Source: Bacillus sp. AFS055030 (GTDB taxonomy: Bacteria > Bacillota > Bacilli > Bacillales > Bacillaceae_G). Taken from it: 41,258 bases of DNA. Below the pieces are notes generated by a model. The model was not told the origin of the DNA. It did no database searches and saw only the letters and a list, made by a program, of their open reading frames with translations. Both the position numbers and the translations under genes were made by a program. The stretch is taken from positions 1 to 41,258 of the forward strand of contig NZ_NUGT01000033.1 in NCBI RefSeq assembly GCF_002574545.1, in the 5' to 3' direction. Shown one piece after another: positions 1-41,258 of this stretch. Every line of letters starts with the position of its first letter. The first letter of the stretch is position 1.

Positions 1-86
1 TAAACTAGCGAAAAATAGAAAGATACTTCCTCATAACACGTTCATGAGGAAGTAAACTAGCAAAAATTAGAAAGTTCTTTACTCAT
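1..86. repeat. Two direct repeats of about 34 bp with an intervening inverted repeat
   Basis: Positions 1-34 and 53-86 are imperfect direct repeats. Both start TAAACTAGC, continue through an A-rich stretch and TAGAAAG, and end CTCAT. Between them is a perfect 10-bp inverted repeat, ACTTCCTCAT (25-34) and ATGAGGAAGT (44-53), with a 9-nt loop. The block is cut by the window edge, so the full number of units is unknown. No function is assigned. Confidence 0.5.
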
Positions 87-140
87 GAAAGGTTTTAGTG
101 GAAATCAACCAAAAATTAGCGTAGTTGAAAAGCTCATATG

Positions 141-193
141 TCAACACACTGAAAAGAAGGTACTATTTTAAGTACCTTCTTTTAGTGTGTTGA
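141..193. terminator. Large nested, probably bidirectional terminator
   Basis: The inner hairpin GAAGGTACT/AGTACCTTC is flanked by A- and T-runs on both strands. It sits inside outer arms TCAACACACT and AGTGTGTTGA, giving a nearly continuous inverted repeat of 53 bp. It lies just downstream of the minus-strand gene that ends at 218. The outer arm (AGTGTGTTGACA) resembles the ends of the repeat element at 17580-17738. Confidence 0.75.
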
Positions 194-217
194 CAATTGT
201 GCTAAAAACTTGATTTT

Positions 218-466
218 TTAGAATATCTTTGCTTCTCTTATTTGTTGCTCGATATGCATTAAGTCTTCTTCTTGTTTCTTTAAAAACTCGTCATCTAGAT
301 CAGTTGCAAGGCCTTTCATTTTTTCCAGTTGTTCTCTTGCTTGATTTACAGCAGTAGTTGCATCTGTTAATTGTTGCTCGTCCATACTCATTGTTGCATA
401 GCCTACAAGCCTCTCTGCAGCTTTAACTTTCATTTCTACATCTTCAAAATTATTAAAGTTTGACAT
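218..466 (-). CDS. DUF2564-type small protein (YpzA-like)
   Basis: An 82-residue cytosolic, strongly charged, helical protein. The start at 466 is chosen because AAGGAGGG lies 7-8 nt upstream; a longer frame to 502 has no ribosome-binding site. The sequence shows MSNFNNFEDVEMKV, then VGYATMSMDEQQL and a Glu/Gln-rich coiled-coil-like C-terminus. The block around ATMSMD and the overall size match my memory of the DUF2564 family, whose B. subtilis member YpzA lies near cspD. A cold-shock gene is likewise the next gene upstream here, on the same strand. Function is unknown. Family assignment is from memory. Confidence 0.7.
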   Translation of the reverse strand: MSNFNNFEDVEMKVKAAERLVGYATMSMDEQQLTDATTAVNQAREQLEKMKGLATDLDDEFLKKQEEDLMHIEQQIREAKIF

Positions 467-556
467 AAACACCCTCCTTATTTCACTTCGTAGTATTCCC
501 AAATAAAATAGGAATCATGAAAAGAGAGAGGATTTTTTTCTCTTTATAAAAATAAA

Positions 557-580
557 AAAGGACTGATCAATCAGTCCTTT
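557..580 (-). terminator. Terminator of the cold-shock gene
   Basis: A perfect inverted repeat AAAGGACTGA/TCAGTCCTTT, followed on the minus strand by a run of T (complement of 551-559). It lies 18 bp past the cold-shock stop codon. Confidence 0.8.
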
Positions 581-597
581 ATGTAGTCAAGTTTATA

Positions 598-795
598 TTA
601 TAGCTTTACTACGTTAGCAGCTTGAGGTCCACGGTTACCTTCAACAATGTCAAAAGAAACTTCTGCACCTTCTTCTAAAGATTTGAATCCTTCAGTTTGG
701 ATTGCTGAGAAATGTACGAATACATCGTCTCCACCTTCAACTTCGATGAATCCGAAACCTTTTTCATTGTTGAACCATTTTACTTTTCCTTGCAT
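598..795 (-). CDS. cspD: Cold-shock protein, CspD-like
   Basis: A 65-residue single-OB-fold protein that binds single-stranded RNA and acts as an RNA chaperone, the usual length for the Csp family. It begins [19 protein letters not shown]; the RNP1-type segment KGFGFIEV and the RNP2 segment VFVHF are both intact. The start at 795 is fixed by AGGAGG 8-9 nt upstream; the frame extends upstream but has no second signal. A promoter at 878-906 gives a leader of about 75 nt, and long leaders are usual for Csp genes. The paralogue letter (B, C or D) cannot be settled from sequence alone; D is suggested by the DUF2564 neighbour. Confidence 0.93.
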
Positions 796-877
796 TTTTC
801 TTTTCCTCCTAAAACATTGCACATGAAGCGCGAAAAAATTTCCATTTATTAATCTTTTTATAATAAATGTTGAAATT

Positions 878-906
878 AATATACAACTATTAAGAATATA
901 AGTCAA
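878..906 (-). promoter_or_regulatory. Sigma-A-type promoter of the cold-shock gene
   Basis: On the minus strand, TTGACT (901-906) is followed by a 17-nt spacer and TATATT (878-883). This gives a predicted transcript start near 871. The palindrome TAAGCGCTTA lies immediately upstream of the -35. Confidence 0.7.
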
Positions 907-980
907 GTAAGCGCTTAATATCAAAATAAACATTCAATTGACTTAAATATTTCACAAATAAAATAAAAAGTTAATATAAA

Positions 981-1000
981 TTTGTGAAATTATTCACAAA
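981..1000. promoter_or_regulatory. CRP/FNR-type operator (TGTGA-N6-TCACA)
   Basis: An 8-bp inverted repeat TTTGTGAA/TTCACAAA contains an exact TGTGA-N6-TCACA core at 983-998. This is the half-site spacing of CRP/FNR-family regulators, including Bacillus Fnr. Its right half overlaps the -35 hexamer (TTCACA, 993-998) of the promoter reading into the gene at 1098. Which regulator binds is inference. Confidence 0.55.
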
Positions 1001-1021
1001 TATAAAAGTACATGATATACT
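993..1021 (+). promoter_or_regulatory. Promoter of the orphan gene at 1098
   Basis: TTCACA (993-998), a 17-nt spacer and TATACT (1016-1021). The predicted start is near 1028, about 70 nt ahead of the start codon. Confidence 0.6.
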
Positions 1022-1097
1022 ACAACCATAGTAAGTCATTTAAATTACTATAAAGAATCAATCTTGATTTCACTTTAAAAGAGACGGAGAGATGAAT

Positions 1098-1322
1098 ATG
1101 ATTCATTGCGAATGGATTGAATTTAAAATTGAAAATGATTTAATGACAGAGGAAAAATTTGAAGAAATGATGAATGATACATTTCAAGCAATGATGGTTG
1201 ACGAAAATAACTTTCCTCAATATATATGGACGGCTAACTATGTTGTCATTGTAACAAAACGAATAAAAATATTAGAAGAAGTAGAGTTTATTCAAATACC
1301 ACGTAATCCAGTATGTAGTTAA
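1098..1322 (+). CDS. Hypothetical protein, 74 aa
   Basis: A small acidic protein that I do not recognise. It starts MIHCEWIEF, has a Met/Glu-rich helix (TEEKFEEMMNDTFQAMMVD) and ends in alternating hydrophobic residues likely to form strands (YVVIVTKRIKILEEVEFI). No signal peptide or membrane segment is visible. The ATG at 1098 is preferred over the in-frame ATG at 1092, because CGGAGAG lies about 5-7 nt upstream of 1098 but abuts 1092. It has its own promoter with a CRP/FNR-type operator over the -35 and its own terminator at 1344, so it appears to be a single-gene unit. The control region suggests a response to oxygen or carbon state, which is inference. Confidence 0.7.
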   Translation: MIHCEWIEFKIENDLMTEEKFEEMMNDTFQAMMVDENNFPQYIWTANYVVIVTKRIKILEEVEFIQIPRNPVCS

Positions 1323-1343
1323 GAGCAAATCATCAATAGCAGC

Positions 1344-1389
1344 AAAGGCAGGATCAAGAGAAGGAATTCTTTTGGCACTGCCTTTTTTT
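1344..1389 (+). terminator. Terminator after the orphan gene
   Basis: AAAGGCAG pairs with CTGCCTTT across a long loop and is followed by a T-run. It ends about 95 bp ahead of topB. Confidence 0.6.
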
Positions 1390-1485
1390 CGTTCCTTCGT
1401 GCTTTCCCTACCATTACATAAGTTATATAATAACTATATCTAGCAAATAAAGTTACAAAAATTAGTTTAAATTGTGAGGAAGAAA

Positions 1486-3651
1486 ATGAAATTAATTATT
1501 GCCGAAAAGCCTGATCAAGGTTTAAAGCTCGCAGCTCCTTTTAAGTTCCAAAAGAAAAAAGGGTTCTTAGTCATTCAACCGAATGAGTTTTTTCCAAAAG
1601 GTGCTTATTTAACTTGGGCTATTGGGCATTTATGTGAGCTATTATCACCTGAAGAATATGATGAAAAATGGAAAAAGTGGTCATTGAATACTTTGCCAAT
1701 TATACCTAATCGCTTTGGGCATAAAGTTTCAAAAGGGAAGTGGGATCAATTTTCAATCATTAAGAATTTAGTTCACCTAGATGAAGTTACTGAAATAATA
1801 CTTGCTGGTGACTGTGAGCGTGAAGGAGAACATATTGTTCGCCTTATTTTAAATTTAGCCGGAAATAAAAAGCCAATGAAAAGGCTTTGGATTTCCTCAT
1901 TAACAGAAAATGCCGTTAAAAAAGGATTTAGTCAACTATTGGACGAAAGTGAAACAAAAAGCTTGTTCTTTGAGGCATATAGTCGAGCATGTGCTGATTG
2001 GTTAGTTGGAATGAATGCATCAAGAGTCTATTCATTACATTTACAAAAAAAAGGAATTCAGGATGTATTTTCGTTAGGAAGAGTTCAAACTCCAACACTC
2101 GCGCTCATCGTCAAAAGAGAACTTGAGATTGAAAGGTTTAATTCCGAACCTTATTGGGAAGTTTTTGCTACATTCTTGTTTGATAAGCAAAAATTTTTTG
2201 GAAAATGGCATAAAGAATCAGAGTCTAAAATTATGTCAAAGGAATTAGCTGAAAAAATTGCTGCTTTTTGTGAAAACAAAAACGTTAAAATTACTGATAT
2301 TGAGCAAGAAAGAAAAGAGTTTCAACCACCTTTTCTTTATAATTTATCGGCACTACAAGCAGATGCAAACAGTAAATATAAATTTTCACCACAAAAAACA
2401 CTCGAAATTGCACAAAAACTTTATGTAAAAGGGAATATTTCATACCCACGTTCTGACTCAAGTTTTATTACGAAAGAAGAAGCCATGATGCTCCCAGATA
2501 TATTGAAGAAACTTGAAAATATTGAGCAATTTTCAAAATTCTTCCCTCTGCCAAATCAGTCTATATTAAATAATAGTCGCTTCGTTAATGAGAAAAAAGT
2601 CACTGATCACTATGCGATCATTCCTACTGAGCAAGTCCCAAATATCCATAAAATGAATGATGAGGAAATGAAAATATATGAACTAATTGTAAATCGTTTA
2701 ATTAGTGCACATTATCCTAATTCAATTTTTGACTATACAACAATTCATACGCTAGTAGACGGTCGAGCAACTTTTATTTCAAAAGGGAAAGTAATGGTTC
2801 AAGAGGGTTGGCGTAAAGTCATATTTGAGAAAACAAAAGAAAAAAATGCAGAAGAACAAAATTTACCTGTTGTTGAAATTGGCCAAGAAGGAATTGTTAA
2901 AAAAGTAGAGGTAAAAGAAAAGAAAACTCAAGCACCTAAAAGATATACTGAAGGACAATTAATAACATTAATGAAGTCTGCGGGAAAACATATTGATAAT
3001 CCAGAATTAACGAAAATACTAAATAAAACTGAAGGATTAGGTACAGAGGCAACTAGGGCTGGTATTATAGGTACTTTAAAAAATAGAAAATATATTGATG
3101 TTAAAAAAAATCAAGTTTTCGCGACGGATAAAGGGAAACTTATTATCTATGCTTTAGGAGAAAATATTTTAACTTCACCTGAAATGACTGCAAAATGGGA
3201 GCAGAGATTAAGTGAAATTGGAGAAGGCAAAGCGAGTAGCCTTGAGTTTATGGAACAAACTAAAAAGTTAACTGAAAAAATAATTCTTGATGCATATGAA
3301 AATGAGAAGTTATGGAATTTTTCAGAGTTTAAAATTGAAGAGATGCAAAATTCGAAGTTTGGTCCAAAGAAAAGATCAACTAGTGTAGGAAAATGTATTA
3401 AATGCGATGGTAAAATGGTCGATAAAGGATCGTTTTATGGGTGTGATCAATTCCAAAAAACAAAATGTGATGTTACAATTTCAAAAAAAATATTAGGAAA
3501 AACAATAACAAAAGCGATAATGAAACAGTTATTAAACGGTGAGACTACAGAGGTTATAAAAGGATTTTCAAAAGATGGCAAAGAATTTGAAGCTTCTTTA
3601 AAATTTAATGAGGACGGAAAGATACTGTTTATCCAAAATTCCATAAAATAA
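1486..3651 (+). CDS. topB: DNA topoisomerase III
   Basis: A type IA topoisomerase of 721 residues that relaxes or decatenates DNA through a transient 5'-phosphotyrosine link. The N-terminal Toprim domain starts LIIAEKPDQG and carries the acidic motif GDCEREGE. The catalytic tyrosine is in SYPRSDS (Tyr about residue 320), and SLGRVQTPTLALI is the conserved IA core segment. The C-terminus has a short zinc-ribbon-like module with CIKC and YGCDQFQKTKC, then a tail with KDGKEFEASLKF. Length matches Bacillus TopB (about 727). The ATG at 1486, 5 nt past GAGGA, is preferred over an in-frame GTG at 1474. Monocistronic as far as can be seen. Confidence 0.95.
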   Translation: MKLIIAEKPDQGLKLAAPFKFQKKKGFLVIQPNEFFPKGAYLTWAIGHLCELLSPEEYDEKWKKWSLNTLPIIPNRFGHKVSKGKWDQFSIIKNLVHLDEVTEIILAGDCEREGEHIVRLILNLAGNKKPMKRLWISSLTENAVKKGFSQLLDESETKSLFFEAYSRACADWLVGMNASRVYSLHLQKKGIQDVFSLGRVQTPTLALIVKRELEIERFNSEPYWEVFATFLFDKQKFFGKWHKESESKIMSKELAEKIAAFCENKNVKITDIEQERKEFQPPFLYNLSALQADANSKYKFSPQKTLEIAQKLYVKGNISYPRSDSSFITKEEAMMLPDILKKLENIEQFSKFFPLPNQSILNNSRFVNEKKVTDHYAIIPTEQVPNIHKMNDEEMKIYELIVNRLISAHYPNSIFDYTTIHTLVDGRATFISKGKVMVQEGWRKVIFEKTKEKNAEEQNLPVVEIGQEGIVKKVEVKEKKTQAPKRYTEGQLITLMKSAGKHIDNPELTKILNKTEGLGTEATRAGIIGTLKNRKYIDVKKNQVFATDKGKLIIYALGENILTSPEMTAKWEQRLSEIGEGKASSLEFMEQTKKLTEKIILDAYENEKLWNFSEFKIEEMQNSKFGPKKRSTSVGKCIKCDGKMVDKGSFYGCDQFQKTKCDVTISKKILGKTITKAIMKQLLNGETTEVIKGFSKDGKEFEASLKFNEDGKILFIQNSIK

Positions 3652-3730
3652 ATGAGCATAATGTAAATTAATTAGTCAATTCTATTTTTTATTGCATATA
3701 ATTATATACAATGATAATAGGAGGATTAAA

Positions 3731-4108
3731 GTGAAGGAATTCTATAGCAATGAACAAGTTTTTCTAACTGGTGGAATTGTTCCTTCCGTTTATTCATTAT
3801 GTATAGATTGTAATCGGAAAATTGTACATGTTCTTGACTTGGATCGGGTAGGTACAAGGCCAGTATATGTATCATTTTCTAACAGCTTTGCAGAAAATAT
3901 TTTTGAGCAAATAAGCTTAACAACGTTAGGAAGTTACTTAGAATACCAATATTTGATTTATACTACAGAAGGTGTAGTAACAAAATGGAAAAATAATGAA
4001 CTAGTAGCGTTAACTAATTTAGATGAATGTAAGCCGGAATTCATTAGTTTAATGAAAGAAAGAAGAAATACTTGGTCTAAATATAAAGCTTTATCTAATC
4101 GAAAATAA
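3731..4108 (+). CDS. Hypothetical protein, 125 aa
   Basis: I do not recognise this protein. The start is a GTG at 3731, chosen because AGGAGG lies 7 nt upstream; the frame runs on to an ATG at 3692 that has no ribosome-binding site. The protein begins MKEFYSNEQVFLTGG, contains a CIDC pair (near residue 26) that could bind metal or form a disulfide, and is otherwise a mix of strands and helices ending in a basic tail. No signal peptide or transmembrane segment is visible. It is followed by its own terminator and sits alone between topB and another unknown gene. Confidence 0.75.
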   Translation: MKEFYSNEQVFLTGGIVPSVYSLCIDCNRKIVHVLDLDRVGTRPVYVSFSNSFAENIFEQISLTTLGSYLEYQYLIYTTEGVVTKWKNNELVALTNLDECKPEFISLMKERRNTWSKYKALSNRK

Positions 4109-4112
4109 AAAG

Positions 4113-4146
4113 AAGGATTACTCTTTTAAATAAGGAGTAATCCTTT
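4113..4146 (+). terminator. Terminator
   Basis: AAGGATTACTC pairs with GAGTAATCCTT and is followed by TT. It lies directly after the gene ending at 4108. Confidence 0.75.
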
Positions 4147-4262
4147 TCAATTTGAAAACTAAAATTTTCAACCTAACAAAATCTCTAGAAGTGGCATATT
4201 CCTGTCATTTCCTGTCTTAATTTGTTAAACTATCAACATATTCTAAATTAGAAGGTGATAAT

Positions 4263-4631
4263 ATGATTTGTTTTTTAGAAAATACCTTTCAAATAAAATT
4301 AGAAAAAAATGATAAAGGTGATTACCCGATTATCGTGACTGACGAAGGAATCTTTAGCGAAATGAGTCAAAAAGATAAACCGAATAGTTATGTTAAGTTT
4401 ATTATTAATGAATATGATGAGTTAACGATTGATTGGTATGTTGAAAATGAAAATCGCTTTTCCGTAAAAAGTCTACAAGTACATCAAATGATCTTAATAA
4501 ATGATCATGATGAACATTCCATTCAGTTTGTATTAGAACGTTGGCAAAGTAGGATGTTTAAGATTCAATGGAAGCCAAAGTTACACATTGAATTTGGTCT
4601 TTATTATGAAGTTTGCGATGATTGCGATTAA
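4263..4631 (+). CDS. Hypothetical protein, 122 aa
   Basis: An acidic cytosolic protein with alternating hydrophobic residues (FQIKLEKN, YPIIVTDEG, YVKFIINEYDELTIDWYV, SIQFVLERWQ), suggesting a mostly beta fold. It ends with a Cys/Asp cluster, EVCDDCD, that could bind a metal. The start ATG follows AGAAGGTGATA with good spacing. Its stop codon overlaps by 4 bp the stop of the convergent membrane protein gene ending at 4628. Not recognised, no function assigned. Confidence 0.75.
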   Translation: MICFLENTFQIKLEKNDKGDYPIIVTDEGIFSEMSQKDKPNSYVKFIINEYDELTIDWYVENENRFSVKSLQVHQMILINDHDEHSIQFVLERWQSRMFKIQWKPKLHIEFGLYYEVCDDCD

Positions 4632-5677
4632 GGTGATTTTTTAGGTTTTAATAAAGTTAAGATGACAAGAAAACTAATCCAGCCGATAAGTGGATAAAGG
4701 AATGTTAATAATGGTCCATAGCCAATGATGCTAATAAACAGGCAGCATAATAATAATAAGATAACGACTATATTAGTATTCAATCGGATATATGAATTAA
4801 TTTGTCTAGACATCCCATATATGTTTCCAACTAATGTGGTAAAAATTTCAGCTAAAATAACCATTAGGAAAAAGTAATAGAAAATTGGATGGATTTTTTT
4901 AATTACTTCAACCATTGGAATTTCATATTGTTGAAAATTGGTTACACCTGATACGTTCAGATGAATTAGTAATAAAATAGTGCCTAATATTAAACCGCCT
5001 AATACCCCACCTTGAACAATTGAAGATTTTTCTTTGCACTCAAAACCAATAGGTACTAAAACGGCCTGGGCTAGCGCCATATTTAAACAAACATAGGTTA
5101 TTGGTTTTGTAAACACTGTAAAGTTAAGCATATTAATAGAAGGTAGAATATGTTCAAGTTTTATTTCATGCATTTTAAATGGTAAATGTGAATTGATGAA
5201 AACTGCGACGATAAAAGCACACATAATTGGGACTACTGTATTATTTAGGCTGAATAAACCACTTGTCCCTTTTCTTAAAACAATAAAAGTCAAAACGATA
5301 AAAAATAATGATCCAATAAAGGAATCAAAGTGTAAGTAATTTTTAAATACAGCTCCAGCACCTGACAACATGACACTTGTAACGCCAATTAAAACAAAAA
5401 ATAATAGCCCATTAATAATATTTCCCCCGAGTTCTCCAAACAATAGTACATTAAATTGCTGAGCAGAATTTAATTTATATGTATGAGCTATTGTCATAAT
5501 TTTAGTTCCAAACCAACAAAATAATACAGTCGCAAAAAGAATCCCCATTGCACCATATACTCCGTTAATTGAAAAGAACTCTACAATTTCCTTACCCGTA
5601 GCAAAACCTGCTCCAATCACTGTTCCGACATATGTAAAGGCTATATTTCGGGCTTCTTTACTAAAGTTGAATTTCAT
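4628..5677 (-). CDS. YkvI-family integral membrane protein
   Basis: A 349-residue protein of about ten hydrophobic segments with the N-terminal signature FTYVGTVIGAGFATGKEI. This resembles the unwound first helix of APC/NSS-fold transporters and matches the Bacillus YkvI family as I recall it. The substrate is unknown. The start at 5677 follows AGGAGG with a spacing of 8 nt. The gene runs toward the plus-strand gene at 4263 and overlaps it tail to tail by 4 bp, with no obvious terminator between them. Confidence 0.75.
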   Translation of the reverse strand: MKFNFSKEARNIAFTYVGTVIGAGFATGKEIVEFFSINGVYGAMGILFATVLFCWFGTKIMTIAHTYKLNSAQQFNVLLFGELGGNIINGLLFFVLIGVTSVMLSGAGAVFKNYLHFDSFIGSLFFIVLTFIVLRKGTSGLFSLNNTVVPIMCAFIVAVFINSHLPFKMHEIKLEHILPSINMLNFTVFTKPITYVCLNMALAQAVLVPIGFECKEKSSIVQGGVLGGLILGTILLLIHLNVSGVTNFQQYEIPMVEVIKKIHPIFYYFFLMVILAEIFTTLVGNIYGMSRQINSYIRLNTNIVVILLLLCCLFISIIGYGPLLTFLYPLIGWISFLVILTLLKPKKSP

Positions 5678-5883
5678 AGGAAGTCCTCCTAAATGTAGTA
5701 CTAAATTGTATGATACATCTTAGGAAAATAGACATGCTCCCTAAGTAAAAGTTTATAAATGGACCAATTAAATGAATTTATTGTTTTTGATTTCCTAGAA
5801 GAGAGAAGACCCCATTTAAAAAAATTCATTTTACGCATTTTTTTTATTATGTTAAAGTGAGTAGGTTAGGGGGGCGGGGCATC

Positions 5884-7167
5884 ATGAATATACTTAAATG
5901 GAATTTTAATATGAAGATTAGGCTGGTTGCTGAGTTTTTCTTTGGATTATTCTTTTGGATGTATTTACCTTTTTTAGCAATTTATTTTGCTGAAGAATTA
6001 GGTAAAGTGACAGCAGGGATCTTACTAATGTGCTCTCAAGCAGTTGGGGTATTTGCAAATTTAATCGGTGGTTATTTGGCTGATACATATGGCCGAAAAA
6101 AAATGATGGTGATTTCAGCTTTTATTCAAGCGGGAGGAATGATCTTGCTAACAATTGCAAATTCACCTATTTTAAATTCTCCATGGTTAACTTTTTTTGG
6201 TTTTGCAATTATTAGTGTCACAGGGATGTTATACAATCCTGCAAGTTCGGCTATGGTAGCTGATACAGTTGAAGATAAAGACGAAAGAAACTTAGTCTTT
6301 GCTGTGTTTTATACGATGATAAACATTAATGTTGTAATCGGACCTATTATCGGTGGGATTTTATTTTTTAAAGCAAGGTTTTTATTATTTAGTATATCTT
6401 CATTCATCTTTTTAAGTGTCGCATTTATGATTCTACTATTAATAAAGGAGTCACTACCAGACTCCATAAGACAGGTAAAAGAAGCTTCTGTTTCAAAAGT
6501 TTTAATTAATCAAGTAAAGAATTATCGTATTATTTTTACCGATAAGGTATTTTTCTTATTTGTTGCTGCTGGTATATTAATCTCTCAAACTTTTACTCAA
6601 TTAGATTTATTACTAGCGGTTTATATAAAAGAAAGTATTCCTATCCAAACACTATTTAGTTTTGGTGATTTTACATTAAAGACAAATAGTGAAACGTTAT
6701 TTAGCTGGGTCATAGCCGAAAATGGTTTAATCGTGGCTTTGTTTACAGTTTTAATAACGAAATTTGCCAATAAGTTTAATGAAAGATTTTTATTTTTTGC
6801 ATCGTCTGTTTGTTATGCTTTATCTATGTTGTTATTTGGGTTCACACTAAGTGCATATGTTATTTTTATAGCAATGGCACTCTTTACTTTGGGTGAAATT
6901 TTAGTCGTAGGTAATCAGAATTCATTTATTGCAAAAATTGCTCCTGAAAATCAACGTGGACAGTATTTCGCAGCAGCAGGCTTAAGATGGTCACTTGGAC
7001 GAACTATTGCACCACTAACAATACCATTAGCTGGGCTGATTGGATATAAATGGACATTTAGTATCATTACGATCCTAGCCTTGTGTGGCGCGTATTTATT
7101 TGAATTGATGTTTAAAGAAATCAAAAGAAAATCCGAACCAACTTCTGCTAAAACAAAGGTTGGATAA
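5884..7167 (+). CDS. MFS efflux transporter
   Basis: A 427-residue major facilitator with about twelve hydrophobic segments. The motif-A loop between helices 2 and 3 reads GGYLADTYGRKKMMV, and PASSAMVAD and GPIIGGILFF occur in helices 4-5. Such proteins are usually drug:proton antiporters. The start at 5884 is preferred (run of G ending about 5 nt upstream); a GTG at 5857 is possible. The central loop between the two six-helix halves is basic (SIRQVKEASVSKVLINQVKN). The substrate cannot be told from sequence. It shares a bidirectional terminator with the convergent lipoprotein gene. Confidence 0.85.
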   Translation: MNILKWNFNMKIRLVAEFFFGLFFWMYLPFLAIYFAEELGKVTAGILLMCSQAVGVFANLIGGYLADTYGRKKMMVISAFIQAGGMILLTIANSPILNSPWLTFFGFAIISVTGMLYNPASSAMVADTVEDKDERNLVFAVFYTMININVVIGPIIGGILFFKARFLLFSISSFIFLSVAFMILLLIKESLPDSIRQVKEASVSKVLINQVKNYRIIFTDKVFFLFVAAGILISQTFTQLDLLLAVYIKESIPIQTLFSFGDFTLKTNSETLFSWVIAENGLIVALFTVLITKFANKFNERFLFFASSVCYALSMLLFGFTLSAYVIFIAMALFTLGEILVVGNQNSFIAKIAPENQRGQYFAAAGLRWSLGRTIAPLTIPLAGLIGYKWTFSIITILALCGAYLFELMFKEIKRKSEPTSAKTKVG

Positions 7168-7174
7168 ATAATGT

Positions 7175-7212
7175 AAAAGAGGACTCAAAAAAATTTTGAG
7201 TCCTCTTTTTTA
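7175..7212. terminator. Bidirectional terminator between the MFS gene and the zinc lipoprotein gene
   Basis: AAAAGAGGACTCAAAA pairs with TTTTGAGTCCTCTTTT, with T-runs on both strands. It serves both convergent genes and overlaps the lipoprotein stop codon. Confidence 0.85.
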
Positions 7213-8148
7213 ACGGTTATTTAATGTCTTATCTAATGTGTTTATATTTTCTTGCATTAAGTCAAAATAATCTTTATGCTTCTTTAAATCATCTTCTGAA
7301 ATAGTTGCTAAGTGGCTAAGTCTTAAGATTTTAGCATGTGTTTCATTTTTTACAACAGATGCTACTTTTGGAGTAGCAAACGATTCGAATAAAATATATT
7401 TGACATGATGTTGTTTAACGAAATCAACGACTTTCTTTAAATCCTTTTGTGAAGGCTCTTGAGAGGGGGAAAGTCCTGTAATTGGGATTTGTTCAATTCC
7501 ATAATGTTCTTCCAAATATCCATAAGCTGCATGTGAAACAACAATATCCTTACGTTCAGAATGTAAAACTAAATTTCTTAATTCACGATCAAGTTCATCA
7601 AATTGACTTTCAATTTGTTGATAATTTGCTTCAAAGTACTGTTTGTTTTTTGGCATTAATTTAATTAATTCATCCTTAATATTTTGTGCTTCAATCTTTG
7701 CGCGAGATGGATCTAACCAAACGTGGGGATCAACGTCATTATGGTCTTCATCCGCCTCAATTTCTTCTTCGTTTGACTTTATTAATTCAATATTTTTTGT
7801 AGCCTCTAAGATCGAAACATTATTATTTTTAAGTGTATCACTGATTTTATCTGCAAAAGGTTCCATACCTGCACCATTGTAAACAAATAAATCAGAGTTT
7901 GCGATTTTCACAATTTGTTTAGAAGTTGGTTCAAAATCATGAGTATCAACACCAGTAGGGTATATGGAATGAACGTCAACGTATTTACCACCAATTTTTT
8001 CAGTAAAATCTTGTAAAGGGTAAATGGTTGTATAAATCGTCAGTTTATTTTTATTTTTAGTACTTTGCATTTGCGTTTCTTTATTGCAAGCTGATAGAAC
8101 CGCACTTGTTAATAGCAATGTCGTAATTGCTAATTTCTTAAATTTCAT
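7210..8148 (-). CDS. znuA: Zinc-binding lipoprotein, ZnuA/AdcA type
   Basis: A 312-residue solute-binding protein of the cluster A-I (metal) type. The signal peptide ends in the lipobox LSAC (Cys21), so it should be anchored to the outer membrane leaflet. The metal-ligand positions are present: His70 in THDFEP, His142 in DPHVWLDP, His206 in VVSHAAYGY and an acidic residue near Glu255. The loop before the second His is acidic with a single His, less His-rich than in many ZnuA proteins. Two Zur-like boxes upstream (8234-8254, 8308-8328) support zinc over manganese. No ABC ATPase or permease gene is adjacent, so its partners must be elsewhere. Confidence 0.85.
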   Translation of the reverse strand: MKFKKLAITTLLLTSAVLSACNKETQMQSTKNKNKLTIYTTIYPLQDFTEKIGGKYVDVHSIYPTGVDTHDFEPTSKQIVKIANSDLFVYNGAGMEPFADKISDTLKNNNVSILEATKNIELIKSNEEEIEADEDHNDVDPHVWLDPSRAKIEAQNIKDELIKLMPKNKQYFEANYQQIESQFDELDRELRNLVLHSERKDIVVSHAAYGYLEEHYGIEQIPITGLSPSQEPSQKDLKKVVDFVKQHHVKYILFESFATPKVASVVKNETHAKILRLSHLATISEDDLKKHKDYFDLMQENINTLDKTLNNR

Positions 8149-8233
8149 TTTTTTCTCTCCCTAAAAAATTAATCATTTTTAGTATTTAATAATGAGGTTG
8201 TTTATAAACGAAAAAAGTTAAAATTGTTTAACT

Positions 8234-8254
8234 AATTCGTAATCATTCCTTTTT
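8234..8254. promoter_or_regulatory. Second, degenerate Zur-like box
   Basis: TTCGTAATCATTCC matches the left half and centre of the Bacillus Zur consensus (TCGTAATNATTACGA core) and is weak in the right half. It lies 86 bp ahead of the zinc lipoprotein start. Confidence 0.45.
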
Positions 8255-8307
8255 ATGTAATAAAAAAAATAGAACATCTTTATCCAACTACATTAATTAA
8301 CTTCTCA

Positions 8308-8328
8308 AAATCGTAATAAATACGATTT
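8308..8328. promoter_or_regulatory. Zur box
   Basis: A perfect inverted repeat with arms AAATCGTA and TACGATTT around a 5-nt centre, 21 bp in all. It matches the known Bacillus Zur operator except at the centre. It lies 160 bp upstream of the zinc lipoprotein gene. Confidence 0.75.
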
Positions 8329-8396
8329 AATCCTTTGTCATTATAGAACAGTAATTATGAATGTGCAAGAAAAATGCGATTCGAAAGGATTAATAG

Positions 8397-8438
8397 ATAA
8401 AAAAAATATGCATTGATGAAAAGTATTCATCAATACAT
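8397..8438 (-). terminator. Terminator of pssA
   Basis: ATGCATTGATGAA pairs with TTCATCAATACAT with one mismatch, and on the minus strand is followed by a run of T (complement of 8397-8406). It lies just past the pssA stop. Confidence 0.75.
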
Positions 8439-8446
8439 ACTAGTTA

Positions 8447-9181
8447 TTATGATTTTCTTTTTAAACGGAATTTACGTGGTTTTTTATTTTCATTACCTGC
8501 TTGCTTCTTTTTACTTTTGAAAAACTGAAAGAAAATAAAGAAGATGTATAGCGGAATGGCTATATAAATAAAGAATGGCCATTGTTCTTTTTTAGCATGC
8601 CATACAAGATATAATGCGTATCCTAAAAAAACCGTAATAATGGTCGCATATTTAGGGATTGGGATATCTTTAAAACTTGGAATTTTAATTCGACTAACCA
8701 TTAAGAATGCCAATGCTACAAAAACTGTAATAATGACAATTTGCGGTATTCGACTTCCAAATAATGTTAAAAAGGCAACAAGACCACCAGCTGCTGTAAT
8801 CGGTACACCAGTAAAATACTTCAATGATGTCGAAATAGGTGTTACGTTAAATCGTGCTAATCTATACGCACCAAACAGTGGGAATAAACCAGCAATTGCT
8901 AAACCAAAGATTCCTTCGGTTGAAAATTGGGTACAAAATACCAAATAGGAAGGTGCAACTCCAAAAGTAACAATATCAGCTAATGAGTCTAATTCTTTTC
9001 CTAATTGTGATTGGACTCCTAAAACTCTAGCAACTCGACCGTCCATACTATCAAGCATCATTCCTATTAAAATAAGAATTGCTGCATTTCTAAATTCTCC
9101 TTTAGCTGCAAAACCGATCGATAGAAATCCACAATATAAATTCCCTAGAGTAAAAAGGTTTGGGATACTTTTTCTTATCAT
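8447..9181 (-). CDS. pssA: CDP-diacylglycerol-serine O-phosphatidyltransferase
   Basis: This membrane enzyme makes phosphatidylserine from CDP-diacylglycerol and serine, the precursor of phosphatidylethanolamine. The CDP-alcohol phosphotransferase motif DG-x2-AR-x8-G-x3-D-x3-D is complete: Asp47, Gly48, Ala51, Arg52, Gly61, Asp65 and Asp69. About seven hydrophobic segments follow. At 244 residues it is longer than B. subtilis PssA (about 177), with an extra C-terminal helix and a very basic tail (KSKKKQAGNENKKPRKFRLKRK pattern). The start at 9181 follows AGGAAG. No psd gene lies beside it. Confidence 0.92.
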   Translation of the reverse strand: MIRKSIPNLFTLGNLYCGFLSIGFAAKGEFRNAAILILIGMMLDSMDGRVARVLGVQSQLGKELDSLADIVTFGVAPSYLVFCTQFSTEGIFGLAIAGLFPLFGAYRLARFNVTPISTSLKYFTGVPITAAGGLVAFLTLFGSRIPQIVIITVFVALAFLMVSRIKIPSFKDIPIPKYATIITVFLGYALYLVWHAKKEQWPFFIYIAIPLYIFFIFFQFFKSKKKQAGNENKKPRKFRLKRKS

Positions 9182-9489
9182 ACATTCACTTCCTATAATT
9201 GATGGTAAAAAATATATATGTATAAATTCAATAAGATATATTATAACCCAAAATTTAGTAAGAATGGGAACTAATAATAAAGTTCATAAAATGTTTGCGA
9301 AAATCGACAATAAATTACAATAAAAAATATGTGAATAGTAATACAATCATTTTGAACTACACTAAAAATAATAAAAAGTGTGTAAATTGAACTAAGATTT
9401 AAAGGGATTTTTAATAGAAAATAAATTAAATATTAAAAAAATACTTTTTTTTCCGAAAAGTTTGTAGTATATTGAAAAAGTAATAGGTG

Positions 9490-9504
9490 ATTTTTCAGAA
9501 AAAT
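9490..9504. promoter_or_regulatory. CodY-box-like site ahead of the first oppA
   Basis: ATTTTTCAGAAAAAT matches the CodY consensus AATTTTCWGAAAATT at 13 of 15 positions and is a perfect palindrome around its centre. It lies about 48 bp upstream of the gene at 9552. Peptide-uptake genes are classic CodY targets. The rest of the 370-bp gap (9182-9551) is AT-rich; I saw no riboswitch or gene in it. Confidence 0.5.
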
Positions 9505-9551
9505 AAGTAAATTATAAACATGAATAATCACTAATATTTGGAGGTGCTCTA

Positions 9552-11183
9552 ATGAAGCGTAGATTAGCAACAACTGTTTCAAGTTTATTAGTACTAAGTA
9601 CAGTACTAGCGGCTTGTGGCAAAGACACAGAAAAAACAGCAACTAATTCTCAGAAAGAGACGAAGCAAACGTTAAAATTAACTACAACGACTGAGATTCC
9701 TTCTATGGATTCAGCAAAAACTACTGATTCAATGTCATTCGAAGTTTTAAACAATGTAAATGAAGGTTTACTACGTTTAGGTGAAGGTGACGATGTAGTA
9801 GATGGGGTTGCTAAAAAAGATGCGATTGAAATTAGTAAAGATGGACTTACTTATACTTTCCATTTACGTGACACACAATGGTCAAATGGTGAGCCAGTAA
9901 CTGCTAATGATTTTGTTTATGGTTGGCAACGAGCTGTAGATCCAAAAACGGCATCTGAATATTCATTCATTTTATACTATGTGAAAAATGCTGAAGCCAT
10001 TTTCAATGGTAAAATGCCAAAAGATCAATTAGGTGTGAAAGCACTAGATGATAAAACATTACAAGTAACGCTAGAACAACCAACTCCTTATTTCTTACAG
10101 TTAACTACTTTTGGTACATACTTACCTGAAAATCAAAAGTGGGTTGAGTCTAAAGGGGATCAATATGGTTTAGAAGCAAATACTCAATTATACAATGGTC
10201 CATTTACTTTATCTGAATGGAAGCATGAGCAAAGCTTTACATTAAAGAAGAATCCTAAATATTGGGACAAGGATACAGTTAAGTTAGATGAAATTAAATA
10301 CAATGTAGTTAAAGATACTTCTGCTGCAGTTAACTTATATGAAAACGGCGATATTGATAAAGTAATGCTTGATTCTGAATATGTTGATAAATATAAAAAT
10401 GACCCTGAATACAAAACACAATTAGATGCTCGTTTAGTATTCTTCCGTTTCAATGAAAAACTACCACTCTTTAAAAATGCTAAAGTTCGTAAAGCATTTG
10501 ACTTAGCATACGATAAAGAAGCTATTACATCTACGATTTTAAATGATGGGTCTAAACCTGCTTATTGGTTAGTACCTTCTGAATGGGTAAAAGGGCCAGA
10601 TTCAAAAGACTTCCGTGATCATAATGGTGACTTTAACAAATATAATGTCGAAGAAGCTAAAAAATTATGGTCAGAAGCTAAAAAAGAACTTGGTAAAGAT
10701 AAATTTGAGTTAAAAATGCTTTCTTATGATGATACAACTCGTAAAAAAGCTGCTGAATATGTGGCTGGTGAGCTTGAGAAGAACTTACCTGGTTTGAAAA
10801 TTACTGTAGCTCCACAACCGTTTGAAATTAAACTTGATAACGAGAAAAAATTAGATTACGACTTCTCATTCTCTGGTTGGGGTCCAGACTATCCAGATCC
10901 AATGACATTTATTGATATGTTCTTATCTAACAGCGCATTCAATGAAATGGCATACAACAATCCAAAATATGATGAGCTTGTAAATGCTGCTAAAAAAGAA
11001 GCAGATCCACAAAAACGTTGGGAAAATATGGTACAAGCTGAAAAAGTAATTATGGATGAAGCTGGTATTTCTCCTATTTACCAACGCGGTCGTGCATATT
11101 TACAAAAAGATTCAGTTAAAGGTATTATTGCGCACAAATTTGGTGGAGATTTCTCTTACAAGTGGGCTTCTAACAAAAAATAA
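9552..11183 (+). CDS. oppA: Oligopeptide-binding lipoprotein, OppA family (copy 1)
   Basis: A 543-residue SBP_bac_5 family protein. The signal peptide ends in the lipobox LAAC (Cys22). Conserved family segments include YTFHLRDTQWSNGEPVTA, a stretch around FVYGWQRAVDP, YNGPFTLSEWKHEQ and FSGWGPDYPDPMTF. It would capture extracellular peptides for an Opp-type ABC importer. The start follows GGAGGTGC. No oppBCDF genes are beside it, and a second copy follows at 11953. A CodY-like box precedes it and a UUCG-loop terminator ends it. Peptide specificity is unknown. Confidence 0.92.
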   Translation: MKRRLATTVSSLLVLSTVLAACGKDTEKTATNSQKETKQTLKLTTTTEIPSMDSAKTTDSMSFEVLNNVNEGLLRLGEGDDVVDGVAKKDAIEISKDGLTYTFHLRDTQWSNGEPVTANDFVYGWQRAVDPKTASEYSFILYYVKNAEAIFNGKMPKDQLGVKALDDKTLQVTLEQPTPYFLQLTTFGTYLPENQKWVESKGDQYGLEANTQLYNGPFTLSEWKHEQSFTLKKNPKYWDKDTVKLDEIKYNVVKDTSAAVNLYENGDIDKVMLDSEYVDKYKNDPEYKTQLDARLVFFRFNEKLPLFKNAKVRKAFDLAYDKEAITSTILNDGSKPAYWLVPSEWVKGPDSKDFRDHNGDFNKYNVEEAKKLWSEAKKELGKDKFELKMLSYDDTTRKKAAEYVAGELEKNLPGLKITVAPQPFEIKLDNEKKLDYDFSFSGWGPDYPDPMTFIDMFLSNSAFNEMAYNNPKYDELVNAAKKEADPQKRWENMVQAEKVIMDEAGISPIYQRGRAYLQKDSVKGIIAHKFGGDFSYKWASNKK

Positions 11184-11192
11184 TAAGATCTA

Positions 11193-11226
11193 AAAAAAGA
11201 GAAAGGTTCGCCCTTCTCTTTTTTTA
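11193..11226 (+). terminator. Terminator after oppA copy 1
   Basis: GAGAAAGG-TTCG-CCCTTCTC, with one mismatch and a UUCG tetraloop, followed by seven T. Confidence 0.8.
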
Positions 11227-11394
11227 GAGTGTCGAAATAGATTGTGGTCAATATCGAAAACTAGAACACTATATGAATTTAAAGGAAAAATAGTATTTTT
11301 ATTATTTTTTTGTCATCTTATTGTTAAAACAGAGGTATTGGTTGGAATTTAAAAGTTTTAACTAACTGTCAAAAATCAAATATCATCTTTTTTA

Positions 11395-11510
11395 CAATTC
11401 GTTCTATTGAGTATTCGAATGTTTTTAAAATTATTATTTTTTATAATCGCCCCATAGAAAGCAAGCAACCTGTAGTGGAAATCTGAGACATAACTTTCGT
11501 ATCAAGGATT
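11395..11510 (+). repeat. Internally deleted copy of the 27.2-kb repeat
   Basis: Both outer parts match the reverse complement of 27190-27403: TATTGAGTATTCGAATG with the AT-rich stretch after it, then CGCCCCATAGAAAGCAAGC, ACCTGTAGTGGAAATC and GAGACATAACTT. About 100 bp of the GC-rich centre present in the other copy is missing. The 769-bp gap it lies in (11184-11952) also holds a weak hairpin with a T-run (11525-11550). Otherwise it is AT-rich with no gene that I can support. Confidence 0.75.
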
Positions 11511-11828
11511 AGAGATTCCAATAAAAAAAGGAACACCTTTCTATTTTTTAGGACGTATTATGTTAAAACAAAATGGGTGAATGTTAAAAGGTACCTAGAT
11601 CATTACTTTTTAACTGGATAATATTTTTTTAACAACATGAAAAGAAAAATTCTAAAAAAGTATACATATTTGTCCAACATGAATCATTTATTGAAATTGG
11701 GGCATTTATTAGTAGTTTTGATTTAATATGCAAAAAAAAGAGTGCAAAATGTATCTTTAGATTACAAGAAAGTAAAGATTTATTTAAATTTATTAATTTT
11801 TTTGAAAAAAATGTCGATTTTTTGTTGA

Positions 11829-11843
11829 TATTTTCTAAAAAGT
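11829..11843. promoter_or_regulatory. Weak CodY-box-like site ahead of the second oppA
   Basis: TATTTTCTAAAAAGT matches the CodY consensus at 12 of 15 positions. In DNA this AT-rich such matches occur by chance, so the call rests mainly on the neighbouring gene. Confidence 0.25.
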
Positions 11844-11952
11844 ATGTAAAATTAAAAGTAGTTAAAGGTTATTAACTATTCGGACAATGGAAATTGTTTG
11901 AATATTTTAATAGTTTTTAAGTCTAATTGTTTAATTTTGGGGAGGCAATCTA

Positions 11953-13587
11953 ATGAAAAAGAAGGTATCGTATTTTCTATCTTTATCTGTTGCTGTGAGC
12001 ATGCTTTTAACTGCATGTAACTCAGACAAATCAAATGAAGGTAAAAAAGAAACAGCAAAAGCAAAACCACAAGTATTGAACTTACTAGGCGGAGCTGAAC
12101 TACCAGGTTTAGATTCTAGTACTACTACAGATGCTGAATCTTTCAACGTTTTAGGTAACATCATGGAAGGCTTAAACGTGTTAGGGAAAGATGATGCAGT
12201 ACAACCTGGTATCGCAGAATCTTTTGATAAATCAGAAGATGGTTTAACTTATACATTCCACTTACGTGATGCTAAATGGTCAAATGGTGACCCTGTAACT
12301 GCTGGAGACTTCGTTTACGCTTGGAAACGTGCAGCAGATCCTAAAAATGCTTCTGAGTATGCGTTCATGATGAATGTATTACAAAATGGTGAAGAAGTAA
12401 CTACTGGTAAAAAACCAGTTGATCAATTAGGTGTTAAAGCAGTTGATGATAAAACTTTAGAAGTTAAATTAGCAAAAGCTATTCCATATTTTGATTCTTT
12501 AGTTACATTCCCAACATTCTTACCTTTAAATCAAAAGTATGTTGAATCTCAAGGTAAAGAATACGCTTTAGAAGCTGACAAGTTAATCTTCAATGGTCCA
12601 TTTGAATTATCAGAGTGGAAACATGATGAGAGCTACAAGTTAGTTAAAAACCCTGATTACTATGATGCTAAAAACGTAGGCCTAAAAGAAATCAACTTTA
12701 AAATTGTAAAAGATCCACAAACAGGTGTTAACTTATATGAAGCAGGTGAAGTTGACCGTGCAGGTTTAACTGCAGAGTTTGTTGACAAATATAAATCTAG
12801 CCCTGACTACGGAACAACTAAAGAGCCAACAGTATTCTTCTTACGTGTAAACGAGTCGAAAAATCCAGCTCTTAAAAATGTTAACATCCGTAAAGCTTTA
12901 AATGCAGCATTTGACCGTGAAGCAATCACAGGCGTAATCTTAAATAACGGTTCAGTACCATTATACGGTTTAGCTCCAAGTAACTTCTTAGATGCTAACG
13001 GTAAAGACTTCCGTGATGCTTCTGGACAACTTGTAAAATACGATCCAGCTAATGCTAAAACATTATGGGAACAAGGATTAAAAGAAATCGGTAAGAAAGA
13101 TGTTTCAATCGAATTATTAGGTTCTGATACTGAAACGAACAAAAAAATCAGTGAGTACTTACAAGGTGAATTCACTAAAAACTTACCAGGTTTAAAAATT
13201 AACATTAAATCAGTTCCATTTGCACAACAATTAGACTTAAACTCTAAGAAAGATTATGACATCTCATTCGGCGGATGGGGTCCAGACTACAAAGACCCAA
13301 TGACATTCTTCGATATGTGGACTACTCAAAGCCCATTCAACCAAATGGGATTCTCTAACAAAGAGTATGATAAGTTAATTGCACAAGCTGGTGGAGAGTT
13401 CTTATTAGACCCAGCTAAGCGTTCTGATGCATTCTTACAAGCTGAGAAAATCTTAGTAGAAGACAATGCAGCAATTCTTCCAATTTACCAACGTGCGATT
13501 GCATACGTTATGAAGCCAAAAGTAACTGGATTAATTGAGCATTCATTTGGATCAGATTACACTTACAAAAACGTTGTAATTAAATAA
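11953..13587 (+). CDS. oppA: Oligopeptide-binding lipoprotein, OppA family (copy 2)
   Basis: A 544-residue SBP_bac_5 protein clearly paralogous to the gene at 9552. They share YTFHLRDAKWSNGDPVTA, FNGPFELSEWKHDES and GGWGPDYKDPMTFFDMW. The lipobox is LTAC (Cys22). The start follows GGGGAGGCAATCTA. The two copies differ throughout, so the duplication is old. Codon use here is notably biased toward a few codons (TTA, AAC, GGT, CCA), suggesting high expression. It has its own terminator and a long AT-rich upstream region, so it is probably transcribed separately from copy 1. Confidence 0.92.
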   Translation: MKKKVSYFLSLSVAVSMLLTACNSDKSNEGKKETAKAKPQVLNLLGGAELPGLDSSTTTDAESFNVLGNIMEGLNVLGKDDAVQPGIAESFDKSEDGLTYTFHLRDAKWSNGDPVTAGDFVYAWKRAADPKNASEYAFMMNVLQNGEEVTTGKKPVDQLGVKAVDDKTLEVKLAKAIPYFDSLVTFPTFLPLNQKYVESQGKEYALEADKLIFNGPFELSEWKHDESYKLVKNPDYYDAKNVGLKEINFKIVKDPQTGVNLYEAGEVDRAGLTAEFVDKYKSSPDYGTTKEPTVFFLRVNESKNPALKNVNIRKALNAAFDREAITGVILNNGSVPLYGLAPSNFLDANGKDFRDASGQLVKYDPANAKTLWEQGLKEIGKKDVSIELLGSDTETNKKISEYLQGEFTKNLPGLKINIKSVPFAQQLDLNSKKDYDISFGGWGPDYKDPMTFFDMWTTQSPFNQMGFSNKEYDKLIAQAGGEFLLDPAKRSDAFLQAEKILVEDNAAILPIYQRAIAYVMKPKVTGLIEHSFGSDYTYKNVVIK

Positions 13588-13599
13588 TTAAGAAATGAT

Positions 13600-13647
13600 A
13601 AAAGGCTGTTCTAATGTCAGGTCACTGACTTGGACAGCCTTTTTTTA
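13600..13647 (+). terminator. Terminator after oppA copy 2
   Basis: AAAGGCTGTTC pairs with GGACAGCCTTT and is followed by a T-run. The loop contains a smaller inverted repeat, GTCAG/CTGAC. Confidence 0.85.
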
Positions 13648-13751
13648 TATGAAATAATACGAACACTTAAGTATTTCTTTATTTTGACATATTTTATCTT
13701 CCTATGTATTATCATTGTAGTACAAGTTGTTTTCGAAAAGGGGGGATCCTA

Positions 13752-14348
13752 TTGACAAATATTATACATAATATATTAGAATTTTTTGCATCATTAGGAT
13801 ATTTAGGAGTAGCATTAGGATTAATGATCGAAGTTATTCCGAGTGAGATTGTGTTAGCATATGCTGGTTATCTTGTAGCCGGTGGGCATATAAATTTTGT
13901 AGGTGCTGTAGTGGCAGGAGTGATCGGTGGAACGATTGCACAATTATTTTTATATTGGTTAGGTTATTATGGTGGACGTCCAATCATTGAAAAGTATGGA
14001 AAATATATTCTAATCAATAAGCATCACCTTGATTTAGCAGAAAAATGGTTCTCAAAATATGGTGTAGGCGTAGTGTTTACAGCTCGCTTTATTCCAGTTG
14101 TTAGACATGCCATTTCCATTCCGGCGGGATTAGCAAAGATGCCAATTGGTAAATTTACACTTTATACAATTCTTGCAATTATTCCTTGGTCGATCCTATT
14201 TATTAAAATAGGTGAGAAGTTAGGCAAAAACTGGGAAACTGCAAAAGAAGTTTTAGCTCCATACACCCCAATGCTAATCATTATAGCCATCGCTTTATTT
14301 GTTGTATATTTTTTAATAAAAAAATTAGTTGCAAAAGGTAGAAAATAA
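13752..14348 (+). CDS. DedA-family membrane protein
   Basis: A 198-residue DedA/SNARE-associated protein. It has an N-terminal re-entrant segment with the conserved acidic pattern GLMIEVIPSEIVLAYAG, the basic segment FTARFIPVVRHAISIPAG, a C-terminal helix pair and the short basic tail KKLVAKGRK. Family members flip lipids (undecaprenyl phosphate or phospholipids) and affect envelope integrity. The start is a TTG at 13752, supported by GGGGGG 6-7 nt upstream; the frame continues upstream without a signal. Which lipid it handles cannot be told from sequence. Confidence 0.88.
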   Translation: MTNIIHNILEFFASLGYLGVALGLMIEVIPSEIVLAYAGYLVAGGHINFVGAVVAGVIGGTIAQLFLYWLGYYGGRPIIEKYGKYILINKHHLDLAEKWFSKYGVGVVFTARFIPVVRHAISIPAGLAKMPIGKFTLYTILAIIPWSILFIKIGEKLGKNWETAKEVLAPYTPMLIIIAIALFVVYFLIKKLVAKGRK

Positions 14349-14417
14349 AATTAATATGATTTTTTTTGCGTTATATTACATATAATATGATAAATTTCAA
14401 TTGGAAGGATGAATTTT

Positions 14418-14603
14418 ATGTATTCTATGTCGTATGATGCATTAAAATCTAATCTATCAAATACGCTTTCAAATGTTCAAAATCAATTGAATACCGAAGA
14501 TTATTCATTACATACAAAAGAACAATTACAAAGTCAGTTAGAAGTTTATCAGTACATTGATGAATTAAGCGATATGCATTATTTCTATAAAAGCGGGTAT
14601 TAA
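14418..14603 (+). CDS. Hypothetical small helical protein, 61 aa
   Basis: A Gln/Asn/Ser-rich protein with heptad-like leucines (ALKSNLSNTLSNVQNQL, EQLQSQLEVYQYIDEL), probably a short coiled coil. I do not recognise it. The ATG at 14418 is used because GGAAGG lies 7-8 nt upstream; the ATG at 14409 overlaps that site. It has its own terminator right after the stop codon and no signal peptide. Confidence 0.7.
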   Translation: MYSMSYDALKSNLSNTLSNVQNQLNTEDYSLHTKEQLQSQLEVYQYIDELSDMHYFYKSGY

Positions 14604-14604
14604 A

Positions 14605-14634
14605 AAATAGGTCACTATAAGTGGCCTTTTTCTT
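14605..14634 (+). terminator. Terminator
   Basis: AGGTCACT pairs with AGTGGCCT with one G-T pair, followed by TTTTTCTTT. Confidence 0.75.
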
Positions 14635-14779
14635 TATTTATGAATAGTATAAATGCTTACTAAAATAGCGTTTTATTATTAGAAATTGCACATTCTTTTT
14701 AATAAAGGTTGAAACATATATGAATGTTTCGTATGCTATTATAGTGTAGTTTTTGTTTTAGAATTAGAGGTGAATTAAG

Positions 14780-15721
14780 ATGCTAAATTTTTATCTTTCA
14801 GATGCACAAGGGAAACTAAATCAAGTCGATGCTATTGAGAAAGGTTGTTGGATTAATGCGATTAATCCTACAGAACAAGAAATTCAATATTTAGTTCAAA
14901 AATTAGACTTGGATTTAGATTTTATTAAAGACCCACTTGATGATGAAGAACGATCAAGGATAGAGGTTGAAGGGGAACACACTCTAATTATTGTTGATAT
15001 TCCAATTGTTGCTCATGATGATAATGGGCATACAATTTTTGATACAATACCAATCGGGATGATTATTTCATCCAGTACTTTTGTTACGATCTGTTTAAGT
15101 GAAAATCCAATCTTTGAACGATTTATTTATCAAAAAGTAAAAGGATTTTTTACGTTTAAAAAGACTAGATTTGCACTTCAACTATTGCATACGACATCAT
15201 CATATTATTTACGATATCTTAAACAAATTAATCGAAAAACAAATGAAATTGAAGTTGAATTACATCAATCTACAAGAAATCAAGAGTTATTTACAATGCT
15301 GAATCTTGAAAAAAGTCTTGTTTATTTTACAACTTCACTTAAATCGAATAAAATCGTCATGCAAAAAATTCTCAAAGGGAATATTTTAAAAATGTATGAA
15401 GATGATGAAGATTTATTAGAAGATGTCATTATCGAAAATAAACAAGCAATTGAGATGGCAGAAGTTTATAGCAATATCTTAAGTGGAATGATGAATACAT
15501 TTGCTTCAGTTATCTCAAATAACTTAAATATTGTCATGAAATTTTTAACTTCTATTACAATTATTTTATCAATCCCAACAATGGTTTCAAGTTTTTATGG
15601 GATGAACGTTGATAAAATACCATTAGCAAATATACCACATGCCTTTCCAATCGTAATTGGTATATCTGCAATTTTATCAACAACAATTGCTCTAATATTT
15701 TGGAAAAAAAGGTACTTTTAA
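14780..15721 (+). CDS. corA: Magnesium/cobalt transporter CorA
   Basis: A 313-residue metal-ion transporter (MIT superfamily). A long acidic cytosolic N-terminal domain leads into two C-terminal membrane helices. The signature GMNV is present in SSFYGMNVDKIP just after the first helix, and the protein ends with the basic tail WKKRYF. CorA forms a pentameric Mg2+ channel. The start follows AGAGGTGAATTAAG, and an extended -10 (TGCTATTAT, 14734-14742) lies upstream. No M-box riboswitch fits in the 150-bp gap ahead of it. A strong terminator follows. Confidence 0.92.
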   Translation: MLNFYLSDAQGKLNQVDAIEKGCWINAINPTEQEIQYLVQKLDLDLDFIKDPLDDEERSRIEVEGEHTLIIVDIPIVAHDDNGHTIFDTIPIGMIISSSTFVTICLSENPIFERFIYQKVKGFFTFKKTRFALQLLHTTSSYYLRYLKQINRKTNEIEVELHQSTRNQELFTMLNLEKSLVYFTTSLKSNKIVMQKILKGNILKMYEDDEDLLEDVIIENKQAIEMAEVYSNILSGMMNTFASVISNNLNIVMKFLTSITIILSIPTMVSSFYGMNVDKIPLANIPHAFPIVIGISAILSTTIALIFWKKRYF

Positions 15722-15769
15722 CTCACAAAGCCGCCGGTCATTCGGAGGTTTTGTGAGTTTTCATTTTTA
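15721..15769 (+). terminator. Terminator after corA
   Basis: ACTCACAAA pairs with TTTGTGAGT, with GCCGCC/GGAGGT partly pairing above it, followed by TTTTCATTTTT. Confidence 0.8.
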
Positions 15770-15790
15770 AAAGTACATGGGAGAGAAATT

Positions 15791-16672
15791 ATGGGAACAA
15801 ATTTTTATCATTCGTTTTTACAAATGAATACGATTTTTATTTCAATTGTAGTAGAGGCATTGCCATTTATTTTAATTGGTGTTTTCATTTCGGGGATTAT
15901 TCAAATATTTATTACTGAAGAAATGTTATATAAATTAATACCAAAGAATAGATTTAAAGCAGTATTGGTTGCTATTTTATTGGGATTCATTTTCCCAGGA
16001 TGTGAGTGCGGAATTGTACCAATTGTAAGTAGGTTGATAAAAAAAGGTGTACCACACTATGTAGCGGTCGCGTTCATGCTAACAGGGCCAATCATTAACC
16101 CAATTGTACTGTTTGCAACATTTATTGCATTCGGTAATAATATTGAAATGGTTATTTATCGTGCTGGAGCTGCTATGATAATTGCTTATATTATTGGTAT
16201 CGTATTATCCTATTTAAAAATTGAGAATCCATTAAAACACGATTTAGTTACAATTCCAGTTGATCATTCAATACCTACTAGGAAAAAATTATGGAGTGTT
16301 TGTGTACATGCTATAGAAGAATTTTTCTCTATGGGTAAATTTTTAATTTTAGGTGCATTCATTGCAGCATTCGTACAAACATTTATTCCAACTTCGATGT
16401 TAATGCATATTGGTAATGGACAAGTTACTAGTATTCTAGTAATGATGGCATTAGCCTTTATTTTATCTCTTTGTTCTGAGGCTGATGCATTCGTAGCATC
16501 TTCATTTCAAAGTACGTTTTCTTTAAACTCTATTGTTGCGTTTATGGTTATTGGTCCAATGATCGATATAAAAAATACATTAATGTTATTCCAACATTTC
16601 AAAAGTAGATATGTGTTCATTATTATTGGTTTAGTAATTGTATTAACGTTTTTCACAACATTATTCATTTAA
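15791..16672 (+). CDS. YcgR-type permease (UPF0718)
   Basis: A 293-residue integral membrane protein with about eight hydrophobic helices. Conserved family features are PGCECGIVP (Cys71, Cys73), AFMLTGPIINPIV and the C-terminal LCSEADAF, an intramembrane set of Cys and acidic residues that could coordinate metal. This matches the Bacillus YcgR family. The gene is followed 12 bp later by its usual partner, the YcgQ-type gene. The start follows GGGAGAGAAATT. The substrate is unproven; metal traffic is inferred from the partner's His-rich loop. Confidence 0.85.
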   Translation: MGTNFYHSFLQMNTIFISIVVEALPFILIGVFISGIIQIFITEEMLYKLIPKNRFKAVLVAILLGFIFPGCECGIVPIVSRLIKKGVPHYVAVAFMLTGPIINPIVLFATFIAFGNNIEMVIYRAGAAMIIAYIIGIVLSYLKIENPLKHDLVTIPVDHSIPTRKKLWSVCVHAIEEFFSMGKFLILGAFIAAFVQTFIPTSMLMHIGNGQVTSILVMMALAFILSLCSEADAFVASSFQSTFSLNSIVAFMVIGPMIDIKNTLMLFQHFKSRYVFIIIGLVIVLTFFTTLFI

Positions 16673-16684
16673 GGGAGAATCAAT

Positions 16685-17557
16685 ATGGCAAGAGCGTATG
16701 TACTATTAGGATTTACCTTTTTTTTAATGCAATTGCATATTCAAGGTACGATTTCAAAATATATTAATATGAAATACTCTTATTTATCTCTGACAGCTGG
16801 GATATTATTTGCATTTTTAACTTTAATTCAAGTCATTCATACTTTAAGAACGAGTCACGATGAAGATGAACAACATAGACATGAACATGGCCATAGTTGT
16901 GATCATACTTGTGCACATGGACATGTTCATAAAGAAGCAAAAGGTTTTAAAAAGTTTTTAAATGGTCTAGTTTTTATTTTTCCATTGTTTACAGGAATAT
17001 TTTTACCTGTTGCAACATTGGACTCAACGATTGTACAAGCAAAAGGGTTTCATTTCCCCGTTTCAGAACCGGGTAATAATGATCCTTTTATGCAAAGGCA
17101 ATATTTAAAACCTGATTTAAGTGTATATTATGGGCAAGAAGGATATCAAAAATTAATAAAACAAGAATCTAAAGACTATATAAATAAAAAAAGCATTGTC
17201 CTAAATGATTATGACTTTCTAAAAGGAATGGAAGTTTTATACGATGAGCCTGGAAAATATTTAGGAAAGGAATTGACTTATAAAGGCTTTATTTATCATG
17301 AAAAAGGGTTGAAAAAAAATCAAGTTTTCTTATTTAGATTTGGAATCATTCACTGTGTTGCCGATTCTGGTGTATATGGTGTACTAATTGAATTGCCTGA
17401 TGGTCAAACATATAAAAATGATCAATGGATTGAAGTTACTGGTAATATACAACAAATGTACTATCAACCATTTAAAGTAAATATTCCTTATTTAGACGTC
17501 ACTAAAATGAAGGAAATTCAACCACCAAAAGATGAATATGTTTACCGTAATAAGTAA
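16685..17557 (+). CDS. YcgQ-type membrane protein (TIGR03943) with His-rich loop
   Basis: A 290-residue protein with two N-terminal membrane helices, a His-rich loop, a further helix near residue 100 and a C-terminal extracytoplasmic-like domain. The loop (residues 58-82) holds nine His and two Cys (HRHEHGHSCDHTCAHGHVH), typical of metal-binding segments in zinc or nickel transport proteins. The C-terminal domain contains EYLGKELTYKGFIYH-like and IHCVADSGVYGVLIELPDG stretches typical of TIGR03943. It is 12 bp from the YcgR-type gene and both almost certainly form one operon. It ends at a terminator stem into which a repeat has been inserted. Confidence 0.85.
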   Translation: MARAYVLLGFTFFLMQLHIQGTISKYINMKYSYLSLTAGILFAFLTLIQVIHTLRTSHDEDEQHRHEHGHSCDHTCAHGHVHKEAKGFKKFLNGLVFIFPLFTGIFLPVATLDSTIVQAKGFHFPVSEPGNNDPFMQRQYLKPDLSVYYGQEGYQKLIKQESKDYINKKSIVLNDYDFLKGMEVLYDEPGKYLGKELTYKGFIYHEKGLKKNQVFLFRFGIIHCVADSGVYGVLIELPDGQTYKNDQWIEVTGNIQQMYYQPFKVNIPYLDVTKMKEIQPPKDEYVYRNK

Positions 17558-17769
17558 AATGAGCCTAATTGGCTCATTTCAGACTGTTGACAAACGCTCG
17601 CTTTCTTCGTTGCTTCGCCTGTCTGCGGTGCTCATTACCGTCTAGGGTAACTCCGCTCCTCACCAGGCTTCGCGCCTCGAAAGACAAGCGCTTGCAATCA
17701 GTCTGAAAATCAGATTTTTTGTACTTTGTCACACACTGAAATGAGCCTAATTGGCTCATTTTTTTTTTT
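17557..17769 (+). terminator. Duplicated terminator stem flanking a repeat element
   Basis: A 23-bp hairpin, AAATGAGCC-TAATT-GGCTCATTT, occurs at 17557-17579 without a T-run and again, identical, at 17739-17761 followed by nine or more T. The two copies flank the repeat at 17580-17738. Only the second copy can act as a full intrinsic terminator. Confidence 0.85.
17580..17738 (+). repeat. Structured repeat element, family 1, copy A
   Basis: A 159-bp element, richer in GC than its surroundings. Its ends, CAGACTGTTGACAAA and TTTGTCACACACTG, are imperfect inverted repeats. The first 37 bp are identical to the reverse complement of the copy at 36425-36574, and a 24-bp block near the other end is also identical. 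The frames inside it do not look like genes. It sits exactly between two copies of a terminator hairpin. The remaining 190 bp to the next gene are AT-rich and hold nothing I can name. Confidence 0.85.
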
Positions 17770-17958
17770 ACTTATAGGATAAACAACTAAGAAATACGTA
17801 TAAAAAAGACTGCTTTTAAAATTTCATTTACCGAAATTAAATAATAATAGAAAAATAATCTAAAAAAACTTGTTCATATCTAGACATGTACACATTCAAT
17901 ATCTAAATTTCTACGTATGTTATAAATGTACAATAAATAATTATAGAGGTGTTCTTAA

Positions 17959-18264
17959 ATGTGGGGATTTTGTGGTTGCAATCGTAGAAGAGTAGAAAGA
18001 GAAGAGGTATCTCCAGCTAGAGATACGAGAGAGTGGGTTGAAGTTCGTAAACCTTGTAATGAATGTAAGGGTGAAAGAGTAATGGCTGAAGTTGAACCAG
18101 CTATGACTGAGCGCAAAAGTTGTGGATGTGGAAGAAACAGAAGATCAAATAATAATACAATGGTATCACCTGCAGAAAGCAACTTCTGTGAAAGACAATT
18201 AGAAGCAGTAAGAAATGGTTGCGTGGTAAATCCGTTTACTAACTTTAGTCGTTGCAATAGATAA
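17959..18264 (+). CDS. Cys- and Arg-rich protein with internal duplication
   Basis: A 101-residue soluble protein with nine Cys (5, 7, 33, 36, 55, 57, 77, 88, 99) and many Arg. It appears to contain two related halves. Half one has CGC, a run of Arg, then VSPA at 17-20 and a CNEC pair; half two has CGC at 55-57, a run of Arg/Asn, then VSPA at 69-72 and Cys77/Cys88. The CxC and CxxC pairs could bind zinc or cross-link. The start follows GAGGTGTTCTTAA. I do not recognise the family. A spore-coat role is possible given the cysteine content and the nearby SpoIIP-family gene, but that is a guess. Confidence 0.7.
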   Translation: MWGFCGCNRRRVEREEVSPARDTREWVEVRKPCNECKGERVMAEVEPAMTERKSCGCGRNRRSNNNTMVSPAESNFCERQLEAVRNGCVVNPFTNFSRCNR

Positions 18265-18318
18265 ATTAAGATTGAAGAATCTTAATTTGATCTTTACAAT
18301 ATACGAACAATTTTGTTA

Positions 18319-18347
18319 AGAGGTGTCTATAGGGACATCTCTTTTTT
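18319..18347 (+). terminator. Terminator
   Basis: AGAGGTGTC pairs with GACATCTCT and is followed by six T. A weaker hairpin without a T-run, AAATTAAGATT/AATCTTAATTT, lies before it at about 18263-18290. Confidence 0.8.
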
Positions 18348-18463
18348 AATTTTTTATTTCATCAATCTCTTATATTAAGACGCTGTAGTTAATTTTCTTG
18401 AAATGAATATTTTTTCATTCTATTTTAAAGGGCTTGTACATACGTTTTATTAGAGGTGATTTA

Positions 18464-19591
18464 ATGAGACAATCAATCTATATAAAATCTATTAATCTTA
18501 AACGTGTAACGGCAAGTGTCTTTGTAGGCATTGTCTTATTATTTTTGTTAGCGAGTTTATTTGTGACATCAATGAAAAATACGAAATCATATTATGTACA
18601 TCAATGGTTCGAAAAAATGAGCTATGAAGGGTTTATTAAAGCGTTTGAATATGAAAACGGTCATTTTCGGTCAGGTGACGATTCGAATAAAAATGGACAA
18701 CCTATCGCTAATATTCTTTTTTCATTTATTACCAATATTAGACTGTACGATCCAAAAAGTTTATTAGTACATGAAATATCAAGCATGACAAAATTTGAAA
18801 ATAATATTTTAGTTGCTGGAGAAGGAATTGATTTTACGAATCTTCCTATAGAATCAAGCTTAACACTCGATGAGATTAACCAAGATCCAACTGTTAAAGA
18901 CCCAGTTAATGAACCAATTAAAAATCCAACGAATCCACCATCAAAGACTACAAATGGAAAAGATGTCTTTTTTATTTACCACACACATAGCTGGGAATCA
19001 TTTTTACCATTAATCCCTGGTGCAAAATCGCCAAATCAAGCTTCTTCTCCAAAAGTAAATGTAAGTTTATTAGGAGAACGATTGAAAAAGAATTTAGAAG
19101 CAAATGGAATCGGTGCGATTGACGATAAAACAAATATTGGAGCTGAATTAACGAAAAGAAATTGGAATTGGGGAAGTTCATATAAAATGTCTAGATTGGT
19201 AGTACAAGATGCGCTTAATCAAGATCGGAATTTAAATTATCTTATTGACATACATCGTGATGATCAAAGAAAAAATGTGACGACTACTGAAATTAATGGA
19301 CAAAAATACGCAAAGCTATACTTTATTGTTGGAGTAGAAAACAAAAATTATAGAAAAAACTTAGCGTTAGCTAAAGAATTAAATAGCGAAATTATGAAAT
19401 TTAACAAAGGTTTAACAAGAGGAATATTTAGTAAAAACTATAAACAAGGAAACGGCGTTTATAACCAAGATTTATCACCACACTCAATATTAATCGAAGT
19501 AGGTGGAGTCGATAATACATTACCTGAACTTTATCGAACAATTGACTTACTCTCTGATATATTGACTAAATATTATTGGGATCATCAATAG
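18464..19591 (+). CDS. spoIIP: SpoIIP-family sporulation peptidoglycan hydrolase
   Basis: A 375-residue protein with an N-terminal membrane anchor (residues 17-36), an outside linker rich in Pro/Asn/Lys (about 150-170) and a SpoIIP catalytic domain. The domain shows FFIYHTHSWESFLP, LIDIHRDDQRK and ILIEVGGVDNT, the His/Glu metal-amidase motifs. SpoIIP works with SpoIID and SpoIIM to remodel septal peptidoglycan during engulfment. The start at 18464 follows AGAGGTGATTTA. In B. subtilis spoIIP follows gpr; no gpr is here, so this may be a second, paralogous SpoIIP. The exact symbol is therefore uncertain. Confidence 0.85.
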   Translation: MRQSIYIKSINLKRVTASVFVGIVLLFLLASLFVTSMKNTKSYYVHQWFEKMSYEGFIKAFEYENGHFRSGDDSNKNGQPIANILFSFITNIRLYDPKSLLVHEISSMTKFENNILVAGEGIDFTNLPIESSLTLDEINQDPTVKDPVNEPIKNPTNPPSKTTNGKDVFFIYHTHSWESFLPLIPGAKSPNQASSPKVNVSLLGERLKKNLEANGIGAIDDKTNIGAELTKRNWNWGSSYKMSRLVVQDALNQDRNLNYLIDIHRDDQRKNVTTTEINGQKYAKLYFIVGVENKNYRKNLALAKELNSEIMKFNKGLTRGIFSKNYKQGNGVYNQDLSPHSILIEVGGVDNTLPELYRTIDLLSDILTKYYWDHQ

Positions 19592-19602
19592 TGTAGCTAA
19601 TA

Positions 19603-19648
19603 AAGGAGACCGAGAAAAGGAAAAACTTTTCATGGTCTTTTTTTTTCT
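19603..19648 (+). terminator. Terminator after spoIIP
   Basis: AGACC pairs with GGTCT at the base of a longer hairpin (GAAAAG/CTTTTC inside), followed by eight or more T. Confidence 0.7.
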
Positions 19649-19761
19649 TATTCCTTAAAATCCCAATTCCTAGTTCATTTAAACTCTATTTCATAACCCT
19701 CAGTAAATTGTAAAGAATAGATACTAATAATTAGTAAAAACATCAAGATGGAGGATTAGTA

Positions 19762-20145
19762 ATGAAACGAGGAGTTATTATTATACTATTAATGTGCTTA
19801 ATTGCGACGGCGAAACCGGTAAATACTTTTGCAGTACAAAATGAAGTTCTAGAAGATGCAGTATTATCGATCTTATTTCCTACAATAAATAAACGATTAT
19901 ATAAAATGTTCGGGCCAGGAGAACAATATAATTGTGCGGCACTAACAAATCTAAAAAAGAAATATAAAGGTACATATGTATTTGAAGCAACAATTCAATT
20001 AGTAGCATACAAACAAGAGCAACAACCACCTTACACTCTTGTTAAATTTAATTTTACTAATGATGACGGAGAATGGAGTATTCGCTCTGTGACAAAAGAA
20101 CCGATCCAAACTAAAACGACTTCTTTATGCAGACCGCCTGTATAA
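19762..20145 (+). CDS. Small exported protein, DUF3888-like
   Basis: A 127-residue protein with a signal peptide (hydrophobic core IIILLMCLIATA, likely cleavage near residues 25-27). The mature part begins with LEDAVLSILFPTINKRLYKMFG, then VFEATIQLVAYKQEQQPPYTLVKFNF and DDGEWSIRSV, and holds two Cys that could pair once exported. This layout matches my memory of the DUF3888 family in Bacillus; function is unknown. The start follows TGGAGGATTAGTA. It stands alone between the SpoIIP-family gene and the unknown gene at 20289, with no clear terminator behind it. Confidence 0.7.
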   Translation: MKRGVIIILLMCLIATAKPVNTFAVQNEVLEDAVLSILFPTINKRLYKMFGPGEQYNCAALTNLKKKYKGTYVFEATIQLVAYKQEQQPPYTLVKFNFTNDDGEWSIRSVTKEPIQTKTTSLCRPPV

Positions 20146-20288
20146 CAAAACTTGTCAGATTGAACATGCAGATATTGGAAAAAAGTGTAAAAAACATTGG
20201 GTAAAAAGAACTGAATTTAGCATTTTTGATGATAAATTTTGTATAAAGTATGATATGATAAAGAAAAAAATTAAAGGTGGCAATATCG

Positions 20289-21059
20289 TTGGCGGGAATT
20301 GATTCAATAAAGGAGATTATCTATATTTATGGTGATAACCATAATCATTGCTTTATAACATCTGGTATTAATTATAAAGAGTTTGTTCAAGGACTTCCTT
20401 TTCCTCTTCAAAACATTCTTTTGCTAAAACACGATATTCAATGGTCCGAATTTAATTTAAATTCATCTTTTTATTATGTTGAAAGAGAAGATATTAATCA
20501 ATTTATATTAGAACATAGCGAACATGACGACCTTTGTTGGATCGACTTTGAAGAATTAGCAGATTTAGATGAGTTAGAACCGAAAGAAATTGCAGAATTA
20601 TTGTATCTTGCTCATAAAAAAGAACCATTACAAAAACCTTTTATACCAAGATTAAACAATTCATTTGCATACATGAACATAAGTGATGGAATGTATCAAA
20701 AAGTATATTATAAACGAACTAATGACTTTATTTTTATGCTTTGTAATGTCATATCATATAAAATTACACAACTTCAAAGAAGAAGTTTAAATATATTTAA
20801 TCGTTCAAAACAAATTAATCCAATCAATATTAAATTAATGTTGACATTATACCCTTTAATGGAGGATGGATTAATCATTGATCTAAGTGAAAGAGTTGAA
20901 AATAGAAAGGTAATTGAAATCCCTATTTTCCGAGTTGATTTTTATTCTGGCGTAGATGAAATTTTAGAAAATGTTGAAGAATATCGTGAGCTCACAAATC
21001 AAATTGCTAATTTAACTTATTCAAAGAAAGATGATGAATGGTCTGTCGTTCACATTTAA
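20289..21059 (+). CDS. Hypothetical protein, 256 aa
   Basis: A soluble acidic protein that I do not recognise. The likely start is a TTG at 20289, with AAAGGTGG 8 nt upstream; a GTG at 20277 overlaps that site. The N-terminus (IKEIIYIYGDNHNHCFIT, then LLKHDIQWSEFN) looks like an alpha/beta fold. A run of acidic residues (ELADLDELEPKEIAELL) follows near residues 90-110, and the C-terminus (DEWSVVHI) looks like a beta strand. No membrane segment or known catalytic motif is seen. It ends at a long hairpin terminator. Confidence 0.7.
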   Translation: MAGIDSIKEIIYIYGDNHNHCFITSGINYKEFVQGLPFPLQNILLLKHDIQWSEFNLNSSFYYVEREDINQFILEHSEHDDLCWIDFEELADLDELEPKEIAELLYLAHKKEPLQKPFIPRLNNSFAYMNISDGMYQKVYYKRTNDFIFMLCNVISYKITQLQRRSLNIFNRSKQINPINIKLMLTLYPLMEDGLIIDLSERVENRKVIEIPIFRVDFYSGVDEILENVEEYRELTNQIANLTYSKKDDEWSVVHI

Positions 21060-21114
21060 AGATAAAAACTAATTATCTTTCGATTAAAGATGATGAATGA
21101 AGAAGTATAAAAAT

Positions 21115-21192
21115 GGACCTTTAAAGGTGTTTTCAGGTACAGATGAATTATAAAAATTCTCTATTCTGAAAGGGCCCTTAAAGGTCTTTTTT
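21115..21192 (+). terminator. Long-loop terminator
   Basis: GACCTTTAA near 21117 pairs with TTAAAGGTC near 21179 and is followed by six T. The loop holds further short palindromes (CCTTTAAAGG, GGGCCC). Confidence 0.6.
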
Positions 21193-21210
21193 GTTTTATT
21201 CATTTTATTG

Positions 21211-21561
21211 TTAAAGAATTGCACTTAAGACAATTAATAAATTATAGAAAATAGTTACGATAACAGAAAATAATCCAAATCCAATTGCGGTATATCCTAA
21301 AGTGGAATGACCTTTCGTTACAGAATATATTCCAAGTGCAATACCAACGATCCCAAATAAAACAGGCATTAAAAATAACGAAAATAGTGAAAAAAATAGA
21401 GCTACGTATCCAATAATAATTCCTGCATGAGATTTATCTGAAGTTGTTTCCGAATAAAACACATTCCTTGTGGGATAAAACTCTGCACTATATTCTTCAT
21501 TTTGATCCTTTGGTAAATTGTGATTACGATTATGTTCTTTCTGCTTTTTATGGCGATACAT
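21211..21561 (-). CDS. Small membrane protein, DUF4190-like
   Basis: A 116-residue protein with a basic, hydrophilic N-terminal 45 residues (MYRHKKQKEHNRNHN) followed by three closely packed hydrophobic segments. The Gly-rich turns GIVGIALGIYSVTKGHS and GYTAIGFGLFSVI give the G-x-A/G-x-G-x-Y pattern seen in DUF4190-type proteins. The family call is tentative. The start at 21561 follows AAAGGAGTG. It is divergent from fhs and convergent with the unknown gene ending at 21059. Function unknown. Confidence 0.65.
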   Translation of the reverse strand: MYRHKKQKEHNRNHNLPKDQNEEYSAEFYPTRNVFYSETTSDKSHAGIIIGYVALFFSLFSLFLMPVLFGIVGIALGIYSVTKGHSTLGYTAIGFGLFSVIVTIFYNLLIVLSAIL

Positions 21562-21700
21562 ATCATTACACTCCTTTCTTTTAATGCCTTATCTTTAGTA
21601 TGTTACTTTGCATTCCGTTGATAAGTAGAAAGTATTAGTAATTTTAAATGATATGATTGAAGAATTTCGAATTTTTGAAAATGAATTATTATTAAAATTG

Positions 21701-21709
21701 TGCTATAAT
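21701..21709 (+). promoter_or_regulatory. Extended -10 promoter of fhs
   Basis: TGCTATAAT is a perfect extended -10; no good -35 lies 17 nt upstream, which extended -10 promoters tolerate. The predicted start is near 21716, about 29 nt ahead of the fhs start codon. Confidence 0.6.
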
Positions 21710-21744
21710 TTTGATTATAATGAAGTGCAATTGGAGATGAGTAA

Positions 21745-23424
21745 ATGGGTCAAGTTAAGTCTGATTTAGAAATTGCTTTTGAATCAAAAATGAAAAAAAT
21801 AAACGAAATCGCAGATCATTTAAATCTTTTTGAAGAAGAAGTTGAAAACTATGGGCATTATAAAGCTAAATTATCTTTATCAATTTTAGACCGTTTAAAT
21901 GAAAATGAAGATGGTAAATTAATCTTAGTAACTTCAATCAATCCAACGCCTGCTGGTGAAGGTAAATCAACGGTCACAGTTGGGCTTGCACAAGCTTTCC
22001 ATAAAATTGGCAAAAATGCAATCGTTGCATTGCGTGAACCTTCATTAGGACCAACAATGGGTGTAAAAGGCGGTGCAACTGGAGGAGGCTATTCTCAAGT
22101 TTTACCTATGGATGACATTAATTTACATTTTAACGGTGATATCCATGCTATTACGACAACAAATAATGCATTAGCAGCATTTATTGATAATCATATCCAT
22201 CAAGGAAATGAACTTGAAATTGATGTACGTAGAATTACTTGGAAAAGAGTAGTCGATTTAAATGATCGTGCTTTAAGAAATGTCGTGGTTGGTTTAGGTG
22301 GTCCATCTGGAGGGGTTCCAAGAGAAGATGGGTTTGATATTACAGTTGCTTCTGAGATCATGGCAGTGCTTTGTTTAGCGACATCAATCCAAGACTTAAA
22401 AGAAAGACTTAAACGAATTGTTGTTGCCTATACTATACATAAAACACCAGTAACTGTTGGTGATTTAAAAGTTGAAGGTGCTTTAGCGTTATTACTTAAA
22501 GACGCAATTAAACCTAATCTTGTTCAAACGATTGAACACACACCAGCAATTATTCATGGTGGTCCTTTTGCTAATATTGCTCATGGTTGTAACAGTGTGA
22601 TTGCAACTAAAATGGCGATGAAATTAGGGGAATATGTTATAACGGAAGCTGGTTTTGGGGCAGATTTAGGAGCGGAAAAATTCTTAAATATTAAAACACG
22701 AGCTTTAGGTGTTACACCTGATGCAGTTGTGATTGTTGCGACAATTAGAGCATTAAAAATGCATGGTGGAGTAAATAAAAATGAATTGTCTAATGAAAAC
22801 GTTTTAGCAGTTAAAGATGGCATTCAAAACCTTGAAAAGCATGTAGAAACAGTTCGCAAATTTAAGGTGCCTGTTGTTGTCGCAATTAATAAATTTATTT
22901 CTGACACAGAAGAAGAAATAAGCGTATTAAAACAATGGGGACAAGACAATGGAATTGAAATAGTCTTAACAGAAGTTTGGGAACATGGTGGTAAAGGTGG
23001 CGTACAACTAGCTGAATCACTTGTTAATATGCTAAAAAATCCTAAAGAAAAATTTAATTATTTATATGAACTATCTGATTCAATTGAAAATAAAATCGAA
23101 AAAATCGCAAAAGAAGTATATGGTGCAGACGGAGTAAATATTTCTCCAAAAGCAAAAAAACAAATTTTGGAATTTAATGAAAATGGTTGGGGTAACTTAC
23201 CTATTTGTATGGCAAAATCTCAATATTCTTTATCAGACCAACCAAGTTTAGTTGGAAGACCATCTGGATTTAAAGTAGAAATAAGAGAACTTAAAGCTTC
23301 CGTTGGTGCAGGTTTCATTGTTGCTCTTACTGGTAACGTAATGACAATGCCAGGTTTACCGAAAAAACCAGCTGCATTAAATATGGATGTAGATGAGTTA
23401 GGTCAACCAAAAGGATTATTTTAA
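21745..23424 (+). CDS. fhs: Formate-tetrahydrofolate ligase
   Basis: This ATP-dependent enzyme joins formate to tetrahydrofolate to give 10-formyl-THF, feeding purine and formyl-Met synthesis. At 559 residues it has the usual length for the bacterial enzyme. The P-loop TPAGEGKST is at residues 68-76. Other family landmarks are [55 protein letters not shown] and, at the C-terminus, [19 protein letters not shown]. The start follows TTGGAGATGAGTAA. It is monocistronic, with a nested terminator behind. It belongs to the same folate metabolism as thyA and dfrA further along. Confidence 0.96.
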
Positions 23425-23433
23425 ATATACTTA

Positions 23434-23493
23434 CTAACTCATACTGAAAAATTTATACTCGCATTTAATGCGAGTTTTTTCAGTGTGAGTTAG
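23434..23493 (+). terminator. Nested terminator after fhs
   Basis: The inner hairpin CTCGCAT/ATGCGAG is followed by T6 and sits inside outer arms CTAACTCATACTG and CAGTGTGAGTTAG (one mismatch). The layout matches 141-193, with the outer 3' arm again starting CAGTGTG right after the T-run. Confidence 0.8.
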
Positions 23494-23524
23494 TGTTTTT
23501 TAGGAGAAATTAATAAATGCTTTT

Positions 23525-23593
23525 ATGACAAGTGCAATTTTAGCTATAATATTCTTATTTGGTCTTTATTTTCATGGAAATACTTCTTTTTGA
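23525..23593 (+). CDS. Possible 22-residue hydrophobic peptide
   Basis: The reading frame starts with ATG at 23525 and encodes MTSAILAIIFLFGLYFHGN plus three residues, one membrane helix. AGGAG lies about 17 nt upstream, which suits the overlapping ATG at 23517 better; that ATG yields only MLL before a TGA that overlaps this ATG. The frame lies between two terminators (23434-23493 and 23637-23677), which hints at a separate small transcript. The peptide may be made by re-initiation, or it may be chance. Nothing else was seen in this 333-bp gap. Confidence 0.25.
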   Translation: MTSAILAIIFLFGLYFHGNTSF

Positions 23594-23636
23594 ATTTTAG
23601 AAGTAGTGGATTAAAATCAAAATTAAATAAAAATTG

Positions 23637-23677
23637 ATCCGATAAAATTTAATCAAATGCTTTTTTATCGGATTTTT
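23637..23677 (+). terminator. Terminator
   Basis: ATCCGATAAA pairs with TTTATCGGAT (loop about 15 nt) and is followed by TTTTTG. Confidence 0.7.
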
Positions 23678-23757
23678 TGTGTGTAGTTCGTTTATTATGA
23701 TACATTAGTGAAAATAAGCGAACTTTAAGAAAACCATCGATTAAAGGAGTTTATAAA

Positions 23758-24285
23758 ATGTTTGATCCAACCGCTTTTGATAATATGAAGGTAATAATAG
23801 AAGGACTTATATATGACAAAGATTTAGACGGAGAATATGAAATCGTCGATCGAAATGACTTTGTTAATCTTTCCAAAATGGACCGATTATTTTCAATACA
23901 ATTTAAAAAATTAAACAAGTCGAACAGGACAACAACTTGCACATTTTCAATGCGTACAACAGCTAGTGAATTATATAATGAATTAATTAATGGAAATACT
24001 GAAGTAGGAAGTTATATAGAAATTGAATTTACATTTCCTAAACTAGTAGAAATCGAGATCATTCAAAGAAGTTTAGTTTTATTTCAAAATAAGACAAATG
24101 AACAATTCACTCCATTTTATAACATTAAACAATCTATTTTAGATAAAAATACAATAGAATCGTCAATAAATATAAAATTTCAAAATAAAATGACTGAAGA
24201 TGACTTCGATCTAATAGAAGAATTGGTACATATTACAGAAATAATGTTACAATGGTACGATGAGCAAATATTAAAGGAGATTTAA
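23758..24285 (+). CDS. Hypothetical protein, 175 aa
   Basis: A soluble protein rich in Asp/Glu/Ile that I do not recognise. It begins MFDPTAFDNMKVIIEGLIYD, has alternating beta-like stretches (SIQFKKLN, CTFSMRTTA, YIEIEFTFPKLVEIEII) and ends in helices with DDFDLIEELVHITEIMLQWYDEQ. The start follows AAAGGAGTTTATAA. The next gene, a DEAD-box-type helicase, starts on the very next base after this stop codon. The two are therefore probably co-transcribed and translationally coupled, and the protein may act with the helicase. That role is inference. Confidence 0.75.
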   Translation: MFDPTAFDNMKVIIEGLIYDKDLDGEYEIVDRNDFVNLSKMDRLFSIQFKKLNKSNRTTTCTFSMRTTASELYNELINGNTEVGSYIEIEFTFPKLVEIEIIQRSLVLFQNKTNEQFTPFYNIKQSILDKNTIESSINIKFQNKMTEDDFDLIEELVHITEIMLQWYDEQILKEI

Positions 24286-25518
24286 ATGGAACATTTTCAA
24301 TTACAAGAACAAACAATCTTAAAAATAAAGGCAAATAATATTACGAAATGGACAGCGGTTCAAGAGGAAGCAATCCCTGCAATTTTAGATGGGAACGATG
24401 TCATAGCACAATCTCCGACAGGTACTGGTAAGACTCTTGCATATGTTTTACCTTTAATTAATAAGATTGATGAAAAGGAAGAAAATCCACAAATTATCAT
24501 TATGGCTCCTACTCGGGAACTTGTAATGCAAATTTTTCAAGTAGTTTTAGATTATACACAAAATACAAATATAAAGGCTGCTTCAATTGTTGGTGGAGCT
24601 GATATAAAACGTCAAATTGAAAAATTAAAACAGAAGCCTAAAATTATTGTTGGATCACCCGGGCGAATCTCACAATTAATTAAACAGAAAAAATTAAAAA
24701 TGCATTGTGTTAAGACAATCGTTTTTGATGAAGTAGATGAATTAATTAAAACGGACGATCAAAAAGATTTACCACAAATTGTCAAAGCAACAATGAAAGA
24801 CCGCCAACTATTATTCTTTTCTGCAACCATCACAAAAGAGGCAATGCAATTTGCAAAGGAAACAAGTTCAAATCTAAAAGAAATTTCGATTGAACAAAGC
24901 TTAGAAGGAAATATAATCCATGGGTTTATTCCTTGTGAAGAAAGGGAGAAGCTGGAAATACTTAGAAGAATTGGTTCTGTTCAAAATATGAAAGCAATCG
25001 TATTTAGTAATGAACCATTTAAACTTGAAGGATATGCTTCTAAATTAAATTTTAGAGGAATTAAAACGGCGGTTCTGCATTCAAAACTAGGTAAAATGGA
25101 AAGAAGTAAAGTTTTAAAGGATCTTCAAATTGGAAAAACAACGTTACTATTTTCAACAGATGTAGCAGCAAGAGGAATTGACCTACAAGAGTTACCTTAT
25201 GTCATCACACTTGACGTACCAGAAAAAGTTGAACAATATACTCACAGAAGTGGTCGTGTTGGAAGAATGGGTAAACAAGGTACGGTCATAAACTTAGTCA
25301 CACCTCGAGAGAAAAAGAATTTATTTAGCTTAAGAGGGACGCAAAAATTGTTTTTTGAACAGTTAATGGTTTCACATGGTGAAATACAAAAAGTCGAAAT
25401 AAAAGAAAAACAACCAAACGAAAATAAATCAAAAGAAAAAAGTACAAAACAAGTTTCAAATCAAAATAAAAAACCTGTTTCAAGTAAAAATAAACCAGTA
25501 AAAAAATATAAAAAATAA
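24286..25518 (+). CDS. DEAD-box-family RNA helicase (YfmL-like)
   Basis: A 410-residue ATP-dependent RNA helicase. Q-motif region around KWTAVQEEAIP; motif I SPTGTGKT (43-50); Ia PTREL; GG and SPGR; motif II DEVD (148-151) in place of DEAD; motif III SAT; motif V STDVAARGID; motif VI HRSGRVGR. The C-terminal 50 residues are Lys/Asn/Gln-rich and probably bind RNA. The size and non-canonical motif II fit B. subtilis YfmL, which is involved in ribosome assembly; the ortholog call is from memory. It is coupled to the unknown gene that ends at 24285 and terminates at 25521. Confidence 0.88.
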   Translation: MEHFQLQEQTILKIKANNITKWTAVQEEAIPAILDGNDVIAQSPTGTGKTLAYVLPLINKIDEKEENPQIIIMAPTRELVMQIFQVVLDYTQNTNIKAASIVGGADIKRQIEKLKQKPKIIVGSPGRISQLIKQKKLKMHCVKTIVFDEVDELIKTDDQKDLPQIVKATMKDRQLLFFSATITKEAMQFAKETSSNLKEISIEQSLEGNIIHGFIPCEEREKLEILRRIGSVQNMKAIVFSNEPFKLEGYASKLNFRGIKTAVLHSKLGKMERSKVLKDLQIGKTTLLFSTDVAARGIDLQELPYVITLDVPEKVEQYTHRSGRVGRMGKQGTVINLVTPREKKNLFSLRGTQKLFFEQLMVSHGEIQKVEIKEKQPNENKSKEKSTKQVSNQNKKPVSSKNKPVKKYKK

Positions 25519-25520
25519 TA

Positions 25521-25548
25521 AAAACTTCAGCCAATTGGCTGAAGTTTT
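25521..25548. terminator. Bidirectional terminator
   Basis: AAAACTTCAGCC-AATT-GGCTGAAGTTTT with T-rich flanks on both strands. It is shared by the helicase gene and the convergent MBL-fold gene. Confidence 0.85.
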
Positions 25549-25555
25549 TATTTTG

Positions 25556-26500
25556 TTAATTTTTATCCATTGCCAGTACTAACCCCATCGCTGAAACTTC
25601 CAGATCTAACTTAATAATCTGGAAAACTGGATGATTTTCATCAATATTCTTATTTTGAAGATCTTTTTTTACATCATTATATAATGATTCTGACAGAATC
25701 CTGCTTTTTTCATAAAAAGATTTTTCTTTGTTTTTTTCTATCGTTGAAGAAGTTAATTTTATAAAACGATCTAAATATAGTTTTAAAGACTCATATACAA
25801 ATTTTGTATCGCTAGTTAATCCATAATGACCGAAGCAAATAGCATCCGGATGAAAATCTTGGATTTTTCTTGATGAACTTAACGTTGCTTCGTATGAAAA
25901 TTGATTAGGTGATGTTGATGGTAAAATAAACGTACCGATTTCCTTTTGAAGCTGTGGATAATATATACCTAATGTATCTCCTGTAAACATAAATTTACTA
26001 GAAGAATCGAAAATTGAAATATGATGATTAGCATGACCTGGAGTATGTAAAAATGTTAGTTTACGATTTTTACCTATAACAAGCTCCTCACCATCGGCTA
26101 CTTGATAAATTTTAGTAGCGTCTATTGGCAGAATTGGATTAAATAAACGATCAAAATCATCACCATAAACTTGCTTTGCACTTGCAATTAATTTTGTCGG
26201 ATCTTCTAGATGTCGAGCTCCCTTTGGATGGACAAAAAGAGTGGCATTTTGACATTTTTCCATAAGTAGGCCTGCTCCACCTGAATGATCTAAATGAATA
26301 TGCGTTACGATAACATTTTTAATTCTGTCTAATGAAATTTGTAGCTCTTTTAAACCTTGTAATAAATAATCGTGGGAAGGGGTAGCACTTGTTTCAATGA
26401 TTGTAATATCTTCATCTAATATAATATAGCTACCCGTTCGTTCTTGAAGCGATAAATCATATAAATCAATCAAATATGTATTAAATCCTAAATCTTGCAC
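25556..26500 (-). CDS. MBL-fold metal-dependent hydrolase
   Basis: A 314-residue metallo-beta-lactamase-fold protein. The first metal motif THIHLDHSGG (H-x-H-x-D-H) lies near residues 65-74. HTPGHANHHISIF carries the third-motif His, FTGDTLG the bridging Asp, and CFGHYGL a further His. The last 90 residues are helical and Lys/Glu-rich, with no metal motif. The start is a GTG at 26500, preceded by GGAGGTAAGACT. Members include thioesterases and glyoxalase-II-like enzymes; the substrate cannot be inferred. It runs divergently from glutathione peroxidase. Confidence 0.87.
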   Translation of the reverse strand: MQDLGFNTYLIDLYDLSLQERTGSYIILDEDITIIETSATPSHDYLLQGLKELQISLDRIKNVIVTHIHLDHSGGAGLLMEKCQNATLFVHPKGARHLEDPTKLIASAKQVYGDDFDRLFNPILPIDATKIYQVADGEELVIGKNRKLTFLHTPGHANHHISIFDSSSKFMFTGDTLGIYYPQLQKEIGTFILPSTSPNQFSYEATLSSSRKIQDFHPDAICFGHYGLTSDTKFVYESLKLYLDRFIKLTSSTIEKNKEKSFYEKSRILSESLYNDVKKDLQNKNIDENHPVFQIIKLDLEVSAMGLVLAMDKN

Positions 26501-26667
26501 AGTCTTACCTCCATTCTTTTGTTAAAAGGTGAAGAAGTTTGTTTAATTTAACTATAATTTAAATATTAATAGGTTTGAAGGTTTTTTTCAAAATATAGTT
26601 ATTAGAATAGACTTTTTGATGGAAAATAATTACTATTAACAGTATAAGGAAGTAGGAGGAATGTGAA

Positions 26668-27150
26668 ATGAGTATTTATGATTTTAAAGTCAAAGATAGC
26701 AAGGGCGAAGATGTATCTCTCTCAAAATATAAAGATAAAGTGATAATTGTTGTAAATACTGCAAGTGCATGTGGATATACTCCTCAATATAAAGATTTAC
26801 AAGCTTTATATGAAGAATATAAAGAAGATGGATTAGAAATTCTTGGGTTTCCATGTAATCAATTTATGAATCAAGAACCAGGTTCAAATGAAGAAATTCA
26901 AAGCTTTTGTGAGTTGAACTTTGGTGTAACCTTTCCTATATTCGGAAAAATTGATGTAAATGGTGAGAAAGCAGATCCATTATTTAAATATTTAAGCTCA
27001 GAAGCTCCTGGTATTATGGGCTTAAAATCAATAAAATGGAATTTTACTAAATTTATTATTGATAAAAATGGTGAAGTCATTGAACGATTTGCTCCTCAAA
27101 CAAATCCTCAAGAGATGAGAGCAACAATTGAGAAATTATTAAAAGCTTAA
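26668..27150 (+). CDS. bsaA: Glutathione peroxidase-family thiol peroxidase
   Basis: A 160-residue thioredoxin-fold peroxidase that reduces hydroperoxides. The catalytic Cys35 is in [18 protein letters not shown] supplies the Gln and a second Cys, and [10 protein letters not shown] the Trp/Asn. Bacilli lack glutathione, so the physiological reductant is probably thioredoxin or bacillithiol; BrxA is encoded 4.8 kb away. The start follows AGGAGGAATGTGAA. Monocistronic, with no strong terminator directly behind it. A structured repeat begins about 40 bp downstream. The symbol follows the B. subtilis ortholog. Confidence 0.92.
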
Positions 27151-27189
27151 GAATCTTTTTTTCATAAATACCTAAATAGAATTTATCAA

Positions 27190-27403
27190 TTAAATCTTGA
27201 TAAGTAAGTTGTGTCTCAGTGATTTCCACTACAGGTTGCTCGCTTTCCATGGGGCGAGATTCTTTAGCCTCCTTAGCGTTGCCCTTGCGGGGTCTCAGCC
27301 TTCCCGCATCTCCTGTAGGAGTCGAGCAACCTTTCGTTCCAATCAAGTTCTTGATGGAAAATAATAATCTTAAAAACATTAGAATACTCAATTGAACGAA
27401 TGA
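27190..27403 (-). repeat. Structured repeat element, family 2, full copy
   Basis: About 210 bp with a GC-rich centre in an AT-rich gap (27151-27640). AGGTTGCTCG near 27232 and CGAGCAACCT near 27323 are exact inverted repeats. Between them lie further short inverted repeats (TGCGGG/CCCGCA, CTACAGG/CCTGTAG). The outer parts match the copy at 11395-11510 in opposite orientation. I recall similar GC-rich repeats from other Bacillus genomes but cannot name this one with certainty. The minus-strand frame across it is not a gene. Confidence 0.8.
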
Positions 27404-27524
27404 ATTAAACATATTCTTCAACATCAAATTGAATTTAATGGTGACAAATTATACAACTTTGTAAATATAGATTGTAAAATAGAATATATTTTTAATTGTG
27501 ACTACAATAAATATCAACAATCTG

Positions 27525-27554
27525 AAACCTTCACAAAAAGTGAAGGTTTTTTTG
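27525..27554 (+). terminator. Orphan terminator ahead of ypgQ
   Basis: AAACCTTCAC-AAAAA-GTGAAGGTTT followed by a T-run. It may end transcription from the glutathione peroxidase gene or across the repeat. Confidence 0.75.
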
Positions 27555-27640
27555 TAAATTAATCACTACTTTACCTATAAATGTTTTACGGTGATAGAAA
27601 AATGATATAATATCACTAGTCGATTTATGGAGGTACGAGT

Positions 27641-28288
27641 ATGAATCAACAGGAAATCATATTACAATTAGAAAATTATGTTCGAAATCTTCATCAAGGT
27701 GATAGTTCTGGCCATGACTGGTATCATATTGATCGAGTTAGAAACTTAGCTGTACATATTGCTCAAAAAGAAAATGCAAATCAATTTATCGTAGAATGTG
27801 CTGCATTAGTACACGATGTCATAGATGATAAATTACATGATGATCTTGAAGCTCAAAAAATTCAATTAGAATCTGTTCTAAATGAATTATTAAATAGCAA
27901 TGAAGACGTAAACGCAGTCATGTATATAATTGAAAATATCTCCTTTAAAGGAGGAAATGGGGTTATTCCAACCTCTTTAGAAGGTAAAATTGTACAAGAT
28001 GCTGATCGCTTGGATGCAATCGGAGCAATTGGCGTTGCGAGAACATTTGCTTACGGGGGTAAAAAAGGTCGTAGTATGTTTAACCCAGAATTTAAAATAA
28101 GAGAAAACATGACGATCGAAGAATATAGAAGTGACAAAAGTTCCTCTTTACATCACTTCTATGAAAAAATATTGAAACTAAAAGACTTAATGAATACAAA
28201 TACAGCATTAGAATTGGCAGAAGAAAGACATCTATTTGTAGAAAAATTCATCGATCAATTTATGAAAGAGTGGAATTTTAAAATATGA
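27641..28288 (+). CDS. ypgQ: HD-domain phosphohydrolase YpgQ
   Basis: A 215-residue HD-superfamily enzyme. Metal ligands are visible as His25 in HDWYHIDRV, the His58-Asp59 pair in ALVHDVIDD, and the Asp in QDADRLDAIGAIG. Known YpgQ-type proteins are Mn-dependent nucleotide pyrophosphohydrolases active on dNTPs. The start follows TGGAGGTACGAGT, and an extended -10 (TGATATAAT, 27603-27611) lies upstream. The last codon and stop overlap the start of yfmR by 4 bp (ATGA), so the two are translationally coupled. Confidence 0.9.
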   Translation: MNQQEIILQLENYVRNLHQGDSSGHDWYHIDRVRNLAVHIAQKENANQFIVECAALVHDVIDDKLHDDLEAQKIQLESVLNELLNSNEDVNAVMYIIENISFKGGNGVIPTSLEGKIVQDADRLDAIGAIGVARTFAYGGKKGRSMFNPEFKIRENMTIEEYRSDKSSSLHHFYEKILKLKDLMNTNTALELAEERHLFVEKFIDQFMKEWNFKI

Positions 28289-30174
28289 AGATTTTAAGTG
28301 TAGAGAATTTAATTAAAACTTACGGGGAAAAAACTTTATTCGATAAAATTTCATTTACCGTAAGCGAAGGACAGAAAATTGGATTACTAGGTATAAATGG
28401 GACTGGTAAATCAAGTTTATTAAAAATTATTGCTGGTGTCGAATCAGCTGATGAAGGAAAAATTACGACTCCAAAAGATTATGTAATAAGTTATTTGCCT
28501 CAACATGAAGATTTTGATAAAAAGCAAACGATTCTTGAAGCGGTATTTGAGAGTGACGATAAAGTAATGGTTTTAGTAAAATCATATGAAAAAACATTAC
28601 AAGCACTTGGAGAAGATCCATCTAATCAAGGATTACAAAATGAATTACTAAAATTACAAGGTGAAATGGATTCATTAAATGGTTGGGATTTAGAAGCAAA
28701 TGCTAAGACCATTTTATCGAAATTAGGTTTATCGAATTTAAATTTAGATGTTTCATTACTTTCAGGTGGTCAGAAAAAAAGAGTAGCCTTAGCAAAAGCA
28801 TTAATCCATCCATGTGATTTATTAATTTTAGATGAGCCTACGAACCATTTAGACTATGAATGCATCGTATTTTTACAAGAATACATAAAAAGACTACAAA
28901 ACGCAGTATTATTTGTAACGCATGATCGTTATTTCTTAGATGAAGTTACTACAGCCTTATTAGAGCTATCTAATAGTAATATTTATCGCTATGAAGGAAA
29001 CTATCAGTATTATATTGAACAAAGAGCTGCTCGAGAAGAGCAAGAGGCAGCTACTAATGAAAAAAGAAACAATTTATTTAGAAGAGAATTAGCTTGGATG
29101 CGCAGAGGGGCAAAAGCTAGAACAACTAAACAAAAAGCTCGTATTCAACGATTTGATGAGCTTTCAGGAAAACTCAATAATCAAGAAAAAGTTGAATTAG
29201 AAATGAACTTTCAACAAACTCGTTTAGGTAAGAAAGTTGTTGAATTTATAAATGTAAATAAGTCCTTTAATGATAAAAAAATATTAGATAATTTTAACTT
29301 ACTTTTACTCCAAACTGATCGTATCGGCATAATTGGTGAAAACGGTGCAGGTAAAACAACTTTATTGAAAATGCTTGTTGGAGAAGAAAAAGTTGATTCT
29401 GGTGAAATTGAAATAGGGCAAACAGTTAAAGTTGCGTACTATACACAAATTCAAGAAAATGTGAATCCAACTATGCGAATGATTGATTATATTAAGGAAG
29501 AAGCAGAAGTCATTCATACACCAGATGGAAAGACAATATCAGCTTCACAAATGCTTGAAACATTCTTATTCCCTTCTCAAATGCACGGAGTACAATTAGG
29601 AAAACTTTCAGGTGGCGAAAAAAGAAGACTTTATTTATTAAGACTCTTAATGACTGCTCCAAATTTATTATTACTTGATGAGCCAACAAACGATTTAGAT
29701 ATTGATACGTTAACGGTTTTAGAAGACTATATTGAGAATTTTAGTGGAGTAGTAGTTACCGTATCACATGATCGTTATTTCTTAGATAAAGTGACAAATA
29801 AATTATTAATTTTTGAAGGTGAAGGGAAAATTTCATCTACATTAGAAAGCTACACTGATTATTTAGAACGACAATCTATTGAAAAACGTGAAGTTGAAGT
29901 TGTAAAAGAGACAATTGAGAAACCAGTTTATCAAAAAGAGCAAAAGAAAAAGCGATTAACTTATCAAGAACAAAAAGAATGGGATTCTATTGAATCTGAT
30001 ATTGAAAAACTGGAAAATGAAATTGAGCAACTAAATGAAAAATTACAAGGTGTAGGTTCTAATTTTGATGAAGCTTATAAACTTTCAAAAGAGATTGAGG
30101 AAAAAGAAGCTCAACTAGAACAGAAAATGGAGCGTTGGTCTGTTTTAAGTGATTTAGTTGAAAGTTTAAAGTAG
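28285..30174 (+). CDS. yfmR: ABC-F ATPase, YfmR/Uup type
   Basis: A 629-residue soluble twin-ABC protein of the ABC-F family, which works on the ribosome rather than in the membrane. First ATPase: Walker A GINGTGKS (36-43), signature LSGGQKKR, DEPTNHLD. Second: GENGAGKT, LSGGEKRR, DEPTNDLD followed by the Uup-type sequence IDTLTVLEDYI. The inter-domain linker is Arg-rich (RRELAWMRRGAKARTTKQKAR), and a C-terminal coiled coil (residues about 560-625) is present, as in Uup/YfmR. B. subtilis YfmR resolves stalled ribosomes and overlaps in function with EF-P. Coupled to ypgQ by an ATGA overlap. Confidence 0.93.
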   Translation: MKILSVENLIKTYGEKTLFDKISFTVSEGQKIGLLGINGTGKSSLLKIIAGVESADEGKITTPKDYVISYLPQHEDFDKKQTILEAVFESDDKVMVLVKSYEKTLQALGEDPSNQGLQNELLKLQGEMDSLNGWDLEANAKTILSKLGLSNLNLDVSLLSGGQKKRVALAKALIHPCDLLILDEPTNHLDYECIVFLQEYIKRLQNAVLFVTHDRYFLDEVTTALLELSNSNIYRYEGNYQYYIEQRAAREEQEAATNEKRNNLFRRELAWMRRGAKARTTKQKARIQRFDELSGKLNNQEKVELEMNFQQTRLGKKVVEFINVNKSFNDKKILDNFNLLLLQTDRIGIIGENGAGKTTLLKMLVGEEKVDSGEIEIGQTVKVAYYTQIQENVNPTMRMIDYIKEEAEVIHTPDGKTISASQMLETFLFPSQMHGVQLGKLSGGEKRRLYLLRLLMTAPNLLLLDEPTNDLDIDTLTVLEDYIENFSGVVVTVSHDRYFLDKVTNKLLIFEGEGKISSTLESYTDYLERQSIEKREVEVVKETIEKPVYQKEQKKKRLTYQEQKEWDSIESDIEKLENEIEQLNEKLQGVGSNFDEAYKLSKEIEEKEAQLEQKMERWSVLSDLVESLK

Positions 30175-30338
30175 TTTATTAATTTTGAGTTTTGGCATAC
30201 GATGTCATCTTACTACTTGAGTTTTTTTCTCTCATAATGAACTTTTATAAATAAATGTTTACATAAATTACTATTTTCCTCTTTTTACGAACTTACAATA
30301 ATTTTGTATTGTAGAAAAAAATAAAGGAGATGGTAAGA

Positions 30339-30728
30339 ATGATAAATAATGTTGTATTAGTAGGAAGATTAACGAAAGAGCCAATTTTACAAACTACACC
30401 GAATGGTAGGAAAACAACTTTTATTAATATTGCTACGAATGTTTATTCAGATTACTTGAAAAAAACTAGAACGAATTATGTATCTGTTAGATTATGGGGC
30501 CCTATCGCTGAATACGCTTCAAAAAAAGCAAAAAAAGGGATGGAAGTATCTATTGAAGGTATTATAAAAACTTCAAGTTATGTAAAGGAATCAGAAAAGC
30601 CTATTTATGTGACGGAAATAAAAGTGGAGAAATTTCACCTATTTACTCGTCGATCTGAAGAGTTAACTCACAACGCATTCGAATCTAGTACAAATGACTT
30701 TGAAGAATTCGTTAAAGCATTACAATAG
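30339..30728 (+). CDS. ssb: Single-stranded DNA-binding protein
   Basis: A 129-residue OB-fold SSB. It starts MINNVVLVGRLTKEPILQ, followed by TFINIATN, TNYVSVRLWG and the basic strand KKAKKGMEVSIEGIIKTSSY. The C-terminus ends FEEFVKALQ, lacking the canonical acidic DDDIPF tip that recruits partners. It resembles the shorter SsbB/YwpH type rather than SsbA, which is encoded between rpsF and rpsR. The start at 30339 lies 8 nt past AAAGGAGA; an ATG at 30330 overlaps that site. Likely transcribed alone or with ypgR 55 bp downstream. Confidence 0.85.
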   Translation: MINNVVLVGRLTKEPILQTTPNGRKTTFINIATNVYSDYLKKTRTNYVSVRLWGPIAEYASKKAKKGMEVSIEGIIKTSSYVKESEKPIYVTEIKVEKFHLFTRRSEELTHNAFESSTNDFEEFVKALQ

Positions 30729-30783
30729 TGAGTTTTTCCTCTTTTTGATAGAATGGACTAAATAACAAGAAGAGGAGATTAAT

Positions 30784-31941
30784 ATGAAAATTAAGTCTAT
30801 CGAACCTACACCTAGCCCTAATACAATGAAAGTGTTATTAGACGAGGAATTGCCATCAGGAAGTAGAAATCATTATTCTATTGATAATATTGAGAAGGCA
30901 CCATTAATAATTCAAGAAATATTAGGAATAGAAGGAATCAAAAATGTCTATCACGTAGCAGATTTCATTGCTATTGATCGTAAGTCAAATGCAAATTGGC
31001 AAACCATTTTGCTTCAAGTCAGAAATGTATTTGGTGAAGAAATAAATGATGAAGCTACTAATGAAACGATCATTGATAACCATTTTGGAGAGGTACAAGT
31101 ATTTGTTCAAATGTATCATAATATACCAATGCAATTGAAATTAATTGTAAATGGTGAAGAACAAAGAGCAGCTCTACCTCCATTCTATAAAGAAGCAATT
31201 ATGAAACTAACAACATCGGCATCAAATGTTGTATTTGAAAGACAGTGGATTGATTATGGAATTCGTTATGGTGAATTAGCAACAATTGAGAAAGAAATTA
31301 TTGATGAATTAACGGCTACTCACACTGAAAACGATATTAAGAATATCGTGAACGAAGTAATGACGAATGATGTATCTAATGATGAGAAAAAAGAAGTACC
31401 TAAATTTGAACCTTTTACGGCAGATATTTTTGAAGAAAAAGATTGGAAAAAAAGATATGCAAGATTTGTTAAAATTGATCCTACGATTGAAGATTTACCT
31501 TTACTAGCAATCGCCTTAAAAGATGAACATGTTTCAATAAGAAGATTGGCTACAGCTTATTTAGGTATGTTAAAATCAAAATTAGTGTTACCTTATTTAT
31601 ATGAGGCTTTAAAAGATAAGGCAGTCGGTGTAAGACGAATTGCTGGAGATTGTTTATCAGACTTAGGATTTGAAGAAGCAATGCCTGCCATGATTGAAGC
31701 TTTAAAAGATCCTAGTAAATTAGTTAGATGGCGTGCAGCAATGTTTCTTTTTGAACTAGGTGATGAAAGTGCAATTCCAGCATTAAAAGCTGCATTAGAA
31801 GATCCAGAATTCGAAGTGAAATTACAAGTTCAGCTTGCTTTACATCGAATTGAAAATGGAGAGGAAGCACTAGGTTCAGTTTGGAAACAAATGACTGAAC
31901 GTAATAAAATAGAAAATGATAAAGGAGAAACAAACGAATGA
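30784..31941 (+). CDS. ypgR: Conserved virulence factor C-like HEAT-repeat protein YpgR
   Basis: A 385-residue protein. The N-terminal 85 residues (IEPTPSPNTMKVLLDEELP and following) form a Nfu/NifU-N-like domain. After a linker, residues about 215-370 contain HEAT-like repeats (ALKDEHVSIRRLATAYLG, ALKDKAVGVRRIAGDCLSD, ALKDPSKLVRWRAAMFLFE, ALEDPEFEVKLQVQLAL), a protein-interaction surface. Homologues are Bacillus YpgR and Staphylococcus CvfC, whose roles remain poorly defined. The start follows AGAGGAGATTAAT. Its end overlaps brxA by 4 bp (ATGA), pointing to a joint role possibly in thiol or Fe-S maintenance (inference). Confidence 0.88.
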   Translation: MKIKSIEPTPSPNTMKVLLDEELPSGSRNHYSIDNIEKAPLIIQEILGIEGIKNVYHVADFIAIDRKSNANWQTILLQVRNVFGEEINDEATNETIIDNHFGEVQVFVQMYHNIPMQLKLIVNGEEQRAALPPFYKEAIMKLTTSASNVVFERQWIDYGIRYGELATIEKEIIDELTATHTENDIKNIVNEVMTNDVSNDEKKEVPKFEPFTADIFEEKDWKKRYARFVKIDPTIEDLPLLAIALKDEHVSIRRLATAYLGMLKSKLVLPYLYEALKDKAVGVRRIAGDCLSDLGFEEAMPAMIEALKDPSKLVRWRAAMFLFELGDESAIPALKAALEDPEFEVKLQVQLALHRIENGEEALGSVWKQMTERNKIENDKGETNE

Positions 31942-32366
31942 ATGCATATGATGAGTACATGAAAGGGATCGTAAAGCCAATGAGAGAGGAATTAACCTCA
32001 AATGGTTTTACAGAATTAACTACTGCAGAAGAGGTTGAGTCATTTATGAATGAATTAAATGATACAGCTTTTTTTGTAATCAATTCAGTATGTGGTTGTG
32101 CTGCTGGACTTGCTAGACCTTCTGCAGTTCAAGCTGTTAATGAATCAGAGAAAAAACCTGCAAATGTTATGACAGTATTTGCCGGACAAGATAAAGACGC
32201 TACTGCAAAGTTAAGAGAATATTTAGCTGACTTCCCACCTTCTTCACCATCAATGGCAGTATTTAAAGGTAAAGAAGTAGTAGGATTTATTCCTCGTGAG
32301 CAAATCGAAGGGTCAACTCCTGAAGATATTAAAGCAAGAATTCTATCGATATTTGCACAAATGTAA
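31938..32366 (+). CDS. brxA: Bacilliredoxin BrxA (YphP)
   Basis: A 142-residue DUF1094-family bacilliredoxin. The active site CGC is at residues 52-54 (INSVCGCAAGLARP). BrxA removes bacillithiol from S-bacillithiolated proteins after oxidative stress, so its presence implies that the organism makes bacillithiol. Length and sequence are typical. The start codon overlaps the ypgR stop (ATGA), and a GGAG lies about 12 nt upstream. A short strong terminator follows. Confidence 0.94.
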   Translation: MNAYDEYMKGIVKPMREELTSNGFTELTTAEEVESFMNELNDTAFFVINSVCGCAAGLARPSAVQAVNESEKKPANVMTVFAGQDKDATAKLREYLADFPPSSPSMAVFKGKEVVGFIPREQIEGSTPEDIKARILSIFAQM

Positions 32367-32391
32367 AAAAGAGGATACTTCCTCTTTTTTT
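32365..32391 (+). terminator. Terminator after brxA
   Basis: AAAGAGGA pairs with TCCTCTTT around a short loop (about 3 nt) and is followed by T. It ends only about 18 bp before the ypiP start, so ypiP may depend on read-through. Confidence 0.75.
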
Positions 32392-32408
32392 CTTAATTAA
32401 GGAGACAT

Positions 32409-33194
32409 ATGATTATTACAACTTGCTTAAGGCCAGATGTTTATTTAGAAAAGGAAGCAGAGAGCATTGCTTCAGACTTAAATGGACAGCTAATCCTCCG
32501 GAAAGAATGTAGCATTGAAGAAATCTATGATAAATTTAAAAGTCCTATACTTGTTTTAGGTAAAAATAGATTAGAATGGTATGAGGATGATCGAGCAATT
32601 CCATATTTTTTTCACCCAAACTCCTCAGTTTTTAGAATTAGACGATTGATGAAGGGGGAACATGACCCATTTTGTGACGCTTGTTTACTAACAAAAGGCG
32701 ATTCTCTACTAGACTGTACTCTTGGAATGGCTTCAGATAGTATTGTTGCAAGTTACGTTGTAGGCGATAAAGGTAAAGTTGTAGGCTTGGAGAAAAATGA
32801 AATTATTGCTTACTTAACTAAAAGAGGATTAAAAACAAATAAACAAAACATTTTAGATTGGTCGAATATCATTAACAAAATTGAAGTGAAAAATATAGAT
32901 TATAAAACTTATTTGAAGTCACTTCCTAATCAATCTTTTGATATTGTTTATTTTGATCCGATGTTTGAAAGAAATATCGAAGCTTCTTCGGGTATTGCAG
33001 CATTGAAAAATTTAGCATCATATGATGACCTAACACATGAAGTAATCACCCAAGCTAAGCGTATTGCTAAAAAAAGAGTAGTGTTGAAAGATCATTTTAG
33101 AAGTGAAAGATTTAAAAAATATGGATTTAATCAATTAATTCGAAAATCATCAGAATTTCATTTTGGCTATATTGAAATAAATAAAGAGGATTAA
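32409..33194 (+). CDS. ypiP: SAM-dependent methyltransferase YpiP
   Basis: A 261-residue class I methyltransferase-fold protein. The SAM-binding loop reads [20 protein letters not shown], with the acidic residue after strand 2 in VVGLEKNEI. The catalytic-type motif IVYFDPMF matches the D/N-P-P-like motif IV. The N-terminal part ([18 protein letters not shown]) is family-specific. The target is unknown. The start at 32409 follows TTAAGGAGACAT. The gene sits directly upstream of thyA, as ypiP-like genes do in related Bacillus. Confidence 0.88.
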
Positions 33195-33229
33195 TTAAGA
33201 ATTTAAAATACATAATTAGGAGGTCAGGT

Positions 33230-34300
33230 ATGAAACAATACTTAGATTTATGTAAACACGTATTAGACAATGGCATGACAAAAACAGACCGGACTGGAAC
33301 AGGAACAATTAGTACATTCGGTTATCAAATGCGATTTAATCTTCAAGATGGCTTCCCTTTAGTAACAACTAAGAAAGTTCATTTAAAATCAATCATCCAT
33401 GAATTATTATGGTTTTTAAAAGGCGACACGAATATTCAATATTTAAAGGAAAATGGTGTTCGTATTTGGAATGAGTGGGCAGATGAAAATGGTAATTTGG
33501 GACCTGTATATGGTGAACAATGGAGATCATGGAAGACTTGTGACGGCTCAACAATTGATCAAATTACAGAAGTTATTAATCAAATAAAAACGAATCCAGA
33601 TTCTCGAAGATTGATTGTTTCTGCGTGGAATGTTGGAGAACTTGATAAGATGGCTTTAGCGCCATGTCATTGTTTTTTCCAGTTCTATGTAAATGATGGG
33701 AAACTTTCTTGTCAGCTTTATCAGCGTTAATTCTGAGCGCCTTTACAGAGTAATCTGTACCGAAAACCTTGCTAAACGGGGAAACTCTTAAATAAAGACA
33801 ATCCCGTGCTAAATTTATTCTTATGTGACGAAAAGAATAATAAATGCCTAACGACTATCCATTTATGGAGTAGGGTGCAAGTGATTGGCACCCGAAATGC
33901 AAGGGACCTTTATGAGGTCGTGATATAGTCTCATCTGCATGGTGACATGTAGCAGTTCTTTTTAAGAACGGGCCAAGTGTAACGAACTTGGTTGAAGATC
34001 TTGTCAGCTGACATTTTTTTAGGAGTACCGTTTAATATCGCATCTTATGCACTATTAACAATGATGATTGCTCAAGTATGTGATTTAGAATTAGGTGATT
34101 TTGTACATACATTTGGTGATGCACATATCTATACAAATCATCTTGAACAAATTAAATTACAACTTACTAGAGAACCACATAAATTACCAAAAATGAAGTT
34201 AAATACTGACATTAAAAACATTTTTGATTTTAAATTTGAGGATTTTACATTAGAAGATTATGAATGTCATCCTGCGATCAAAGGGGTAGTAAGTGTATGA
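33230..34300 (+). CDS. thyA: Thymidylate synthase, interrupted by a group I intron
   Basis: Converts dUMP to dTMP with methylene-THF, yielding dihydrofolate. The coding parts are 33230-33727 (166 codons) and 34004-34300 (98 codons plus stop); joined they give 264 residues, exactly the E. coli ThyA length. The catalytic Cys146 is in [11 protein letters not shown]. The junction falls between Arg166 and Ser167 in [15 protein letters not shown], the dUMP-phosphate-binding motif. Without splicing, translation ends at UAA, the first three intron bases, giving an inactive 166-residue product. The start follows TTAGGAGGTCAGGT. The stop overlaps the dfrA start (ATGA). This is the ThyB/E. coli-like type normally paired with dfrA in Bacillus. 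Confidence 0.94.
33728..34003 (+). ncRNA. Group I self-splicing intron in thyA (td-like, ORF-less)
   Basis: 276 nt. P1: exon GCGU (33724-33727) with GCGC (33737-33740), giving the U-G splice pair. P10: CUGA (33733-33736) with the first four exon-2 bases UCAG. P2: ACAGA-GUAA-UCUGU (33745-33758). P3: CCUUGC (33767-33772)/GCAAGG (33899-33904). P4/P5: ACGGG/CCCGU. P6: UUAUUCUU/AAGAAUAA (33815-33839). P7: GACUAU (33853-33858)/AUAGUC (33925-33930). P8: GACCU/AGGUC. P9: CUGCAUG-GUGA-CAUGUAG (33935-33952). P9.1 and P9.2 follow. The last base is the expected G. Core segments CTAAACGGGGAA, AATCCCGTGCTAAAT and AAATGCCTAACGACTATCC match the T4 td intron as I recall it, so subgroup IA2 is likely. There is no endonuclease gene; the P6 loop is about 9 nt. 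Confidence 0.95.
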
Positions 34301-34779
34301 TTGCTGCACTAGTTGCGATGTCAGAAAACAATGTAATCGGCTTAAATAACCAAATGCCTTGGCATCTTCCACAAGAGCTTGCTTACTTTAAAAAAGTAAC
34401 AACTGGGTATACAATTATTATGGGAAGAAAAACGTTTGATTCGATTGGCAGACCGCTTCCAAACCGTGAAAACATCGTTGTGACAAGACAAAAGGATTTT
34501 CATGCAGAAGGTGTTACAGTCATAAATGATGTAGTAAGTTATATAGAAGAAAATAAACATAAAGATTTATTTATAATAGGTGGAGCTGAAATTTTTAAGT
34601 TAACATTCCCATATTTAGATACACTTTATATAACTGAAATTGAACATAACTTTGAAGGCGACACTTTCTTTCCGAATTTTTCAAAAGAAGATTGGACTAT
34701 TAAATCTGTTTCGGATGTACAAGTCGATGAAAAATCAAAAATTAAATATAGATATTTTGTTTATGAAAAAAAGTGTTGA
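34297..34779 (+). CDS. dfrA: Dihydrofolate reductase
   Basis: Regenerates tetrahydrofolate from the dihydrofolate made by thymidylate synthase. 160 residues, typical for the chromosomal bacterial enzyme. Visible landmarks are [14 protein letters not shown] with Trp22 and the catalytic acid Glu27, [18 protein letters not shown] for NADPH binding, and IIGGAEIF. The ATG at 34297 overlaps the thyA stop codon (ATGA). No clear ribosome-binding site precedes it, so it probably depends on ribosomes finishing thyA exon 2. A longer frame from 34264 lies inside thyA and is not the start. A promoter for azoR overlaps its last codons. Confidence 0.95.
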
Positions 34780-34804
34780 CATCTTGAATTAGAGATATTA
34801 TTAT
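34776..34804 (+). promoter_or_regulatory. Promoter of azoR with MhqR-like operator in the spacer
   Basis: A perfect TTGACA (34776-34781), a 17-nt spacer and TATTAT (34799-34804). The spacer is filled by a 16-bp operator, ATCTTGAATTAGAGAT (34781-34796), with arms ATCT and AGAT around AATT. This resembles the B. subtilis MhqR box (ATCTCGAATTCGAGAT-like). A repressor bound here would block polymerase. Confidence 0.75.
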
Positions 34805-34807
34805 GAG

Positions 34808-34836
34808 ATTAAGGGATTTGGTTATCCCTTAATTTT
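34808..34836 (+). terminator. Hairpin at the azoR transcript start or dfrA terminator
   Basis: ATTAAGGGAT-TTGGTT-ATCCCTTAAT followed by TTTT. It can terminate thyA-dfrA transcripts. It also begins at the predicted azoR transcript start (about 34811), so azoR mRNA would carry it as a 5' stem-loop or be attenuated by it. Confidence 0.55.
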
Positions 34837-34845
34837 AAAATATAA

Positions 34846-34861
34846 ATCTCGAATTAAAGAT
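34846..34861. promoter_or_regulatory. Second MhqR-like operator
   Basis: ATCTCGAATTAAAGAT has the same ATCT-N2-AATT-N2-AGAT layout as the site in the promoter 65 bp upstream. It lies just ahead of the azoR ribosome-binding site. Confidence 0.65.
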
Positions 34862-34880
34862 AATTAAAACTGAGGGGAAG

Positions 34881-35546
34881 ATGTTTAAGATGAAAAAATT
34901 ACTTTATATTACTGCAAATCCAAATGCAATTGAAAATTCATTTGGTCTATCTGTTGGGGAAGCATTTATTAATGAATACAAAAAAGAAAATCCTGAAAAT
35001 GAAGTTATTCATTTTGATTTATTTAAAGAAAATGTTCCTATGTTAGATGGAAATGTATTTGATGCATGGGGCAAATTAGCAAATGGTACAGCTTTTGAAG
35101 AATTAAGTGCTGATCAACAAGCTACTTTAGCTGCTATGAATCGTAACTTAGAAATTTTCACTGAAGCTGATGAGTATGTATTTGTTACTCCATTCTGGAA
35201 CTTTAGTTTTCCATCAGTTGTAAAAAACTTTATTGATAATATTTCAGTAGCTGGCAAAACATTTAAATATACTGAAAATGGTCCAGTTGGTTTACTTGAA
35301 AATAAAAAAGCTTTACACATCCAAGCAAGTGGTGGCGTTTATTCAGAAGGTCCTGCAGCTGGAGTTAACTTCTCTAGCCCATACTTAACAACAATTTTAA
35401 ACTTTGTAGGTGTGACTGATGTAACGACATTATACGTTGAAGGTATGGCTGCAATGCAAGATAAAGCACAAGAAATTAAAGCAAATGCAATTGAAAAAGC
35501 GAAAGTTCTTGCTGCAGAATTCAGTAGTGCAAAAGTTTCGAACTAA
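34881..35546 (+). CDS. azoR: FMN-dependent NADH:quinone/azo reductase
   Basis: A flavodoxin-like-fold enzyme of 221 residues (218 if the ATG at 34890 is used; GAGGGG lies close to both). Family landmarks are YITANPNAIENSFGLSVGEAF (flavin phosphate loop), PFWNFSFPSVVKNFIDNI and QASGGVYSEGP. It reduces quinones and azo compounds by two electrons, protecting thiols. In B. subtilis the homologue AzoR2 is repressed by MhqR and induced by catechol and quinones; the two operator-like sites here fit that control. Single-gene unit with a likely terminator at 35560. Confidence 0.92.
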   Translation: MFKMKKLLYITANPNAIENSFGLSVGEAFINEYKKENPENEVIHFDLFKENVPMLDGNVFDAWGKLANGTAFEELSADQQATLAAMNRNLEIFTEADEYVFVTPFWNFSFPSVVKNFIDNISVAGKTFKYTENGPVGLLENKKALHIQASGGVYSEGPAAGVNFSSPYLTTILNFVGVTDVTTLYVEGMAAMQDKAQEIKANAIEKAKVLAAEFSSAKVSN

Positions 35547-35559
35547 AGATTCACTAAAT

Positions 35560-35596
35560 AAAGGGATTGGCAAATAAAAGCCGATTCTTTTTTTAT
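35560..35596 (+). terminator. Terminator after azoR
   Basis: AAGGGATTGGC pairs imperfectly with GCCGATTCTT and is followed by six or more T. Confidence 0.6.
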
Positions 35597-35631
35597 TCTA
35601 GTTTTTATTAAATAATCAGGATGGATAATAC

Positions 35632-35660
35632 TTTTCAAGTGGTTGGGCATTTTGTATAAT
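35632..35660 (+). promoter_or_regulatory. Promoter of plsC
   Basis: TTTTCA (35632-35637), a 17-nt spacer and a perfect TATAAT (35655-35660). The start codon is at 35692. Confidence 0.5.
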
Positions 35661-35691
35661 AATTAACATACTCAATTATCGGAGGATTATT

Positions 35692-36399
35692 ATGTTTCGC
35701 ACAATATTTGCTGCAACACGAATTGTCATTGGTGTAATTGAAGCAAAGCTAAAATTATCATCAGTAAAAAAAATACCAAAGGAATTACCTGTACATGAAA
35801 AAGATCGTATAATGCATCAATTTCCTGATTATTTTGGGAAAATGATGATTGGTTGTACTGGTAGTAAAGTAAAGGTTGAAGGGATCGAAAATATTCCTAG
35901 AGACGAGGGAGTCCTATTTGTAAGTAATCATCAAAGTAATTTTGATATTCCATTATTATTAGGATATTTAAATAAGCCTATAGGATTCATTGCAAAAATC
36001 GAATTAAAAAAACTGCCGATTGTACCAGACTGGATGGAACAAATGCATAGTGTATTTATGGACAGAAAAGATCGAAGACAATCACTTAATGCGATTAAAG
36101 AAGGCATAGATAAACTGAAAAATGGCCATTCATTAGTTATTTTTCCAGAAGGTACTAGAAGTAAGGGTAGTCAAATGGGTGAATTTAAATCAGGTAGTCT
36201 CCATTTAGCCACAAAATCAGGGGTTCCAGTTATTCCTGTAAGAATTGAAGGGACTTATAATATTTTAGAAGCTAACGGTAATCGAATTAAACCAGCAAAT
36301 GTCACACTTAAAGTATTCCCACCAATTTATCCTGAAAAAATCGGAATAACAGATCCAAAAGAATTGACTAACTATATTAAAGAGATTATTGAAAACTAA
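35692..36399 (+). CDS. plsC: 1-acyl-sn-glycerol-3-phosphate acyltransferase
   Basis: Adds the second acyl chain to lysophosphatidic acid to make phosphatidic acid at the inner membrane face. 235 residues. Acyltransferase motif I NHQSNFD (H-x4-D) and motif III FPEGTRSKG are intact, with FMDRKDRRQS (motif II) between them and VPVIPVRIEG (motif IV) after. The start follows CGGAGGATTATT. Together with pssA in this window it belongs to phospholipid synthesis. Its terminator stem follows at once and is separated from its T-run by a repeat element. Confidence 0.93.
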   Translation: MFRTIFAATRIVIGVIEAKLKLSSVKKIPKELPVHEKDRIMHQFPDYFGKMMIGCTGSKVKVEGIENIPRDEGVLFVSNHQSNFDIPLLLGYLNKPIGFIAKIELKKLPIVPDWMEQMHSVFMDRKDRRQSLNAIKEGIDKLKNGHSLVIFPEGTRSKGSQMGEFKSGSLHLATKSGVPVIPVRIEGTYNILEANGNRIKPANVTLKVFPPIYPEKIGITDPKELTNYIKEIIEN

Positions 36400-36590
36400 A
36401 AGCGCTCATTTAGAATGAGCGCTTCAGTATGTAGACAAAGAACAAAAAATCTGATTTTCAGACTGATTGAAAATGCTTGTCTTTCGAGGTGAGGAGCTTA
36501 AGTTACCTTAGACGGTAATGAGCACCGCTCAACAGGAGAAGCAACGAAGAAAGCGAGCGTTTGTCAACAGTCTGAAGCGCTTTTTTTACA
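36398..36590. terminator. Terminator split by a repeat element
   Basis: A perfect hairpin, AAGCGCTCATT-TAG-AATGAGCGCTT (36400-36424), follows plsC but has no T-run. After the repeat, AAGCGC recurs with T7 (36575-36587). The T-run therefore lies about 150 bp from the stem. The right-hand part overlaps the stop of the convergent gene ending at 36586. Confidence 0.75.
36425..36574 (-). repeat. Structured repeat element, family 1, copy B
   Basis: A 150-bp element in reverse orientation relative to copy A (17580-17738). Its ends, CAGTATGTAGACAAAG and TTTGTCAACAGTCTG, are imperfect inverted repeats. Read on the minus strand, its first 37 bp are identical to copy A. It lies between a terminator hairpin and that hairpin's T-run, with AGCGCTT repeated directly on both sides. 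Confidence 0.85.
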
Positions 36591-37212
36591 CAACGAATTT
36601 AATAATACAAAAATACATAGATGCACTACCTAATAATACAAATAAATGCCATATTGCATGACTATATGGCCAGCGTTTGATTAGAAAAAAAATTGTACCG
36701 ATCGAATAAAATATCCCTCCTAATAATAAGTAGAAAAATCCTATTCCAGATAATCCTACATAAATAGGCTTAATTGCAAACATCATTAACCAACCCATTA
36801 TTAAATAAACAATAGTTGAAAAAAATTCAAACTTATTAACATAAATAAATTTAAAGATTACACCTGAAACTGCTAAACTCCAAATAATTGCAAATAAGGA
36901 CCAGCCAATCTTCCCTCTTAATGTTACGAGTAAAAATGGTGTATAAGTTCCTGCGATTAATAAATAGATTGCAGAGTGATCTAAAATTGTAAATAGCCTA
37001 ATTAGCTTTGGGTCCCTTACACTATGAAGTAATGTTGAACAAATATAAAGTAAAAACATAGACAACCCAAAGACTGTAAAAGAAATTAAATGCCAAGGAG
37101 TCCCTTTATCCATAGCTTTACAAATTAAATAATATAATGCTGGAATACTCAGTACTGCTCCAATCCCATGAGTAATAGCATTTGCTAATTCTTCTTTCAT
37201 TGCTCTACTCAT
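36586..37212 (-). CDS. Hemolysin III/PAQR-family membrane protein (TrhA-like)
   Basis: A 208-residue protein with seven membrane helices. Family landmarks are ELANAITHGIGAVLS at the N-terminus, STLLHS after helix 2, LDHSAIYLLIAGTYTPF in the middle and HAIWHLFVLLGS at the end; the Ser/His/Asp set is that of the PAQR metal-hydrolase fold. Homologues are called hemolysin III or YqfA/TrhA and are linked to membrane-lipid homeostasis rather than proven hemolysis. The start at 37212 follows AGGAGGCATTTTT. It is convergent with plsC, the two being separated only by the repeat-split terminator. Confidence 0.88.
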   Translation of the reverse strand: MSRAMKEELANAITHGIGAVLSIPALYYLICKAMDKGTPWHLISFTVFGLSMFLLYICSTLLHSVRDPKLIRLFTILDHSAIYLLIAGTYTPFLLVTLRGKIGWSLFAIIWSLAVSGVIFKFIYVNKFEFFSTIVYLIMGWLMMFAIKPIYVGLSGIGFFYLLLGGIFYSIGTIFFLIKRWPYSHAIWHLFVLLGSASMYFCIIKFVV

Positions 37213-37422
37213 AAAAATGCCTCCTATTTTAATTGAATCATTTTTAACTATGAGAGTATTATGAACAAATCTAGAGATTTAATGTTTTCAATATTTTATA
37301 GCTGTATGTATATTTTGAACGCTTTTTTTAACAGTTACTAAAAAACAAGAATGATTCATAAAACAGACAGATGTGGTAATCTGAAAATAAAGGAAAAGAA
37401 AATTATTAAATCGGAGGTATGT

Positions 37423-38589
37423 ATGTTACTCATAAAAAATGGAGAACTTTTTACACCTAAATCAATCGGCAAAAACGATATTTTAATATCAAACGAAAAA
37501 ATTGAGTATATTCATGAAGAAATAGATATTACCTCATCTTCGTTACCTATACAAATAGTTGATGCATCTGCCTACTATATTGTGCCTGGCTTCATTGATG
37601 CACATGTTCATCTTATTGGTGGCGGTGGTGAAGGTGGCTTTAAAACAAGAACGCCAGAATTATTGTTGTCTGATTGTATTAAAGGAGGAATTACTACTGT
37701 AGTAGGAGTAATTGGAACAGATGGGACAACAAGAACAATGGCTAGTCTGCTCGCAAAATGTAGAGCATTGGAAGAAGAGGGGATTACTTCATTTGTCTAT
37801 ACGGGCTCATACCAAACACCTGTCAAAACATTATTTTCCAAAATTGAAGAAGATATCATCCTAATTGATAAGATTATCGGTGTAGGGGAAATAGCCATTT
37901 CAGACCATCGATCATCTCAACCGACAAAGGAAGAATTTGCAAGAATAGCCGCACAAGCTCGAAATGGAGGCTTGCTTTCAGGAAAGTCAGGAGTTGTGAA
38001 TGTACATATAGGCGATAGTAAAAAAATGTTATCAATGATCGAGGAGATTGTCGAAGAAACAGAATTACCAATTACTCAATTCTACCCAACACATATTAAT
38101 CGCAATAGCTATTTATTTGAAGCAGGAATTCACTTTGCTAAAAAAGGAGGGTTTGTTGACTTTACAACTAGCTCAATCCCACACTTTTTGAATAATGGTG
38201 AAGTGAAATGTAGCGTAGGTTTAAAAAGAATGCTAAATTCAGGTGTTAGCATTGATCAAATCACTTTTACCTCTGATGGACAAGGTAGTCTACCTGATTT
38301 TGATGAAAATGGTATACTCCGAGGCATGAAGGTTGGAAGAGTAAGTAGTTTATATAACGAAGTAAGAGACGCAATAGTAAGTGAGGGCATCAAGATTGAA
38401 GATGCAATAAGTGTAATCACTAAAAACCCAGCCAATATATTAAAATTACAAAAAGGACAAATTAAAAATGGATACGATGCAGATTTAGTTTTCCTAAACA
38501 AAACCTCACTAGAAATTGAAACAGTCATTTCAAGAGGAAAAATAATGATGCAAAATAAAGAAGTATTAGTTAAAGGAACATTTGAATAA
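37423..38589 (+). CDS. iadA: Isoaspartyl dipeptidase
   Basis: A 388-residue amidohydrolase-superfamily enzyme, as long as E. coli IadA (390). It cleaves isoaspartyl dipeptides left by protein ageing. Metal-site motifs include PGFIDAHVHLIGGGGEGG (HxH), VGEIAISDHRSSQ, VNVHIGD, YPTHINRN and FTSDGQGS. The start at 37423 is fixed by CGGAGG 6 nt upstream; the frame extends to 37351 without a signal. It has its own terminator, then the BMP-family lipoprotein gene in the same direction. Confidence 0.93.
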   Translation: MLLIKNGELFTPKSIGKNDILISNEKIEYIHEEIDITSSSLPIQIVDASAYYIVPGFIDAHVHLIGGGGEGGFKTRTPELLLSDCIKGGITTVVGVIGTDGTTRTMASLLAKCRALEEEGITSFVYTGSYQTPVKTLFSKIEEDIILIDKIIGVGEIAISDHRSSQPTKEEFARIAAQARNGGLLSGKSGVVNVHIGDSKKMLSMIEEIVEETELPITQFYPTHINRNSYLFEAGIHFAKKGGFVDFTTSSIPHFLNNGEVKCSVGLKRMLNSGVSIDQITFTSDGQGSLPDFDENGILRGMKVGRVSSLYNEVRDAIVSEGIKIEDAISVITKNPANILKLQKGQIKNGYDADLVFLNKTSLEIETVISRGKIMMQNKEVLVKGTFE

Positions 38590-38594
38590 ATAGT

Positions 38595-38629
38595 AAAACA
38601 GGAAGTATCTATTATTTCCTGTTTTTTTA
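38595..38629 (+). terminator. Terminator after iadA
   Basis: AAACAGGAA pairs with TTCCTGTTT and is followed by a T-run. Confidence 0.85.
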
Positions 38630-38738
38630 TTCAGATCAAAAAAAGCCTCAATTTTCCTACTCAATCTACTTTTCAACGAATAAAACAATAATCGTAAATT
38701 CATACTAGAAATAATTGTATTCGAATGAGGTGAATGAT

Positions 38739-39785
38739 TTGTATAAAAAAAAGGCTGCATTAATCCTAATTTCGATCATTGCAGTCGTCATTTCGGCTTG
38801 CAGCAATAATCAAGAATATAGTAATACTTTCAAAATCGGAATCGTTTCAAATTCAAATGGAAAATACAACAGTTATTTAGACTCAATTGCAATGAAAGGC
38901 ATTTCTAGATTTGCAGAAGAGGAAAATTTAATAAAAGATAAGAATTATAAACTCATTTCAACAAATAGTACAAAAGGGTTTGAAAAGAAAATTACAAAAA
39001 TGGCTGATTCTAATTATGATTTGATAATTGGAATAGGTAATAATTTATCTACTGTATTGAATAAGGTTGCTGAAAACAATAAAAGTACTAAATTCGGTGT
39101 GATCGATTCAAGGGTTGAAAAGCCAAATGTAATTAGTATTAATTTTACTGAACAAGATGGAAGTTTTTTAGCCGGAGTAATTGCAGCAATGAAAACAAAA
39201 ACAAAAAAAATTGGATTTATCGGTGGAGACGACAACCAAATAATAAACAGATATAAATATGGATTTATATCTGGAGTAAAATCAGTAAATAAAGAAATAG
39301 AAGTTTTAACAGCCTATTCAAATACTTTTAATGAGCCTAAAACCGGTTCAAGAATTGCAAACGACTTTTTTATGAAAGACGTTGATATTATTTTTCCTGT
39401 AGCGGGTTTAACAAGTAAAGGCGTATTTACTTCTGCAAAAAAGATTAGAAGATCAAACCAAAAGGAAGTATGGGTCATAGGAGCTGACCGTAATGAGAAT
39501 AAAAACGGTTTACCCGAAAACGTTACTCTTTTCTCACTGGTGAAAAGAATTGATCAGGCAGTATATGATCTAGCTAAACAAACAAAATCAAATGAATTTC
39601 ATGGTGGTAAAACATTAATTTATGGTTTAAATGAAGATGGTATAAAATTAAAAATGGCGGATAATAATGTTGAGGAGCCAATATTAGTAAAGGTTAAAGA
39701 ATATAAGGAAAAAATTCAAAAAGGTGCTTTAGTGGTACCTAGTAATAAAGAAGAGTATTTACAGTTTAAAGAAAAATTAATTTAA
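38739..39785 (+). CDS. BMP-family lipoprotein (Med/TmpC type)
   Basis: A 348-residue protein of the basic membrane protein family, normally substrate-binding subunits of nucleoside ABC importers. The signal peptide ends in the lipobox ISAC. Family segments include FKIGIVSNSNGKYNSYLDSIAMKGI, YDLIIGIGN, NVISINFTEQDGSFLAGVIAAMKT, KIGFIGGD and DIIFPVAGLTSKGVF. The start is a TTG at 38739, with GAGGTGA upstream. No transporter genes are beside it. In B. subtilis a similar orphan lipoprotein, Med, promotes competence; this could be its counterpart or a nucleoside binder. Confidence 0.82.
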   Translation: MYKKKAALILISIIAVVISACSNNQEYSNTFKIGIVSNSNGKYNSYLDSIAMKGISRFAEEENLIKDKNYKLISTNSTKGFEKKITKMADSNYDLIIGIGNNLSTVLNKVAENNKSTKFGVIDSRVEKPNVISINFTEQDGSFLAGVIAAMKTKTKKIGFIGGDDNQIINRYKYGFISGVKSVNKEIEVLTAYSNTFNEPKTGSRIANDFFMKDVDIIFPVAGLTSKGVFTSAKKIRRSNQKEVWVIGADRNENKNGLPENVTLFSLVKRIDQAVYDLAKQTKSNEFHGGKTLIYGLNEDGIKLKMADNNVEEPILVKVKEYKEKIQKGALVVPSNKEEYLQFKEKLI

Positions 39786-39857
39786 CTAGAAAAAATATAA
39801 AATAATTTTATTATGTAAACTAAAGTTAAATTATTTATTAAAATTCCTTGAAATTAT

Positions 39858-39886
39858 TTGACGAATGAACAAATTTTTGACAATAT
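39858..39886 (+). promoter_or_regulatory. Candidate promoter of tatA
   Basis: TTGACG (39858-39863), a 17-nt spacer and CAATAT (39881-39886). A TTGACA further on (39877-39882) lacks a -10 at the right distance. Confidence 0.4.
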
Positions 39887-39947
39887 TACTATATAAGGAA
39901 AGTTTGGTACTTACTTATTAATAGTGAATGGAAGTTGGGGGAAAATA

Positions 39948-40130
39948 ATGGCTAACATAGGTTTTCCAGGTTTAATTTTAATTTTAATTTTAGCATTAAT
40001 TATATTTGGACCAAAAAAATTACCTGAAATCGGAAGAGCATTTGGAGATACACTTAGAGAATTTAAGCGTTCTACACAAGGTTTAACAAATGATCTTTTA
40101 GAAGACAAAGACGAAAAGAAAACCAAATAA
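39948..40130 (+). CDS. tatA: Twin-arginine translocase subunit TatA
   Basis: A 60-residue TatA/E protein. One membrane helix ([12 protein letters not shown]) leads to the hallmark [14 protein letters not shown], then an amphipathic helix ([11 protein letters not shown]) and a charged tail. TatA oligomers form the path for folded proteins across the membrane. The ATG at 39948 follows GGGGGAAAATA; an upstream frame to 39924 has no signal. No tatC is adjacent, so this may be an extra TatA like B. subtilis TatAc rather than part of a tatAC pair. Confidence 0.9.
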
Positions 40131-40137
40131 TTCAGTA

Positions 40138-40166
40138 AAAAGACTCGGTAAAGTACCGAGTCTTTT
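40138..40166 (+). terminator. Terminator after tatA
   Basis: AAAGACTCGGTA-AAG-TACCGAGTCTTT followed by TCTTTT. Confidence 0.85.
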
Positions 40167-40363
40167 CTTTTGGAATAGTTAGTTTCATCTCACCTATCTA
40201 GTCTCTTTAATATCTTAAAACTCTCATCATGTCAATATGATTTTTTAAAGAAATAGTGAAATTTTAATGGAACTTTAATATTTACTGTTAACTGATAATA
40301 AAAATGATATAATGAATTTGCTTTGCAAAATTTGTAGAATTTTAGAAGAAAGATGTGAATTGA

Positions 40364-41206
40364 TTGGCAAATATAAAGATTGTAACTGACTCAACGGCCG
40401 ACTTATTAAAAGAAGAAATAGAAAATTTAAATATAACAGTCATTCCTTTAACTATACAGATAAATGGTGGTACTTATTTAGATGGAGTTAATATCTCTCC
40501 AAAACAATTTATTGATGAAATGCAACAATCAGCTGAATTGCCTAAGACATCTCAACCAGCCGTAGGAAAATTTGTTGAAACATTTGAAAAATTGACAGCC
40601 GATGGAAGTAAAGTCATTTCAATTCACTTATCAAGTGGTTTAAGTGGTACTTATTCAACTGCTTGTGTTGCTGCGGGGATGGTTGAAGGGGATGTAACCG
40701 TTATCGATTCTGCTTTTATTACAAGAGCAATGGCTTTTCAAGTGATCGAGGCAGCACAAATGGCTGAAAACGGATCCACAGTTGAAGAAATTGTGAACCG
40801 ACTTAAGGAAATTAAAAATAGTACGTATTTATATATTATGGTAGATACACTTGAAAATTTAGTTAAAGGCGGTAGAATTGGTAAAGGTAAAGCATTTATT
40901 GGTTCTTTATTAAATATTAAACCGATTGCATCACTTGAGGGTGGCGTTTATTCTCCAGTTGGTAAAGTGCGTAGCCATCAACAAGTCGTAAAAACTTTAA
41001 CGAAATATTTTGAACAAGACACACTCGGAAAAACGATTAAAGGTGTAGCTATTGCACATGCAGATGCTATAGAGCTTGCAGAGAATCTTAGAAATTCAAT
41101 TCAACTACTAACGAACATTGAATTAGATGAATCTAATTATACAACGCCAGTAATTAGTACCCATACAGGAAAAGGAGCTATTGGGTTCGTCTTTTATGCC
41201 GAATAG
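40364..41206 (+). CDS. DegV-family fatty-acid-binding protein
   Basis: A 280-residue two-domain DegV protein. It starts IKIVTDSTADL, followed by GVNISPKQF, KTSQPA, ISIHLSSGLSGTY, LENLVKGGRIGKGKAFIGSLLNIKPI and the C-terminal THTGKGAIGFVFY. DegV/FakB proteins bind a fatty acid and present it to the kinase FakA. The start is a TTG at 40364 with AAAGATGTGA upstream. An extended -10 (TGATATAAT, 40305-40313) lies ahead. The gene is complete; nothing further can be called in the last 50 bp. There are usually several DegV paralogues, so the specific one is uncertain. Confidence 0.9.
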   Translation: MANIKIVTDSTADLLKEEIENLNITVIPLTIQINGGTYLDGVNISPKQFIDEMQQSAELPKTSQPAVGKFVETFEKLTADGSKVISIHLSSGLSGTYSTACVAAGMVEGDVTVIDSAFITRAMAFQVIEAAQMAENGSTVEEIVNRLKEIKNSTYLYIMVDTLENLVKGGRIGKGKAFIGSLLNIKPIASLEGGVYSPVGKVRSHQQVVKTLTKYFEQDTLGKTIKGVAIAHADAIELAENLRNSIQLLTNIELDESNYTTPVISTHTGKGAIGFVFYAE

Positions 41207-41258
41207 ATTATTTACCATATGAAAAAAGAAGAAGCATAAATAAAATGTACCCTATAGA

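Follow-up and report, generated by a model that had tools for sequence, protein, structure and literature searches.

The thymidylate synthase gene (thyA) in the window, a 41,258-nt stretch of Bacillus sp. AFS055030 (GCF_002574545.1, contig NZ_NUGT01000033.1, forward strand), is interrupted by a 276-nt group I intron. With high confidence, the element can be read as a self-splicing group IA intron that lies between codons 166 and 167 of the sole thymidylate synthase gene found, has an I-BmoI-like ancestry and has lost its endonuclease. Introns of this kind in thyA are already known; this one is a further member, set in an unusually clear evolutionary series.

The interrupted thyA gene and its predicted dependence on splicing

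The 166 codons of exon 1 are followed directly by a UAA, and an in-frame exon 2 runs from 34004 to a stop at 34300, exactly as the preliminary description had placed the interruption and the resumption 276 nt later. When 33728-34003 is omitted, the frame encodes a 264-residue protein with no internal stop that matches Pfam Thymidylat_synt over its full length (E 2.8e-132). The joined frame and the Pfam match agree with the earlier proposal that splicing would give a 264-residue ThyA in which LSCQLYQR is joined to SADIFLG. The locus is arranged as follows.

33230..33727, + strand: thyA exon 1, codons 1-166, ending CAGCGT (from the reading frame)
33728..34003, + strand: group I intron, 276 nt, no ORF, starting with an in-frame UAA and ending in G (RF00028 81.8 bits, covariation)
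34004..34300, + strand: thyA exon 2, codons 167-264 plus stop, starting TCAGCTGAC (from the reading frame)
34297..34779, + strand: folA (dihydrofolate reductase), its start overlapping the thyA stop (from a protein scan)

The neighbors appear to be ordinary chromosomal genes, among them genes for SSB-family, disulphide isomerase family, methyltransferase, flavodoxin-fold and acyltransferase proteins as well as folA, and no sign of a prophage was found among the ten neighboring proteins scanned. Within the 4.39-Mb genome (91 contigs), matches to thyA are confined to this locus and thyX gave no match, nor did thyX match in any of the 13 genomes of the genus. A second thyA or a thyX, which would have spoken against the preliminary description, was thus not found in the genome, an absence that is strong but, in a draft of 91 contigs, not absolute. 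With no other thyA or thyX found, ThyA should depend on splicing, and splicing of thyA should be essential. Synthesis of dTMP would then apparently be routed through a ribozyme, making thymidine-free growth a simple readout of splicing in a bacterial chromosome.

Structure of the intron

In a local permissive scan, the intron matched the Rfam group I model RF00028 (Intron_gpI) at full length (model positions 1-253) with 81.8 bits against a cut-off of 50 (E 3.4e-21), a favorable outcome of the covariance search that had been proposed as a check. A scan of the whole 41-kb window at the gathering threshold with fast filters gave no match and so missed the intron, which an Rfam search of the genome recovered. 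Given that fast filters can miss an intron scoring 81.8 bits, routine annotation can miss such introns. Six of eight related loci matched RF00028 under permissive settings; two gave no match at E 0.01, one in G342, where the locus has a long insertion, and one in phage KKP_4047. The minimum free energy of 33718-34015 lies 3.8 SD under 200 shuffles.

All nine helices named in the preliminary description (P1, P2, P3, P6, P7, P8, P9, P9.1 and P9.2) can be drawn, along with P10 and with P4, P5, P7.1 and P7.2, which it had omitted, and every pair listed below is a standard pair on the window's sequence.

33724..33740, + strand: P1, exon GCGU 33724-33727 with intron guide GCGC 33737-33740 and a U-G pair at the 5' splice site; invariant in the aligned sequences
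33733..33736, + strand: intron strand of P10, CUGA, whose partner is exon 2 UCAG 34004-34007; drawn, with a compensatory change
33745..33758, + strand: P2, with a GUAA loop; drawn, alignment
33767..33904, + strand: P3, 33767-33772 with 33899-33904; two-sided changes at 4 of 6 pairs
33776..33807, + strand: P4 (33776-33780 with 33803-33807) and P5 (33786-33789 with 33795-33798); drawn, alignment
33808..33847, + strand: P6/P6a, with a 10-base loop at 33823-33832 where sister introns hold a GIY-YIG gene or its remnant; drawn, alignment, sisters
33853..33930, + strand: P7, the guanosine-binding helix, 33853-33858 with 33925-33930; nearly invariant
33859..33893, + strand: P7.1 (33859-33868, weak) and P7.2 (33873-33893), a mark of group IA
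33905..33919, + strand: P8; two-sided changes at 4 of 5 pairs
33935..33991, + strand: P9 (33935-33952), P9.1 (33955-33969) and P9.2 (33973-33991); drawn, alignment

The core was compared in 11 of 17 introns (10 bacterial, 1 phage), an alignment that omits the ORF-bearing introns of G007 and G342, the divergent one of G112 and those found later in G403, G404 and G240. Pairing holds in 96.1% of its 864 cells and falls to 33-43% when partners are slid by 1-3 columns. Two-sided changes occur at 36 of 80 pairs, compared with a mean of 14.7 in shuffled alignments, none of 500 shuffles being as high. P7.2 pairs in all cells and changes on both sides at 4 of 6 pairs; pairing is imperfect in some relatives in P7.1 (72.7% of cells), P6a (88.9%) and P9.1 (90.6%). 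As P1 is constant and P7 almost entirely so, the alignment speaks neither for nor against them. The U-G pair claimed at the end of P1 is nevertheless drawn on the sequence and invariant in the alignment. A second alignment (12 of 17 introns, 3 of the 7 from the genus) was counted for P1 and P10 only, MAFFT having misplaced P6-P7 of G112 and G240. P10 pairs in 91.7% of its cells. G112 and G240 have CAGA/UCUG in place of CUGA/UCAG, a compensatory change that bears out the proposed pairing of UCAG with the CUGA adjoining the P1 guide; elsewhere UCAG faces strands that mostly end in UGA.

The element thus combines an above-cut-off match, a pseudoknotted P3-P7 core with P4-P6 and P8, the U-G pair of P1, P10 and a terminal G, position 34003 being G as had been stated. 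From P7.1 and P7.2 between P7 and P3, we take it to belong to subgroup IA (IA2). No ORF of at least 80 aa starts and ends within the 276 nt, and the P6a loop has only 10 bases. Rfam match, covariation and absent ORF together uphold the central claim of the preliminary description, an ORF-less group I intron in a chromosomal thyA.

Given this anatomy, the transcript would fold into a ribozyme whose 5' splice site is set by P1, made of exon GCGU and guide GCGC. That site would be attacked by a guanosine held in P7, P10 would align the 3' site, and ligation would restore the 264-residue ThyA. In the unspliced message, translation ends at 166 residues at the UAA that forms the first intron codon; this codon likely also keeps ribosomes off the ribozyme.

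Related introns in Bacillales and phages

Seven of the 13 genomes of the window's genus have an intron at this codon of thyA, with lengths of 276, 278, 281, 293, 335, 343 and 1060 nt, and the other six are intronless there. A DNA search of 397 genomes of the order found intron matches in at least 15, at least 12 of them in thyA at codon 166/167, while the remaining three (G011, G018, G310) adjoin genes that look by eye like ribonucleotide reductase genes. These counts are lower bounds, as the split thyA of G240, a genome in the set, went unreported and was found later, and G009, G403 and G404 are missing from the results of this search. Split genes occur in 4 of 13 genomes of genus g90, in 2 of 9 of genus g79 and in G388, G181 and G112; in g90, a motif search missed 4 of the 9 intronless genes, which were inspected separately. 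In total, an intron at codon 166/167 was found in 16 bacterial genomes, seven from the window's genus and nine from other Bacillales genera, and in phage KKP_4047. All of 80 named contig loci from many phyla, none from the window's own genus, are intronless at this codon.

Among 583 matching phage records, only those of KKP_4047, KKP_4048 and KKP_4050 have at least 80% of the intron covered in one place; in a plasmid collection, six partial matches were found, none covering 80%. The thymidylate synthase gene of KKP_4047, an SPO1-type phage (PP579742.1), is split at the same codon by an intron that is likewise ORF-less but 298 nt long, and 69% identical to that of the window over 96% of the intron. 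The phage record annotates two thymidylate synthase genes with no intron between them. The 5' splice pattern was found at 7 loci in a scan of viral contigs, and by tblastn two of these (L145, L146) contain pieces of thyA. L146 is an IMG/VR contig whose thymidylate synthase is 32-41% identical; its thyA breaks off at the pattern after residue 166 and continues from 167 about 1.5 kb on, an interruption at the same residue that suggests more distant phages share the site. The pieces of L145 gave no clean alignment, and both loci were left out of the intron counts.

The introns of the sisters differ in what remains of an endonuclease. In G342, the loop holds a complete 264-aa ORF with GIY-YIG, NUMOD3 and I-TevI DNA-binding domains. 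In G007, a frameshifted GIY-YIG gene occupies the P6a loop: its parts, read in two frames, fit the models for GIY-YIG, NUMOD3 and I-TevI DNA-binding domains, and the known structure of the I-TevI catalytic domain is matched by the first of them. In G003, G009 and G388, only the start of the gene appears, by eye, to be left. The window's intron has no endonuclease of its own and is not counted here as a homing intron with a GIY-YIG enzyme. Given the complete, frameshifted and remnant genes in its sisters, the ORF-less form appears to represent a late step in the homing cycle, and the sister remnants suggest that the gene was lost from the window's copy rather than never present. As this one site presents the endonuclease gene whole, broken, as a remnant or missing, alongside alleles that have no intron, the homing cycle can be read in a bacterial housekeeping gene.

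The site of the phage T4 td intron presumably lies 21 nt downstream of the window's site in the gene. The td intron also sits in a thymidylate synthase gene, is 1017 nt long and carries the GIY-YIG I-TevI ORF in its P6 loop, according to the available parts of PMC3073962 and PMC1995217. In passages of PMC1995217 and PMC3161791, the chromosomal thyA of B. mojavensis has a group I intron of 1122 nt that encodes I-BmoI, and PMC1995217 gives the thy intron of phage beta22 as 392 nt with a pseudo endonuclease gene. The B. mojavensis intron resembles that of the window in its chromosomal thyA location, in an exon 1 ending CGT and in an intron ending TG, with a GIY-YIG gene as in the window's sisters; it differs in its length and active endonuclease. 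The window's exon 1 end, CGT, is that of the intronless I-BmoI substrate, and its intron end (TG at -2, -1) matches the uncut intron-containing substrate (PMC3161791, Table 2). Over bases -6 to -1, by which alone the site was compared, the published intronless I-BmoI site reads GCCCGT and the window CAGCGT. The beta22 intron shares the thymidylate synthase gene and a degenerate endonuclease gene but lies in a phage and is longer than that of the window. Given the published B. mojavensis case, as far as these excerpts describe it, and the 16 bacterial genomes found here, the preliminary description overstated how uncommon such introns are in a chromosomal housekeeping gene.

Other introns were seen in these genomes. 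In 8 of 13 genomes of the genus, a second group I intron, which scores 45.9-54.6 bits against RF00028 (2 of 8 under the cut-off of 50), lies in rtcB (RNA ligase family) just before the DIGCGM motif (G000:C36:93896-94184, locus L002, and loci L125-L131); among the papers listed by a literature search, none dealt with a group I intron inside rtcB, going by titles and abstract starts. The rtcB introns and the thyA introns of G112 (L139) and G240 (L223) would end in A rather than the usual G, and a literature search on introns with a terminal A yielded nothing that looked relevant from its listing. These junctions are those required by the reading frame; P10 supports them in G112 and G240, and those in rtcB are putative. 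G240 has no in-frame G within 20 nt of the junction, and the one in G112, 4 nt before it, would add one residue. Matches to the P7-P9 part of the intron also lie between two ORFs that look by eye like ribonucleotide reductase genes (L112, L116, L117, L118, L119, L140), in five members of the genus and in G018 of the same family, which may point to a third family of introns in circulation among these chromosomes.

Exon flanks and the history of the site

Exon 1 ends CAGCGT in all 17 intron-bearing genes, and exon 2 starts TCAG in 15 and TCTG in 2. The joined sequence CAGCGT/TCAG (slash at the intron site) occurs in 3 of 102 intronless thyA genes (80 named loci, 6 from the window's genus, 9 from g90 and 7 from g79), all three among the 80 loci from many phyla and two (L029, L036) among the 19 picked as Bacillales; the footprint alone is thus no proof of a past intron.

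Among close relatives, with G004 (a different type of thyA, 51% identical) and the outgroups G006 and G008 set aside, seven intron-bearing and three intronless genes share no base at six of 789 thyA positions. These are -4, -3, -1, +1, +2 and +3 (CAGCGT/TCA versus CAAAGA/AGY), all silent in Gln-Arg-Ser and all inside the exon strands of P1 and P10. The two empty-site sequences of thyA are CAGCGTTCA and CAAAGAAGT. Across all 120 possible 7/3 splits of the ten genomes, the next best has 3 such positions and 98 have none. A Fisher test was set aside, its tally being partial, entered by hand and made up of related sequences. Of 18 Arg/Ser codons conserved in all ten, three (126, 166, 167) switch codon box, and for the junction codons 166 and 167 alone the switch coincides with the three intronless genomes. 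The fixed silent differences fall on the P1 and P10 partners and nowhere else, which is natural evidence for the importance of both pairings in the cell. In g90, the stretch from -33 to +59 is identical in G329 and G403, which are 87.9% alike over 885 nt; the intronless G402 is 95.1% like G329, with 10 of their 43 differences between -4 and +18. A simple reading would be that exon flanks were co-converted during homing and have since eroded, apart from the bases that P1 and P10 keep in place. The co-conversion of exons next to mobile introns was reportedly studied in yeast mitochondria by Repar and Warnecke (2017). In that fungal system, according to the available part of PMC5378118, exon diversity is raised beside mobile introns and splice-pairing exon sites are conserved, whereas here the gene is bacterial and chromosomal and the fixed differences are confined to the partners of P1 and P10.

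Judging by its relatives, the window's intron likely descends from an I-BmoI-like homing intron. Endonuclease-driven gene conversion would have carried that ancestor through Bacillales and their phages, the endonuclease gene being later lost from the P6a loop. The window's intron would now be immobile by itself and may persist because precise loss seldom occurs and splicing leaves it almost neutral. It is most improbable that the element is instead retained and regulatory, or bypassed in translation, with ThyA made from unspliced message, for example as two separate chains. Exon 2 does lie in an ORF of its own (33992-34300) that starts from a TTG within the intron, but assembly from chains needs neither the covarying ribozyme core nor the junction bases kept in all 17 intron-bearing genes and rare among intronless ones, so that both count against it. 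A dead intron in a thyA pseudogene, the strain living on imported thymidine, would fit the decay of the endonuclease gene in sister G007, by which parts of these introns do decay. Still, both exons are intact and encode protein 92-98% identical, exon by exon, to that of the six intron-bearing sisters (counted from alignments starting at residue 1 or 167), no substitute for the enzyme turned up in the genome, and the intron helices are preserved, making a pseudogene very unlikely.

Vertical inheritance of an intron old in the genus, with losses in G001, G005 and G011 and no homing, is a more serious alternative, albeit one we consider rather unlikely. The introns within the genus are 92.1-97.5% alike, near the 91.0-96.2% of the thyA exons in the same seven genomes, and neither the recA nor the thyA tree is resolved well enough to rule out a single gain with two losses. 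However, the three intronless alleles are without the CAGCGT/TCA footprint that precise loss would leave, and the identity of G329 and G403 around the site, against their divergence over the gene, is as co-conversion predicts.

A related but doubtful possibility is that the intronless alleles of the genus are homing-resistant, having been silently recoded from CAGCGT/TCA to CAAAGA/AGY at bases read by the intron and the endonuclease in an arms race between host and intron. AGA at codon 166 is found in 3 of 6, 6 of 9 and 5 of 7 intronless genes of the invaded genera versus 5 of the 80 named loci, raw counts that include kinship and codon bias. Against resistance, AGA retains G at -2, the base that matters most to I-BmoI in the available part of PMC3161791 (Table 2), a TCN serine codon follows the site in most intronless genes of g90 and g79, and the recA and thyA trees are, as noted, of poor resolution. 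If resistance were nonetheless the cause, the sequence of an essential chromosomal gene would bear the traces of this arms race between host and homing intron.

Extra C-terminal pieces of thyA, starting from near codon 172, were also observed in G177 (L210, L213, L214) and G227 (L212), with one per genome about 15 kb (G177) or 3 kb (G227) downstream of the intact thyA. They look like scars of elements that integrated beside the intron site and replaced the 3' end of thyA.
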